Assembly (NCBI GenBank): GCA_017991675.1
Contig: JAGOQB010000001.1
Span: forward strand, 310,001 to 374,000
From: Phenylobacterium sp.
GTDB taxonomy: Bacteria > Pseudomonadota > Alphaproteobacteria > Caulobacterales > Caulobacteraceae
Reading direction: 5' to 3'
DNA: 64,000 nucleotides
Each line of letters starts with the position of its first letter. Positions within the stretch are counted from its first letter, which is position 1. Positions 1 through 64,000 of the stretch are shown in pieces. Below the pieces are notes generated by a model, which saw only the letters and a list, made by a program, of their open reading frames with translations, made no database searches and was not told where the DNA came from. Made by a program: the position numbers and the translations under genes.

Positions 1-446
1 TTGATGTCGCACCGGCCCCAGCGGTTCTCGGGGGTGGTGATGACCTTCACGCCCTTGGCGGCCTTGGCCTCGGTCGCCGCGCGATCCACCGGCGAGACGG
101 TGATCACCACGCTCGGGGCCACCGGCTGGTCGGGGAACGCGTGGCCGCGTGGCGCAACGCCGCGGCCGACCTGCAGGTAGAGCAGCCCTTCACGGATCCG
201 GTTGCGGCGCACCGCCTCGCGCAGGACGATGGTCAGGGCCGCGCGGCTCATCGGCATCGGGATACGCAGTTCGGAAAGGCTGCGCTCCAGGCGCGCGAAG
301 TGCCCCTCGGCGTCGGCCAACTTGCCGTCGAACAGGGCCCAGACCTCGTAGACCGCATCAGCCAGCTGGTAGCCACGATCCTCGATGTGCACCACGGCCT
401 CGCCGTGCCGCACGAACTGCCCGTTCACATAGGCGATACGCCCCAC
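1..446 (-). CDS. dat: D-amino-acid aminotransferase, N-terminal part (runs off window)
   Basis: A PLP-dependent fold-type IV aminotransferase that interconverts D-amino acids and 2-oxo acids, classically making D-Ala/D-Glu for peptidoglycan. The reverse strand is open for 148 codons to the window edge. It begins VGRIAYVNGQF and contains the family signatures HIEDRGYQLADAVYEVW (residues 21-37) and the stretch ending ENRWGRCDI. In this family the next residue is the PLP-binding lysine, and its codon (AA-) is cut by the window end. The start is a GTG two bases after the ntrX stop, preceded by GAGG inside ntrX, so translation is probably coupled to ntrX. Branched-chain aminotransferase is less likely because of the RCDIK-type motif. 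Confidence 0.86.
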   Translation of the reverse strand, partial: MGRIAYVNGQFVRHGEAVVHIEDRGYQLADAVYEVWALFDGKLADAEGHFARLERSLSELRIPMPMSRAALTIVLREAVRRNRIREGLLYLQVGRGVAPRGHAFPDQPVAPSVVITVSPVDRAATEAKAAKGVKVITTPENRWGRCDI

Positions 447-447
447 C

Positions 448-1839
448 TTACGCGTCCTCTTCTTCCATAGGCCTGGCGCCCGACAGGCCCAGGGACTTCA
501 GTTTGCGGTGCAAGGCCGAGCGCTCCATGCCGATGAAGGCCGCGGTCCGCGAGATATTGCCGGAGAAGCGCAGCATCTGGGCGTTGAGGTACTCGCGCTC
601 GAACACCTCGCGCGCCTCGCGCAACGGCAGGGCGATGATCTTCTCCGCGCCCAGGCTGGACGGCTGGTCGTTCACCACCGCGTCATTGGGCAGCATCTCG
701 GCGCTGATCGGCTCGCCAGGATCACCGGCCGCCAGGATCAGCATGCGCTCGACGTTGTTGCGCAGCTGGCTGAGGTTGCCCGGCCAGGCCCGCACCTGCA
801 GCGCGGCCAGCGCGTCGTCGGCCAGCCGGCGGCGCGGCATGCCGGTCGCCTCGCAGATCCGGTTGACGAAGTAGTCGATCAGCTCGGGGATGTCCTCGCG
901 CCGCTCCGACAGCCCCGGGACGCTGACCGGCACCACGTTCAGGCGGTGGAACAGATCCTCGCGGAAGCGGCCCGCATTGATCTCCTCGCGCAGATCGCGG
1001 CAGGTCGAGGAGACCACCCGAACATCGACCTGCACGTCCTGCTCTCCGCCCACGCGGCGGAATCGCTGCTCCACCAGGACCCGCAGGATACGGCTCTGGG
1101 TCTCGCGCGGCATGTCCGCCACTTCATCGAGGTATAGCGTCCCGCCATGGGCGCGCTCGAAGACGCCGATCTTGGCCGGCCGGCCGCCCTCCAGCTCCTC
1201 CCCGAACAGCTCGGTGTCGACGCGTTCAGGCGTCATGCCGGCGGCGCTGATCACCACGAACTCGTTGCGGGTCCGCGGGCTGGCCGCATGGATCAGCCGC
1301 GCCACGGTCTCCTTGCCCGAGCCGGGCGGGCCGGCGATCAGCACCCGGCTGTTGGCCGAGGCGAGCTTGGCGATCAGGCCGCGCAGTTGCTGGGTGACCA
1401 CCGACTTGCCGATCAGCCCGTCGGGCTGGATCGTCTGGGCGCGCAGGCGGCGGTTCTCGCGCTTGAGATTGCTGGTCTCCAGCGCCCGCTCGACGCAGAG
1501 CAGCAGCCGGTCGGACTTGAACGGCTTCTCGAGGAACTCGTAGGCCCCGCGCTTGATGGCGCTGACCGCGGTTTCGATGTTGCCGTGCCCGGAGATCATG
1601 ATCACCGGGATGTCGGCGTCCAGGGTCTTGACCAGGTCGAGCAGCTCCAGCCCGTCCATCCCCCCGCCCTGCATCCAGATGTCGAGGATCAGCAGGGCCG
1701 GCTTGCGCGACTTGATGGCGGCCAGCGCGCTCTCGGAGTCGTTGGCCGTGCGCACCGCGTAGCCTTCGTCCGACAGGATGCCTGCAACGAGCTCGCGGAT
1801 GTCCGCCTCGTCGTCGACCACCAGTACATCAGCCGCCAT
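448..1839 (-). CDS. ntrX: NtrX-type response regulator, AAA+ activator lacking GAFTGA
   Basis: Response regulator partner of the membrane kinase NtrY. The receiver domain (about 3-120) has the acidic pocket VDDEAD and the phospho-acceptor Asp in LLILDIWM (residue 53). The AAA+ domain (about 145-380) has a Walker A GPPGSGKE and the Walker B region TLYLDEVADM. A Fis-type helix-turn-helix ends the protein (SRTAAFIGMERSALHRKL). The L1 loop that should read GAFTGA after ELFG is instead EELEGGRPAKIG, so contact with sigma-54 is doubtful. An ATG at 1839 shares its A with the ntrY stop (TGATG) and has AGGAG 7 bases upstream; a GTG one codon earlier is the alternative. Confidence 0.93.
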   Translation of the reverse strand: MAADVLVVDDEADIRELVAGILSDEGYAVRTANDSESALAAIKSRKPALLILDIWMQGGGMDGLELLDLVKTLDADIPVIMISGHGNIETAVSAIKRGAYEFLEKPFKSDRLLLCVERALETSNLKRENRRLRAQTIQPDGLIGKSVVTQQLRGLIAKLASANSRVLIAGPPGSGKETVARLIHAASPRTRNEFVVISAAGMTPERVDTELFGEELEGGRPAKIGVFERAHGGTLYLDEVADMPRETQSRILRVLVEQRFRRVGGEQDVQVDVRVVSSTCRDLREEINAGRFREDLFHRLNVVPVSVPGLSERREDIPELIDYFVNRICEATGMPRRRLADDALAALQVRAWPGNLSQLRNNVERMLILAAGDPGEPISAEMLPNDAVVNDQPSSLGAEKIIALPLREAREVFEREYLNAQMLRFSGNISRTAAFIGMERSALHRKLKSLGLSGARPMEEEDA

Positions 1840-4073
1840 CACATCACTCCTGCGTCTTGAGCTCTTGGCTCAGGTCCGGCGGCGGCGTCGGACGCGCCCG
1901 GCGCCGCCGTGGGAAGTTTCAGCACTGCACGGGCGCCGCGTCCGCCCGTCGCATCGGTCAAAATCAGTTCGCCGCCATGGTCTTCCAGGATCCGCTTGAC
2001 GATCGCCAGACCCAGCCCCGTGCCCTTTTCGCGGGTCGTCACATAGGGCTCGGTCAGGCGGTCGCGGTCCTTGTCCGGCAGGCCGACGCCGTTGTCCTCG
2101 ACGATCACCTGCACCCCCTGCTCGTCGGCGATCAGGCGCGCGGTGATCCGGCCCTTGGGCTCGGGCTCGACGGCGACGCGCGCCGCCACGGCCTCGGCCG
2201 CGTTCTTCAGGATGTTGGTCAGCGCCTGGGCCAGCATCCGGCCGTCGGCGACCAGCGTCACGTGCGGGGTCGGGTCGAGCAGCTCGACCTCGATGTCCGG
2301 GGCGGCGACCCGCTGGGCGAACACTGCGGCGCGGACCAGTTCGGCGCCGTCCTGCGCGGCGAACTTCGGGGTCGGCATCCGGGCGAAGGACGAGAACTCG
2401 TCGACCATCCGGCCGATCCCGTCGACCTGGCGCACGATGGTGTCGGTGCAGCGATCGAAGGTCTCGAGATCCTCGACCGGCACGTCCTTGCGGAACTTGC
2501 GGCGCAGGCGCTCGGCCGACAGCTGGATCGGGGTCAGCGGGTTCTTGATCTCGTGGGCGATCCGGCGGGCGACATCGCGCCAGGCGGCGTTCCGCTGGGC
2601 CGAGACCAGGCGAGTGATGTCGTCGAAGGTCAGCACCAGCCCGCCTTCCGAACGGCTGGCGCGGACGCGCAGCCGGTGGGTTTCGCGAGCCCGCGCCACA
2701 TCCACCTCAGCCTCGGATTCGCCGGCCTGATCGGCGCGATCGGCGATGGCGACGAATTCCGGCGCCACCTCGGCCAGCCGCCGGCCGCTGGTCTGGCCCT
2801 CGACCAGGTCGAGCAGGATGCGCGCCTGGCGGTTCACCGCCGAGATCCGGCCGTCGGAATCCAAGCCGATGACCCCGGCCGAGACCTCGGCCAGCACGGT
2901 CTCGATGAACTGGCGCCGTTCCTCGGCCTCGTCGCCGGCGCGCTTCAGGGCCGCCTGCTGGGCCTGAAGATCGTGCGTCATGCTGTTGAAAGCGCGGGAC
3001 AAGACGGCCAGCTCCTCAGGATCCTCGGAGGTGTCGACCCGCGCGTCGAGATCCCCGCCCGCCACCCGCCCGGCGGCCTGCACCAGCCGCCCGACCGGGG
3101 CCGAGATGGCGCTGGCCGCGCCCATGCCCAGCCACACGGCCCCGACCAACACCAGCATCGCCGTTTCGATGTAGGAAAGCGCGAAAACCCGTTGAATTCG
3201 CGCGCGACTTTCCGCCGCCTCGCGATAGGCGGTAACCGCCCGGTCGGCCTCGTGCAGCTGGTCGACGATGCCGGCCTGAACCGGGCGCGTCACATAGAGA
3301 TAGGCGTCGGGATAGGCGGTCAGCCGGGTCAGCGCGCGCGTAAGGTTCGGCGACACCGAGATCGACCCCTCGTCGGCGGCCGCGAAGCTGGACGGCGGCG
3401 GCGCCTGGAAGCCGACCACCCCGACCGCCTCGGCCCGCGCCAGGATCCGCCCCTCGCGGTCGATCAGATAGGCGGCCGGAAACGCGTGGTAGGAGGCCTG
3501 ATAGGCCAGGAAGTGGCTGAAGGTGACCGGGCTGACCTGCAGCGCCGGGGCGGCGCGGTTCAGGTCGTTGGCCATCAGGGTCACGTGCTCCTCGACGAAC
3601 TGGCTCTGGTCGTCGACATAGGACCGCATCACGGTCGCCGAGTTCTCGACCACGGTCTGGACGCGTTCGGAGAACCAGTTCTCCACCCCGCGGTTGACCA
3701 GCACCGTGTAGAACAGCGCCACGACCATCGCCGGGGCGACCGCCGCCAGCGCGAACAGGGTCACGAACCGCACGTGCAGCCGCGCCGCCGGATCCACCGA
3801 CCGCGCCCGCAGCATCGTCGCCACCCGGAAGCCCACCTGCGCGGCGAGCGCCAGGATCAGCACCAGGTTGAGGCCCAAGATCGCCAGGATGTTCTTGGAG
3901 GCCGGAGCCAGCGGCCCCGTCTCGGGCGGCGAAGCGGCCAGCAGGATCGCCACCGCCGTGAGCACCGCGGCCAGGGCGTAGCCCCCGCCGAGCACATAGC
4001 GTGATTGCAACGCCCGCCAGAACCGCGCGGCGGGCGTCGCGTGAGTTCCGCCATCGTGACTCAGAAACGCCAT
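1839..4073 (-). CDS. ntrY: NtrY-type membrane sensor histidine kinase
   Basis: Sensor kinase of the NtrY/NtrX system, linked in alphaproteobacteria to nitrogen, redox and envelope control. The order of parts is: two N-terminal membrane helices, a third before the sensor segment, a roughly 180-residue periplasmic region, another membrane helix, HAMP, PAS, a HisKA box ([15 protein letters not shown]) and a HATPase domain with N box NILKNAAEAV, DNGVGLP and GTGLGLAIVKRI. I start at the ATG giving MAFLSHDGG; an in-frame GTG at 4136 would add 21 residues with no good ribosome site. The 5' end lies back to back with the aroG leader, so the two promoters share 4074-4196. The stop overlaps the ntrX start. 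Confidence 0.92.
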   Translation of the reverse strand: MAFLSHDGGTHATPAARFWRALQSRYVLGGGYALAAVLTAVAILLAASPPETGPLAPASKNILAILGLNLVLILALAAQVGFRVATMLRARSVDPAARLHVRFVTLFALAAVAPAMVVALFYTVLVNRGVENWFSERVQTVVENSATVMRSYVDDQSQFVEEHVTLMANDLNRAAPALQVSPVTFSHFLAYQASYHAFPAAYLIDREGRILARAEAVGVVGFQAPPPSSFAAADEGSISVSPNLTRALTRLTAYPDAYLYVTRPVQAGIVDQLHEADRAVTAYREAAESRARIQRVFALSYIETAMLVLVGAVWLGMGAASAISAPVGRLVQAAGRVAGGDLDARVDTSEDPEELAVLSRAFNSMTHDLQAQQAALKRAGDEAEERRQFIETVLAEVSAGVIGLDSDGRISAVNRQARILLDLVEGQTSGRRLAEVAPEFVAIADRADQAGESEAEVDVARARETHRLRVRASRSEGGLVLTFDDITRLVSAQRNAAWRDVARRIAHEIKNPLTPIQLSAERLRRKFRKDVPVEDLETFDRCTDTIVRQVDGIGRMVDEFSSFARMPTPKFAAQDGAELVRAAVFAQRVAAPDIEVELLDPTPHVTLVADGRMLAQALTNILKNAAEAVAARVAVEPEPKGRITARLIADEQGVQVIVEDNGVGLPDKDRDRLTEPYVTTREKGTGLGLAIVKRILEDHGGELILTDATGGRGARAVLKLPTAAPGASDAAAGPEPRAQDAGVM

Positions 4074-4159
4074 TGCAGCGGCGACCCTAACCACCTGTGC
4101 CCCAAATTCAACACTGATGTTGCGCTCAGGCTTCACAGTCGCCTGACAGCCGCCTGGGG

Positions 4160-4186
4160 ATGACAGCGGTCTGCGAGTGCGCTATC
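4160..4186 (+). promoter_or_regulatory. candidate aroG leader promoter
   Basis: ATGACAGC (4160-4167), 13 bases, then GCTATC (4181-4186) resembles the Caulobacter housekeeping pattern TTGACGS-N10-14-GCTANAWC. Transcription would begin about 4192-4194, only a few bases before the leader-peptide ATG at 4197, making that peptide nearly leaderless. This is a pattern match only. Confidence 0.4.
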
Positions 4187-4196
4187 GGTGGCGGCG

Positions 4197-4292
4197 ATGA
4201 TCCTCGCCACCAGCCAATATTCGTTTTGGTATTTTGGCTATCCCGATGCCGCTGGCGGAGGAAGGGGATCGCGCGACAGCACGCTGTCATAG
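4197..4292 (+). CDS. aromatic-rich leader peptide upstream of aroG
   Basis: A 31-codon reading frame, ATG to TAG, too short for ordinary gene finding. Residues 7-15 read QYSFWYFGY: six aromatic codons (Tyr, Phe, Trp, Tyr, Phe, Tyr) within nine, all between 4218 and 4241. The rest is Gly/Ser/Asp-rich and ordinary. It ends 16 bases before a perfect terminator hairpin and 81 bases before the DAHP synthase start. This is the expected form of a translated control peptide that senses charged tRNA-Tyr, tRNA-Phe and tRNA-Trp. The only ribosome-site candidate is GGTGG just upstream; the transcript may be nearly leaderless. Confidence 0.72.
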   Translation: MILATSQYSFWYFGYPDAAGGGRGSRDSTLS

Positions 4293-4318
4293 GACGCAAG
4301 ACCCACCCAGCCGCCAGC
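4207..4318 (+). promoter_or_regulatory. attenuator switch (arms 1, 2 and 3) for aroG
   Basis: Three pairing arms are visible. Arm 1 (4207-4214, CCACCAGC) pairs with arm 2 (4251-4258, GCTGGCGG) through 7 pairs and one A-C mismatch, enclosing all the aromatic codons. Arm 2 alternatively pairs perfectly over 8 bases with arm 3 (4311-4318, CCGCCAGC). Arm 3 is also the left side of the terminator. A ribosome stalled on the Tyr/Phe/Trp codons would cover arm 1, free arm 2 to take arm 3, and abolish the terminator. A ribosome that reaches the stop at 4290 lets 1:2 form and termination proceed. A small extra hairpin (GACAGC/GCTGTC, 4275-4288) lies between. Confidence 0.7.
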
Positions 4319-4337
4319 ACCTGGCGGCTTTTCTTTT
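4309..4337 (+). terminator. intrinsic terminator of the aroG attenuator
   Basis: A perfect 9-bp stem, AGCCGCCAG (4309-4317) with CTGGCGGCT (4321-4329), a three-base loop CAC, then TTTCTTTT. It lies before, not after, the DAHP synthase gene, which is what makes it an attenuator rather than an ordinary terminator; ntrY is transcribed away from it. Confidence 0.82.
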
Positions 4338-4373
4338 GCGCCGCCGGAGCCTGAAATCACCCGGAGCGCAACC

Positions 4374-5459
<1,086 letters not shown>

Positions 5460-5469
5460 TCAGACAGGC

Positions 5470-5495
5470 GGGAGCGCGCGCCGGGGCGCGCTCCC
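5470..5495 (+). terminator. strong hairpin after aroG
   Basis: GGGAGCGCGC (5470-5479) pairs perfectly with GCGCGCTCCC (5486-5495) around a six-base loop, 10 bases after the aroG stop. There is no T-run afterwards, so it may act as a 3' stabiliser or a weak terminator. Confidence 0.5.
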
Positions 5496-5591
5496 GTCGA
5501 TATTCCCCGGTCCCCCCGCCTCGGGACTTGGCGCGCCCGGCCGGTTCAGGTCTGTTGAGGTCAGCTTCGCCGTCAACGACCAGGACCCGAC

Positions 5592-6818
5592 ATGGCCGAT
5601 CCCCGCTCCTTGGGCTTTTGCCCCGACCGCCTCGCCAAACTCGACCGCTTCATCACCGAGAAGTACCTGCAGACGGGCCGCATGCCCTGCGCTCAGGTGC
5701 TGATCGCCCGCCATGGCGAGATCGTGCACGAGTTCGTCGGCGGCCGGCGCGACGTGGCCCGCGGGCTGGCCTGCGAGGCCGACACCGTCTTCCGCATCTA
5801 TTCGATGACCAAGCCGATCACCTCGATCGCCTTCATGATGCTGGTCGAGGAAGGCAAGGTCGCGCTCGACGATCCGGTCCACCGCTTCATCCCCGAATGG
5901 GCGAACCTCGGCGTGTTCAGCGCCGGGATCACCGGCGGCTTCCTGACCAAGCCGCCCGCGCGGCCGATGCAGATGGTCGATCTGCTGCGTCACACCTCCG
6001 GCCTGACCTACGGCTTCCAGAACCGCACCAATGTCGACGCCGCCTATCGCAAGGCCGGGGTCGGCGAGATCGGCAGCACTCTGCCGCTCGACGCCATGAT
6101 CGAGGCGCTGGCGGCCCTGCCGCTGGAGTTCTCGCCCGGCGAGGCCTGGAACTACTCGGTCTCCACCGACGTGCTCGGCTACCTGGTCGGCAAGATCGCC
6201 GGCATGCCGTTCGAGCAGTTCCTGCAGCAGCGGATCTTCACGCCGCTCGGCATGACCGACACCGGCTTCCAGGTGCGCGAGGGCCAGGGCGGGCGGCTGG
6301 CCGCCTGCTACAACGCCACGCCGAAGGGCGGGTTGGACCTGCAGGACGACGCGACGACCAGCCCCTACCTGCAGCCGCCGTCGTTCGTGTCCGGCGGCGG
6401 CGGGCTGGTCTCGACCGCGGCCGACTACATGAAATTCTGCCAGATGCTGCTGAACCGCGGCGAATACGGCGGCATGCAGCTCATCGCGCCCAAGACCCTC
6501 GACCTGATGACCGCCAACCATCTGCCCGACGGCAAGGACCTGACCCAGCTGTCGCGCTCGCTGTTCTCCGAGGCGACCAACGCCGGCGTCGGCTTCGGCC
6601 TCGGCTTCGCCGTGGTGCAGGACGCGCCGCGCACCCTGGTGCCGTGCAGCGACGGCGAGTTCTACTGGGGCGGCGCGGCCAGCACGGCGTTCTGGGTGGA
6701 CCCGGCCGAGGACCTCTCCGTGGTGTTCATGACCCAGGTGCTGCCCTCGTCGGCCTATCCCATCCGACGAGAGCTGCGGACCCTGGTCTACTCGGCCCTG
6801 ATCGAGCCGGCCGTCTGA
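5592..6818 (+). CDS. beta-lactamase-fold serine hydrolase (class C / EstB type)
   Basis: A 408-residue protein of the serine beta-lactamase/carboxylesterase family. The nucleophile motif S-x-x-K is seen in FRIYSMTKPITS (about 76-79), followed by the conserved LRHTSGLTYGF block and the YxN-like motif in AWNYSVSTDVLGYLVG. Near the C-terminus WGGAASTAFWVDP occupies the place of the KTG/HxG box. It has no signal peptide, so it is probably a cytoplasmic esterase or peptidase rather than a resistance enzyme; the substrate is unknown. AGGA lies 8 bases before the ATG. It is convergent with ntrC, only 2 bases away, and is probably transcribed alone or from the aroG unit. Confidence 0.88.
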   Translation: MADPRSLGFCPDRLAKLDRFITEKYLQTGRMPCAQVLIARHGEIVHEFVGGRRDVARGLACEADTVFRIYSMTKPITSIAFMMLVEEGKVALDDPVHRFIPEWANLGVFSAGITGGFLTKPPARPMQMVDLLRHTSGLTYGFQNRTNVDAAYRKAGVGEIGSTLPLDAMIEALAALPLEFSPGEAWNYSVSTDVLGYLVGKIAGMPFEQFLQQRIFTPLGMTDTGFQVREGQGGRLAACYNATPKGGLDLQDDATTSPYLQPPSFVSGGGGLVSTAADYMKFCQMLLNRGEYGGMQLIAPKTLDLMTANHLPDGKDLTQLSRSLFSEATNAGVGFGLGFAVVQDAPRTLVPCSDGEFYWGGAASTAFWVDPAEDLSVVFMTQVLPSSAYPIRRELRTLVYSALIEPAV

Positions 6819-6820
6819 CC

Positions 6821-8247
<1,427 letters not shown>

Positions 8248-8251
<4 letters not shown>

Positions 8252-9369
8252 GCCGGCGTATCCTCTCCAGACGCAATCGGCAGGAGCACACGGAAGGTCG
8301 TGCGCCCCGGCTCGGATTCGAAATCGATCAGGCCGCCGTGCCCGGCGACCAGCTTGGCGACCAGGGCCAGGCCCAGGCCCGCTCCATGGGTCTTGGTGCT
8401 GACGAACGGCTGGAACAGGCTCTCGCGCAGATGCGCTGGCACGCCAGGCCCGTTGTCCTGAACCCGGATCTCCAGCGGCGCGCCGCGCAGCACGTGGCCC
8501 TTGGCGGCGCGAACCTTCACCCCGTGGCGGTAGCCCGTATGGACGGTGATCGCCCCGCGACCGTCGCCGCGCGCATGGGCGGCCTCGGCGGCGTTCTTCA
8601 CCAGGTTCAGGAAGATCTGGATCAACTGGTCCTCGTCGCCATAGGCCGGCGGCAGCGAGGGATCGTAGTCGTCGGTCAGCGTCAGGCCGTCGGCGACGCC
8701 GTTGGCGGCCAGCGCCTTCACCCGGTCGAGGACCTGGTGGATGTTGATCGGGTGGCAGTCCGGCAGCGCGTCGTCGGAGAACGCCTCCATGCGGTCGACC
8801 AGCCGCCGGATGCGGTCGGTCTCGTCGACGATCAGCTGGGCCAGGGGGGCGTCCTCGGCCCGCGCGCCGGCCTTCAGCAGCTGGGCCGCGCCGCGGATGC
8901 CGGCCAGCGGATTCTTGATCTCGTGCGCCAGCATGTGGCCTAGGCCGACGATCGTCCGCAGGCCCGCCTGCTCCGCGCCGGTCCGCTCCCCGCCCAGCGC
9001 CCCGCCCTTGACGTGCAGGGTCAGCAGCACCGAACCGTCGCCGAGCGGCGCGGCCGCGCCGTCCGCCTCGAAGGACGGATGACCGAACAGGCTGATCTCC
9101 ACGCCCCGCTCGCGGACCCGAACCCCCTCCTCCAGGGCCCGTTCGAGCAGCGAGACCAGCGCCGATCCCGGCGGCAGCGCCGCGCCGAACCGTCCCCGAG
9201 TGAGCAGCCCCAGGCCCTGCCCGAACAGCGCCTCAGCCGCCTCGTTCACCGCGACCAGCGCCCCGTCGCGGCTGACCACCAGCGCCGGTTCCGGAGAGAC
9301 GTCGAACGCGCTCGACTTCAGGAGTTCCAGGTTCAGGCCGTTGGGCGCCGCGCGGGTTTGGTTGTTCAT
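8248..9369 (-). CDS. ntrB: NtrB nitrogen sensor histidine kinase
   Basis: A soluble two-component kinase/phosphatase that sets NtrC phosphorylation, normally under PII control. An N-terminal PAS domain (about 18-120) is followed by the H box [20 protein letters not shown] with His149 and a HATPase domain with [19 protein letters not shown] and [12 protein letters not shown]. At 373 residues it is typical, and it has no membrane segments. It overlaps dusB upstream (ATGA) and ntrC downstream (ATGA), so dusB-ntrB-ntrC is one operon, the classic nifR3-ntrB-ntrC arrangement. Confidence 0.95.
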
Positions 9370-10373
9370 GCGGCCAGTCTCGGTTGGGGTTCACGCCACA
9401 GGGCGGCCAGGCCGGCTTCGACCTCCGCCGGATCGTCGAGCCGGCACAGCGTCGAGCGTGCGGCGCGGCGCGCCTCGGCCGTCTCCGGCCAAGGCGCGTT
9501 TTCGATGTAGGAGGCCAGGTGCTTGCGGAAGATCCGCACCCCCAGCCGATCGCCGTAGAAGTTGAGGCTGTCGCGGAAGTGCTCCAGCGCGATCTCCAGC
9601 CGCCGCTCGGCCTGCGGCTCCTCGAATGTGCGCCCGGCCAGCTCGGCCTCGATCTGGGTGGCGACCCACGGACGCCCATAGACCCCGCGGCCGACCATCA
9701 CCCCGTCGGCGCCCGAAGCCGCCAGCGCCTTGCGCGCGCTGTCCCCGTCGGTGATGTCGCCGTTGACGATGACCGGGATCGAGACCGCCTCGGTCACCGC
9801 GCGGACCGCGCTCCAGTCGGCGCTGTCCTTGTAAAACTGGCTGCGCGTCCGCCCATGGATCGTCACGGCGCGCGCGCCCCTGGCCTGAGCCCGAGCGGCG
9901 ATGTCGGGCGCGTTTTTCGAGGCCGCGTCCCAGCCCAGCCGCATCTTCACGGTGACCGGCACGTCGACCGCATCGACCGCCGCGGCGATCAGGCTCTCGG
10001 CCAACTCGGGCTCACGCATCAGCGCCGAGCCTGACAGCACGCCGGTTACTTCCTTGGCCGGGCAGCCGAAGTTCAGGTCGATGATCTGGGCTCCGGCCTG
10101 GGCCGCCAGGCGCGCGCCCTCAGCCATGTGCGCCGGCTCGCGCCCGACGAGCTGGACGACCATCAGCGGCAGGCCCTCGCCCACCGCCGCGCGCCGCACG
10201 ACGTCCGGCCGGCCCTTGGAGAATTCGGCGCAGGCGACCATCTCGGTCGCGACATAGGTCGCGCCCAGCTTGCTGGCGGCCTTGCGGAACGGCAGATCGG
10301 ACACGCCGGTCATCGGCGCGATCCAGGCGCGGCCGCCGACTTCCACATCCCCGATCTTGAGCGTGTTGCTCAT
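9366..10373 (-). CDS. dusB: tRNA-dihydrouridine synthase DusB (NifR3)
   Basis: FMN- and NADPH-dependent reduction of uridine to dihydrouridine in the tRNA D-loop. The TIM-barrel sequence carries [13 protein letters not shown] near the N-terminus, the catalytic-cysteine motif [47 protein letters not shown] and the FMN phosphate loop [17 protein letters not shown] use the ATG at 10373 because GGGTGA stands 7 bases before it; the ATG at 10388 adds five residues. It is first gene of the ntrB-ntrC operon, divergent from ispDF across a 90-base gap that must hold both promoters. Confidence 0.94.
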
Positions 10374-10463
10374 TTTGTAATCACCCATACCGCCTCTGTT
10401 TTAGGCAAATTGTGCGGCGCCGTAAAGCCTAGACAGCGGGCATATGCGCCCTAAACAAGCCTC

Positions 10464-11612
10464 ATGGATTTCTCAGCCGTCATCGTCGCCGCCGGTTCCA
10501 GCACCCGCGCCGGTCCCGGAGCGCCCAAGCCCTGGCGCAGCTTGGGAGGCCGCCCCATCCTCGCCTGGTCGATCGACGCTTTTGCGGCCGCCGGCGCGCG
10601 ACAGATCGTCGTGGTCGTCGCGGACGGCTGGATCGATGAGGCCGCCGATCTGCTCGAGGCGGTCGACAACTGGTCGGTCGTGCCGGGCGGCGCCACCCGG
10701 GCCGAGTCCGTGCAGGCGGGCCTCAAGGCCCTCACCGGCCCCGCGGATGCGCCGGTCCTAATCCACGACGCCGCGCGCCCGCTGCTGAACGGCGGCCACA
10801 TCGCGGCCTTGCTGGCGGCGCTCGCCGACGCCGATGGCGCGGTCCCCGCCCTGCCGATGGCCGATACGCTCAAGCGCGGCGCGGGCGGCATGGTCTCCGA
10901 GACCGTGCCGCGCGAGGGCCTGTGGCGCGCCCAGACGCCCCAGGCGTTCCGCCTGTCGACTTTGACTGACGCCTATGGCGCCTGGCCGGCCGACGCCGAG
11001 CCGACCGACGACGCCGCCGTGGTCGAACGCGCCGGCGGCAAGGTGGCGATCACGCCTGGCGACCCGCGGCTGATGAAACTGACCTATCCGGAGGACTTCG
11101 CCATGGCCGAGCAACTGGCGGGCGGCGCGCGCATCACCCGTATCGGCCAGGGCGTGGACGCGCACCGCTGGGGTCCGGGCGAAGCGGTCTGGCTATGCGG
11201 GGTGAAGATCGAGCACGACCAGACCCTGATCGGCCATTCCGACGCCGACGCCGGGCTGCACGCCCTGACCGACGCGATCCTCGGGGCCATCGGCGAAGGC
11301 GACATCGGCGAGCACTTCCCGCCGTCCGACCCTCAGTGGAAGGGCGCGGCCTCCGACAGGTTCCTGTTGCACGCGGTCGAAATCCTGACGAACAAGGGCG
11401 GCCGGATCATCAACGCCGACGTCACCCTGGTCTGCGAGCGGCCCAAGATCCGCCCCCACCGCGACGCCATGCGCGAGCGCCTGGCGCAGCTGCTGGGCGT
11501 GCCCCTCGACCGCGTCAGCGTGAAGGCCACCACCACCGAGGGCATGGGCTTCACCGGCCGCCAGGAGGGCCTGCTGGCCCAGGCGATCGTGGCCGTCGAG
11601 ACCCCCGCCTAG
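10464..11612 (+). CDS. ispDF: bifunctional IspD/IspF enzyme of the MEP isoprenoid pathway
   Basis: Fusion of 4-diphosphocytidyl-2C-methyl-D-erythritol synthase (IspD, about 1-215) with 2C-methyl-D-erythritol 2,4-cyclodiphosphate synthase (IspF, about 225-382). The IspD part shows VIVAAGSSTRAGPGAPKPW, HDAARPLL and the WRAQTPQAFR block. The IspF part shows IGQGVDAHRW with the metal-binding Asp-x-His, HSDADAGLHALTDAILGA, IGEHFPPSDPQWKGA and TTTEGMGFTGRQEGL. Such fusions are usual in alphaproteobacteria. dxr and uppS, which act before and after these steps, lie in the envelope cluster of the same window. The stop shares CTAG with the convergent gene. Confidence 0.96.
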   Translation: MDFSAVIVAAGSSTRAGPGAPKPWRSLGGRPILAWSIDAFAAAGARQIVVVVADGWIDEAADLLEAVDNWSVVPGGATRAESVQAGLKALTGPADAPVLIHDAARPLLNGGHIAALLAALADADGAVPALPMADTLKRGAGGMVSETVPREGLWRAQTPQAFRLSTLTDAYGAWPADAEPTDDAAVVERAGGKVAITPGDPRLMKLTYPEDFAMAEQLAGGARITRIGQGVDAHRWGPGEAVWLCGVKIEHDQTLIGHSDADAGLHALTDAILGAIGEGDIGEHFPPSDPQWKGAASDRFLLHAVEILTNKGGRIINADVTLVCERPKIRPHRDAMRERLAQLLGVPLDRVSVKATTTEGMGFTGRQEGLLAQAIVAVETPA

Positions 11613-13855
11613 GGAAGCCAGGGCCAGTTCACCTTCATCTGCGCGTACATCGCCCCAGCGAGGTTCATGTAGTCGTCGGTCCAGGGCCGCGCCGCGGTCG
11701 GGTCCGTCTGCGACCATCGCTCGTCGGCCTCGTACGGCGCCAACGCCGCCAGGCTGCGGGTGACGATCATCGCGTCCTCGGCCGACTCCCAGAGCGGCGG
11801 ACTGCCCTTGGCCGGGCTGTGGCGCTGGATCAGGGCGAACCCTCCCGCCGCTTCGGCGACCGCCATGGCCGGCGCCCGCAGCTCAAGATTGCGGTTCGAC
11901 AGGTGCACGATGAGCACGCCGTCGGACTTGAGCTTGGCCAGATAGCCCTTCATCGCCTCGACGGTCAGCAGATGCGCCGGCACCGCATCCGACGAGAACG
12001 CGTCGATCAGCAGGACGTCGAACGTTCCGGCCGGCTGCTTGGCCAGCGTCAGGCGCGCGTCGCCGACGACGTAGTCGATCGCCCCTTTGGCGCAGGTCGT
12101 CGTGTAGCTGAAGTACTTGGGATCGGTCGAAAGCCGGATCACCAGCGGGTCGATCTCGAAGAAGGTCAGGTGGTCGCCTTTGCGGGTATAGGCGGCGACC
12201 GCTCCGGTCCCCAGGCCCACCGCCCCTACCCGCAGCGGCGTCGGGCGCTTGGTCTCATGGCTGAAGACCTGCCCGATCGGCGTCTCCGGCGCGTAGTAGA
12301 CCAGCGGGCGGCACATGTAGCGCGGGTCCTGGGCCTGCGCCCCATGCAGCGTGGTGCCGTGCGACAGCATCTTCACCGCCCCGCCCATCGCCGGGACGGG
12401 CATTTCCGACTGGCGAAGGACGCCGAAGAAGCTGCGCCAGCTCTGGCGCACATCGACACGGTCGCCGACCAGCTCGGCGGAGATCGACAGCAGCGCCACC
12501 AGCCCGAAGAACACGATCATCTGCCGGCGGATCACGAAGGCGCTGACGCTCGCTAGGACCAACAGAACGGCGACGATGGCCTTGAAGTGATCGACCGTCC
12601 CGAACTTCAGGGCGATGACCGGCGCAGCCGCCGCCGCGAGGCCCCCCAGCGCGAACGTAGCCCAACGCCAGGGCTCGACGGGCTGAAGCCCGGGGCGAGC
12701 CAGGCAGGCCAGCACCAGCACCAGGGGATACTCCCAGACGTTCGTGAAGATCACTGGCGCCAGGAAGGCGTTGAAGGCCCCGCCGACCACGCCGCCGAAC
12801 GACATCCAGAGATAGAACTCCGTCAGGTGGGCCGGATCGGGCCGCCGGGCGACCAGCGCCTGGTGGCACATCAGCGCGGTCATGAAGAACGCCGCCAGGT
12901 GCACGAACAGCTGCAGCATGAAGTTGGCCGACTTGAACGGCATCAGGGATGCGCAGGCGACCACCGCCGCGGCCTGCAGCATCAGGGTCAGCTCGGACGA
13001 AATGATCGGCTTGTCCGAGAAGGCGATGATGAAAGTCAGCAGATAGAGGGCCAGCGGGATGACCCAGAGGAACGGCGCCGAGGCCACGTCGGTGGTGATG
13101 TGGGTCGTCACGCCGAGCATCAGGCTGGACGGGATCGCCGCCAGGCCGACCCAGATCGCCCGGTCGCGCCAGCTCGGCGCAGGTCCGGCGGCGGAGGCCG
13201 GCGCTTCGATCGTCGCCACTCGAGCCCGCGACACGAACAGGGCCAGTGTCGCCATCAGCACCACGAAGGCGACATAGCCCGTGCTCCAGCCGGCGGTCTG
13301 GCCGTGCAGGGTGGCCAGCGGCTCGACCAGCGCCGGATAGGCCAGCAGCGCCAGCAGGCTGCCGAGGTTCGAGGCGGCGTAGAGGACATAGGGCTCGGCC
13401 CCGGTCTCGGCATGGATGGTGCGCGCATGCCAGGCCTGCACCAGCGGCGCGGTGGCCGACAGGATGGCGAACGGGGCCCCGATGGAGACCGCCAGCACCC
13501 CCAGCAGCCACAGCGACGGGTAGTCGGACGACGGCTCGCCCAACGCCCCCGTCACCCGCAGCGGCAGGGCCAGCGCCGCCGCCAGCAACGCCGCCACGTG
13601 CACCAGCGCCTGGGTACGCACCGACCGTATTTTCTGGAGGAAGTGAGCGTAGCCGTAGCCGACCAGCAGCGCGGCCTGGAAGAAGGCGATCGAGGTGTTC
13701 CAGACCGATGAACTGCCGCCCAGCAGCGGCAGGACCAGCTTGGCCACCATCGGCTGGACCAGGAAAACCAGGCCCGCGCTGGCGAAGGTGGTCACCGCAA
13801 AGAGGACCGGAGAGATCGAAGCGGCTGGCCGTTCGGCCCGTTCTAACGTCGTCAT
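11609..13855 (-). CDS. fused multipass membrane / spermidine-synthase-like protein
   Basis: A 748-residue protein. The first roughly 450 residues hold about 12 hydrophobic segments, beginning SPVLFAVTTFASAGLVFLVQPMVAKLVLPLLGG split over two helices. The last 220 residues resemble the Rossmann domain of spermidine synthase: FFEIDPLVI, YVVGDARLTL and FDVLLIDAFSSDAVPAHLL. Proteins with this build are annotated as fused MFS/spermidine synthase and their substrate is not established; a polyamine or small-molecule aminopropyl- or methyl-transfer linked to membrane transport is conceivable. It stands alone, convergent with ispDF (4-base overlap) and divergent from pncC. Confidence 0.85.
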   Translation of the reverse strand: MTTLERAERPAASISPVLFAVTTFASAGLVFLVQPMVAKLVLPLLGGSSSVWNTSIAFFQAALLVGYGYAHFLQKIRSVRTQALVHVAALLAAALALPLRVTGALGEPSSDYPSLWLLGVLAVSIGAPFAILSATAPLVQAWHARTIHAETGAEPYVLYAASNLGSLLALLAYPALVEPLATLHGQTAGWSTGYVAFVVLMATLALFVSRARVATIEAPASAAGPAPSWRDRAIWVGLAAIPSSLMLGVTTHITTDVASAPFLWVIPLALYLLTFIIAFSDKPIISSELTLMLQAAAVVACASLMPFKSANFMLQLFVHLAAFFMTALMCHQALVARRPDPAHLTEFYLWMSFGGVVGGAFNAFLAPVIFTNVWEYPLVLVLACLARPGLQPVEPWRWATFALGGLAAAAAPVIALKFGTVDHFKAIVAVLLVLASVSAFVIRRQMIVFFGLVALLSISAELVGDRVDVRQSWRSFFGVLRQSEMPVPAMGGAVKMLSHGTTLHGAQAQDPRYMCRPLVYYAPETPIGQVFSHETKRPTPLRVGAVGLGTGAVAAYTRKGDHLTFFEIDPLVIRLSTDPKYFSYTTTCAKGAIDYVVGDARLTLAKQPAGTFDVLLIDAFSSDAVPAHLLTVEAMKGYLAKLKSDGVLIVHLSNRNLELRAPAMAVAEAAGGFALIQRHSPAKGSPPLWESAEDAMIVTRSLAALAPYEADERWSQTDPTAARPWTDDYMNLAGAMYAQMKVNWPWLP

Positions 13856-13939
13856 GGGATCGAATCGGCTTGTGTGGGGGGCTCGGGCGATGTTGTGGTC
13901 AGCCTTCGTCCTTGCCTAGAGCCCGCTGGAGTCGCCCCC

Positions 13940-14431
13940 ATGTTTTCCCTTGAGATCGAAACCCTGGCGCGGCTGCTGATCGACGAGGCCCGCGAGCGCT
14001 CGCTGCGCATCGTCACTGCCGAGAGCTGCACGGGCGGCCTGGTGGCCGGCGCGATCTGCTCGATCCCCGGCGCCTCGGACGTCTTCGAGCGCGGTTTCGT
14101 CGTCTATACCAATCGCGCCAAGCAGGAGCTGCTCGGCGTCCCCGGCGACCTGATCGCCGACCTGGGAGCTGTGTCCGAACCGGTCGCGCGGATGATGGCC
14201 GAAGGCGCGCTGGAGGCGTCCAACGCCCACGTCGCCGTGGCGATCACCGGCGTCGCCGGCCCCGGCGGCGGCACGCCGATGAAGCCGGTCGGCACCGTCC
14301 ACATCGCCACCGCGCGGTCGAACCAGGCGCTGATGCACCGCGCCGAACTGTTCGACGGCGTCACCCGCGCCGACATTCAGGAACAGGCCGTGCAGGCCGC
14401 CCTGCAGGCGCTGCGCGACCGTATGACCTAG
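13940..14431 (+). CDS. pncC: CinA C-terminal family nicotinamide-nucleotide amidohydrolase
   Basis: Stand-alone CinA C-terminal domain, 163 residues. This family deamidates nicotinamide mononucleotide to nicotinic acid mononucleotide in pyridine-nucleotide recycling. Visible signatures are TAESCTGGLVAGAICSIPGASDVFERGFVVYTNRAKQ read in two pieces, GAVSEPVARMMAEGAL and AITGVAGPGGGTPMKPVGTVHIA. The chosen ATG has GGAG 8 bases upstream; the frame is open further upstream, but only in the divergent promoter region. The N-terminal molybdopterin-like half of full-length CinA is absent, as is common in alphaproteobacteria. It overlaps the convergent next gene by 4 bases. Confidence 0.9.
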   Translation: MFSLEIETLARLLIDEARERSLRIVTAESCTGGLVAGAICSIPGASDVFERGFVVYTNRAKQELLGVPGDLIADLGAVSEPVARMMAEGALEASNAHVAVAITGVAGPGGGTPMKPVGTVHIATARSNQALMHRAELFDGVTRADIQEQAVQAALQALRDRMT

Positions 14432-14877
14432 GCGGGGTAGATCGCCCTCGCCCGCCCTTCGAAGCAGGCCATCAGCCGCTCGACCGCATGGTTGAAGTTG
14501 GCGTCCAGCACGCCGGTGAGCAGCCGGGTCTTGAACTCGAAATCGATGTCGAACTCGATCCGGGTTCCGCCCGGCGCTTCGACGAAGCGCCAGCGGTTCA
14601 ACAGGTGCTTGAAGGGCCCCGACAGCAGTTGCACGTCGATCTGCCGCGCGTTCGCGTCCCGCCGCACCCGGGTCGAGAAGGCTTCCTTCAAGAACGAAAA
14701 ACCCACCCCGACCTTGGCGTCGAACTGGCTGATCCCCTCGCCCGGGCTCGTGTGGTTCCAGGTCCGCATCGACTGCACCCAGGGCACGAACTGCGGATAG
14801 GCCTCCACGTCGCCGACCAGCGCGAACAGCTGGTCGGGCGCATAGGGCAGCACCTTCTCGATATGGTGGCGCGGCAA
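14428..14877 (-). CDS. RatA/Coq10-like START-domain protein
   Basis: A 149-residue SRPBCC (START-like) protein of the RatA/Coq10/YfjG type, related to ubiquinone-binding Coq10. The N-terminus HHIEKVLPYAPDQLFALVGDVEAYPQFVPW is the family hallmark (shown here across two strands of the helix-grip fold), followed by EAFSTRV and GPFKHLLNRWRF. The expected role is binding a polyprenylated quinone to support respiration; the E. coli ribosome-association (RatA) activity is not implied. It lies 4 bases downstream of lipA on the same strand, so the two are very likely co-transcribed. Confidence 0.88.
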   Translation of the reverse strand: MPRHHIEKVLPYAPDQLFALVGDVEAYPQFVPWVQSMRTWNHTSPGEGISQFDAKVGVGFSFLKEAFSTRVRRDANARQIDVQLLSGPFKHLLNRWRFVEAPGGTRIEFDIDFEFKTRLLTGVLDANFNHAVERLMACFEGRARAIYPA

Positions 14878-14881
14878 GCGG

Positions 14882-15844
14882 TTAGGCCGCCGCGTCCTTG
14901 GCGAGCCGCGCCGCCTTGAGCCGCGCGAAGTCCTCGCCGGCGTGGTGCGACGAGCGGGTCAGCGGGCTGGCCGAGACCATCAGGAACCCCTTGGCCCGGG
15001 CGATTTCCTCGTAGGCCTTGAACTCGTCAGGCGTCACGAAGCGGTCGATGGCCGCGTGCTTGCGGGTCGGCTGGAGGTACTGGCCGATGGTCAGGAAGTC
15101 GACGCCGGCCGACCGCATGTCGTCCATGACCTGCATGACCTCTTCCTTGGCCTCGCCCAGGCCGACCATCAGGCCGGACTTGGTGAACTGGTTGGGGTCG
15201 CGCTCCTTCACCCGCTCCAGCAGCCGCAGCGAGTGGTAGTAGCGCGCGCCCGGGCGGATCGAGAGATAGAGCCGCGGCACGGTCTCGAGGTTGTGGTTGA
15301 AGACGTCCGGCTTGGCGTCGATGACGATCTCGGCCGCGCTCGGGGCCTTGCGCAGGAAGTCCGGGGTCAGGATCTCGATTGTGGTGCCGGGCGCGGCGGC
15401 GCGGATCGCATGCACCACTGCGGCGAAGTGCGCGCCGCCGCCGTCGGCCAGGTCGTCGCGGTCGACCGAGGTGATGACCACATGCTTCAGCCCCATCTTG
15501 CGGACCGCATCGGCGACGCGCGCCGGCTCGGTCGGGTCGAGGGGCAGCGGCTTGCCGGTGCTGACGTTGCAGAAGGCGCAGGCGCGGGTGCAGATCTCGC
15601 CCATGATCATCATGGTCGCGTGGCTCTGGCTCCAGCACTCCCCGATGTTCGGGCAGGCCGCCTCCTCGCAGACCGTGGTGAGCCCATGCTCCTTCACGAT
15701 CGAGCGCGTGGCGTTGTAGCCGGGCGAGCCCGGAGCGCGCACGCGCAGCCATTCCGGCTTTCGCAGGATCGGCGTATCGGGGCGCGACTGCTTTTCGGGA
15801 TGTCGGGGCCGTTGCCCCCCGAGGGTGTCGATGACGGTCGCCAT
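14882..15844 (-). CDS. lipA: lipoyl synthase
   Basis: Radical-SAM enzyme that inserts two sulfurs into octanoyl groups bound to lipoyl domains such as those of the PDH subunits encoded nearby. It has the auxiliary-cluster cysteines [13 protein letters not shown], the radical-SAM triad [23 protein letters not shown] and the C-terminal [10 protein letters not shown]. The product is 320 residues from the ATG giving [10 protein letters not shown], with AGG 5 bases before it. A longer frame from 15913 would run into the divergent hydrolase promoter and has no family support. The operon continues into the RatA-like gene. Confidence 0.96.
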
Positions 15845-15921
15845 GAGGCCTAGATCGGCTTTCTGCCCCTTCGGATCAAGGCGTGATTGAGCGGCCCTGC
15901 GACGCATGGTCAAACTCGGCC

Positions 15922-16938
15922 ATGGTTCGTGCGTTTCTGCTCGCCGCTCTGCTTCTTTCGCTTGCGGCCTGCGAGCGCGACGGCGGCCGCGAGCCGTTCG
16001 CCGAAAGCCGCACCCCGGCCTCGCTCGCGCCGCGGTTCTATCCGCCCGAGGGCTGGGCCTGGGGCTATATCGGCGTGGGCGATCAACCGCTGCAGCGATA
16101 TGGCGTGGCCAGCACCCGGCGCGTGCCGGTCGCCACCGTGGTGATCGTGCCCGGCTACGGCGAGACCGCCGAACTCTGGTTCGAGACCGCTTCGGATCTG
16201 ATCGAGCGCGGCTGCACGGTCTGGATCCTCGACCGCGCCGGCCAGGGCGGCTCGGGCCGCTATGTGCTGCCGCGCGACCTCGGCTTCACCCCCTCCTTCG
16301 ATCCGGAGGTCGCGGCCCTGCGCGAACTGGTGCGGGTCGTGGTCCGGCCGACGCCCGATACGCCGCTGATCCTGCTGACCCAGGCCGACGGCGTGGTGGT
16401 GGCGCTCAGTGCGGTGCGCTCAGGCCTGAGGACCGACGGCGTGATCGCCAGTTCGCCGCAGATCGCCGCGCCGCCGGAAAAGGCCCTGCTCGGCCCCGTG
16501 AAGCGCACCTCCAAGCCGCCCCCGGGCTGGAAGCCCTGGAGCCGCGAGCGCGCCGACGACCGCGCCGCGGGCCGGACCCACGACGCCTGGCGCGGACAGG
16601 TCGGCCACGCCTGGATGACCGCCAATCCCGACCTGCGCCTGGCCGGCCCCAGCCTTGGCTGGACCAAGGCCTTCGAAACCGCCAGCCGGGTGCTGGAATC
16701 CGGCGCGCGACAGGTCCGTGCGCCGGTGCTGATGCTGAACCCCGACCGGCGCGCCGACGCCTTCTGTCGGCAGCTGGCCGATTGCACCGCCACCACGCTC
16801 GGCGGCGCGCGTAGCGCCCTGCATATCGAGGCCGATCGCTGGCGCAGTCCCTGGCTCGACGCGGTGGTGGCCTTCATCGACGCTCGCGCCCCCACGGTCA
16901 CGACTGCGACGATTTCGGCAGTTCCGGCAAGGCCTTAA
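15922..16938 (+). CDS. lipoprotein alpha/beta-hydrolase-fold protein lacking the serine nucleophile
   Basis: A 338-residue protein with a lipoprotein signal peptide: hydrophobic residues 4-15, then lipobox LAAC with Cys17. The body is a lysophospholipase-like alpha/beta hydrolase: VVIVPGYGE (oxyanion region, about 73-81), [12 protein letters not shown] and a late [21 protein letters not shown] that fits the catalytic His segment. The nucleophile elbow, normally G-x-S-x-G, reads TQADG (153-157), with Ala155 where Ser belongs. It may be a non-enzymatic binding protein or use another residue. It is divergent from lipA; the start is set by the signal peptide, since the upstream in-frame TTG has no support. 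Confidence 0.8.
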
Positions 16939-17064
16939 GCGCCTTTCCGCACTTGACGTACAGGCCGAAGCTCACGACCTGTTACGCATCTTTTCAACCA
17001 CCGGCGTCGGCGATAGGCTCGCGCCCAACAATAATCGGCGAGACGTTCGGGGAGGTTTTCGCCT

Positions 17065-18618
17065 TTGTCGCGTTCTTTTGATCCGCGTTCGTGCGAGCGC
17101 TCACTTTTCGATGCGCTGGTCGACGCGCGCGCCGCCTACGGCGCCAAGAAGCCGATCCTGGAAGACCAGGAGCGCAAGCCGCTTACCTATACCGACCTGA
17201 TCCGCGCCTCGTTCGCCCTGGGGCGCAAGATCGCGGCCATGACCACCGAAGGCGAGCGCGTCGGCGTCATGCTGCCGGCCAGCGCCGGCGCCGTCGTCAC
17301 CTTCTTCGCGCTGCACGCCTTCGGCCGCACGCCGGCGATGCTCAACTTCACGGCCGGCATCCGCAACCTGAAGGCCGCCTGCGAGCTGGCCGGGGTCAAG
17401 CGCGTGCTCACCTCGCATCGCTTCATCGAGCAAGGCAAGCTGCACGACCTGATCGACGCCCTGGAGCCCTTGGCGACGGTCACTTACCTTGAGGACGTGC
17501 GCGAAACCGTCGGCCTGTCGGACAAGGTGTTCGCGGCTGCGGCCGGGGCCTTCCCCAAGCGCTTCCGCGCCGCCACCAAGCCGTCGGACCCGGGCGTGAT
17601 CCTGTTCACCTCCGGCAGCTTCGGCGCGCCGCGCGGGGTGATCCTCAGCCAGTCGAACCTGATCGCCAACGTCGAGCAGGTCGCCGCCCACATCCCGCTC
17701 GATCCGTCGTGGGTGATGTTCAACCCGCTGCCGACCTTCCACTGCTTCGGCCTGACCGGCGGGGTGCTGCTGCCGCTGCTGAAGGGCATGAAGGCGTTCG
17801 AGTATCCCTCGCCACTGCACGTCAAGCAGATCCCGCCGCTGATCAAGGACACCGGCGCCTCGATCCTGTTTGCGACCGACACCTTCCTCAACCAGTACGC
17901 CCGCGCCGCCGAGCGCGACGAGTTGTCCGGCCTGAAGTTCATCGTCTGCGGCGCCGAGAAGGTGCGCGACGAAACTCACAACCTGATCCGCGATCGCTTC
18001 GGCGACATCCCGGTGCTCGAGGGGTATGGCGCGACCGAGGCCTCGCCCGTGATCGCGGTGAACAAGCCCACGGACAACCGCCGCGGCACCGTCGGCGGCC
18101 TGTTGCCCGGCGTCGAGGCCAAGCTGGAGAAGGTCGAGGGCATCCCCGGCGGCGGCCGACTGTACGTCCGCGGCCCGAACGTCATGTCGGGCTATCTCAC
18201 CGAGAACGGCCTCGAACCGCCCCCCGGCGGCTGGCACGACACCGGCGACGTGGTCGACATCACCTCCGACAACTGGATCAAGATCCTCGGACGGGTGAAG
18301 CGGTTCGCCAAGATCGGCGGCGAAATGGTCTCGCTGACCGCCGCCGAGGACATCGCCAGCGCCGTCTGGCCCGACAGCCGCCACGCCGTCATCGCCATGC
18401 CCGATCCGAAAAAGGGCGAGCGCCTGGTGCTGGTCACCGACCGCCGCGACGCCGAGCCCGGCCCGCTGGTCGCCCACGCCCAGGCCATCGGCGCGCCGGA
18501 ACTGGCCGTGCCGCGTAAGATCATCCGGGTCACCGAGATCCCGGTGCTCGGCACCGGCAAGACCGACTATGTGGCGATCATGCGGATGGCGGAGGCTGAC
18601 GGGCGCCGCGCCGCCTGA
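17065..18618 (+). CDS. AMP-dependent acyl ligase (acyl-CoA/acyl-ACP synthetase family)
   Basis: A 517-residue ANL-family enzyme that activates a carboxylate, probably a fatty acid, as acyl-AMP. The phosphate loop reads ILFTSGSFGAPRGVILS (about 190-206), the A5 motif GYGATEASPV, and the adenylate motif WHDTGDVVDI followed by GRVKRFAKIGGEMVS. It most resembles the synthetase half of Aas (2-acylglycerophosphoethanolamine acyltransferase/acyl-ACP synthetase) with no acyltransferase half attached. The start is TTG; GGGGAGG 9 bases upstream makes it convincing. A DoxX gene follows after 47 bases. The usual Lys of the phosphate loop is Arg here. Confidence 0.85.
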   Translation: MSRSFDPRSCERSLFDALVDARAAYGAKKPILEDQERKPLTYTDLIRASFALGRKIAAMTTEGERVGVMLPASAGAVVTFFALHAFGRTPAMLNFTAGIRNLKAACELAGVKRVLTSHRFIEQGKLHDLIDALEPLATVTYLEDVRETVGLSDKVFAAAAGAFPKRFRAATKPSDPGVILFTSGSFGAPRGVILSQSNLIANVEQVAAHIPLDPSWVMFNPLPTFHCFGLTGGVLLPLLKGMKAFEYPSPLHVKQIPPLIKDTGASILFATDTFLNQYARAAERDELSGLKFIVCGAEKVRDETHNLIRDRFGDIPVLEGYGATEASPVIAVNKPTDNRRGTVGGLLPGVEAKLEKVEGIPGGGRLYVRGPNVMSGYLTENGLEPPPGGWHDTGDVVDITSDNWIKILGRVKRFAKIGGEMVSLTAAEDIASAVWPDSRHAVIAMPDPKKGERLVLVTDRRDAEPGPLVAHAQAIGAPELAVPRKIIRVTEIPVLGTGKTDYVAIMRMAEADGRRAA

Positions 18619-18665
18619 TCCCGACGGCATCGCGCCGCGTCCGGCGCCGATTGGGAGGGACTGCC

Positions 18666-19067
18666 ATGCCGAACCTCGAGGCCTGGGCGCCGCGGGTGCT
18701 GAGCCTGCTGCGCATCGTCTCGGCACTGCTCTTCATGGAGCATGGGCTGATGAAGCTGTTCCACTTCCCCGCGCCGCAGCCGGGCGCGCCCGATCCACTG
18801 CCGATGATGCTGCTGGCGGCGGCCTGGATCGAGGTGATCGGCGGCGGCCTGCTGGCGCTCGGGCTGTTCACCCGGCTGGCGGCCTTCGTCTGCTCAGGGC
18901 AGATGGCGGCGGCCTACTTCATCGCGCACGCCTCGCAAGGCTTCTGGCCGGCGCTCAACGGCGGCGAGCCGGCGATCCTCTACTGCTTCGTGTTCTTCTA
19001 TCTGGTCTTCGCCGGCGGCGGCGCCTGGAGCCTCGACGCCCTGCGCCGCGGTCGCCGCCGACGGTGA
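18666..19067 (+). CDS. DoxX family membrane protein
   Basis: A small integral membrane protein of 133 residues with four hydrophobic segments. It has the DoxX pattern LLRIVSALLFMEHGLMKLFHFP near the start (read as RIVSALLF plus EHG), AAAWIEVIGGGLLALGLFTRLAA and a final FFYLVFAGGGAWSLD. Family members have been tied to terminal oxidase partners and redox stress, but no function is certain. GGGAGGG lies 6 bases before the ATG, supporting this start over the TTG at 18651. It is likely in one transcript with the acyl ligase upstream. Confidence 0.86.
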   Translation: MPNLEAWAPRVLSLLRIVSALLFMEHGLMKLFHFPAPQPGAPDPLPMMLLAAAWIEVIGGGLLALGLFTRLAAFVCSGQMAAAYFIAHASQGFWPALNGGEPAILYCFVFFYLVFAGGGAWSLDALRRGRRRR

Positions 19068-19137
19068 CACCTGTCCCTCCCCTTAATGGGAGGGCAATCG
19101 CATATGACGCCGGCCCCGTTGGCCGCCCACACTCTGA

Positions 19138-19245
19138 TCGTCATCCCTGTCCGCGCATGCGTGCCGGGGATCCATACGAACCGAGGTTTTTCGGGAAGCT
19201 CAGGGTCTATGGATGGCCGGTACCTGCCGGCCCGGCCATGACGAA
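19138..19245. repeat. composite palindromic repeat, copy A
   Basis: Two palindromic units face each other: 19138-19180 (reverse of ATGGATCCCCGGCACGCATG...GGGATGACGA) and 19206-19245 (TATGGATGGCCGG...CCGGCCATGACGA). Both share the outer ends TATGGAT and ATGACGA. The same pair occurs inverted at 27506-27612 with an unrelated spacer. This resembles a REP/BIME-type element and fills the convergent gap between doxX and lpdA. Confidence 0.78.
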
Positions 19246-19293
19246 CCCAAAGGGTGGGGCCTTCTGAACCCGCCCTGGTCGCTTCGCGGCCGA

Positions 19294-19317
19294 TCCCTCC
19301 CCACAGGGGGGGAGGGA
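19294..19317. terminator. G/C hairpin between convergent doxX and lpdA
   Basis: TCCCTCCCC (19294-19302) pairs perfectly with GGGGAGGGA (19309-19317), 8 bases from the lpdA stop. There is no good T-run on either strand. A second, shorter hairpin (CCCTCCC/GGGAGGG) lies at 19074-19092 just after doxX. They probably insulate the two convergent units. Confidence 0.45.
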
Positions 19318-19324
19318 AATTTCA

Positions 19325-20725
19325 TCATATGTGCAGGACGCGCCCGTAGGCGTCGAGCGCGGCCTCGTGCATCGCCTCGCTCAGGGTCGGATGCGGGAAG
19401 ACGGTGGCGAACACCTCCTCCTCGGTGGCTTCCAGGGTGATGGCCAGGGTGAAGCCCTGGATCATCTCGGTGACCTCCGCGCCAATCATGTGCGCGCCGA
19501 TCAGCGCGCCGGTCTTGCCGTCGAACACGGTCTTCACAAAGCCCTCGGTCTCGCCGGCGGCGATGGCCTTGCCGTTCACCTTGAACGGGAAGCGGCCGAC
19601 CTTGGCCTCGATCCCCTGCTCCTTCGCCTGCGCCTCGGTCAGCCCGACGGAGGCGATCTGCGGAGTCGAATAGGTGCAGCCGGGGATCGGCGAGCTGAGG
19701 TTGTTGGGCTTCAGCCCAGCGATGTGCTCGACGCAATGCACGCCCTCGTGGCTGGCCTTGTGCGCCAGCCATGGCGGGCCGGCGACGTCGCCGATCGCGT
19801 AGAGGCCGGGCACGCCGGTCCCGCCATGGGCGTCGGTGACCACGTGGGTCTTCTCGACCTTCACGCCCAGCGCCTCCAGGCCCAAATCCTCGACATTGCC
19901 GACGATGCCGATGGCGACGATGGCGATCTCGGCCTCCAGCGTCTCGGCCTTGCCGCCGGCCTCCAGCTCGATGGTCACGCCGGTCTTGGACTTGGCGAGC
20001 TTCTTGACGCTGCCGCCGACCCGGAACTTCAGGCCACGCTTCTCGAACGCCTTGTGAGCGGTCTTGGAGACCTCCTCGTCCTCGACCGGCAGGATGCGCG
20101 GCAGCGCCTCAACCACGGTCACGTCCGAACCCAACGCCCGGTAGAAGCTGGCGAATTCGATGCCGATCGCGCCCGATCCGATGACGATCAGCGACTTCGG
20201 CGCCGCCTTCGGAACCATGGCCTCGCGATAGGTCCAGATGCGATCGCCGTCCGGCTCCATGCCGATCGCCGGAACCGTACGCGCCCGCGCGCCGGTGGCC
20301 AGGATCACGTGCTTGGCCTGCACCGTCCGCGCGCCGCCGGCCTTCAACGCCACGACGACCTTCGGCGCGCCCTGCCCCTTCTCGAGCTTGGCGACGCCTT
20401 CGATGACCTCGATCTTGTGCTTCTTCATCAGGAAGGCGACGCCGGAGTTCAGCTGGCCGGCGACCTTGCGCGAACGCTCGATGATCTTGCTGAAGTCGAA
20501 GCTCGCCTTCTCGATCTTGAGGCCGTAGTCGGCCATGTGGCTGAGGTTCTCGTAGGCCTCGCCGGACTTCAGCAGGGCCTTGGTCGGGATGCAGCCCCAG
20601 TTGAGGCAGACGCCGCCCAGCGCGTCGCGCTCGACGATGGCGGTCTTGAAGCCCAGCTGGCTGGCGCGGATGGCGGTCACATAGCCGCCGGGGCCCGAGC
20701 CGATGACGATGACGTCGAAATCCAT
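19325..20725 (-). CDS. lpdA: dihydrolipoyl dehydrogenase (E3)
   Basis: FAD flavoprotein that reoxidises dihydrolipoamide on the pyruvate dehydrogenase complex using NAD+. The N-terminal FAD site is VIVIGSGPGGYVTA, the redox-active disulfide GGVCLNWGCIPTKALL (Cys about 41/46) and the NAD site VIGSGAIGIEFASFY. The C-terminal dimer interface has the His-Glu pair in FPHPTLSEAMHEAALDAYGR. At 466 residues it is full length. It is last gene of the pdh operon, 14 bases after pdhC, so it is the PDH-dedicated E3. Confidence 0.96.
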   Translation of the reverse strand: MDFDVIVIGSGPGGYVTAIRASQLGFKTAIVERDALGGVCLNWGCIPTKALLKSGEAYENLSHMADYGLKIEKASFDFSKIIERSRKVAGQLNSGVAFLMKKHKIEVIEGVAKLEKGQGAPKVVVALKAGGARTVQAKHVILATGARARTVPAIGMEPDGDRIWTYREAMVPKAAPKSLIVIGSGAIGIEFASFYRALGSDVTVVEALPRILPVEDEEVSKTAHKAFEKRGLKFRVGGSVKKLAKSKTGVTIELEAGGKAETLEAEIAIVAIGIVGNVEDLGLEALGVKVEKTHVVTDAHGGTGVPGLYAIGDVAGPPWLAHKASHEGVHCVEHIAGLKPNNLSSPIPGCTYSTPQIASVGLTEAQAKEQGIEAKVGRFPFKVNGKAIAAGETEGFVKTVFDGKTGALIGAHMIGAEVTEMIQGFTLAITLEATEEEVFATVFPHPTLSEAMHEAALDAYGRVLHI

Positions 20726-20739
20726 GACTTACTGCTTTC

Positions 20740-22026
20740 TCAGACGATCATCGTGATGGGGTCTTCGATCAGGGCCTTGAACGCCTGCAGCCAGCGCGCG
20801 CCGGTCGCGCCGTCCACCACGCGATGATCGCAGGACAAGGTCACGGTCATCACCGTGGCGATCGCCAACTGGCCGTTCTTGACCACCGGCCGCGGTTCGC
20901 CCGCGCCCACCGACAGGATGCAGCCCTGCGGCTCGTTGATGATCGAGCCGAACGACTTGATGCCGAACATGCCCAGGTTCGACACCGAGAAGGTGCCGCC
21001 CTGGAACTCTTCGGGCTTCAGCTTGCGGGTGCGGGCCCGCTCGGCCAGGTCCTTGGCCTCGACCGCGATCTGGGCCAGGCCCTTGGTCTCGGCCTTGCGG
21101 ATGATCGGGGTGATCAGGCCGCCCTCGATCGCCACGGCCATGGCGATGTCGGCGTTGTGGTGCATGGCGATGCCTTCGGGCGAGTACGACGCATTCGCCT
21201 CCGGCACCTGCTTCAGCGCCACGGCCGCGGCCTTGATCACCAGGTCGTTGACGCTGACCTTCACGCCCTGCTTCTCCAGCATGGCGTTGATCTTGGCGCG
21301 GCTGGCCAGCAGGCCGTCGATCTCGAGGTCGATGGTCAGCGGGAAATGCGGCACGTCGCGGAAGCTGTCGGTCATCCGGCGTGCGACGGTCTTGCGCATG
21401 CCGTCCAGCGGGATGAGGTCGTAGCTGCCGTCCGGAATGCCCATCTGGGCCAGGCTCAGCGCTTGGCGAGGCGCAGCCGTTGCGACAGCGGCGCCAGCCG
21501 CCGCGGCGGGCTTGGCCGCCTGAGGCGTCGCGCCCTCGACGTCGCGCTTGATGATCCGGCCATGCGGGCCCGAGCCCTGCATCTGCGCAAGGTCCAACCC
21601 CTTCTGCTCGGCGATCCGGCGCGCCAGCGGCGAAGCGAAGATCCGCTCGCCCGAGGTCCGGGCGGGCGCGGGAGCAGCCGCCGGCGTGGGAGCCGGCTTC
21701 GGCGCCTCGGTCTTCGCCGGTTCGGCCTTCGGAGCCTCCGCCTTGGCAGGTTCAGCCTTGGGCGCCGGCGGCGCAGCGCCGGCATCGTCGCCGCTCAGCC
21801 GCGCGATCGGGGTGTTGACCTTCACGCCCTCGGAGCCTTCCGGCACCAGGATGTCCTCGACCACGCCCTCGTCGACGGCCTCGACCTCCATGGTCGCCTT
21901 GTCGGTCTCGATCTCGGCGATCACGTCGCCGGACGAGACCTTGTCGCCCTTCTTCACGTGCCACTTGGCGAGCGTGCCCTCCTCCATGGTCGGAGAGAGC
22001 GCGGGCATCAGAACATCAATGGACAT
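20740..22026 (-). CDS. pdhC: pyruvate dehydrogenase E2, dihydrolipoyl acetyltransferase
   Basis: Core of the PDH complex, transferring acetyl from lipoamide to CoA. A single lipoyl domain (1-80, lipoylated Lys in IETDKATME) is followed by a long Ala/Pro/Glu/Lys linker (about 85-125), a peripheral-subunit binding domain ([24 protein letters not shown] read in two pieces) and the catalytic domain ending with the active-site [17 protein letters not shown] at 22026 is preferred over a TTG two codons upstream. The lipoyl domain is almost identical to that of pdhB. A GFA-family gene lies immediately upstream in the same operon. Confidence 0.96.
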
Positions 22027-22037
22027 CTTCAAGCTTC

Positions 22038-22472
22038 TCAGGCGCTGGGCGAGGCTTCGACAAGCACGGTGGGCGTCCAGCGCGCCTTTCGCCGGGCCAG
22101 CCTGTCCTCGTCAGTTTCGTCGTCATAGGCGACAGGTTCACCAGCGCGGCCGGAGAACCCGTCGAGGGCGACCCCCGCCACATTCAGCGTGGCGAGCGTC
22201 CTGTCTTCGATCTCGATGACCGAGGCGACGTAAACGCCGCACTCCTCGCACAGCAGGGCATCCACCATTCGCCGCCCGAACCGGTAGCGACCAAGCGATC
22301 CGGGCGCCGCCTCGATATTGAGCCGGCAGTCCGGGTCGCTGGTGGTCATGGCCCCGTGCCGCCGGCAAAAGCCGCATTGGCAGGACCGCAGCGGAAGCTC
22401 GCCGGCCGGCTTGCCGGTCTCGAGCTCCACCCGGATCGCGCCGCAGTGGCAATGGCCGGCGAGCGTGGTCAT
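22038..22472 (-). CDS. GFA-family zinc-binding protein inside the pdh operon
   Basis: A 144-residue protein with the GFA/CENP-V fold named after glutathione-dependent formaldehyde-activating enzyme. The zinc ligands are visible as HCHCGAIR (residues 7-14), [11 protein letters not shown] (about 30-40) and CEECGVYV (about 76-83). Most members have no proven activity and may simply bind zinc or glutathione adducts. It sits between pdhB and pdhC with gaps of 13 and 11 bases, so it is certainly co-transcribed with PDH, an unexpected partner. A link to thiol or aldehyde handling near lipoamide is conjecture. Confidence 0.88.
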
Positions 22473-22485
22473 GCGTGGCCGGTCA

Positions 22486-23841
22486 TCACTTGTAGGTAAC
22501 CGCCTTGGCCGCCTTCACGATGTCCTCGACCGAGGGCAGCGAGAGGGCCTCCAGGTTGGCCGCGTACGGCAGCGGGACGTCCTTCTGGTGCACGCGGGCC
22601 GGCGGCGCATCCAGGTAGTCGAAGGCGTGCTCCAGCACCCGGGCCACCACCTCGGCGCCGACGCCCATCGGGCCCCAGCCTTCTTCGGCGGTGACCAGGC
22701 GGTTGGTCTTCTTGACGCTCTCGACGATGGTCTCGTGGTCCAGCGGGCGCAGGGTGCGCAGGTCGATGACCTCGGCCTCGATGCCCTCCGCCGCCAGTTC
22801 CTCGGCCGCCTTCAAGGCCAGGCCGACCATCCGCGAGTGGGCGGTGATGGTGACGTCCTTGCCCTCGCGGCGAACCTTGGCCTTGCCGATCGGCACCACC
22901 CAGTCGACGTCCTCGGGAACGTCGAATTCCTGGCCGTACATCATCTCGTGCTCGAGGAAGACGACCGGGTTCGGATCGCGGATCGCCGCCTTCAGCAGGC
23001 CCTTGGCGTCGGCCGCGTCGTAGGGGGCGACGACCTTCAGGCCCGGAACCTGGGCGTACCAGGCCGAATAGTCCTGGCTGTGCTGGGCGCCCACGCGGGC
23101 CGCCGCGCCGTTCGGACCGCGGAACACGACCGAGCATTTGATCTGCCCGCCGGACATGTAGAGCGTCTTGGCGGCCGAATTGATGATGTGGTCGATCGCC
23201 TGCATGGCGAAGTTCCAGGTCATGAACTCGACAATCGGCTTCAGCCCGGCCATGGCCGCGCCCACGCCGAGCCCGGCGAAGCCGTACTCGGTGATCGGGG
23301 TGTCGATGACGCGCTTGTCGCCGAACTCCTGCAGCAGGTCGCGGCTGACCTTGTAGGCGCCCTGGTACTGGGCGACTTCCTCGCCCATCAGGAACACCTT
23401 GTCGTCCTGGCGCATCTCCTCGGCCATCGCATCGCGCAGGGCGTCGCGGATGGTGGTCTTCACGAGTTTGGCGCCTTCAGGCAGATCAGGATCGCGCAGC
23501 TCGACCTTCGCCGCCGCAGGAGCGGTCGCCCCGCCTTCCGACGGAGCCGCGGCGACAGGCGCCGCCTCTACCGCGGGCGGAGCGGGAGCCGCGGCCGGCG
23601 CGCCGTCGCCGGACAGACGGGCGATCGGCGTGTTCACCTTCACGCCTTCGGAGCCTTCGGGGACCAGGATCTCCTCGACGGTCCCCTCGTCGACGGCCTC
23701 GACCTCCATGGTCGCCTTGTCGGTCTCGATCTCGGCGATCACGTCGCCGGAGCGGACGGCGTCGCCCTTCTTCACGTGCCACTTGGCGAGCGTGCCTTCC
23801 TCCATGGTCGGGGAAAGCGCAGGCATAAGGACGTCGGTCAC
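22486..23841 (-). CDS. pdhB: pyruvate dehydrogenase E1 beta with N-terminal lipoyl domain
   Basis: Beta subunit of the thiamine-dependent pyruvate decarboxylase. Residues 1-80 form a lipoyl domain with the lipoylation site IETDKATME, joined by an Ala/Pro linker to the E1-beta body from about 130 ([46 protein letters not shown]). A lipoyl domain on E1 beta is a recognised alphaproteobacterial trait. The start is GTG, overlapping the pdhA stop by 4 bases (GTGA). Its lipoyl domain nearly repeats that of pdhC. Confidence 0.96.
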
Positions 23842-24878
23842 TGAGCGGCCTCCAGATAGACGTCCGTGTACAGTTCGGAGGGTTCCGGCTCGGGCGAGGT
23901 GCGGGCGAACTCAGCGGCGTCGGCGACGATCGCCTTCACCTCGGCGTCGATCGCCTTGAGCGCGGCCTCGTCGGCCCAGCCGTTCTTTTCCAGCAGTTCC
24001 TGGACATGGTCGATCGGATCGCGGGTCTTGCGCACCTCATCGACCTCATCGCGAGTCCGGTACTTGGCCGGGTCGCTCATCGAGTGGCCCCGGTAGCGGT
24101 AGGTCTTCATCTCGAGGATGTAGGGCCCCTCGCCCGAGCGGGCGTAGTCGGCGGCCTTCTGGGCCGCGGCCTTGACCGCCAGCACGTCCATGCCGTCGAC
24201 CTCTTCGCCCGGGATCCGGAACGACGAGCCGCGCTTGTACAGATGGGTCTCGGACGAGGAGCGCTCGATCGAGGTGCCCATGGCGTACTGGTTGTTCTCG
24301 ATCACATAGACGACCGGCAGGTTCCACAGTCGAGCCATGTTGAAGCTCTCATAGACCTGGCCCTGGTTGGCCGCGCCGTCGCCGAAGTAGGTGAACGAGA
24401 CCTTCTTGTTGTCGCGGTAGTGGTTGGCCAGCGCCAGTCCGGTGCCGAGCGCTACCTGCGCGCCGACGATGCCATGGCCGCCGTAGAAGTCGGCTTCGGT
24501 CGAGAACATGTGCATCGACCCGCCCTTGCCCTTCGACGAGCCCCCGGCCCGGCCGGTCAGTTCGGCCATGACCTCGCGCGGATCCATCCCGCAGGCCAGC
24601 ATGTGGCCATGGTCGCGGTAGCCGGTGATGACCTGGTCGCCAGGCTCCTTGATCGCCTGCACGCCGACCGCGATCGCTTCCTGGCCGATGTAGAGGTGGC
24701 AGAAGCCGCCGATCAGGCCCATGCCGTAGAGTTGGCCGGCCCGCTCCTCGAAGCGGCGGATCAGCAACATGTCGCGATAGTACTTGAGCAGCTCGTCCTT
24801 GCTTACGACGCCTACGGCGCCGCCGTCCGAGTCATTGCTCTTTCGCTTAGCTGCGGAGCTGGTTTGCCCACGCGCCAT
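23838..24878 (-). CDS. pdhA: pyruvate dehydrogenase E1 alpha
   Basis: Thiamine-diphosphate-binding subunit that decarboxylates pyruvate. It has the N-terminal block [20 protein letters not shown], the substrate region [14 protein letters not shown], the ThDP/Mg motif GDGAANQG ending in ENNQYAMGT, and a phosphorylation-loop-like [16 protein letters not shown]. The ATG at 24878 has GGGAG 6 bases upstream and gives 346 residues; the in-frame start at 24920 would add 14 basic residues and is unlikely. It is first gene of the pdhA-pdhB-GFA-pdhC-lpdA operon, 76 bases downstream of ftsB. Confidence 0.96.
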
Positions 24879-24954
24879 CTGTCTCTCCCGTAGGAATGAT
24901 TTTGCGCGGTTAAATTCCACGCTTTTGGGTCGTTTATGAACGAACGAATCCGCC

Positions 24955-25251
24955 CTAGGGCTTCACGCGGACCACATAGTCGTTCGGATGCCCGAAACCT
25001 AGCAGGGAACGGGCACGTTCTTCCAGTAAGTCGGCAGAGAGGCTGGTGTCGCGCAGAAGCTTGGCGCGGGCCTCCAGGTCCTGGCGCTGCACGCGCAGCT
25101 CGGCGAGTTCCTTGGACTTGGCGGCGAGAGCCGCGTCCCTTTGCGTGGAAGACAGAAGGCCACGCTCGCCCGTGAAGGCATGGAACCCGAAATAGAGGAT
25201 CAGGAGCACGAGCGCCGCAGTCGGCAGATATGGGCGGAAGCGCGCGAACAC
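24955..25251 (-). CDS. ftsB: FtsB/DivIC septum-formation initiator family protein
   Basis: A 98-residue bitopic protein: a short basic N-terminus, one membrane helix (about 10-24, ALVLLILYFGFHAF), then a coiled coil with leucine-rich heptads (about 33-70) and the family's C-terminal segment LLEERARSLLGFGHPNDYVV. FtsB links FtsL and FtsQ in the divisome. The start is a GTG with only a distant AGGAG, so the exact N-terminus is uncertain. Its upstream region carries a CtrA-like box and two GANTC sites. Neighbours eno and pdhA are on the same strand, the usual alphaproteobacterial eno-ftsB-pdhA order. Confidence 0.88.
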   Translation of the reverse strand: MFARFRPYLPTAALVLLILYFGFHAFTGERGLLSSTQRDAALAAKSKELAELRVQRQDLEARAKLLRDTSLSADLLEERARSLLGFGHPNDYVVRVKP

Positions 25252-25255
25252 GATC

Positions 25256-25312
25256 GAATCCAGGACTCCTGATCAGCGACATCTCACGCAAACGTGCTTA
25301 ATTTCCGGTTAC
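25256..25312 (-). promoter_or_regulatory. candidate cell-cycle promoter elements before ftsB
   Basis: Two GANTC methylation sites (25256-25260 GAATC and 25264-25268 GACTC) lie within 17 bases of the ftsB start. TTAA-N7-TTAC (25298-25312) is one base away from the CtrA box TTAA-N7-TTAA. In Caulobacterales such sites mark cell-cycle control by CcrM/GcrA and CtrA. Pattern match only. Confidence 0.45.
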
Positions 25313-25322
25313 AAACACCGGT

Positions 25323-25357
25323 TCGGCGGGCCGGATGCGAAAAATCCTGCCCGCCGA
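25323..25357 (-). terminator. intrinsic hairpin after eno
   Basis: A 13-pair stem with one mismatch (25323-25336 with 25344-25357) and a seven-base loop, 13 bases after the eno stop. The T-run after it is poor, but the stem is very stable and separates eno from ftsB. Confidence 0.62.
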
Positions 25358-25370
25358 GACGTGAGCCGTC

Positions 25371-26666
<1,296 letters not shown>

Positions 26667-26742
26667 TCAGGCGGGAAAGGCGCGCGTTCGTTTAGCCACC
26701 TTCGCCCGCGTGAGCAAATCGCCAGCCGCACCAGCCCATGCA

Positions 26743-26776
26743 AAAGCCCCCGCCCGGCATCCCGGACGGGGGCTTT
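26743..26776 (-). terminator. intrinsic terminator after rpmF
   Basis: AAAGCCCCCG (26743-26752) pairs with CGGGGGCTTT (26767-26776), and the enclosed bases form a further CCGG/CCGG hairpin. In the minus direction the stem is followed by TTTG. It could function in both directions, though only rpmF and eno (both minus) flank it. Confidence 0.8.
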
Positions 26777-26816
26777 CGAAACTCGCCGGCGCGCGATGCG
26801 CCGGAACGTCGATGGC

Positions 26817-26999
26817 TTAGTCGGCCTTCGGCGTGATGACCTGGCGGCCCTTGTACATGCCGGTCTTCAGGTCCACGTGGTGCGGACGCTTCAGTTCGCC
26901 GGTTTCCTTGTCTTCGACATAGGAGTTGGCGCCCAGCGCGTGGTGCGAGCGTCGCATGTTGCGCCGCGAGGGGGATACTTTTCGCTTCGGAACGGCCAT
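26817..26999 (-). CDS. rpmF: 50S ribosomal protein L32
   Basis: A 60-residue basic protein starting [20 protein letters not shown], the invariant L32 opening. The zinc-binding cysteines of some L32 proteins are absent, so this is the C-minus form. It is followed by an intrinsic terminator 40 bases on, and preceded by a promoter-like pair and a hairpin with a U-tract inside its leader. In many alphaproteobacteria rpmF is next to plsX or eno; here eno follows after a terminator. Confidence 0.96.
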
Positions 27000-27020
27000 C
27001 GGAAAATCTCGCAGGCGTAG

Positions 27021-27053
27021 AAAAAAGAGAAGGCGGCCGAACGGGCGGCCGCC
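27021..27053 (-). terminator. hairpin with U-tract between the yjbR-like gene and rpmF
   Basis: In the minus direction GGCGGCC pairs perfectly with GGCCGCC (27047-27053 with 27032-27038) around an eight-base loop and is followed by TTCTCTTTTTT down to 27021. It either terminates the upstream gene or, if the promoter at 27068-27096 is real, lies within the rpmF 5' leader only about 10 bases from the transcript start and 21 bases before the rpmF ATG. Confidence 0.65.
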
Positions 27054-27067
27054 GACGTGAGCGCGGG

Positions 27068-27096
27068 TATATGCCGGAAAACGTCCGCGGTTTCAA
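27068..27096 (-). promoter_or_regulatory. candidate rpmF promoter
   Basis: In the minus direction TTGAAA (27091-27096), 17 bases, CATATA (27068-27073). The -35 overlaps the stop codon of the upstream YjbR-like gene. The spacing is ideal and both boxes are close to the sigma-70-type consensus. Confidence 0.5.
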
Positions 27097-27449
27097 CTGC
27101 CCTTGTGAATCCCGTGCAAAACGTTTGCTTTCAAGGTCTTCGGAGCCACCTGGGCCCAGGCCATGCGCATCAGCCCAGCCAGGTCTGCATCGTCGATTCG
27201 CTCGAACCACACGAAGGTCGAGCCATTCTTGCCCCAATAACCGGGAACCGGCTCGACGACGCCCGGCCTGCCCTCAGTCAGATTACGCTGATCTTCCGGG
27301 TCGAGCTTGAGCATCGCCCGCGGCTGGTCCTGGTGGATCGTGCAGAAGATCTTCTTGCCGACGCGGAACGACGGGATGCCGTGGTGGTCGGCCTCACAGG
27401 CCTCGGGCTGGGCCAGCGCGATCCGGCGGACGTCGTCGCGGGTGAGCAT
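27093..27449 (-). CDS. MmcQ/YjbR family protein
   Basis: A 118-residue protein of the MmcQ/YjbR (CyaY-like fold) family. It shows LTRDDVRRIALAQPEACEADHHGIPSFRVGKKIF, read as the usual N-terminal helix followed by FRVGKKIF, and the C-terminal GYWGKNGSTFVWFERIDD block. Family members are called DNA-binding from structure alone; no cellular role is firm. It stands between pyrG and rpmF on the same strand, separated from pyrG by a composite palindromic repeat and from rpmF by a hairpin with a U-tract, so it looks like a single-gene unit. Confidence 0.84.
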   Translation of the reverse strand: MLTRDDVRRIALAQPEACEADHHGIPSFRVGKKIFCTIHQDQPRAMLKLDPEDQRNLTEGRPGVVEPVPGYWGKNGSTFVWFERIDDADLAGLMRMAWAQVAPKTLKANVLHGIHKGS

Positions 27450-27505
27450 GGCTGGAGCCTAACCCGGGCGAACCGATCTGGGGAGCGTCGCCGTCCCCTG
27501 CTCCG

Positions 27506-27612
27506 TCGTCATGGCCGGGCCGCAGGTCCCGGCCATCCATAAACATTGCGCTCAAGGCAAAGACGCCGACGCATATGGATCCCCGGCACGCATGCGCGGC
27601 CGGGGAAGACGA
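27506..27612. repeat. composite palindromic repeat, copy B (inverted relative to copy A)
   Basis: Contains the same two palindromic units as 19138-19245 in reverse order and orientation: 27506-27542 (TCGTCATGGCCGG...) and 27572-27612 (ATATGGATCCCCGGCACGCA...). The 27-base spacer between units does not match copy A. The element occupies most of the gap between pyrG and the YjbR-like gene. Confidence 0.78.
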
Positions 27613-27637
27613 CCGGGAGGACGCGGGTCTGCGCCGC

Positions 27638-29284
<1,647 letters not shown>

Positions 29285-29387
29285 TCAGATTACCTCCGAT
29301 TCGCGGCGGGCGCCCTGCGGCGTTTCGCCAAAGCCTGTGGATTGAGAGCAAAGTTCTGCGAGGAGCGGCGCACACAAACGCCGAACG

Positions 29388-29406
29388 AGCCGCCGAAGCG
29401 GCTTTT
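29388..29406 (+). terminator. small UUCG-type hairpin between secG and pyrG
   Basis: AGCCGC/GCGGCT (29388-29393 with 29398-29403) around CGAA, i.e. a TTCG loop on the minus strand on which both flanking genes are read. The T-run (TTT) follows only on the plus strand, so its action on the secG transcript is doubtful. Confidence 0.35.
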
Positions 29407-29432
29407 CTGTCAGGCTCACGATCATTCTGGGC

Positions 29433-29879
29433 TTAAGGGTTGGACGGCGCTGCGGGGGCGGTCTGCGGCGCGGCCGGGACTTGCGCGGCCGGCGCTTCGA
29501 AGGGGCTGCGGACCTGCGGGGTCGGCGCGCTCAGCGGCGCGGGCGCGTCGCTGGGGGCGGCCGGGGCCGCCGGTTGCGGGGCGGCCGGCTGATTCAGCTG
29601 GTTCGGGTCGAGGCCCTGGACCTTGATGCGGTCGACGACCGACGAGGCGCCGCGCTCCTGGCCGGCCAGCACCGTCAGCGCCAGGCTCAGCACGAAGAAC
29701 ACGCCCCCGAGGATCCAGGTCGTGCGGGTCAGCAGGTCGCCGGCGCCGCGCGCCGTCATGAAACCGGTGTTGCCCCCGCCCATGCCCAGGGCGCCGCCTT
29801 CGGACCGTTGCAGCAGAACCACAGCGATCAGGGCGATGCAGACGATGACGTGAATGGTGAGCAGAATGCCGAGCAGCAT
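29433..29879 (-). CDS. secG: preprotein translocase subunit SecG
   Basis: Small membrane component of the SecYEG channel. Residues 2-22 and about 52-72 are hydrophobic helices flanking the hallmark VVLLQRSEGGALGMGGG. The remaining half (about 80-148) is a Pro/Ala/Gln-rich tail (NQPAAPQPAAPAAPSDAP) typical of alphaproteobacterial SecG and of no known function. The order secG-pyrG is conserved widely. It is divergent from a GNAT gene. Confidence 0.94.
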   Translation of the reverse strand: MLLGILLTIHVIVCIALIAVVLLQRSEGGALGMGGGNTGFMTARGAGDLLTRTTWILGGVFFVLSLALTVLAGQERGASSVVDRIKVQGLDPNQLNQPAAPQPAAPAAPSDAPAPLSAPTPQVRSPFEAPAAQVPAAPQTAPAAPSNP

Positions 29880-29989
29880 GACGTATCCAATGACTTCGGG
29901 CGGTCCCCCGCTCCGAAATGAAGCGCGCGATCTACCACCCGGCAGCGCGTAAAGCCATAGCTAGCGCGTCGCATCGCTCGGACAAGGTC

Positions 29990-30505
29990 ATGATTTTGGA
30001 AACCGAACGCCTCAGTCTGCGACCGCTGACGGCGCCGGACGCCGAGCTGCTGTTTCCGCTGCTGAGCGACCCAGAAGTCATGGCCCACTGGGACATCGCC
30101 GAGGTCGACGACCCCGATCTGGTTCGGGTCATCGTCGAAGGCCAGGTCGCAGCCGCCGACGCCGGCAAGGCCGTGCACTGGACGATCCACACCCTGGACG
30201 GCGACGCGTTCCTGGGCGCCTGCGATCTTTCCGACATCGACCGCTGGCACAGGCGCGCCGAGATCGGCTTCATGCTGGGGCGCGGGGCCTGGGGCCAGGG
30301 CTATGCGCTGGAGGCCATGCGCTCGGTCGTCGGCCACGCCGCGGCGATGGGCCTGCGGCGGCTCTCGGCCCGCACGCACCTGGGCAACCTGCGCTCCGAC
30401 GCCCTGCTCGAGAAGCTCGGTTTCGAGGAAGAAGGCCTGCTGCGCGGCCATATCCTGCGCGACGGCGAACATCGCGACTGCCGACTGTTCGGACTTCTGC
30501 TCTAG
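29990..30505 (+). CDS. GNAT-family N-acetyltransferase (RimJ/RimL-like)
   Basis: A 171-residue acetyltransferase of the RimJ/RimL type. It begins ILETERLSLRPLTAPDAELLFPLLSDPEVMAHW across the first helices, has the acetyl-CoA loop region RAEIGFMLGRGAWGQGYALEAMRSVVGHA and the late LEKLGFEEEGLLRGHILRDGEHRDCRLFGLL. Substrate unknown; ribosomal-protein or small-molecule amines are both possible. The chosen ATG matches the family start; an ATG at 29918 would add 24 unrelated residues. A VOC gene follows 34 bases later in the same direction. Confidence 0.87.
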   Translation: MILETERLSLRPLTAPDAELLFPLLSDPEVMAHWDIAEVDDPDLVRVIVEGQVAAADAGKAVHWTIHTLDGDAFLGACDLSDIDRWHRRAEIGFMLGRGAWGQGYALEAMRSVVGHAAAMGLRRLSARTHLGNLRSDALLEKLGFEEEGLLRGHILRDGEHRDCRLFGLLL

Positions 30506-30539
30506 AATGCGCGCGTCCGCCGCCTCACTCTAGGACGCC

Positions 30540-30953
30540 ATGACCCATCCTATTCAGACGACCGGCTTTGATCACATCGTCCTGCGCGTCGTCGACAAGG
30601 ACGCGATGATCGCCTTCTATCGCGACGTCCTTGGCTGCCCTGTCGAATGGGACCGCCCGGAGATCGGCCTCACCCACATTCGCGCTGGCGGCTCACTGAT
30701 CGATCTGGTGACCGTGGACGGCAAGCTCGGCCAGATGGGCGGCGCGCCTCCCGGTCCCGAGGCTCGAAACCTGGATCATTTCGCCTTGGCCATCCGGCCA
30801 TTCGACGAGGCGGCGATCCGCGCCCACCTCGCCGCCCACGGCGTCGCCATCATCGATGAGGGCCAACGCTTTGGCGCCGAAGGGAACGGGACCTCGCTCT
30901 ACCTGCACGACCCCGAAGGCAACACCGTCGAACTGAAGGGCCCGCCTGACTGA
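30540..30953 (+). CDS. VOC-superfamily protein (glyoxalase/dioxygenase fold)
   Basis: A 137-residue single-module pair of beta-alpha-beta-beta-beta units: FDHIVLRVVDKDAMIAFYRDVLGC at the start and NLDHFALAIRPFDEAAIRAHLAAHG followed by LYLHDPEGNTVELKGP at the end. The metal ligands expected of the fold (His near 11, His near 78 and Glu near 130) are present. The exact reaction cannot be told; lactoylglutathione lyase-like or a resistance-type bleomycin-binding role are family possibilities. It is probably co-transcribed with the GNAT gene. Confidence 0.86.
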   Translation: MTHPIQTTGFDHIVLRVVDKDAMIAFYRDVLGCPVEWDRPEIGLTHIRAGGSLIDLVTVDGKLGQMGGAPPGPEARNLDHFALAIRPFDEAAIRAHLAAHGVAIIDEGQRFGAEGNGTSLYLHDPEGNTVELKGPPD

Positions 30954-30960
30954 GCTGGCC

Positions 30961-31704
30961 TCAGATGGCGTTGATGATGCCGAGGAAGTCCTGAGCCTTC
31001 AGCGACGCGCCGCCGACCAGCGCCCCGCCGACCTCGGCCGCTCCGAGAATCTCGGCCGCGTTCGAAGGCTTCACCGAGCCGCCATAGAGGATGGCGACGC
31101 CCTTGCCGGCCTCGCCGAACATCTCGACCAGGGTCGCGCGGATTGCGACGTGCACTTCCTCGATCTGCGGGGTGGTCGGGGTCAGGCCGGTGCCGATGGC
31201 CCAGACCGGCTCATAGGCGACGCAGAAGGCCTTGCCGGCCAGCTCGGCCGGCAGCGATCCCCTCACCTGCCCGGTCACGATCTTTAGCGCAGCGCCCGCT
31301 TCGCGTTCGGCCAGGGTCTCGCCGACGCAGACGATCGGCTCCAGGCCGGCGCGCAGCGCCGCGCCCACCTTGGCCGCGACCAGTTCGTCGGTTTCACCGT
31401 AGCCGGCGCGACGCTCGGAGTGGCCCAGGATCACCAGGCTGGCGCCCGCATCGGCCAGCATTTCAGCAGCGACGTCGCCGGTGTAGGCGCCGGAGACTTC
31501 GGCGCGGCAGTCCTGGCCGCCGACCAGCACCTTGCCGCCTTCCAGCGCCGCAGCCGCCCGGGCGACCAGCGTCGCGGGCGGGCAAATCGCCACGCGGGCC
31601 TTGGCGCTCTGGATCCCCGCGGCGACCGCTTGCGCCTCCGCCAGCGACGCGGCGACCCCGTTCATCTTCCAGTTGCCGGCGATCAAAGGGGTCAGAGAAG
31701 TCAT
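30961..31704 (-). CDS. tpiA: triosephosphate isomerase
   Basis: Interconverts dihydroxyacetone phosphate and glyceraldehyde 3-phosphate. The start LIAGNWKMNG gives the catalytic Asn/Lys, ILGHSERRAGYGE the catalytic His, AYEPVWAIGTG the catalytic Glu, and ILYGGSVKPSNA plus GALVGGASL the phosphate-binding loops. It is full length at 247 residues. It is divergent from the PPIase gene across 135 bases. In Caulobacter this tpiA-PPIase-trpE arrangement is, from memory, conserved. Confidence 0.96.
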   Translation of the reverse strand: MTSLTPLIAGNWKMNGVAASLAEAQAVAAGIQSAKARVAICPPATLVARAAAALEGGKVLVGGQDCRAEVSGAYTGDVAAEMLADAGASLVILGHSERRAGYGETDELVAAKVGAALRAGLEPIVCVGETLAEREAGAALKIVTGQVRGSLPAELAGKAFCVAYEPVWAIGTGLTPTTPQIEEVHVAIRATLVEMFGEAGKGVAILYGGSVKPSNAAEILGAAEVGGALVGGASLKAQDFLGIINAI

Positions 31705-31839
31705 GTCTTGCCTCGCATTTCGTGGGTCGCAGGGCCGTTAAGCTATGCAGCTTCTTCTGTCACGTGCTTGCGGGGGGGAAGCGGCCTCCACTATACCCGC
31801 CGTTCCACATTCGCGCCGAAGGGGCTCCGGTAGGGTCAA

Positions 31840-33771
31840 ATGCTGTCCGCCACCCGACAATTCGCCAAATCCTGGGTCGCCGCCGTGCTGATCGGCCTGC
31901 TGGTCGTCAGCTTCGCGATCTTCGGCGTCAACGATGCCTTCCAGGGCAACTACACCAACGACGTCGTGAAGGCGGGCTCCCGGCACGTCTCCGGCCCGGA
32001 CTTCCGCCGGGAGTTCGACAACTTCCGCAAGGGCGCCGAGGAACAGGCCAAGCGGCCGATCACCATCGAGGAGGCGGTCGAAGCCGGCCTCGACCGCCGG
32101 CTGATGGAGGAGATCGCGACCCGCGAGTCGTTCGGCGAAATGCTGCGCAAGATCGGGATCCATCCCTCCGACCGGCTGATGGAATCGGAGCTGCGCAAAA
32201 TCCCTGCCTTCTTCGACCAGGTGTCCGGCGCCTTCGACAAGGCGCTCTACCAGCAGCGCCTCAGCGAAAACGGCCTGACCCCGGCCCGCTTCGAAACCCT
32301 GCTGCGCGACCAGATCGCCGAATCCCACACCGCCGCGGCGATGGTGAACGGCCTGCGCGTGCCGCGCGCCTATGGCGCGCTGACCGCCATCTACGAGATG
32401 GAAGCCCGCGACGTCGGCTACTTCATGATCGACCCGCGCAGCGTGGCTCAGCCGGCCCAGCCGACCGACGCCCAGCTGCAGGCCTTCATGAAGGAAAACG
32501 CCGACCGCATGACGCTGCCGGAGTTCCGGGTCCTGACCGTGGTGGCCTTCACCCCGGCCCAGGTCGGCGAGGTGAAGGTCGATCCGGCCGAGGTCCAGAA
32601 GCGCTTCGACTTCCGCAAGGACACGCTGTCGCGTCCTGAAACCCGCACCCTGATCCAGATCCCGGCCAAGGACGCCGCCGCCGCCCAGGCGATCGCCGCG
32701 CGCCTGACCAAGGGCGAAGATCCCGCCGCCATCGCCAAATCCACCGGTGTCGAGGCCATCAACTATGCCGACAAGCCGCAATCGGCGGTCGCCGACAAGC
32801 GCGTGGGCGCGGCCGCCTTCGCCCTGAAGGACGGCCAGGTCTCGGTCATCCAGGGCGACCTGGGCATGGCCGTGGTCAAGGTGGCCAAGGTGACCCCCGG
32901 CCAGGTCGTGACGATCGATCAGGTCCGGCCGCAGATCGAGGCCGAGGTCCGCAAGGATGCGGCCGCCGAGAAGGTCTACGCCCTCAGCCAGGCCTATGAA
33001 GACGCCCGCGCCGACGGCGCGAACCTCGTCGAAGCCGCCAAGAAGGCCGGCGTGCCGACCTTCACCATCGGCCCGGTGACCCAGCAGGGCCAGGGCCAGC
33101 AGGGTCAGCCGGTGGCCGGCCTGACCCCGAAGATGCTCGAACTCGCCTACAGCCTGCCGGCCGGCGGCGAGAGCGAGGTCCAGGACGCCGGCGAGGGCCA
33201 GTATTTCGCCGTCCGCGTCGAGCGGGTCATCCCCAAGGCGCTGCCGCCGCTGGCCGAGGTCAAGCCGCAGCTGACCCGCTTCTGGATGATGCGTGAGCTG
33301 GTCAAGGCCATGCAGACCCGCGCCGACGAACTGGCCGCCCGGGTCAAGAAGGGCGAGAGCCTTGACGCGGTGGCCGCCTCGGCCGGCGCCAAGGTGGTCC
33401 ACGTGACCAACCTCGACCGCCAGAACGCAGCGCAAAGCACCGCCCTGTCGCGCGACGCGCTGGGCAAGGCGTTCAGCGGCAAGCAGGGCGACGTCTTCAC
33501 CGCCGAGGGCACCCAGTTCGGGCTGATCGTCGGCAAGCTGACGGCGGTTCGCGCCCCGAGCGGCCCGACCCTGGCCCGCATCACTGAGGACGTGCGTCCG
33601 CAGCTGACCATGGCGCTGTTCCGCGACCTGGGGGCCGACGCCCGCAAGGCCGCCCGCACCGAGGTCAAGGCCAAGGTCTATCCGGACAAGGCGCGCGCGG
33701 CCCTGGGCCTGGCGCCGATCGAAAAGGCAGCGGCCGCCGAACCGGCGGCCAAGACGGAGAAGGCGAAGTGA
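31840..33771 (+). CDS. peptidylprolyl isomerase, PpiD/SurA-N type periplasmic chaperone
   Basis: A 643-residue membrane-anchored folding factor. Residues about 13-33 form a single helix (WVAAVLIGLLVVSFAIFGVND), leaving the rest in the periplasm. A SurA_N-like region (about 35-200) precedes a parvulin domain (about 240-360, with PETRTLIQIPAKDAAAAQAIAARL in pieces and GAAAFALKDGQVSVIQGDLGMAVV), and a second SurA-like region reaches about 610. It resembles E. coli PpiD in layout. The trpE start overlaps its stop by 4 bases (GTGA), tying an outer-membrane protein chaperone to tryptophan synthesis in one transcript. Confidence 0.88.
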   Translation: MLSATRQFAKSWVAAVLIGLLVVSFAIFGVNDAFQGNYTNDVVKAGSRHVSGPDFRREFDNFRKGAEEQAKRPITIEEAVEAGLDRRLMEEIATRESFGEMLRKIGIHPSDRLMESELRKIPAFFDQVSGAFDKALYQQRLSENGLTPARFETLLRDQIAESHTAAAMVNGLRVPRAYGALTAIYEMEARDVGYFMIDPRSVAQPAQPTDAQLQAFMKENADRMTLPEFRVLTVVAFTPAQVGEVKVDPAEVQKRFDFRKDTLSRPETRTLIQIPAKDAAAAQAIAARLTKGEDPAAIAKSTGVEAINYADKPQSAVADKRVGAAAFALKDGQVSVIQGDLGMAVVKVAKVTPGQVVTIDQVRPQIEAEVRKDAAAEKVYALSQAYEDARADGANLVEAAKKAGVPTFTIGPVTQQGQGQQGQPVAGLTPKMLELAYSLPAGGESEVQDAGEGQYFAVRVERVIPKALPPLAEVKPQLTRFWMMRELVKAMQTRADELAARVKKGESLDAVAASAGAKVVHVTNLDRQNAAQSTALSRDALGKAFSGKQGDVFTAEGTQFGLIVGKLTAVRAPSGPTLARITEDVRPQLTMALFRDLGADARKAARTEVKAKVYPDKARAALGLAPIEKAAAAEPAAKTEKAK

Positions 33772-35300
33772 CGATCGATCCTGCGTTTGCGGACTTTGAG
33801 GCGAAGTACTCTCAGGGCGCGCCGCAGGTCGTTTGGACGAGGCTCATCGACGATCTGGAGACGCCGGTCTCGGCCTATCTGAAGATCGCCCACGGCCGGC
33901 CCTACGCCTTCCTGTTCGAGTCGGTCGAGGGCGGCGCCCACCGCGGCCGCTACTCGGTCATCGCCATGAAGCCGGACCTAGTCTGGAAGTGCCGCGGCGA
34001 CCAGGCCGAGATCGCCGTCGGCCCGGACATCGCCGCCGGCCGGTTCCAGGCCCAGGCGGGCGGCGCGCTGGATTCGCTGCGCGACCTGGTCGCCCGCTCG
34101 CGGCTCGACCTGCCCGAGGGCCTGCCGCCGATGTCGGCCGGCGTGTTCGGGGCGATCGGCTACGACATGATCCGGCTCGTCGAGCGTCTGCCGAACATCA
34201 ATCCCGACCCGCTGGACCTGCCCGACGGGCTGATGATCCGCCCCTCGATGGTGGCGATCTTCGACGCCATCGCCCAGGAGATCATCCTGGTCACCACGGT
34301 CCGCCCGTCGGAGATCACCGCCAAGGCCGCCTACGAGGACGCCCAGGCCCGGCTGGCCGAGGTCGCCGCCGATCTGCGCAATCCGGCCCCGGCCCTGACC
34401 GGCGCGGCCCAGCCCGAGCCGGACCGCTTCACCACCCCGGTGAGCCGTGAGGACTATCACCGCATCGTCGCCCGGGCGAAGGACTACATCCTGGCCGGCG
34501 ACATCTTCCAGGTCGTGCCCAGCCACCGGTTCCGCGCGCCCTTCGCGCACGACCCGTTCGCGCTCTACCGCTCGCTGCGCCGCATGAACCCCTCGCCGTT
34601 CCTGTTCTACATGAACTTCGGCGACTTCCAGCTGGCCGGCTCGTCCCCTGAGATCCTGGTGCGGCTGCGCGACGGCAAGATCACCATCCGGCCGATCGCC
34701 GGCACCCGGCCGCGCGGCGCCACGCCCGAGGAGGACCGCGCGCTGGAGGCCGAGCTGATCGCCGACCCCAAGGAACGCGCCGAGCACCTGATGCTGCTCG
34801 ACCTCGGCCGCAACGACGTCGGCCGCGTCGCGATGCTGAAGAACCAGGGCTCCAACGAGCCGCAGCCGGTCGCCCGCGGGGCGCGGGTGCGGGTCACCGA
34901 CTCGTTCTTCGTCGAGCGCTACAGCCACGTCATGCACCTGGTCTCCAACGTCGAGGGCGACGCGCCCGAAGGCCTGGACCCGATCGACGTGGTGATGGCC
35001 GCCCTGCCCGCCGGCACCCTGTCAGGCGCGCCGAAGGTGCGGGCGATGGAGATCATCGACGAGCTGGAGCTGGAAAAGCGCGGCATCGCCTATGCCGGCG
35101 CGGTCGGCTACTTCGGCGCCGACGGCTCGGTCGACACCTGCATCGTGCTGCGCACCGCCTGCTTCAAGGACGGCCAGATGTACGTCCAGGCCGGCGGCGG
35201 CGTGGTCGCCGACTCAGATCCGGACGCCGAGTACGACGAGACCCTGCACAAGGCCCGCGCCCTGCGCCGCGCGGCCGAGGAATCCTGGCGGTTCGTCTAG
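33768..35300 (+). CDS. trpE: anthranilate synthase component I
   Basis: Converts chorismate plus ammonia to anthranilate; pairs with TrpG. It is 510 residues. The regulatory N-terminus has the tryptophan-site segment FLFESVEGGAHRGRYSVI; the catalytic part shows FQVVPSHRF, PSPFLFYMNFGDFQLAGSSPEILVR in pieces, IAGTRPRGATPEEDRALE, LDLGRNDVGRV, HVMHLVSNVEG and LPAGTLSGAPKVRAMEIIDELE. GTG start overlapping the PPIase stop. Unlike rhizobial trpE(G) it is not fused to TrpG and shows no leader of its own. Confidence 0.97.
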   Translation: MTIDPAFADFEAKYSQGAPQVVWTRLIDDLETPVSAYLKIAHGRPYAFLFESVEGGAHRGRYSVIAMKPDLVWKCRGDQAEIAVGPDIAAGRFQAQAGGALDSLRDLVARSRLDLPEGLPPMSAGVFGAIGYDMIRLVERLPNINPDPLDLPDGLMIRPSMVAIFDAIAQEIILVTTVRPSEITAKAAYEDAQARLAEVAADLRNPAPALTGAAQPEPDRFTTPVSREDYHRIVARAKDYILAGDIFQVVPSHRFRAPFAHDPFALYRSLRRMNPSPFLFYMNFGDFQLAGSSPEILVRLRDGKITIRPIAGTRPRGATPEEDRALEAELIADPKERAEHLMLLDLGRNDVGRVAMLKNQGSNEPQPVARGARVRVTDSFFVERYSHVMHLVSNVEGDAPEGLDPIDVVMAALPAGTLSGAPKVRAMEIIDELELEKRGIAYAGAVGYFGADGSVDTCIVLRTACFKDGQMYVQAGGGVVADSDPDAEYDETLHKARALRRAAEESWRFV

Positions 35301-35497
35301 GGCGCGCGTTCGACCACGTGGGTGGTCGTCACGGGCGGGGCGGTGATCATGGCCGCGGCGAGCGCCAGCGCCGCCACGGCCGCGAACGCCGCCGCGCCCA
35401 GGGCCGGCCAGGCCCGCTCGCGCTGGACCGGGGCCCGCAGCAAGCTGCGCGCATAGGCCATCTGGTCCGGGTCGAGGGCGGAATCGGCAGGCGTCAT
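35297..35497 (-). CDS. small hypothetical membrane protein antisense within the trp gene row
   Basis: A 66-residue protein: a short N-terminus with a DxDQ-type acidic patch, basic residues before the membrane, one hydrophobic helix (about 31-53, AALGAAAFAAVAALALAAAMI-like) and a short polar tail TTTHVVERAP. I recognise no family. It reads against trpE and trpG and shares the four bases CTAG with the trpE stop. An ATG with weak ribosome site at 35497 is chosen; a GTG two codons earlier is equally possible. The good fit to the gap between trpE and trpG supports a real gene, but this is unproved. Confidence 0.55.
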   Translation of the reverse strand: MTPADSALDPDQMAYARSLLRAPVQRERAWPALGAAAFAAVAALALAAAMITAPPVTTTHVVERAP

Positions 35498-35574
35498 GGA
35501 CACAGCATCCCGCCAACGCGCGGCCCAGGCAATCGGGGCTTGGCGTCGGGGCGGGCCGAGCCTAGAGAACCCTT

Positions 35575-36165
35575 ATGATCTTGGTGATCGATAACTACGA
35601 CAGCTTCACCTACAACCTCGTTCACTATCTGAACGAGCTGGGGGCTGAGACGCTCGTCTATCGCAACGACGCGCTGAGCGTCGAAGAGGCGCTGGGCCTG
35701 CAGCCGCAGGGCGTGCTGCTCTCGCCCGGCCCCTGCACCCCCAACGAGGCCGGCATCTGCCTGGACCTGCTGGCCGCCGCGCCGGACGACCTGCCGATCC
35801 TGGGCGTCTGCCTCGGCCACCAGGCGATCGGCCAGGCCTATGGCGGCCAGGTGGTGCGCGCCAAGGCGATCATGCACGGCAAGACCAGCCCGATCGAGCA
35901 CACCGGCAAAGGCATCTTCGAGGGCCTGCCCAACCCGGTGACCGCCACCCGCTATCACAGCCTCTCGGTCGAACCTTCGACCATGCCGGCGGTTCTGGAA
36001 GTCACCGCCTGGACGCAAGACGGCGAGGTCATGGGCTTCCAGCACAAGACCAAGCCGGTGCACGGCGTGCAGTTCCACCCTGAGTCCATCGCCACCGAAG
36101 GCGGCCACGCCATGCTGGCCAACTTCCTCAAGCTCGCGGGCGTCCCGCCCTTGGTCGACGCCTAA
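35575..36165 (+). CDS. trpG: anthranilate synthase component II (glutamine amidotransferase)
   Basis: Supplies ammonia from glutamine to TrpE. It begins [18 protein letters not shown] and contains [14 protein letters not shown], the nucleophile elbow [12 protein letters not shown] with the active Cys, RYHSLSVE and [16 protein letters not shown] with the catalytic His-Glu. It is 196 residues, normal size. The gap of 274 bases to trpE contains an opposite-strand small gene, so trpG may have its own promoter. trpD follows after 3 bases. Confidence 0.97.
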
Positions 36166-36168
36166 GAC

Positions 36169-37182
36169 ATGTCCGACGCCTTCAAGCCGCTCCTGGGCCG
36201 CCTCGCGGATGGCGGAACCCTGACCGAAGACGACGCCGGCGAGTTCTTCGCCGCCTGCCTGCGCGGCGAACCGACCCCGGCCCAGGTCGCCGCGGCCGTC
36301 ACCGCCATGCGCATGCGCGGCGAGACGACCGGCGAGATCACCGCCTGCGCCCGCGCCATGCGCAAGGCGGCCGTCACCCTGGATCATCCGTTCCAGGTGA
36401 TGGACGTCTGCGGCACCGGCGGCGATGGGCTGCACACGCTGAACGTCTCGACCGCCGTGGCCTTCGTCTGCGCCGGCGGCGGGCTGAAGATCGCCAAGCA
36501 CGGCAACCGGGCGGTCTCCTCGCGCTCGGGCGCCGCCGACGTGCTGACCGAGCTCGGCGTCAACCTGGCGGCTACCGCCGAGCAGCAGCTGCGTGCCCTG
36601 GACGAGGCCAATGTCGCCTTCTTCTTCGCCCCGGCTCACCACAGCGCCATGCGCCACGTGGCCCCGATCCGCACCGACCTGGGCTTCCGCACGATCTTCA
36701 ACCTGCTGGGTCCGCTGACCAATCCGGCCAACGCCCAGCGCCAGGTGATGGGCGTGTTCGCCGACCGCTGGGTCGAGCCGCTGGCCCGCGTGCTCGGCGC
36801 GCTGGGCGCCGAGCGGGCCTGGGTCGTGCATGGCGGCGGTCTCGACGAGATGACCACCACGGGCGAGACCAGCGTCGCCGAGTTCCGCGACGGCCAGGTC
36901 CGCCTGTTCACGATCACGCCCGAGGCGGTCGGCCTGCCGCGCTCGGCGCTCGCCGACCTGACCGGCGGCGCCCCGGCCCAGAACGCCGTGGCGCTGCGCG
37001 AACTGCTGGACGGCGCCCAGGGCGGCTATCGCAATATCGTGCTGCTCAACGCCGCCGCCGCCTTCCTGGTCGGCGAAAAGGTCGAGACCCTGCGCGAAGG
37101 CGTCGAACTGGCGGGCCAGATCATCGACGACGGCCGCGCCAAGGCCGCGCTGGACAAGCTGATCGAGGTGACCGCGGCATGA
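36169..37182 (+). CDS. trpD: anthranilate phosphoribosyltransferase
   Basis: Transfers phosphoribose from PRPP to anthranilate. At 337 residues it has the helical N-terminal domain and the PRPP motif [39 protein letters not shown] and the [12 protein letters not shown] loop. It sits between trpG (3 bases) and trpC, whose start overlaps its stop by 4 bases, so trpG-trpD-trpC are one translational unit. Confidence 0.97.
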
Positions 37183-37967
37183 GCGACATCCTCGACAAGA
37201 TCGCGGCCTACAAGCGCGAGGAAGTCGCCGAGCGGAAAGCCCAGCGCACGCTCGCCGACCTCGAATCGGCCGCAGGGGCCGCCTCCGCGCCCCGGGGGTT
37301 CCGCGCTGCGCTGGAGCGGGCCCACGCGCCCGGCAAGCTCGCCCTGATCGCCGAGATCAAGAAGGCCTCGCCGTCCAAGGGCCTGATCCGCGAGGACTTC
37401 GATCCGCCGGCCCTGGCCCGCGCCTACGAGGCCGGCGGCGCGGCTTGCCTTTCTGTGCTCACGGACGGCCCCAGCTTCCAAGGCGCCGACGCCTTCCTGA
37501 CCGCCGCGCGCGACGCCGTCGCCCTGCCCGCCCTGCGCAAGGAATTCCTGGTCGATCCGTGGCAGGTCGTCGAGGCGCGCGCGCTGGGCGCCGACGCCAT
37601 CCTGGTGATCATGGCCATGGTCGACGACGCCGTGGCCGCCGACCTGATGTCGGAAGCCGCGCGCCTCGGCATGGACGCCCTGGTCGAGGTTCACGACGAG
37701 GACGAGATGCTCCGCGCCGGCAAGCTGGGCGCCACTCTGGTCGGCGTGAACAACCGCAACCTGCGCACCTTCGAGACCGACCTGGCGATCACTGAACGGC
37801 TGGCCGGCGCTACGCCCGACGACGCCCTGCTGGTCACCGAAAGCGGCATCTTCACGCCGCTGGACGTCACCCGGCTGGAACGCTGCGGCGCCCGCGCCAT
37901 GCTGGTCGGCGAGAGCCTGATGCGCCAGGCCGACGTCACCGCCGCGACCCGCGCCCTGCTCGGCTGA
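37179..37967 (+). CDS. trpC: indole-3-glycerol-phosphate synthase
   Basis: Closes the indole ring from 1-(2-carboxyphenylamino)-1-deoxyribulose 5-phosphate. TIM-barrel enzyme of 262 residues with [38 protein letters not shown] (the catalytic Lys region), [63 protein letters not shown] and the closing [18 protein letters not shown]. It is not fused to TrpF, which is absent here. lexA follows after 132 bases with its own promoter. Confidence 0.97.
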
Positions 37968-38029
37968 GTCGGCCCCGGGCCACCTCAAGCGACCGAAAAC
38001 GCCTGGATTTTCAAAGGCTCGACGGTAAC

Positions 38030-38058
38030 TTGACATTAACCCAGAACACCTAGAGAAC
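38030..38058 (+). promoter_or_regulatory. lexA promoter with LexA (SOS) box
   Basis: TTGACA at 38030-38035 is a full -35 match. GAAC-N7-GAAC at 38044-38058, the reverse of the alphaproteobacterial LexA box GTTC-N7-GTTC, covers the expected -10 position (TAGAGA at 38051-38056). LexA binding there would block its own transcription. The start codon is 42 bases downstream. Confidence 0.85.
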
Positions 38059-38099
38059 ATTCGTGACGTTAGCGCTTTGTTCTCAAGGGCACGACAGCC

Positions 38100-38795
38100 A
38101 TGCTCACCCGCAAGCAACACGAACTTCTCATGTTCATTCATGAGCGGATCAAGGAAACTGGGGTCTCGCCGTCGTTCGACGAGATGAAGGAAGCGCTGGA
38201 TCTGGCCTCGAAGTCGGGCATCCACCGACTGATCACGGCGCTGGAGGAGCGCGGCTTCCTGCGCCGCCTGCCCCACCGGGCCCGGGCGCTGGAGGTGGTG
38301 AAACTGCCGCAACAGGCGACGACCGCCGCCCCGCCCAAGGGGCGCTCCCCCTTCAAGCCGCAGCTGGTCGAGGGCGCCGGCGATGCGCCGGTGATGCCGA
38401 TCGCCAACGACACCCGCGAACTGCCGATCCTCGGCCGCATCGCCGCCGGCACGCCGATCGAGGCGATCCAGCAGGAGCGCGACCGGATTCCGGTGCCCGA
38501 GACCATCCTTGGCGCGGGCGAGCACTTCGTGCTCGAGATCGCCGGCGACTCGATGATCAACGCCGGCATTCTCGACGGCGACTATGTGGTGATCCGCAAG
38601 ACCGACACCGCCAATTCCGGCGACATCGTCGTGGCCCTGGTCATGGGCGAGGAAGCCACCCTCAAGCGCCTGCGCAAGAAGGGCGCGTCGATCGCCCTCG
38701 AAGCCTCGAATCCGGCCTACGAAACCCGTATCTTCGGACCCGACCAGGTGCAGGTGCAGGGCCGCCTCGTCGGGCTGATCCGCCGCTACCACTGA
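38100..38795 (+). CDS. lexA: LexA SOS repressor
   Basis: Repressor of the DNA-damage response, inactivated by RecA-stimulated self-cleavage. The winged-helix DNA-binding part (1-65) reads [28 protein letters not shown] in sequence and [25 protein letters not shown]. The cleavage bond is Ala116-Gly117 in [10 protein letters not shown]. The catalytic dyad is Ser151 in AGDSMI and Lys189 in EATLKRL. It is 231 residues, the longer alphaproteobacterial form with an extended linker (about 66-108). A LexA box overlaps its promoter, so it regulates itself. Confidence 0.97.
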
Positions 38796-38801
38796 CCGGC
38801 C

Positions 38802-40928
38802 TCAGCGGCTCCAGGGCCGCTGGCCGCGCAGGTCCTGCGCCCACACGACCCGCCATCCGTCGGCGGTGCTGTAGAGCTCCGCCGAACCGCCGCGCTTGAA
38901 GTCGGCTTCAGTGAGCGTCAGCGCCCTCGGGCAAGGCGCGGCCGCGCCGCGAACCACCACGATCTCGGCCCACTGGCAGAACAGGGGCTGCTTCTTCTCG
39001 ATGGTCGAAGCGCGACGCGTGAAGATCGCGGCGACCCGCGGATCGCCGCCCGCCGGCCGCGGCGCGCAGGACCAGCGATCGCAGTCATAGCCGGCCTCGC
39101 GCGCACCGGCGTCCGCCACGGTCAGGCCGCGCCGCCTGGCCCAGAGTTCGGCGGCGAACAGCTTGGCGTCCGGTCGCAGCAGTACGGCCTCGTCGCCCCG
39201 CCGCACGGCGGCCGCCGATCCGTCGGACGAGATCCAGACGTCCGGCGCCGGGGGCCGCGGGCAAAGCCACACCGCCAAGGCCAGCGGCAGTCCCAGCCAC
39301 CGCAGCGGCCCCTTCCACAGACAGAGCCACAGGACGCCGATGAAGGCGGCCGGCAGGGTCCAGGCCGGCGCGCTGGCGAATATCCGCTGACTGCCCGGCA
39401 TCGCGGCCACCCAGGACGCGATCATGTTCATGGTGTCGATCGCGAGGTCGGCCGCGGCGAGGGGCGCGCCGCCCAGCCCCAGCGGCGCCAACACCGCGCC
39501 GACCGCCAGCGCCGGCATCATCAGGAACGACGAAATCGGCGCGGTGAGCAGGTTGGCCACCAGCCCGAAGGTCGAGACCCGATTGAAGTGCTGCATGGCG
39601 AACGGGCCGGTCGCCAGGCCGGCGACGAAGCTCGCCCCGATGCTGGCCGCGGTCCAGACGCCGACCGCCTGCGCCGCCCGGATCGGCCAGGGCGTGTTGA
39701 TCTCCTTCACCGCGCGCGGCCAGGCCTCGGCCAGGGCCACCAGCGCCGCCGTGGCCGCGAACGACATCTGAAATCCGGGCGCGGCGACCGCCTCGGGCTG
39801 CATCGCCAGGATGACGAGCGCGGCGATGGCCAGGGTGTGCAGGCTGATCGCCCGGCGGTCGACGAGGATGGCCAGGAAGGCGGCCCCTGCGGTGATCGCC
39901 GCCCGCTCGGCCGGCGCCGGCGCGCCCGAGATCACCAGATAGAGCATGACCGCGAGCAGGCCAGCGGCGGCCGCCACCTTCTTCGACGACACCCGCAGCG
40001 CCGCCCACGGCCAGGCCGCGATCCCGAGCCGAACGGCGGCGAAGGCGAACCCGCCGACAATGGCCATGTGCAGGCCCGAGATCGAGATGATGTGCGCCAG
40101 GCCCGACGCCCGCAGGTCCTCGACCTGCTCCTTGGGCACGAACGCCTCGTGTCCGGTGATCATGGCCGCCGCCAGACCGCCGCTTTCGACGCCCATCTCC
40201 CCGACGATGCGCTTGGCCAGGGCCCAGCGCGCCGCATTGATCTTCATTTCCAGCGCCAGACGCCAGGGCGGCGGCGCAGCCTCGATCGACCGGACCTCGG
40301 TCAGCGCGAAACCGACCCCGCCGACCCCGTCGAAGAACGCATCGCGCGCGAAGTCGTAGGAGCCGGGACTGGCCGGCGGCGGCGGCGCATTGATCATCCC
40401 CCTCACCGACATGGCCGATCCCGGCGCCGGCAGCGCGTCGTCCTCACGCAAGGTGATTCTGATCCGGATCGGCGTCGCCTCCGGGCTGAGGCCGGAGATT
40501 CGGATCGGCGCGACCAGCAATCGCGGACCGCCTTGGCCGCGGCTGGCCACATCGACGACGAAGCCCTCGATCAGCCGCACGCCGCCCCCGGCCGGCGCGA
40601 TGGGCGCCCGCACGGTCTGGGTCCGGAGCTTGGCTGCCGCGAAACCGCCGAGCGCGAAGGCGGCCAGGACCAGAACGACGACGGCCGGCCGGCCAAGGCT
40701 GAGCCGGGAGGCCGCCAGCAGCAGCAGGCCGGCGGATAGCAGCATGGCGTACGCCACCAGCGCCAGCGGCTCGGCCGGCAGCGACAGATAGATCCCGGCC
40801 CCGCAGCCGAACGCCACCGGCGTCCACAGGCTGGCCGATTGCACGGAGGCTTGATCGACAAACCATGTTGCGATGCGGCGAAGGCTAGGACGCGGCGGAA
40901 AGGGCGTGTTAAGAGGCGCCGCGCGCAC
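38802..40928 (-). CDS. comEC: ComEC/Rec2-type membrane protein
   Basis: Inner-membrane channel family for uptake of single-stranded DNA in transformation. About 11 hydrophobic segments are visible. The competence core includes LAHIISISGLHMAIVGGFAF and PAERAAITAGAAFLAIL. A DUF4131-like region (about 75-200) precedes it. The C-terminus keeps a short cytosol/periplasm segment but no HxHxDH, so the metallo-beta-lactamase domain of Bacillus-type ComEC is missing, as usual in this group. The start is uncertain: the frame is open back into gltX, so I take the GTG at 40928, the last start that avoids gltX. It is divergent from gltX. Confidence 0.82.
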   Translation of the reverse strand: MRAAPLNTPFPPRPSLRRIATWFVDQASVQSASLWTPVAFGCGAGIYLSLPAEPLALVAYAMLLSAGLLLLAASRLSLGRPAVVVLVLAAFALGGFAAAKLRTQTVRAPIAPAGGGVRLIEGFVVDVASRGQGGPRLLVAPIRISGLSPEATPIRIRITLREDDALPAPGSAMSVRGMINAPPPPASPGSYDFARDAFFDGVGGVGFALTEVRSIEAAPPPWRLALEMKINAARWALAKRIVGEMGVESGGLAAAMITGHEAFVPKEQVEDLRASGLAHIISISGLHMAIVGGFAFAAVRLGIAAWPWAALRVSSKKVAAAAGLLAVMLYLVISGAPAPAERAAITAGAAFLAILVDRRAISLHTLAIAALVILAMQPEAVAAPGFQMSFAATAALVALAEAWPRAVKEINTPWPIRAAQAVGVWTAASIGASFVAGLATGPFAMQHFNRVSTFGLVANLLTAPISSFLMMPALAVGAVLAPLGLGGAPLAAADLAIDTMNMIASWVAAMPGSQRIFASAPAWTLPAAFIGVLWLCLWKGPLRWLGLPLALAVWLCPRPPAPDVWISSDGSAAAVRRGDEAVLLRPDAKLFAAELWARRRGLTVADAGAREAGYDCDRWSCAPRPAGGDPRVAAIFTRRASTIEKKQPLFCQWAEIVVVRGAAAPCPRALTLTEADFKRGGSAELYSTADGWRVVWAQDLRGQRPWSR

Positions 40929-40962
40929 GTCAGGCGCGCCTGCTGCAGTAGCCCCTACCTCG

Positions 40963-42375
40963 ATGTCCGACCGTCCCGTCGTCACCCGGATCGCCCCGTC
41001 CCCCACCGGCTCCATGCACATTGGCACGGCCCGGACGGCGCTTTTCAACTGGCTTTATGCGAAGCACACTGGCGGCCAGTTCCTGCTGCGCATCGAGGAC
41101 ACCGATCGTGAGCGTTCGACCGACGCGGCGGTGCAGGTCATTTTCGACGGCCTCGACTGGCTGGGCCTGAAGCCCGACGCAGAGCCGGTGTTCCAGTTCG
41201 CCCGCGCCGACCGCCATCGGGAAGTCGTGGCGCAGATGCTGGCCAATGGCGGCGCCTATCGCTGCTACATGACGCCCGAGGAACTTGAGATCGAGCGCGA
41301 GGCCGCGCGCGCCGAAGGCCGCGTCATCCGTTCGCCCTGGCGCGCGCGCACCGACGCCGGCAACTACGACGAGGCCCAGCCCTACGTCGTGCGCCTCAAG
41401 AGCCCGCTCGAAGGGGAGACGATCATCGCCGACCAGGTGAAGGGTTCGGTCACCTTCCAGAACAAGACGCTGGACGACCTGATCCTGCTGCGCTCGGACG
41501 GGACCCCGACCTACAACCTCGCCGTGGTCGTCGACGACCACGACATGGGCATCACCGACGTGATCCGCGGCGACGACCACCTGAACAACGCCGCCCGCCA
41601 GACCCTGATCTATCAGGCGATGGACTGGGAGGTTCCGGTCTGGGCGCACCTGCCGCTGATCCACGGCCCGGACGGGACCAAGCTGTCCAAGCGCCACGGC
41701 GCCCAGGCGGTCAGCGAATTCGACGACATGGGCTATCTGCCCGAGGCCATGCGCAACTACCTGGCCAAGCTGGGCTGGGGCCATGGCGACGACGAGATCT
41801 TCTCGGACGAGCAGGCGATCAGCTGGTTCGACGTCAAGGACGTGGTCGGCGCGCCCGCCCGCCTGGACTGGGACAAGCTGAACCACCTCAACAACCACTA
41901 TATCCGCCAGGCCGAGCCGACCCGGCTGGCCGAGCTGGTCGCCGGCGTCCACAAGAGCCGCGACTTCCCGCTGCATGACGGCGACGAGGCGATCATCGAA
42001 CGCACCGTCCCGCTGGTCCGCGACGGCGCCAAGACCATGCTGGAACTGGCCGACGCCACCGTCTTCGCCCTCAAGCGCCGTCCGCTCGAGCTGCCGGAGA
42101 AGGCCAAGGGTCTGTTGACCGACGAGACCCGCGCGCGGCTCGGCCGCCTGCGCGAGCACCTCGACGGCCAGGCTGAATGGGCGGTTCCGGCGCTCGAGGC
42201 GGCGCTTCGCGGCTTCGCCGAGACCGAAGGCGTGGGCATGGGCAAGTTCGGCCCGGCCTTACGCGGCGTCCTCTCTGGAGGGTCTCCTGCCCCTGATCTG
42301 GCCGGAGCCCTTGTGAGCCTTGGGAAACCGGAAAGTTTGGGGCGTCTCGACGACGCGCTTTCACAGTCCGCATAA
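40963..42375 (+). CDS. gltX: glutamyl-tRNA synthetase
   Basis: Charges tRNA-Glu. The class I HIGH motif is in RIAPSPTGSMHIGTARTALF and KMSKS is KLSKRHG (about residue 241). The zinc-like insertion is of the discriminating bacterial type. It is 470 residues. The ATG giving SDRPVVTRIAPSP is clear; the frame is open upstream but over the comEC promoter. It is divergent from comEC and 57 bases ahead of gltA on the same strand, so a shared transcript is possible. Confidence 0.97.
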   Translation: MSDRPVVTRIAPSPTGSMHIGTARTALFNWLYAKHTGGQFLLRIEDTDRERSTDAAVQVIFDGLDWLGLKPDAEPVFQFARADRHREVVAQMLANGGAYRCYMTPEELEIEREAARAEGRVIRSPWRARTDAGNYDEAQPYVVRLKSPLEGETIIADQVKGSVTFQNKTLDDLILLRSDGTPTYNLAVVVDDHDMGITDVIRGDDHLNNAARQTLIYQAMDWEVPVWAHLPLIHGPDGTKLSKRHGAQAVSEFDDMGYLPEAMRNYLAKLGWGHGDDEIFSDEQAISWFDVKDVVGAPARLDWDKLNHLNNHYIRQAEPTRLAELVAGVHKSRDFPLHDGDEAIIERTVPLVRDGAKTMLELADATVFALKRRPLELPEKAKGLLTDETRARLGRLREHLDGQAEWAVPALEAALRGFAETEGVGMGKFGPALRGVLSGGSPAPDLAGALVSLGKPESLGRLDDALSQSA

Positions 42376-42432
42376 CGCGCTATAAGGCGCCCTGAAACGG
42401 GCGTTTGACTCCTGCAAGACGGAAGGAATGGC

Positions 42433-43713
42433 ATGGGCGACACGGCTAAGGTGAGTTTCGACGGCAAGTCGGTCGAGCTGCCGATCCTCAAGGGCACGGA
42501 CGGTCCCGCCGTCGTGGATATTCGAAAACTCTACGCCGAGGCCGACGTCTTCACTTACGACCCGGGCTTCACCTCGACGGCGAGCTGCGAGAGCAAGATC
42601 ACCTTCATCGACGGCGACAAGGGCGTGCTGCTGCATCGCGGCTACCCGATCGACCAGCTGGCCGAGAAGTCGAGCTTCCTCGAAGTCTGCTACCTCCTGC
42701 TGAACGGCGACCTGCCGAACGCCAAGGAGTTCGAGGGCTTCGAACACAACATCACCTATCACACGATGCTGCACGAGCAGTTCGATAGGTTCTTCATGGG
42801 CTTCCGCCGCGACGCCCACCCGATGGCCATCATGGTCGGCGCCGTCGGCGCGCTGTCGGCCTTCTATCACGACAGCACCAACATCGATGATCCGGAACAG
42901 CGGATGATCTCGTCGCATCGGCTGATCGCCAAGATGCCGACGATCGCCGCCCGCGCGTTCAAGTACTTCAAGGGCCAGCCGTTCGTGCATCCGCGCAACG
43001 ACCTGTCCTACTCGGAGAACTTCCTGCGCATGTGCTTCTCGGTCCCGGCCGAGGACTGGAAGCCGAACCCGGTGCTGACCCGCGCCATGGACCGCATCTT
43101 CATCCTGCATGCGGACCACGAACAGAACGCCTCGACCTCGACCGTCCGCCTGGCCGGTTCGTCGGGCGCCAACCCGTTCGCCTGCATCGCGGCCGGCATC
43201 GCCTGCCTCTGGGGCCCCAGCCACGGCGGCGCGAACGAAGAAGCGCTGAACATGCTGGCCGAGATCGGCTCGGTGGAGAACATCCCCGAGTACGTCCAGG
43301 GCGTGAAGGACCGTCGCTATCGCCTGATGGGCTTCGGTCACCGGGTCTACAAGAACTACGACCCGCGCGCGAAGGTCATGCAGCAGACCTGCCACGAAGT
43401 GCTGGCGGAAGTCGGCCACTCGGACGACCCGCTGCTGAAGGTGGCCATGGAGCTCGAGAAGATCGCGCTCAACGACCCCTACTTCGTCGAGCGCAAGCTC
43501 TACCCGAACGTCGACTTCTACTCGGGCATCACCCTGCGCGCCCTCGGCTTCCCGCCGGAGATGTTCACCGTGCTGTTCGCCCTGGCCCGCACCGTGGGCT
43601 GGATCAGCCAGTGGAAGGAAATGATCGAGGATCCGTCGCAGAAGATCGGCCGTCCGCGCCAGATCTACACCGGCGCGGCGCAACGCGACTACGTCGCGGT
43701 CGACAAGCGCTAG
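42433..43713 (+). CDS. gltA: citrate synthase
   Basis: Type I/II hexameric bacterial citrate synthase, first step of the TCA cycle. It is 426 residues with the N-terminal [32 protein letters not shown] block split over two segments, the substrate-binding [40 protein letters not shown] with its catalytic His, and [18 protein letters not shown] followed by the catalytic Asp segment NVDFYSGI. It ends at a strong intrinsic terminator. GGAAGGA lies close before the ATG. Confidence 0.97.
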
Positions 43714-43738
43714 GCCCGATCGACGACCCAAAGCATCA

Positions 43739-43768
43739 GCCCCGCCCGGACCACCGGGCGGGGCTTTT
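43739..43768 (+). terminator. intrinsic terminator after gltA
   Basis: A perfect 11-bp stem GCCCCGCCCGG (43739-43749) with CCGGGCGGGGC (43754-43764), a four-base loop ACCA and the tract TTTTGCTTT. It is 25 bases after the gltA stop. Confidence 0.92.
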
Positions 43769-43853
43769 GCTTTGGCGCTCAGGCATACGCCTAGGTTGCG
43801 GCCGCCGCCCATGCTCGTAGGCTTCCGCTGCAAACCGCATGAGGAGCGCCCCC

Positions 43854-44213
43854 ATGGCTTTCATGGCGAAGCTGAACGAGCCGCACGTCACCCGTGACAT
43901 CTACGAAAAGGTTCGCGCCGAAATCGGCTGGGATCACGATCCGCCGGCCGGCTGCCTGCTGCACATCGCCGCCTTCGACGAGGCCGGCGCGCATACGGTC
44001 GACATCTGGGACAACGAAGAGGACCTCAAGGATTACCTCGAGGATCGCTTCCTGCCGGCCTTGCGCAAGCTGGGCGTCGGGCCGGTCCACCCGACCTGGA
44101 CCGAGCTGCATGTCTGCGTCGCCGGCCCCGACATCCAGCAGTACGTGCTGGACGCCCCGCCGCTACGCTCGCGACCCCAGCGCTTTCAGGACGGCCTCGG
44201 CCGCCACGTCTGA
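43854..44213 (+). CDS. small hypothetical protein, possible dimeric alpha/beta-barrel fold
   Basis: A 119-residue protein starting AFMAKLNEPHVTRDIYEKVRAEIGW (in two parts), then GCLLHIAAFDEAGAHTVDIWDNEEDLKDYLEDRFLPALRKLG. The pattern of a strand, a helix beginning TRDIYEKV, a GxLLHxA strand, a VDIW strand and a second helix resembles monooxygenase-like alpha/beta-barrel proteins (ABM type), but I cannot name a family. AGGAG 8 bases before the ATG sets the start. Its last 51 bases overlap the end of lpxB on the other strand. Confidence 0.68.
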   Translation: MAFMAKLNEPHVTRDIYEKVRAEIGWDHDPPAGCLLHIAAFDEAGAHTVDIWDNEEDLKDYLEDRFLPALRKLGVGPVHPTWTELHVCVAGPDIQQYVLDAPPLRSRPQRFQDGLGRHV

Positions 44214-45320
44214 CGGGTCGGGGCCGCCGCGGCCCATCTTCTGCAGGGCGGCGGTCTGGGCCGCCGCCTGCCGCTCGCGCAGCGCCGGGTCGTCCAGGCG
44301 CAAAGCGATCTCGCGGGCCAGGGCCGGGCCGTTGCAGTCGTCCTGCACCAGTTCCGGGGCGACGAAGTCCTTGGCCGCGATGTTGAACAGCGTGATGTAG
44401 GGCGTGCGGATCAGCCGCTTCAGGATCGCGTGGGTCAGCGCGCCCAGGCGGTAGCCGACCACGATCGGCACGCCGGCCAGCGCCAGTTCGGTGGTGACCG
44501 TGCCCGAACAGGCCAGCGCCACCGTCGCGGCCTTCATGGCGTCGAGCTTGGCGCTCTCGCCTTCGACCACATGCGCCCAGCCTGACGCTTGTTCCTTGAC
44601 CGTCGAGGCCACCGTCGGCGCCGCCGGGATGACCACCTCAAGGTCGGGCCGCGCGGCCTTCAGGATCGCCACCGCGTCGGCGAACGGCGGCAGGACGCGG
44701 CTGATCTCGCCGGGCCGGCTGCCCGGCAGCACCAGCAGCACCGGCGCCTGCGGGGCGATGCCGAGCTGCGCACGCAGCCGCCCGCCGTCGGCCTGTGAGA
44801 AGTCCAGCGTCAGCGCCGAGTTGCCGACAAAGGTGACCGGCAGGCCCTCGGCTTCGAAGTACGGCGCATCGAACACGTGGATCGACAGCAGATGATCAAC
44901 CGTCGCCGCCAGGGTCTTGGCGCGCCCCGGCCGCGTGGCCCAGACCTGCGGGGCGACATACTTGATGAGCGGCAGCTTGGGGTCGAACTTGCGCAGTTGC
45001 TGCGCCACCCGCAGCGTGAAGCCCCAGGAGTCGATCAGCACCACCACGTCGGGCTTCTCACGCTTGGCCAGGGCGACGGTGTCCTCGACCCGCGCCACCA
45101 CCTTGCGATAGGCCATCAGGCCTTCCAGCAGCCCGAGGATCGACAGCTCGGCGATGTCGAACGGGCTCTGCACGCCCTCGGCCGCCATGCGCTCGCCGCC
45201 CACGCCGACAAAGCGCACGCGGTCGCCGAGGCGCGCGCGCAGGGCCCGGGCCAGGCCCGCGCCGCGGTCGTCGCCCGACGCCTCGGCCGCGACCAGCATG
45301 ACGCAGAGCGGCTGGCTCAC
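44163..45320 (-). CDS. lpxB: lipid A disaccharide synthase
   Basis: Joins UDP-2,3-diacylglucosamine and lipid X to make the lipid A disaccharide. It is 385 residues with the N-terminal VMLVAAEASGDDRGAGLARAL, FVGVGGERMAAEGV, the GT-B loop LLVLPGSRPGEISRVLP and the sugar-nucleotide region ALACSGTVTTELALAGVPIVVGYR. It is last gene of the envelope cluster. It overlaps lpxI by 4 bases (ATGA) and overlaps a convergent small gene for 51 bases at its 3' end. Confidence 0.96.
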   Translation of the reverse strand: MSQPLCVMLVAAEASGDDRGAGLARALRARLGDRVRFVGVGGERMAAEGVQSPFDIAELSILGLLEGLMAYRKVVARVEDTVALAKREKPDVVVLIDSWGFTLRVAQQLRKFDPKLPLIKYVAPQVWATRPGRAKTLAATVDHLLSIHVFDAPYFEAEGLPVTFVGNSALTLDFSQADGGRLRAQLGIAPQAPVLLVLPGSRPGEISRVLPPFADAVAILKAARPDLEVVIPAAPTVASTVKEQASGWAHVVEGESAKLDAMKAATVALACSGTVTTELALAGVPIVVGYRLGALTHAILKRLIRTPYITLFNIAAKDFVAPELVQDDCNGPALAREIALRLDDPALRERQAAAQTAALQKMGRGGPDPSDVAAEAVLKALGSRA

Positions 45321-46159
45321 GGCGCGTTCGGCGGTTCCACGCCCACCACGAAGATGCCCAGCTCGTCGGCCAGCGCGATCACCGCCTCGCGGTCGAGCAC
45401 CAATAGCCGCCCGACCTCGCCCGCCACCCCGGCCAGGCCGGCCTGGGCCGCCCGCTGGATGGTATTGAGGCCGATGGTCGGCAGGTCGATGCGCGTCTCC
45501 TGGATCGGCTTGGGCGCCTTGGCGAGCACGCCGCGCGGCGCCTCGGCGCTGCCGCGGATGTTGCGCGGCAGTTCGGCCACCCGGCGCAGCATCGCGTCGG
45601 TGCCTTCCTGCGCCTCGACCGCCAGCACCAGGCCCTCGCAGACCACAGCGCCCTGCCCGACGTCCAGCTGACCGATCGCCCGCGCCACGCGCAGCGCGTG
45701 CTGCACGTCGGCCATCTGCTCCTCGCTCGGCGCCACCGCGCCCAGCGGGCCGGCCGTCAGGGTCAGGTCGCCCATCACCTCGTGCGCGCCCTCGACGGCG
45801 AAGCCTTCCTTCTCGAACTCGCCCAGCAGCTGGCGCAGCAGCGCATCATCGCCCTTGCGCGCCGCGGCGATCACCCCCGGCAGCGCCATCAGGCCGCGCA
45901 GGTCGGGCGACAGCGCCTTGAAGTCCGGCCGATCGACCGTCCCGACCAGGGTGACGGCCTCGCAGCCGGCCCGTTTCAGCGCCTTGAAGCACTTGCCGAG
46001 CTCGGCGATGCCGATGTCGGCCCCTGGGAACCGGGCGATTTCCGCGCCCGCGAAGCCCTTCAGCCGAATGATGAAGAACGGCCGTCCGGCGCGTTCGCAG
46101 TGCTGCGCGATCTCGACCGGCAGGTTCCCGCCGCCCGCAATCAGCCCAAGCTTCCGCAC
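45317..46159 (-). CDS. lpxI: UDP-2,3-diacylglucosamine diphosphatase LpxI
   Basis: Hydrolyses UDP-2,3-diacylglucosamine to lipid X by attack on the alpha phosphate; it takes the place of LpxH in alphaproteobacteria. It is 280 residues with the N-terminal LGLIAGGGNLPVEIAQHC, GKCFKALKRAGCEAVTLVGTVDRPDF in pieces, the catalytic-domain GAVVCEGLVLAVEAQEGTDAMLRRV and the C-terminal DLPTIGLNTIQRAAQAGLAGVAGE. It sits between lpxA and lpxB, matching its step in the pathway. Confidence 0.95.
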   Translation of the reverse strand: MRKLGLIAGGGNLPVEIAQHCERAGRPFFIIRLKGFAGAEIARFPGADIGIAELGKCFKALKRAGCEAVTLVGTVDRPDFKALSPDLRGLMALPGVIAAARKGDDALLRQLLGEFEKEGFAVEGAHEVMGDLTLTAGPLGAVAPSEEQMADVQHALRVARAIGQLDVGQGAVVCEGLVLAVEAQEGTDAMLRRVAELPRNIRGSAEAPRGVLAKAPKPIQETRIDLPTIGLNTIQRAAQAGLAGVAGEVGRLLVLDREAVIALADELGIFVVGVEPPNAP

Positions 46160-46162
46160 GTC

Positions 46163-46960
46163 CTAGACCTCCCGCTCCGGCAGGCAGAGCGGCCGGCTGG
46201 CGTCGGCGCGGATGAAGTCGACGATCTCCATGACCTCGGGCGATTCCGAATAGGTCTCGACGGTGTCGTCGAGCCGCTCCTGGAAGGTGCCTTCGTCGGC
46301 GAACAGCATCCGATAGGCCGCCCGCATGGTGTTGATCGTCTCGCGGCTGAAGCCGCGGCGCTTCAGCCCCAGCAGATTCAGGCCCTCGAGGTGCGCATGG
46401 TTGCCCCACACCGAGCCATAGGGGATCACGTCCTTCACGACCGCCGCCAGGCCGCCGATCATCGCGTGGCGCCCGACGCGGGTGCGCTGGTGCACGGCGG
46501 CCAGGCCGCCGACGATCACGAAGTCGGCGATCTCGCAGTGACCGCCCAGCGTCGCCTGCTTGGTCAGGATCACCTGGTCGCCGAGGACGCAGTCGTGCCC
46601 GACATGACTCTCGATCATGTAGAAGCCGTCCGAGCCGACTTTGGTCACGCCGCCGCCGCCGACCGTCCCGGTGTTCATCGTCGCGTGCTCGCGGATGACG
46701 TTGCGGTCGCCGATCACCAGCTGGGTCGGCTCGCCCTTATAGGCGGTGTGCTGGGGCGGCCCGCCGAGCATGGCGAACGGATAGACCTGATTGTCCTCGC
46801 CGAGCGTGGTCACGCCGTCGACCACCACGTGCGAGGCCAGTTTCGTCCGCGCGCCGAGCTTGACGTCGGGGCCGACGGTGCAGAACGGGCCGATCACCAC
46901 CCCCTCGCCCAGCTGGGCCTTGGGGTGGACGACGGAGCTGGGATGGACGTCGATGCTCAT
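46163..46960 (-). CDS. lpxA: acyl-ACP:UDP-N-acetylglucosamine O-acyltransferase
   Basis: First enzyme of lipid A synthesis. A left-handed beta-helix made of hexapeptide repeats ([36 protein letters not shown]) and the C-terminal helical part ending in [13 protein letters not shown]. The catalytic His segment [14 protein letters not shown] is present. It is 265 residues from the ATG that overlaps the fabZ stop by 4 bases (ATGA); an apparently longer frame upstream is only fabZ read out of phase. Confidence 0.96.
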
Positions 46961-47424
46961 GGGGTCTCCACCAGCATGGCCGCGAACTCCGCTTCGGCAG
47001 CGGTCTTGTCGCCGACCATGGCCTTGCCTTCGAACTTGAAGAGCCCCCCGCGGGCGCGCAGCACCTTGACGTGCATGCGCAGGACGTCGCCCGGCCGCAC
47101 CGGCTGCCGGAAACGGCAGTTGTCGACCGAGGTGAACAGGATGGTCTTGCCGGCGCGATCGACGTTCAGCGTCTTCGACATCAGCACCGCGCCGGTCTGG
47201 GCCATCGCCTCGACGATCAGCACGCCGGGCATCACCGCATAGTCCGGGAAGTGTCCCTGGAAGAACGGCTCGTTGATGGTCACGCACTTGATGCCGACGA
47301 TCGACTCGTTGGGCCGATACTCCTCGGCCCGATCGACCAGCAGGAACGGATAGCGATGCGGAATCCGCTCCAGGATCTCGGCGATGTCGATCGACACCTC
47401 GGCTGTCGCCGCGTCGTTGCTCAT
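46957..47424 (-). CDS. fabZ: 3-hydroxyacyl-ACP dehydratase FabZ
   Basis: Dehydrates 3-hydroxyacyl-ACP in fatty acid elongation and competes with LpxA/LpxD for 3-hydroxyacyl-ACP. Hot-dog fold, 155 residues, with [45 protein letters not shown] containing the catalytic His and Glu, and [23 protein letters not shown] in two parts. AGGGG lies 8 bases before the ATG, which overlaps the lpxD stop (ATGA). Confidence 0.96.
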
Positions 47425-48437
47425 TGGTCGGTCCCCTTGCGGTTGGCGGAGCGCGACAGCCACGCCACCTCCCGCATCCAGCGTCGAATGGGTTGTCCGG
47501 GCACGCCGCCCCAGGTTTCGCCGGCCGGGATGTCGCGGAACACGCCGGCGGCGGCCGCGACCTGCGCGCCGTCGCCGATGTTGACGTGATCGGCCACGCC
47601 CGCGCGGCCGCCGAAGGCCGCTCCGTCGCCGATCACGACGCTGCCGGAGATGCCGGTGTGCGCAGCCATGACGCAGTTTCGTCCCACACGCACGTTGTGG
47701 GCGATCTGCACCAGGTTGTCGATCTTGGTGTTTTCGCCGATCACCGTGTCGTCGAACGCGCCACGGTCGATGCAGGTGTTGGCGCCGATGGTCACCCCGT
47801 CCTGCAGGACGACCCGTCCCAGCTGCGGAATGTCCACCACGCCCTTGGCCCCGCCGGCGGCGCCGAAGCCCGGTTCGCCGATCCGCGCGCCCGCCAGGAT
47901 GCGCACCCGATCGCCGAGCAGCGCAAAGCCGATGGTGACGTTGGCGCCGATCACGCAGTCCCGGCCGATGGCGACGCCCGGCCCGATCACGGTGTTGGCG
48001 CCGATCTCGGTCCGCGCGCCGATCTGCGCGCCCGGTCCGACCACCACCCCGGGCGACAGATGCACGCCCTCCTCAAGCACCGCATCGGCGGCGACGAGGT
48101 CCGGACCGCCATGGCGTCGCACGCGGTGCAGCCGCGTCGCGGCGGCGGCGTAGGCGGCCTGAGGCGTCGGCGTGACCAGCGCCACGCATCCCGGCGGCGC
48201 AAAGTCTTTGTCGCGCGCGGTGACGAACACCGCAGCGGCCTTCGCCGCAGCCAGGTCGGCGGCGTATTTCTTGTCGGTCAGGAAGGTGACGGTGTCGGCC
48301 TGGGCGCTGGCCAGTACGGCCACGCCGCGGACCTGGCGCTGGCCTTGGTCCGCATCGGAAAGTTCGGCGCCTGTCAGGCTGGCCAGTTCGGCGAGCGTGA
48401 CAGGGCCGAGGTCTTCAAAAAATCGGGGGTCGGGCAT
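47421..48437 (-). CDS. lpxD: UDP-3-O-acylglucosamine N-acyltransferase
   Basis: Third step of lipid A synthesis, adding the N-linked hydroxyacyl chain. It is 338 residues: a uridine-binding N-terminal domain (about 1-100, [25 protein letters not shown] in pieces), a hexapeptide-repeat beta-helix and a C-terminal helix ([21 protein letters not shown]). The catalytic His lies in [14 protein letters not shown]. It follows skp by 40 bases, the conserved bamA-skp-lpxD-fabZ-lpxA order. Confidence 0.96.
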
Positions 48438-48477
48438 GGGAATCCTCAGCTCGACCCGCCTTTATCGCGAGTCGGCC

Positions 48478-49131
48478 CTACTTGCGGGTCGCAGGCGCCG
48501 CAGCCGGAGTCGCAGCCGGGGCCGCGGCTTGGTCGAGGCGTTCACGATCGAAGGTGAACTGCGTGATCTTCGCGTTCAACCCGGTGACCACCGCTTGGCT
48601 GATGTCCATGGACGGGTTCGACAGCACGACGCTTTCGCGGTTGATCAGCAGGCTGCACTGGCGCTGCTGATACACTTGGCTGACGATCGGGGTCAGCTCC
48701 TGATACACGCGGCCCAGGGCCTTCTGTTGCGTCGCCTGCAGTTCGCGCGAGCGCTGCTGCTCCTTGCGCTGATAGGCGTTGGCCTTGACCTGCAGGGCCG
48801 CGGCGCGGGTCTCGAAGGTGTTCTGGTCGAGCGTCGCGCGCTGGCCTTCCAGCGTCTTGGCTTCGTTCTGGATCGCGGTCTGCTCGGCCTTCAGCTCGGC
48901 TTCGACCTGGGTCGCGATCTGCTGCAGGCGGGTCTGGACGTACTTGCCGACGGTCGAGGTCGCGATCGCACCTTCCACCGAGACGGTGCAGACGCCGGGC
49001 AGCGCCGGGCCATGGGTCACCGCGGGCGCCGCCGGGGCGGCAGGCGCAGCCGCCTGCGCGAAAGCCGCGCTGGAAGCGGAAGCGGTGATGGCGGCGACGC
49101 AGGTCGCCGCGACAAGGGCTTTGATCGTCAT
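48478..49131 (-). CDS. skp: OmpH/Skp-type periplasmic chaperone
   Basis: A 217-residue exported chaperone for unfolded outer-membrane proteins. Signal peptide of about 26 residues ending AAFA-QA, then an Ala/Pro-rich spacer. The conserved OmpH start appears as CTVSVEGAIATSTVGKYVQTRL, followed by a long helical coiled coil (about 75-150, rich in E, Q, K, with QVEAELKAEQTAIQNEAKTLEGQRA in pieces) and a Pro/Ala-rich tail. It lies 9 bases from the bamA stop, between bamA and lpxD. Confidence 0.92.
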   Translation of the reverse strand: MTIKALVAATCVAAITASASSAAFAQAAAPAAPAAPAVTHGPALPGVCTVSVEGAIATSTVGKYVQTRLQQIATQVEAELKAEQTAIQNEAKTLEGQRATLDQNTFETRAAALQVKANAYQRKEQQRSRELQATQQKALGRVYQELTPIVSQVYQQRQCSLLINRESVVLSNPSMDISQAVVTGLNAKITQFTFDRERLDQAAAPAATPAAAPATRK

Positions 49132-49140
49132 GTGGTGAAT

Positions 49141-51543
49141 CTAGAACCTGGTTGAGGTGGAGAACCGGAACGTTTCGGTCTTGTCGTAGTCTTCTTTGGC
49201 CAAAACTTGGCTGAAGTCGAATCGGATCGGGCCCATCGGAGAGCGCCAGAAGACCGACAGACCGGCCGTCGCACGCAGCGACAGATCGTCATAGATCAGC
49301 GGATCGACCGTGCCGTCGGCCTTCAGCTTGTCCTTGTCGTCGAGCAGGCCGAGCGTGCCGACGTCGGTGAACAGCGCGGCCTTGATGCCGTACTGCTCGG
49401 GCAGGCCGGTCGGGATGGTCAGTTCGGCCGAACCGATCGCATAGGCGCGGCCGCCGAGCGCGTCGGAGCGCCCGAAGTTGGTGTCGCGCGGACCGATGCC
49501 GGCGGTCTCGAAGCCGCGGAAGCTGTTGCCGCCCTTGTAGAAGCGGCTGTTGACCCGCACCGTGTCCCCGCTCCAGCCGGCGATGTAGCCGCCCTGCCCG
49601 GTCACGCTCAGGATGAAGTCCTTGTTGAACCCGTGGTACCAGCCGCCGGTCACTTCGGTGCTGATGTAGTTCACGTCGCCGCCGATGCCGGCCAGGTCCT
49701 GGCTGACGTCGAAGCGGAAGCCGCGGGTCGGATTGATCGGGTCGTTCCGGCGGTCATAGAGATAGGTGTAGCCGATCAGCGACGTCAGATACTTGCCGCG
49801 CTGGGCGCAGAGCGACAGCGACACCAGCGGCGCGGTCGGATCGCAGTAGGCGTCGTCGATCTGAACGTCTTCCTGGCGCAGCGTGTAGCGGGTCGACATC
49901 CGCGAGTTCAGGGTCAGCGGGAACGCCATCCGCACGTTGCCGCCGACGGTCACGGTCTTATAGGCCGAGTACTCGGTCAGGTCGTAGCGGTAGGAATAGA
50001 GGTCGACGCCCGCGCCCAGGTCGCGGCCCAGGAACCGCGGCTCGGTGAAGCCGAAGTCGATCTGTTGGCGCAGCGAACCGACCGACACACGCGCGCGCAG
50101 GCTCTGGCCACGGCCGCGGAAGTTCCGCTCGGTGACCCCGAGGTCGAGGATCAGCTGGTCGACCGACGAATAGCCGGCGCTGAACGAGAGTTCGCCCGTC
50201 GGCTGCTCCTCGACCTTCACCGCCAGACGGGTGCGGTCGGGCGCCGTGCCCGGCGCTTCGTCGATGGTCACGTCCTTGAAGAAGCCGAGCGCGCGGATGT
50301 TGTTGCGCGAGCGGTCGACCAGGGCGCGGTTGTAGGCGTCGCCTTCGACGAGGTTCATCTCGCGGCGGATGACATAGTCCAGCGTGCGGGTGTTGCCGGT
50401 GACGTCGATGCGCTCGACGTACACGCGCGGCCCTTCGCGGACCTGGAACACCACGTCGACCAGGCCGGTCTCGCGATTCGGCGTGTAGCGCGGACGCACG
50501 TCCACGGCGGCGAAGCCGGCGGCGCCGGCCGCGAAGGTCAGCGAGTCGGTCGCCGCCTCGATCTTTTCGTCCTGGTAGATCTCGCCCGAACGGATCGGCA
50601 CCAGCTGCTGCAGGACGTTCTTGTCGAGCTTCTGCAGCTCGGTTTCGACCGTCACCTTGCCGAACTTGTATTCCTTGCCCTCGTCGAGCGTGTAGGTGAC
50701 GACGAAGCCGTTCTTGTCGGGCGCCAGCTCGGCGATCGCCGAGACCACGCGGAAGTCATAGAAGCCGCGGTTGCGGTAGTGCTTGCGCAGCTGCTCCTTG
50801 TCGTACTCCAGGCGGTCCGGGTCGTAGTTGGCGTTGTTCGAGAAGAACTTGTACCAGCTCGACTGCTCGGTCACGACCACGTCGCGCAGGTCGTTGTCCG
50901 AGTACTCCTTGTTGCCCAGGAAGTTGACCCGCAGCACCCCGCTCTTGGGGCCTTCGTTGATCTCGAAGATCAGGTCGACGCGCTTTTGCGGCAGTTCGAC
51001 GATCTTCGGCGTCACCGTCGCCGAGATCCGGCCGGAGCGGCGATAAAGCTCGACGATGCGCTGGACGTCCTGCTGCACCTTGGCGCGGGTGAAGATGCCG
51101 CGCGGGCGCACGGTGACCTCGTCGCGCAGCTTGTCTTCCTTGAGGCCCGAGTTCCCCTCGAAGACCACCTTGTTGATGATCGGGTTCTCGACGACCGTCA
51201 CGATCATGTCCGAGCCCTGCAGCTCGACCTTCACGTCGGCGAACAGGTCGGTGCGGAACAGGGTCTTCAGCGCCAGGTCGGCCTTGGCCGGGTCCAGGAC
51301 CTCGCCGGGCTGGATCGGCAGATAGGACAGCACGGTCGACTGCTCGATCCGCTCGTTGCCGCGCACGATGATGCGCTGGACGACGCCGGACTGCTGGCCG
51401 GCGTCCTGCGGCGCAGGCTGCGGCTGGGGCGGAGTCGCCTGTTCCTGCGCCAGGACGGCGCTGGGAAAGACGATCGCCGTCGAGCCCATCAGCAAGGCAA
51501 GGCCGGAGGCGAGCGCGGCGCGGCTAGCGCGGGGTCTTTGCAT
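49141..51543 (-). CDS. bamA: BamA outer-membrane beta-barrel assembly factor
   Basis: Central Omp85 insertase. An 800-residue precursor: a signal peptide ending AVLAQE near 33, then five POTRA domains (about 55-400; e.g. VVQRIIVRGNERIEQSTVLSYL and DVTGNTRTLDYVIRREMNLVEGD split) and a 16-strand barrel with PTRGFRFDVSQDL and the GIGPRDTNFGRSDALGGRAYA block, ending with FRFSTSTRF. The frame stays open into rseP, but the ATG at 51543 gives a proper signal peptide. It is flanked by rseP and skp in the envelope cluster. Confidence 0.96.
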   Translation of the reverse strand: MQRPRASRAALASGLALLMGSTAIVFPSAVLAQEQATPPQPQPAPQDAGQQSGVVQRIIVRGNERIEQSTVLSYLPIQPGEVLDPAKADLALKTLFRTDLFADVKVELQGSDMIVTVVENPIINKVVFEGNSGLKEDKLRDEVTVRPRGIFTRAKVQQDVQRIVELYRRSGRISATVTPKIVELPQKRVDLIFEINEGPKSGVLRVNFLGNKEYSDNDLRDVVVTEQSSWYKFFSNNANYDPDRLEYDKEQLRKHYRNRGFYDFRVVSAIAELAPDKNGFVVTYTLDEGKEYKFGKVTVETELQKLDKNVLQQLVPIRSGEIYQDEKIEAATDSLTFAAGAAGFAAVDVRPRYTPNRETGLVDVVFQVREGPRVYVERIDVTGNTRTLDYVIRREMNLVEGDAYNRALVDRSRNNIRALGFFKDVTIDEAPGTAPDRTRLAVKVEEQPTGELSFSAGYSSVDQLILDLGVTERNFRGRGQSLRARVSVGSLRQQIDFGFTEPRFLGRDLGAGVDLYSYRYDLTEYSAYKTVTVGGNVRMAFPLTLNSRMSTRYTLRQEDVQIDDAYCDPTAPLVSLSLCAQRGKYLTSLIGYTYLYDRRNDPINPTRGFRFDVSQDLAGIGGDVNYISTEVTGGWYHGFNKDFILSVTGQGGYIAGWSGDTVRVNSRFYKGGNSFRGFETAGIGPRDTNFGRSDALGGRAYAIGSAELTIPTGLPEQYGIKAALFTDVGTLGLLDDKDKLKADGTVDPLIYDDLSLRATAGLSVFWRSPMGPIRFDFSQVLAKEDYDKTETFRFSTSTRF

Positions 51544-51574
51544 CGTATCAGCCGTCAATGGAAAAGCGCGGGTT

Positions 51575-52792
51575 TCAGGAGAAAACGCCGCCGAGGATTT
51601 TGAACACACGCAGTTGCTGCAGATCGTTCCAGGTGGCGAACAACATCAAACCCAACAGCAGCGCAAGCCCCACCCGGTAGCCCGCCGCCTGGACCCGCGC
51701 CGCCAGCGGACGCCGCGCCACCGCCTCATAGGCGTAGAACAGCAGGTGTCCCCCATCCAGCACAGGGATCGGCAGCAGATTCATGAAGCCGATGCTCACC
51801 GAAACGAACGCAGCCAGTTGGAGCAGATTGACGCCGCTGCCGAGGATCATTCCCCCGACGTCGGGCGCCCCTTCGGCTCCGGCCTGCGCGACTTTGCCGG
51901 AGATTCGGGCGATTCCGAGGGGACCGCTGAGCTGATCTGGCGAAACTTGGCCGGTCACCATCCGGCCCAGGTAGTAGACCGTCGTCTCAAGCGTGCGCCA
52001 GGTGCGCTGCACGCCGCCGGCGACCGCTTCGAGCGGGTTGTAGCGGACATGGACATAGTCGTCACGCGCCTGGGCCGGGGTCACGCCCAGCACGCCCTGC
52101 CGGTGGGTCCCGGCGACCGGATCGGTGCGCTCCACCCAGCGCGGCGTGGCGCTGATCGGGACCTCGCGCCCCGCCCGCTCGACGACGAAGGCGGTCGGAA
52201 CCTCGGCGCGGACCTGCACGATCACGGCCAGTTCGTCGAAGCTCTTGATGCGGCGGCCGTTGGCCTCGACGATCAGGTCCCCGCTCCGGAAGCCGGCGGC
52301 CTCGGCCGGGCTGCCCGGCTGCACCGAGGCGATCTTCGCCGGCAGCACGTACTGGCCGAGCGCCAGCAACAGCGAGGCGAACAGCGCCACGGCCAACACG
52401 AAATTGGCCATCGGCCCGGCCGCGGCGATGACCGCGCGCTGCCAGAGCGGCTTGAAATGGAAGTAGCGTCCCACGGCCTCCTGGCCTTCACGTCGGGCGA
52501 TCTGCTCGCGCATCGCGTTCAGGTCTTCCGCATCCGGCACGCTGGCGGCGTTCTCGTCGCCGGTGAACCGGACATAGCCGCCCAGCGGAATCCAGCCGAT
52601 CCGCCACTCGACGCCCGACTTGTCGGTCCAGGAGGCGATCGCCTTGCCGAAACCGATGGAGAAGCGGTCGATGGCCACGCCGAACATCTTGGCGGCCAGG
52701 AAGTGGCCCAGCTCGTGGATCGTGACCACCAGCCCCAGCACCAGGACGAAGGGAACGACGAAGGTCAGGGCGGTGAGGATGAAATCGAGCAT
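51575..52792 (-). CDS. rseP: site-2 protease RseP/MmpA
   Basis: Membrane metalloprotease for regulated intramembrane proteolysis. The active site is TIHELGHFLAAK in the first helix (Glu about 28) and the second metal motif NLLPIPVLDGGHLLFY near 355. One PDZ domain is visible around 130-210 (GSPAEAAGFRSGDLIVEANGR in pieces). It is 405 residues with four membrane helices. In Caulobacter the equivalent MmpA cleaves PodJ. It is in the dxr-rseP-bamA row, 22 bases after dxr. Confidence 0.95.
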   Translation of the reverse strand: MLDFILTALTFVVPFVLVLGLVVTIHELGHFLAAKMFGVAIDRFSIGFGKAIASWTDKSGVEWRIGWIPLGGYVRFTGDENAASVPDAEDLNAMREQIARREGQEAVGRYFHFKPLWQRAVIAAAGPMANFVLAVALFASLLLALGQYVLPAKIASVQPGSPAEAAGFRSGDLIVEANGRRIKSFDELAVIVQVRAEVPTAFVVERAGREVPISATPRWVERTDPVAGTHRQGVLGVTPAQARDDYVHVRYNPLEAVAGGVQRTWRTLETTVYYLGRMVTGQVSPDQLSGPLGIARISGKVAQAGAEGAPDVGGMILGSGVNLLQLAAFVSVSIGFMNLLPIPVLDGGHLLFYAYEAVARRPLAARVQAAGYRVGLALLLGLMLFATWNDLQQLRVFKILGGVFS

Positions 52793-52814
52793 CTGCTGTA
52801 ACTCCTCCGCGCGG

Positions 52815-54011
52815 CTAGCGCCCTAGGCCGCCGACGACCTCGCCGGCGACGCGACGCGCCAGCGTATCGGTCGCCTGAGCGTTTTCGAGCGTGTCGCCAT
52901 TCGCCGCCCCCGCGACCAGGCCCTGAGATTCGACGCGTTCGAGGGTCTCAGACACCGTCGCGGCAATATCGAGAAAGCCAATCTTGCGGTCAAGGAAGGC
53001 GGCCACGGCGACCTCGTTGGCGGCGTTCATCACCGCGGGCGCGGCCCCACCGGCCGCCAGAGCTTCTTTGGCGATCTTCAAGGCGGGAAAACGGCGCAGG
53101 TCCGGTTCTTCGAAGGTCAATTGGCCGATGGCGGCCAGATCCAGCCGCGGCGCCGGCCACGGCAGGCGGTCCGGCCAGGCGAAGGCGCAGGCGATCGGCG
53201 TGCGCATGTCGGGCGCGCCGAGCTGGGCCAGCGTCGATCCGTCGCTGTACTCCACCAGGCTGTGGATGATCTGTTGATGATGGATCAGCACGTCCACCCG
53301 CTCATTGGTCATGCCGAACAGATAGGCGGCCTCGATGATCTCCAGGCCCTTGTTCATCATGGTCGCCGAATCGACCGAGATCTTCGCGCCCATGCTGAAG
53401 TTCGGATGGGCGACGGCCTGCTCGGGGGTGGCGTGGGCCATCTGTTCGGCCGACCAGGTCCGGAACGGCCCGCCCGACGAGGTCAGGATCAGCCGGTCGA
53501 CCCGCTGGGCGTTCATCGGATCCAGCACCTGGAAGATCGCCGAATGCTCGGAATCGACCGGGATCACCGCCCCGCCCGCCAGCTTGGCCGCCCGCAGCAG
53601 CGAGGGGCCCGCGCAGACCAGGCTCTCCTTGTTGGCCAGGCCGATCACCGCCCCGGCCTGCGCCGCCGCCAGGGTCGGCGCCAGGCCCGCAAAGCCGACG
53701 ATCGAGGACATCACCCACTGCGCGTCGGCGGCCGCGGCCTCGACCACGGCGCTGTGACCGGCCGCGACCTTGACGCCCGAGCCGTCGAGACGCTGGCGCA
53801 GTTCAGGCAGCTTGGTTTCGTCTTCGATGACCGCCAGCTTCGGCCGCCAGCGCAGGGCCTGCTCGGCCAGCCGCTCAGCGTTGCGCCCGGCGGTCAGGGC
53901 CGTCACCTCGACCTCGGCGCCGGCCTTCTCCAGGAGATCGAGAGTGGAAACGCCGACCGAGCCGGTGGAACCCAGAACGCTGACGCGGCGAGGCAAAGTC
54001 AATGCGCCCAT
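52815..54011 (-). CDS. dxr: 1-deoxy-D-xylulose-5-phosphate reductoisomerase
   Basis: Second step of the MEP isoprenoid pathway, NADPH-dependent. The cofactor site [17 protein letters not shown] is at the N-terminus, then [14 protein letters not shown], the metal and substrate block [20 protein letters not shown] and [23 protein letters not shown]. It is 398 residues from the ATG at 54011; a TTG two codons upstream is possible. The start lies within the 3' end of cdsA (overlap 13 bases). Confidence 0.96.
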
Positions 54012-54838
54012 CCCCAATGATTGACCAGTCGCGCGGCCGCCAGCACGACCACGGCGAACATCAGGCCGTCTACTCTATCCAATAAACCGCCATGGCCTGG
54101 GATCAGGTCCCCGGAATCTTTCACGCCGAACCGGCGCTTAAGCATCGACTCCCAGAGATCGCCGGCCATGGTCGCCAGGCCGCCGACCAGGCCGATCAGC
54201 GCGCCGGCCGGAACGCTCAGCACGATGGCGCTGAACGCGGCCATCGCCGCCCCGGCGGCGGCTGCGGCGACCAGGCCGCCGATGAAGCCGGACCAGGTCT
54301 TGTTCGGCGAGAACTTGGGCCACAGCTTCGGGCCTTTCAGGGCGCTGCCCACCGCAAACGCGGCGATGTCGGCGGCCCAGGCCACGGCGAACAGCAGGAT
54401 CGTCCACTGGCGGCCCTCGGGCATGCCGCGCAGCCACACGAGGCAGACGACCGGGATCGCCAGATAGACCACGCCGAACGCCGCGTTCATCGGTCGCTCG
54501 GCCACGCCGCGCGCCACCAGAGCTGCCGCGACCGCCCCCAGCGCGGCGGCCGCCCAGGCCAGCGGCATGTGTTTCTGATGGGCCAGGAACGCGGCGGCCA
54601 GGATCGCCACGGTCAGCGCCGTCGAGACGCGGACCGGCGCGGTCGGCGCGGTCATCGCGCCCCACTCGATGGCCAGCAGCGCCACCGCCACGGCCACCAG
54701 CACCAGGAACAGCCAGCGCAGCCCCGGCATGTCGGAGAACCACACCGCGCCCAGCACCGCGGGCACCAGGACGGTGGCCGAGGCGACGCGGACGCCCAGA
54801 TTGGCCCAGTCGAAACGCCTAGCCTGCGGCAAGGACAT
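53999..54838 (-). CDS. cdsA: phosphatidate cytidylyltransferase
   Basis: Makes CDP-diacylglycerol from phosphatidate and CTP for all phospholipid synthesis. It is a membrane protein of 279 residues with about seven hydrophobic segments and the C-terminal signature [22 protein letters not shown]; an upstream [14 protein letters not shown] segment is also typical. The start overlaps the end of uppS by 20 bases, and the stop overlaps the start of dxr, so translation of all three is coupled. Confidence 0.95.
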
Positions 54839-55574
54839 TATCGGCCACGGCGCCGCCGTAGCGCCGCTCGCGCTTTTGGAATTCCTCGATCGCCGCCCGC
54901 AGATACTCGGCGCCGTAGTCCGGCCAGAGCACGTCCTGGAAGACGAACTCGGAATAGGCTGTCTCCCAGAGCAGGAAGTTCGAGAGCCGCTGCTCGCCGC
55001 TGGTGCGGATCACCAGGTCCGGATCCGGAAGGCTGGCGGTCGACAGCTTGCCCTGCAGCAGCTCTTCGGTGATGTCGTCGGGGCGGATCTGACCGGCGGC
55101 GACCTCGGCCGCCAGGGCCCGGGCGGCGTCGGCGATGTCCGCGCGGCCGCCATAGTTGAACGCCACCTGCAAGAAGAACTTGTCGTTGTGCGCCGTCTGG
55201 CGCTCGGCCCGCTCTACGATCTCGGCGACGTCGGGCGGCAGGCCCGCGCGGCGGCCGAGGATGCGGATCTTCACCCCCTCGCGCGCCAGCTTCTCAAGGT
55301 CCGAGTTCACGTACAGCTTCAGCAGCCGCATGACCTCGGCGACCTCGCCGGCCGGGCGCCGCCAGTTCTCGGTCGAGAACGCATAGAGCGTCAGCCAGCG
55401 GACGCCCTGGGCGGGCGCCGCCTCGACGACCCGCCGGATCGCGTCCACGCCTTTCGGATGTCCGACCTGGCGCGGCAGGCCGCGGCGCTTCGCCCAACGG
55501 CCATTGCCGTCCATGACGATCGCCACGTGCAGGGGCGCATCCGGCGCGGGCTGCTGTTGATCGATCGTAGCCAT
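54819..55574 (-). CDS. uppS: undecaprenyl diphosphate synthase
   Basis: Cis-prenyltransferase that builds the C55 carrier lipid for peptidoglycan and O-antigen. It is 251 residues with HVAIVMDGNGRWAKRRGLPRQVGH (catalytic Asp near 22), YAFSTENWRRP and the C-terminal DPDLVIRTSGEQRLSNFLLWETAYSE in pieces. It is placed directly before cdsA and 34 bases after frr, the standard frr-uppS-cdsA-dxr order. Confidence 0.96.
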   Translation of the reverse strand: MATIDQQQPAPDAPLHVAIVMDGNGRWAKRRGLPRQVGHPKGVDAIRRVVEAAPAQGVRWLTLYAFSTENWRRPAGEVAEVMRLLKLYVNSDLEKLAREGVKIRILGRRAGLPPDVAEIVERAERQTAHNDKFFLQVAFNYGGRADIADAARALAAEVAAGQIRPDDITEELLQGKLSTASLPDPDLVIRTSGEQRLSNFLLWETAYSEFVFQDVLWPDYGAEYLRAAIEEFQKRERRYGGAVADNVLAAG

Positions 55575-55608
55575 GGGTTCCCGTTCGTCCTCGCTCCCGA
55601 TGGGACGA

Positions 55609-56172
55609 TTAAACCTGCATGATCTCTTGTTCTTTGGTTTTCAAGGCTTCGTCGACGCGCTTGATCGCCTCGTCGGTAAACTTCTGCACCTCGGACTCCA
55701 TTCGGCGCTGCTCGTCCTGGGTGATGGCGCTGTCCTTCTCGGCCTTCTTCAGGTCGTCGTTGGCGTCGCGGCGGACGTTGCGAATGGCGATCTTCTGCTG
55801 CTCGGCGTACTTACCGGCGATCTTGGCCAGGTCCTTGCGGCGCTCTTCGGTGAGCGGCGGGATCGGCACGCGCAGGCTCTGGCCGTCGACGACCGGGTTC
55901 AGGCCAAGGCCGGCGTTGCGGATCGCCTTCTCGACCGAGACCACCAGCCCGCGGTCCCAGATGTTGACGCTGATCGAGCGCGGCTCGGGGACGCTGACCG
56001 ACCCGACCGTGTTCAACGGGACGGTCGAGCCGTAGGCGTCGACCATCACCTGATCCAGCAGACCGGCGGACGCCCGCCCGGTCCGCAGGCTCGAGAACTC
56101 GTCCTTCAGGGCCGTGATCGCCTTGTCCATGCGATCCCGATATCTGCTGAGAACCGGCTTTTCCGCAGCCAT
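55609..56172 (-). CDS. frr: ribosome recycling factor
   Basis: Splits post-termination ribosomes with EF-G. It is 187 residues, with the conserved [20 protein letters not shown] and [25 protein letters not shown] in two runs, and a C-terminal helix [21 protein letters not shown]. The ATG at 56172 is chosen for GGGAG 8 bases upstream; an in-frame start five codons earlier is unsupported. It follows pyrH after 40 bases. Confidence 0.96.
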
Positions 56173-56212
56173 AGGATTGTCTCCCAAGATATTGGTCTAA
56201 TTCGGTGAATGG

Positions 56213-56932
56213 TCAGGCGATCGTCGTGAAGACGCCCTGCCCCTTCAGCACTTTGAAGAAGTTGCCCCGCTCACGGATGGAAAAGACCACGATCGGGATT
56301 TGATTGTCACGCATCAGGGCGATGGCCGACGCATCCATGACCCGCAGGTCCTTGGCCAACACTTCCTGGTAGCTCAGCGTCTCATAGCGCTGCGCGCTCG
56401 GATCCTTCTTGGGGTCGGCGGTGTAGACGCCGTCAACGCTGGTGCCCTTGAACAGCGCATCGCAGCCCATCTCGGCCGTGCGCAGCGCCGCCGGGGTGTC
56501 GGTCGTGAAGAACGGCGCGCCCAGGCCGGCGGCGAAGATCACCACCCGGCCCTTTTCCAGGTGCCGCAGCGCCCGGCGGCGGATGTAGGGCTCGCAGACC
56601 GCTTCCATCGGGATCGCCGACTGCACGCGGGTATAGACGCCGATCTTCTCGAGCGCGCCTTGCAGCGCCAGGGCGTTCATCACCGTGGCCAGCATGCCCA
56701 TATAGTCGGCGTTGGCGCGGTCCATGCCCTTCCCGGCCAGCGAGACGCCCCGGAAGATGTTGCCGCCGCCGATCACCAGGCAGAGCTCGATCCCGTGATC
56801 GACCACTTCCTTGATGTCCTCGGCCACCGCTTCGATCGTCTTGGTGTCGATGCCGAAGAGCGAGTCGCCCATCAGGACCTCGCCCGACATCTTCAAGAGG
56901 ATCTTCTTGTAGCGGGGCTTGGTTTCGGACAT
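56213..56932 (-). CDS. pyrH: UMP kinase
   Basis: Phosphorylates UMP to UDP. It is 239 residues with the opening [55 protein letters not shown] in pieces, [16 protein letters not shown] and the C-terminal [13 protein letters not shown]. It sits after the tsf terminator, so pyrH-frr-uppS-... may have its own promoter in 56933-56971 or arise by readthrough. Confidence 0.97.
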
Positions 56933-56971
56933 TGCGGCTTCCGTAGAGAATCTGGCTGGGTACTACATAAA

Positions 56972-57010
56972 CCAAGGGCGCCGTGCGCGTCGAACGCACG
57001 GCGCCCTTGG
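56972..57010 (-). terminator. intrinsic terminator after tsf
   Basis: A perfect 16-bp stem (56972-56987 with 56995-57010; left arm CCAAGGGCGCCGTGCG) and a seven-base loop, followed on the minus strand by TTTATG. It lies 20 bases after the tsf stop and would separate rpsB-tsf from pyrH. Confidence 0.8.
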
Positions 57011-57030
57011 GGCGTCCTAAATCAGGCGGA

Positions 57031-57966
57031 TCAGCCTTGGCCGGTCATCGACGCCACTTCGGCGGCGAAGTCGTCCTGCTTCTTTTCCACGCCTTCACCC
57101 AGGGCGAAGCGCACGAAAGCCTTCACGGCGACCGGCGAACCGGTTTCCTTGGCGGTTTCGGCGATCAGCTGCTCGATGGTCTGATCCGGGTTCATGACGA
57201 AGGGTTGCTTCAGCAGCACCACTTCTTCCTGCCACTTGCGGATCCGGCCTTCGATCATCTTCTCGACGACGGCCAGCGGCTTGCCCGATTCCAGCGCCTG
57301 GTCGGTCAGGAACTTCTTTTCCTTCTCGACGGCGGCCGGATCGAGGTCGCCCTCGTTCAGGGCCAGCGGCGGGGTCGGGGTGCCGGCGACGTGCAGAGCG
57401 ATCTTGCGGCCGACTTCCTTCAGCACGGCCTGATCGCCCGCGCCTTCCAGAGCCACCAGCACGCCCAGACGGCCGACGCCTTCGCCCTGCGCGTTGTGCA
57501 GGTAGAGGGCCACGGCGCCTTCGCTGACCGACAGACGGGCCGAACGACGCAGACGCATGTTCTCGCCGATCGTCGCGATCAGGTTGGTGATCACGTCGCT
57601 GACGACTTCGCCCTTGGCCGTCTTGGCCGCGGTGATGGCGTCGACGCCTTCGATCGTCAGGCCGACGTCCGCGAAGTCGCGGGCGGCGGTCTGGAACAGC
57701 TCGTTCTTCGACACGAAGTCGGTCTCGGCGTTCAGTTCGACCAGCACGCCGGTCTTGCCGTCGGCGCTCAGCTTGCCGGCCACGAGGCCTTCAGCCGCGG
57801 CGCGGTCCGACTTCTTGGCGGCCTTCGAGAGGCCCTTGGTGCGCAGCCAATCGACGGCCGCTTCCATGTCGCCGTTGTTTTCCTGCAAGGCCTTCTTGCA
57901 GTCCATCATGCCGGCGCCGGATTTTTCGCGCAGGTCCTTGACCAGCGCAGCGGTGATTTCCGCCAT
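57031..57966 (-). CDS. tsf: translation elongation factor Ts
   Basis: Nucleotide-exchange factor for EF-Tu. It is 311 residues with [32 protein letters not shown] in the N-terminal domain, the core [18 protein letters not shown] and the C-terminal [28 protein letters not shown] 7 bases before the ATG at 57966 sets the start; a frame reaching 58023 has no support. It follows rpsB by 98 bases. Confidence 0.97.
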
Positions 57967-58064
57967 GGTCAGCTCCTTATCAGTCAGAATGGGTTTGACC
58001 GGACCCTGATAGGGCCCGGCCATGATCGTTTTTCGTCAAGCTGAGTAAGACGCCCGAAAGCGTC

Positions 58065-58892
58065 TTAGCCGGCTTGTTCCTGGTCCGCGGCCGGAGCCTC
58101 GGCGGCCGGGGCCGCTTGCGGCTCCGGCGAAAGCTCTCGGGCCAGGGTCGGCTCAACCGGCGCCACCGAGGCGCCCAGGTCCACGCCAGCGGCCGATTGG
58201 CCGGCGGCCAGGCCGTCGAGGACGGCGTCGGCCAGCAGGTCGCAGTACAGCTGGATCGCGCGGGCGGCGTCGTCGTTGCCCGGGATCGGATAGGTGATGC
58301 CGTCCGGATCGCAGTTGGTGTCCAGGATCGCGATGACCGGGATGTTCAGCTTGCGGGCTTCCTGGATGGCGATCGACTCCTTGTTGGTGTCGATCACGAA
58401 CATCAGGTCGGGAATGCCGCCCATGTCCTTGATGCCGCCCAGGCTGAGCTCGAGCTTGTCGCGCTCGCGGGTCATCTGCAGCAGTTCTTTCTTGCCGCGG
58501 CCTTGGCCTTGGCTTTCCCCGTCGAGCAGGCCTTCCAGCTCGCGCAGGCGTTGGATCGAACCCGAAACGGTGCGCCAGTTGGTGAGCGTGCCGCCCAGCC
58601 AACGGTGGTTCACGTAGTATTGGGCGCTGCGCTTGGCTGCCGTGGCGATCGGCTCGGACGCCTGACGCTTGGTGCCGACGAACAGCACGCGACCGCCGCC
58701 GGCGGCGACTTCACGCACCTTCACCAGGGCCTGGTGCAGCAGCGGGATCGACTGCGAGAGGTCGATGATGTGGATGTTCGACCGCGAACCGAAGATGTAG
58801 CGGTCCATCTTCGGGTTCCAGCGGTGGGTCTGGTGGCCGAAGTGGGCGCCAGCTTCCAGGAGCTGACGCATGGAGAATTCAGGAAGCGCCAT
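58065..58892 (-). CDS. rpsB: 30S ribosomal protein S2
   Basis: S2 of the small subunit, 275 residues. It has [24 protein letters not shown] with the family signature, [38 protein letters not shown] in two parts and [19 protein letters not shown]. The C-terminus carries an Ala/Glu/Pro-rich extension of about 30 residues common in alphaproteobacteria. Translation starts at the ATG at 58892; the longer upstream frame is the 5' leader read through. The promoter lies about 130 bases upstream. Confidence 0.96.
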
Positions 58893-58930
58893 CGGCTTTT
58901 CGTCCTTTTTCCGGTTAACCGCCGCAGGCA

Positions 58931-59042
58931 AACCCTCCAGATGGAGGACCGGAATGGGTATGGCGGGATGTCTCCCCGCACATCGCCAAACACCTGCGTG
59001 TGGAATGACGCGGCAAATAGGGCCTGAGCGCTGAAAATGCAA
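58931..59042 (-). promoter_or_regulatory. rpsB promoter and structured leader
   Basis: In the minus direction TTGCAT (59037-59042), 17 bases, TATTTG (59014-59019) is a good promoter, implying a 5' leader of about 115 bases. Within it CCTCCA/TGGAGG (about 58938-58951) forms a small hairpin close to the start codon. S2 is known to regulate its own mRNA in other bacteria; a similar role here is inference. Confidence 0.55.
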
Positions 59043-59118
59043 GCCTCGCCCGCGTCTAACAGCCCGACGCTTGCGTGCGCGGCCGCCTGGTTGCATCCTG
59101 CGATGGCAGGAGGGGCTC

Positions 59119-59463
59119 ATGACACCTATCATGGCGCTTGGCGTCGGTCTCGGCATTCTCGCCCAGGGCACGTTCGGCGGCTCGGGCGGCACGCTCAAGT
59201 CACAGCCCGGGACGTGGGGCCCCGCGCCGGCCGCCGCCCCCTACACGCCGCCGCCGGTCTACGGCGCCCCGACGCCCGCCCGGCGCGCGCCGACGCCCAG
59301 CCTGGCGCCGCCGGCCTTCCCCGCCGCGCCCAAGGCGCCGGAGATGTATCAGCCGCCGAACTTCAAACCCTACAAGCCGGGCGTCTCGCCCTATTCCGAC
59401 CGCGGCGGCCTCAACGCCCATCCGAGCCCGGCCAAGCCGCCCGGCTACATCGACCTGCGCTGA
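59119..59463 (+). CDS. small proline-rich hypothetical protein
   Basis: A 114-residue protein starting with a short hydrophobic stretch ([18 protein letters not shown]) that could be a membrane anchor or signal, then a Pro/Ala/Tyr-rich low-complexity body ([34 protein letters not shown]). No recognised domain. AGGAGG directly before the ATG argues it is real. It is on the plus strand between two divergent/convergent minus-strand genes, rpsB and dnaE, and ends 6 bases from the dnaE stop. Function unknown. Confidence 0.6.
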
Positions 59464-59469
59464 GCCGGT

Positions 59470-62400
59470 CTAGATATCCTCGACGAAGACCACGCCGGGC
59501 GCGGTCTTCAGGGCGCCCCGCACCGACACGTCCAGGCTGAAACGCCCCGGCAGCTTGAGCTCGATTTCACGGCCGCGCTCGATGTTGGCGACCAGGATGA
59601 TCTCCCCGCCGCGGGGATTGGCGACATTCTCCAGCCGCTTCTTCAGCGCCTCGATCTCGGCGCTGCGCGGCGCCACGTGGACGCGCAGCCCGGCCACCGC
59701 GTTCTCGATCGCCTTGTCGATGGGCTCGGCGTCGTCACCGAAGAAGCGAACCTCGCCGTCGCGGGCCTTGGCGCGAACCTTGATCGCCACCGCCTTGCCG
59801 GGCTCGAGTACGTCGCGGCACTTGCGAAGCGACTCCGGTGGGAACAGCACCTCGTACTCCCCTGTCGGATCCGACAAGGTGACGAAAGCGAACTTCTCGC
59901 CGCTGGACTGGGACGCCCGCTCCTGTTTGCGCCGTACGACACCGGCCATCCGGAACGCCTCGGCGCCCGCCTCGGCCTTTGGGATCACTTCCGCCAACAG
60001 ATCGGTCCGACGACGGCGCAGCGCCGTCACCATGTCGTCGAGCGGGTGCCCTGACAGATAGAAGCCGACCGCCGCCAGTTCCTCGTCCAGCCGTTGGACC
60101 GGGGTCCAGGGCTCGGCCTTCGGCATCTTCTTCCGGACCTGTGCGACCAGGTGATGGGTCCCGTCGGAGAACAGCGCGCCCTGCGCCGAACTTTCCTGAG
60201 AAGCCACGCTTTGTCCCAGGCCGGCGAGGAGCTCCGCCGCAGCGAGCAATTGCGCCCGGTCCACGTGAATGGAATCAAAGGCCCCGGCGCGGGCGAGTGT
60301 TTCGAACGTCCGCTTGTTGACCTGCTTGGGATCCACCCGCGAGGCGAAGTCGAAGATGTCCTTGAAGGGACCGCCCGCGGTGCGGACCGCCACCACGTGC
60401 TCCATCGCCTGCTGACCGACGTTGCGGATGCCGCCGAGCGCGTAGAGAACCTCGCCGTCCTCCACCTCGAAATCCGCGCCTGAGCGGTTCACGTCGGGGC
60501 TGCGGATCTTCACCCCGAACCGCTTGGCGTCCTGGTAGAAGACCGCCAGCTTGTCGGTGTTGGAGATATCGAGGCTCATCGAGGCCGCGAAGAACTCGAC
60601 CGGCGTGTTCGCCTTCAGCCAGGCCGTCTGGTACGAGACATAGGCGTAGGCCGCCGCGTGGCTCTTGTTGAAGCCGTAGCCCGCGAACTTGTCCACGAGG
60701 TCGAAGATCGACCCGGCCTGCTCGGCCGGCACGCCCTTGGCCTCGGCCCCGGAGACGAACCTGGCCCGCTGCAGGTCCATCTCCTCCTTCTTCTTCTTGC
60801 CCATCGCCCGGCGCAGAAGGTCCGCTTCCCCGAGCGAATAGCCGGCCAGGATCTGGGCGATCTGCATCACCTGTTCCTGGTAGACGATGATCCCGTAGGT
60901 CTCCTTCAGCACCGGCTCCAGGCTTGGGTGCATGTAGTCGATGGGCTTGCGGCCGAACTTGCAATCGATGAAGGCCGGGATGTTGTCCATCGGACCCGGC
61001 CGGTACAGCGACACGACGGCGGTGACGTCCTCCAGCGAGCCGGGGCGCAGCTGGCGCAGGGTGTCGCGCATCCCCTGCCCTTCGAGCTGGAACACTCCGA
61101 CCGTGCCGCCGTTGGACATCACTTCGTAGGCCGGCGCGTCGTCGACGCCGAGCGTTGCGAAGTCGACATGCTCGCCCCGCTTGCGCAGGAACTTCAGCGC
61201 CCGGTCGATGACCGTCAGGGTCTTCAGGCCCAGGAAGTCGAACTTCACCAAGCCGGCGCTCTCGACCCACTTCATGTTGAACTGGGTGGCGGGCAGCTCC
61301 GAGCGCGGATCGCGATAGAGCGGGGTCAGCTGAGTCAGCGGCCGGTCGCTGATCACCACGCCGGCGGCGTGGGTCGAGGCGTTGCGGTAGAGGCCTTCCA
61401 GTTGCAGCGCGGTCTCCAGCAGCTGCTTGACCGCCTCGTCGTCGTCCTTGGCCTGGCGCAGGCGCGGCTCGATCTCGATGGCCTTGGCCAGCGTCACCGG
61501 GTTGGCCGGGTTCGCCGGCACCATCTTGGCCAGACGGTCGACCAAGCCCAGCGGCAGCTGCAGCACCCGGCCCACGTCGCGCAGCACGGCGCGCGCCTGC
61601 AGGGTGCCGAAAGTGATGATCTGCGCCACCCGGTCGCGACCGTAGTGCTTCTGGACGTAGCTGATGACCTCTTCCCGGCGCTCCTGGCAGAAGTCGATAT
61701 CGAAGTCGGGCATCGATACCCGCTCCGGATTCAGGAAGCGTTCGAACAGCAGGCCGTAGCGCAACGGGTCGAGGTCGGTGATGGTCAGGGCATAGGCGAC
61801 CAGCGAGCCGGCGCCCGACCCCCGTCCCGGCCCAACCGGAATGTCGTGGTCCTTGGCCCACTTGATGAAGTCCGACACGATCAGGAAGTAGCCGGGGAAG
61901 CCCATCTTGCTGATGACCCCGATCTCACGTTCCAGACGCGCTTCATACTCTTCAACCGGCAGCGCGTTGGCCTGACCGCCGGCGATCCGCGCCTTCAGCC
62001 CCTCGCGCGCCTGGTGGGCCAGTTCGTCGGCCTCCGAGCGGCCGGCCCCGGTATCGAAGCGCGGCAGGATCGGGTCGCGCTTCTTGACCATGAAGGCGCA
62101 GCGGCGGGCGATGTCGAGGGTGTTGTCGCAAGCTTCCGGCAGGTCCGCGAACAGCGCCCGCATGTCGGCGCCCGACTTGAACCAGTGTTCCGGCGTCACC
62201 CGCCGCCGCTCGTCCTGGCTGATGAACGCGCCGTCGGCGATGCAGAGCAGCGCTTCGTGCGCCTCGTACATGGCCGGCTTGGCGAAATAGACGTCGTTGG
62301 TCGCGACCAGCGGCACGTCGTTGTCATAGGCGAACGCCACCAGTTCGCCCTCGGCGGCGGCCTGCGCCGGCAACCCATGCCGCTGAAGCTCGACATAGAA

Positions 62401-62919
62401 CCGGTCGCCGAACACCCGAACCATCTCGGCCAGCGCGGCCTTGCCCTCGGGAATCTTGCCGGCGGCCAGCAGCGGATCGACCGGGCCGTCGACGCCGCCG
62501 GACAACAGGATCAGGCCCTCGGAATGCTCGGCCACCTTCGCCCAGGGGACCGAAACGTCCTCGCCGCCGTCGGCCTCAAGATAGCAGAGCGAGGAAAGCT
62601 CGCTGAGATTGAGATAGCCCTGCTCGCTCTGGGCCAGCAGGACGATGGTCGGGATCTTGGCCCAGCGCTCGGACTGACCGCCGCCGATGCCGGTGACCGG
62701 CAGCGCGCAGCCGATGATCGGCTGGACGCCCGCGTCCTTGCTGGTGACCGAAAATTCGAGCGCGCCGTAGAGGTTGGCCCGGTCGGTCAGGGCCACGGCC
62801 GGCATCTCCGCCGCCTTGGCCAACCCGCTGACCTTGTCGGCCTTGATCGCGCCCTCGAGCAGCGAATAGGCGGAGCGAACCCGCAGGTGGACGAAACCCT
62901 CGTTCACCGCTTCGCTCAC
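59470..62919 (-). CDS. dnaE: DNA polymerase III alpha subunit
   Basis: Replicative polymerase. The protein is 1149 residues: an N-terminal PHP domain (1-280) whose first metal motif reads [13 protein letters not shown] instead of HxH, so it is likely not catalytic; a C-family polymerase core with the catalytic Asp pair in [14 protein letters not shown] (about 405) and a third Asp in [10 protein letters not shown] (about 555); helix-hairpin-helix and OB-fold regions (about 820-1080). Its start lies 16 bases after the stop of the SOS-controlled sidA-like gene, so one transcript from the damage-inducible promoter would carry both. Confidence 0.97.
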
Positions 62920-62935
62920 CGTCTACCTCCAGGGA

Positions 62936-63025
62936 TCAGGCGGCCAGCTGGGCTACCGCACACATCATCCAGACAAAGCCTGCGACCGACACAAAGGCCA
63001 GCGATTCCCGAGCCAAGCGAACCAT
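62936..63025 (-). CDS. sidA: SidA-like SOS cell-division inhibitor peptide
   Basis: A 29-residue peptide with one membrane helix: basic start (MVRLARESLA), then FVSVAGFVWMMCAVAQLAA. The Caulobacter SidA known to block division by binding FtsW/FtsN is also 29 residues, bitopic and SOS-induced; from memory it lies next to dnaE, as here. A LexA box stands 23 bases upstream, inside a good promoter. GAGG 9 bases before the ATG sets the start; a 61-residue longer frame would begin within the promoter and is rejected. The match to SidA is by size, topology, regulation and context; I could not align it. Confidence 0.78.
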   Translation of the reverse strand: MVRLARESLAFVSVAGFVWMMCAVAQLAA

Positions 63026-63047
63026 CTGCGACGTCCTCACTGTGGAT

Positions 63048-63090
63048 GTTCTGTTCTTGTTCTTATTTCCTGTTTTGTTCTCATCGTCAA
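63048..63090 (-). promoter_or_regulatory. LexA-controlled promoter of the sidA-like gene and dnaE
   Basis: On the plus strand GTTC-N7-GTTC at 63048-63062 is a perfect alphaproteobacterial LexA box. In the minus direction TTGACG (63085-63090), 17 bases, AATAAG (63062-63067) forms the promoter, and the box begins at the last base of the -10. Further GTTC motifs at 63053 and 63077 do not have the right spacing. Confidence 0.82.
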
Positions 63091-63123
63091 GCAGCTTAGT
63101 CTCGCGCCCACACGGAGGCACGA

Positions 63124-63549
63124 ATGGACCAGCGACTCTCCCTCATCACCCTGGGCGTGGACGACCTCGCCCGTTCGCGCGCTTTCTTCGAACAGGGCCT
63201 GGGCTGGAGCCCGAGCACGGTCGCCGAGGGCGTGTGCTTCTACCAGCTGCCGGGCGTCGGTCTGGCGCTGTTCGGCCGCGACGACCTGGCCGAGGACGCC
63301 CGCCGCCCGCTCGACGGCCGGTTCTCAGGCATCACCCTGGCGATCAACGAACGCTCGCGCCGGGAGGTCGACGCCACCTTCGCCCAGGCGCTCGCGGCCG
63401 GCGCGACGCCGCTCAAGCCCCCCGAAGAGGTGTTCTGGGGCGGCTACTCCGGCTATTTCGCCGATCTCGACGGCCACACCTGGGAGGTCGCGCACAATCC
63501 GGGCTGCACGATCCACGACGACGGCACGACGACCTTCGCCCCGAGCTAA
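63124..63549 (+). CDS. VOC-superfamily protein
   Basis: A 141-residue glyoxalase/bleomycin-resistance-fold protein: [25 protein letters not shown] at the start and [17 protein letters not shown] at the end, with [20 protein letters not shown] between. This is the YaeR/lactoylglutathione-lyase-like subgroup; no specific substrate is known. It is divergent from the sidA-like gene, sharing the region with the LexA box, and its stop overlaps the stop of lolD on the other strand (CTAA). Confidence 0.86.
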
Positions 63550-64000
63550 AGCGTCTGCGCTTCCAGGTGGCCGTCCTTCAGGGCCAGCACCCGGTCCATG
63601 TGCTTGGCGAGCTCAAGATTGTGGGTCGCCACCAGCGCCGCGACGCCTTCCTGGCGGGCCAGGGCGTAGAGGCTGTCGAACACGGCCGCCGAGGTCTGCG
63701 GATCGAGGTTTCCGGTCGGCTCGTCGGCCAGCAGCAGCCTGGGCGAATTGGCCAGCGCCCGGGCGATCGCCACCCGCTGCTGCTCGCCGCCCGACATTTG
63801 GGCGGGCTGGTGGTCGACCCGCTCGGCGAGGCCGAGGCTCGCCAGCAGGTCCCTCGCCCGCGCGCGCGCGGCCTTGCGCGAGCGGCCGGCGATCATCTGC
63901 GGCAGGGCGACGTTGTCGAGCGCGGTGAACTCGGCCAGCAGGTGGTGCGCCTGGTAGACGAAGCCGATGGTGGCCAGCCGCACCCGGGTCCGTTGGCGGT
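63546..64000 (-). CDS. lolD: LolD lipoprotein-release ABC ATPase (N-terminal part beyond window)
   Basis: ATPase of the LolCDE complex that releases lipoproteins from the inner membrane. The visible part begins [33 protein letters not shown] (in pieces), the Q loop region that follows the Walker A motif outside the window. It continues with the ABC signature [15 protein letters not shown], Walker [16 protein letters not shown] and the switch His in [12 protein letters not shown]. MacB-type ATPases are close relatives; [16 protein letters not shown] favours LolD. The 5' part, including Walker A, is missing. Confidence 0.9.

Follow-up and report, generated by a model that had tools for sequence, protein, structure and literature searches.

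A putative ribosome-mediated transcription attenuator with mixed aromatic codons upstream of class I aroG

Attenuators of the enterobacterial trpL, pheL, and hisL type are ribosome-mediated. The leader described here, upstream of the class I DAHP synthase gene aroG, resembles them in that a short frame with control codons stands before a biosynthetic gene, together with an intrinsic terminator and an antiterminator that exclude each other. Unlike them, it would govern the first common step of the shikimate pathway and mixes codons for Phe, Tyr, and Trp; it also differs in falling below every Rfam cut-off and in that none of 74 leaders has a Shine-Dalgarno match longer than four bases. Proteobacterial attenuation is reportedly treated by Panina 2001 and Vitreschak 2004. 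The Vibrio gene named aroA-I-alpha, discussed below, presumably encodes a DAHP synthase.

The aroR leader of Corynebacterium glutamicum precedes aroF, a DAHP synthase gene (PMC11802643, PMC4046766), and like ours is a leader peptide attenuator with aromatic codons. The aroR leader differs in carrying Phe-Tyr-Phe only, in responding to Phe and not to Tyr (PMC11802643), and in belonging to an actinobacterium. The uORFC-13-1 motif, with 24 unique sequences from Acholeplasma and environmental DNA, likewise combines a predicted upstream frame with a terminator before a DAHP synthase gene (Acholeplasma aroF) and has possible -10 and -35 regions; it differs in having at least one Phe codon and a ribosome-binding site (PMC8632094). 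Attenuators were predicted before Vibrio aroA-I-alpha > tyrA (PMC1173090 Table 7, from Merino's site), and PMC8632094 cites Camakaris 1980 for the hypothesis that E. coli aroF is attenuated. These cases share with ours a proposed attenuation before a proteobacterial operon headed by DAHP synthase; they differ in concerning another operon, with tyrA, and other lineages. The trpL transcript of Sinorhizobium meliloti is reported to start at the leader ATG and so to be leaderless (PMC7298713, PMC10117765). It is, like ours, an alphaproteobacterial attenuator, with a leaderless start reported from data there and predicted here, but it senses Trp only and stands before trpE(G). Control of proteobacterial DAHP synthases is described, in the passages and abstracts searched, as acting through repressors (TyrR, TrpR) and feedback. 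For the class I aroG of alpha-, beta-, or gammaproteobacteria, these passages and abstracts describe no comparable leader with aromatic codons; an earlier prediction is possible. We regard the putative attenuator as a new family of a known kind, distinguished by its predicted leaderless start and mixed aromatic sensing.

The leader and its neighbourhood

Within the window, by which we mean the whole 64-kb stretch of DNA analysed, positions 4197-4292 of the forward strand hold an ATG-to-TAG leader frame of 31 codons with the translation MILATSQYSFWYFGYPDAAGGGRGSRDSTLS, read letter by letter. Six aromatic codons fall among nine (QYSFWYFGY), starting at 4218, 4224, 4227, 4230, 4233, and 4239. Segment 2 (4251-4258, GCTGGCGG) is fully complementary to segment 3 (4311-4318, CCGCCAGC) and gives a perfect 8-bp antiterminator, while 4309-4317 (AGCCGCCAG) pairs at 9/9 positions with 4321-4329 (CTGGCGGCT) in a terminator followed by TTTCTTTT at 4330-4337. 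A preliminary description of this DNA had claimed the frame with its aromatic codons, the perfect 2:3 pairing, and the perfect 3:4 terminator with its T-run before aroG, and the letters confirm all of them. It had also drawn a 1:2 pairing that encloses the codons (4207-4214, CCACCAGC, with 4251-4258); this pairing forms at 7/8 positions, with one A-C mismatch, and finds no support in covariation. The features are, in order:

4160..4165, + strand: -35-like hexamer ATGACA, followed by a 17-nt spacer; position conserved in relatives, weak consensus match in the window
4183..4188, + strand: -10-like hexamer TATCGG, ending 8 nt before the leader ATG
4197..4292, + strand: leader peptide frame of 31 codons, aligned with relatives; the upstream Shine-Dalgarno match has four bases only
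4207..4214, + strand: segment 1, partner of segment 2 (7/8 pairs), which would free the terminator; partly conserved, no covariation, the weakest element
4218..4241, + strand: putative control codons Y-S-F-W-Y-F-G-Y (six aromatic of eight); aromatic run conserved
4251..4258, + strand: segment 2, GCTGGCGG, antiterminator 5' arm, from alignment, covariation, and folding
4309..4318, + strand: segment 3, comprising the antiterminator 3' arm (4311-4318) and the terminator 5' arm (4309-4317)
4321..4329, + strand: segment 4, terminator 3' arm, from folding, covariation, and a terminator scan
4330..4337, + strand: T-run of the intrinsic terminator, from sequence and the terminator scan
4374..5459, + strand: aroG, class I DAHP synthase, the gene that would be controlled; GTG start, GGAG at 4363-4366

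The aroG product matches TIGR00034 at 522.7 bits (cut-off 173.2) and also PF00793. Because ntrY (- strand, starting at 4136) and aroG (+ strand, starting at 4374) diverge with the terminator between their starts, it ends no listed upstream gene, and an end-terminator of an upstream gene was rejected on this ground. Together with a PF00144 serine hydrolase gene (4374-6818 for the pair), aroG sits between ntrC (6821-8251, - strand) and ntrY (1839-4136, - strand). The hydrolase gene is missing from a related locus, L083, where aroG is flanked by ntrY and ntrC, and may therefore be a later arrival.

A short frame with at least five aromatic codons in 10, placed 30-160 nt before a terminator-like hairpin, occurs at this site alone, both strands of the window considered; at four aromatic codons in 10, one further frame-hairpin pair appears, at 60605. 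A pattern built from the leader terminator finds no second copy in the 64 kb. The terminator alone folds at z -5.14 (0/200 shuffles) and the whole 141-nt leader at z -2.46 only (3/200 shuffles), while the fold of 4197-4300 by itself (z -0.77) is scarcely more stable than that of shuffles, which we count against an attenuator. Among the 4227 models of Rfam release 15, no family exceeds its gathering cut-off at the window's leader, the best match in 4100-4400 reaching 15.4 bits against a cut-off of 70; a known Rfam element was rejected on these grounds. Across 20 of 102 aroG loci, Rfam likewise places no family at the leader and gives one match elsewhere. NCBIfam returned 0 families for the leader peptide.

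Conservation before aroG and breadth in Proteobacteria

Conservation of the aromatic frame and the arms in relatives had been proposed as a check on the attenuator reading, and it is found. Of 100 class I aroG loci, 70 have an aromatic frame with a terminator upstream at a strict cut and 74 at a looser one (at least four aromatic codons in ten), against 1/1000 and 13/1000 dinucleotide shuffles and 0/100 and 1/100 reverse complements. Among usable aroG loci of the window's own family the counts are 20/21 and 21/21. The loci number 102 in all, the best 80 of 588 confirmed stretches plus 22 from the family search; L047 (58 nt) and L102 (0 nt) were dropped for short upstream sequence. We count against the attenuator the 26 of 100 loci that lack the arrangement even at the looser cut, among them Rhodocyclales, Methylotenera, Polynucleobacter, two Cupriavidus, and several contigs from outside Proteobacteria; no alpha locus is among the 26, the labels alpha, beta/other, and gamma having been assigned by hand from record annotation and the tree. 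Before a control gene, the class II DAHP synthase of the same family, the arrangement occurs in 1/30 loci, or 4/30 at the looser cut (shuffles 1/300 and 5/300), these loci representing 30 of the 59 genomes in which class II was matched. A class II leader was rejected as a candidate: its frames are much alike and appear to resemble the 3' end of an upstream coding gene. As judged from these loci, the putative attenuator is no speciality of the window's order and is present in alpha-, beta-, and gammaproteobacteria.

We built a covariance model of the leader, R1, whose E-values are rough. In the 119 family genomes it recovers 22 full-length leaders with E <= 1.6e-19, of which 21 have aroG, and in the window's own genome one full-length match. 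Class I aroG itself is present in 22 of the 119; in the 22nd, G081, it is cut at a contig end. Searching 385 genomes of the class gave 14 full-length matches at E below 1e-8. One of these is the window and one, L147, sits where its contig ends; the other 12 can all be read and are all followed by aroG. For L157, which belongs to these 12, our script found no frame with three aromatic codons. At phylum level, full-length matches with E <= 1e-8 turn up in 47 of 398 genomes. The 28 loci read from these 47 are all followed by aroG, whose alignment begins 32-140 nt downstream; 26 are new relative to the aroG loci read before, among which L182 and L201 had already been seen. Weak matches (E above 1e-8) mostly cover the terminator end of the model alone, and five such loci (L159-L162, L168) show no aroG, with only 214 nt readable in L162.

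The single family genome with a leader but without aroG is G118. Its orphan leader, L175 (G118:C43:64763-64913, - strand), scores 98.3 bits and has the frame MTFAASPFANWYFSYPTPRATAKDRMA and a terminator; aroG is absent from the 1400 nt that follow, G118 as a whole gives no AroG match, and the next frame begins 343 nt on. L175 may be a relic or may function in trans.

On the aroG tree, rooted at its midpoint, leader-bearing genes fall on both sides of the deepest drawn split, with 43/44 rows bearing a leader on one side and 31 with against 25 without on the other. The leader label needs 8 changes on this tree, compared with 23.3 in shuffles. An old origin with losses may be one reading of this distribution. 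A class II DAHP synthase is encoded as well in the window's genome (G000:C6:164737-166071, L111) and in 58 of the 59 other family genomes searched; class I aroG is in 22/119, and the enzyme under putative attenuation looks like the accessory isozyme.

Three further loci stand beside this set. L069 has a family-type terminator 72-46 nt before its aroG match and a leader frame with three aromatic codons only (MHTAQHPFFRFTRQPQAVGKA), which suggests a decaying or altered switch. L073, on a metagenome contig filed as Anaerolineae, has the frame MSRYFSFFSWYGYF... about 200 nt before its aroG match and then a GC-rich hairpin without a clear T-run, possibly the same attenuator logic outside Proteobacteria. 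The aroG tree groups [Pseudomonas] boreopolis with Xanthomonas; downstream of its aroG lies a glycine riboswitch (RF00504, 52.4 bits; L046, 3939-4029, - strand).

Helices, start site, and codons of the leaders

Covariation was scored in alignment A2, which holds 62 leaders (61 distinct) of 66, the near-copies L007, L082, L092, and L096 being left out, and in A1, which holds 32; eight of the 74 leaders, found later, are in neither. The terminator clearly covaries: 94.9% of cells are paired over the 62 aligned leaders, with 43 double-change cells versus 11.5 +- 8.2 in shuffles and a covariation score of 0.192 versus 0.092 +- 0.010, counts to which related rows contribute repeatedly. Its pair types, 9 versus 7.9 shuffled, show no excess. 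The antiterminator covaries modestly. Its seven-pair core is 90.8% paired, the whole helix is 84.5% paired versus at most 54.2% when slid, and its covariation score of 0.073 lies above every shuffle (0.046 +- 0.007); the eighth pair is kept in 13.2% of cells. Because three of five measures fail to beat shuffles (paired cells 84.5% versus 83.8%, double-change pairs 2 versus 2.2, pair types 7 versus 7.5), we take this support as modest. Segments 2, 3, and 4 change together in several beta loci, for example GAGGCGG / CCGCCTC / GAGGCGG in L030 and CCGGCGG / CCGCCGG / CCGGCGG in L054. The 1:2 helix gives no covariation in 32 leaders (0.109 versus 0.111 shuffled), and its paired fraction, 67.7%, is close to that of a slid control (68.1%); a consensus fold predicted from 11 Burkholderia-type leaders does include it. 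For the purine-rich stretch after segment 2, RNAalifold on the 62 rows gives no clear consensus of further pairing.

Predicted folding in the window places the two mutually exclusive states near equality, at -52.3 and -51.4 kcal/mol, 0.9 kcal/mol apart over 141 nt. When the modelled ribosome occupies the middle aromatic codon, 73/74 leaders form the 2:3 pairing (the miss is L084), compared with 94/370 when the spacer is shuffled; with the ribosome modelled at the leader stop codon, the terminator forms in 74/74.

A transcription start downstream of 4337, feared in the preliminary description, is not what the promoter predictions favour, the best one lying just upstream of the leader in all 35 alphaproteobacterial loci. 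It ends 5-11 nt before the leader ATG in each of the 35 (17 of them at 7 nt), against 60/700 shuffles, and a frequent form is GTGACA, 17 nt, TAnnnT; as in the covariation tests, related rows count repeatedly. In beta/other loci the promoter ends 25-47 nt before the leader ATG in 23/30 (shuffles 194/600) and 5-11 nt before it in 5/30, and in gamma loci 5-11 nt before it in 5/8 (shuffles 19/160), the count using 73 of 74 leaders since one had less than 80 nt upstream. We count against the attenuator that a strict sigma-70 scan of 4000-4500 finds no site and that the window's promoter matches the consensus poorly. No locus of the 74 has a Shine-Dalgarno match of at least five bases before the leader ATG, and eight, including the window, have four bases; before the aroG match start, at least five bases are found in 15/74, a rough count as aroG starts are unannotated. 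Given the promoter's distance from the ATG in all 35 alpha loci, we infer a leaderless alphaproteobacterial leader transcript, whose predicted start in the window is position 4197 or one no more than about 2 nt away. Caulobacter has many mRNAs of the leaderless kind, 375 according to PMC4117421.

Codons for all three amino acids are present in 63/74 leaders, including 35/35 alpha and 8/8 gamma; the 11 leaders without Trp, all beta/other, count against three-fold sensing. Among Phe codons, TTT makes up 62/72 in alpha leaders versus 7/191 in the adjacent aroG genes, 98/133 versus 53/212 in beta/other, and 18/20 versus 4/44 in gamma. This preference could stem from slow decoding or from a need for unpaired RNA. 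In the alignment, the window and L083 have a single-nucleotide insertion after the last Tyr codon and ahead of segment 2. This +1 insertion in the window's clade puts the end of the leader peptide in another frame, and L082 has the same shifted end. That the switch arms are kept despite the frame shift argues for selection on RNA pairing rather than on the peptide end. In the window, 31 nt separate segment 2 from the leader stop codon downstream, and a ribosome at that stop would leave segment 2 uncovered, which we count against the attenuator.

Competing readings and significance

We propose that 4197-4337 is very probably a ribosome-mediated transcription attenuator for aroG that senses charged tRNAs for Phe, Tyr, and Trp, and that aroG is probably switched on when these amino acids run short. 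By most features that a sequence can display, it is such an attenuator. RNA polymerase would start at or next to the leader ATG, with a ribosome translating the leader behind it. Were charged tRNA for any of the three amino acids short, the ribosome would stall in 4218-4241, leaving segment 2 free to pair with segment 3, so that no terminator would form and aroG would be transcribed. With all three charged tRNAs plentiful, the ribosome would run through segment 2, segment 3 would pair with segment 4, and transcription would stop near 4337. The trpL/pheL-type reading of the preliminary description thus survives in its frame, terminator, and antiterminator; its 1:2 helix is without covariation, and the start site is a prediction.

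Only the view of this one sequence speaks for a chance run of aromatic codons near a terminator, an explanation of negligible probability that conservation refutes; the shuffle controls, the lone frame-hairpin site in the window, and phylum-wide conservation before aroG all stand against it. That the arms and the aromatic run are conserved together before aroG also opposes a constitutive partial terminator or a small protein gene, in which the aromatic codons would have no sensing role. Such a reading would accommodate G118, which keeps the leader without aroG, but it is extremely unlikely given the reversal of synonymous Phe codon choice relative to aroG and the antiterminator pairing in 73/74 leaders against 94/370 with a shuffled spacer. 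In a nascent-peptide sensor of the TnaC kind, a free aromatic amino acid would bind and the leader peptide itself would stall the ribosome. The 3' half of the peptide is indeed partly conserved (P.PLA.., SLAAGG); this stretch, however, contains segment 2 and is translated in a shifted frame in the window's clade. The order and identity of the aromatic residues vary freely (YSFWYFGY, FYFYFFW, FFTGYFYFS, AYWYF), which fits codon sensing, and we consider a peptide sensor very unlikely.

A dual-function RNA would add to attenuation an action in trans of the terminated leader RNA or of the peptide, as reported for rnTrpL and peTrpL of Sinorhizobium (PMC7298713, PMC10117765). The predicted leaderless small mRNA of about 140 nt and the orphan leader of G118 (98.3 bits, no aroG in 1400 nt downstream) would suit it; against this, a lone orphan among 119 family genomes may be the relic of a lost gene, and we hold a second function to be unlikely. 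A joint reading would make the leader an ancient pan-proteobacterial three-tRNA sensor, summing Phe, Tyr, and Trp charging at the entry to the shikimate pathway, with the rarer Phe codon sharpening the response, a leaderless transcript in alphaproteobacteria, and an additional trans-acting function for the leader RNA or peptide, one that G118 would have retained although it has no aroG. As a whole we regard it as improbable.

An attenuator responding to the three charged tRNAs, the reading that we prefer, opens a clear test, namely whether one leader integrates three amino acids. It also raises the question of how attenuation works when the ribosome loads on a bare RNA 5' end, and a model such as ours could annotate leader peptides that annotation may overlook. 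For the organisms themselves, the putative attenuator would represent a well-conserved RNA-level control of the class I enzyme that spans three classes of Proteobacteria, in carriers of which many, at least in the window's family, also have the class II enzyme.
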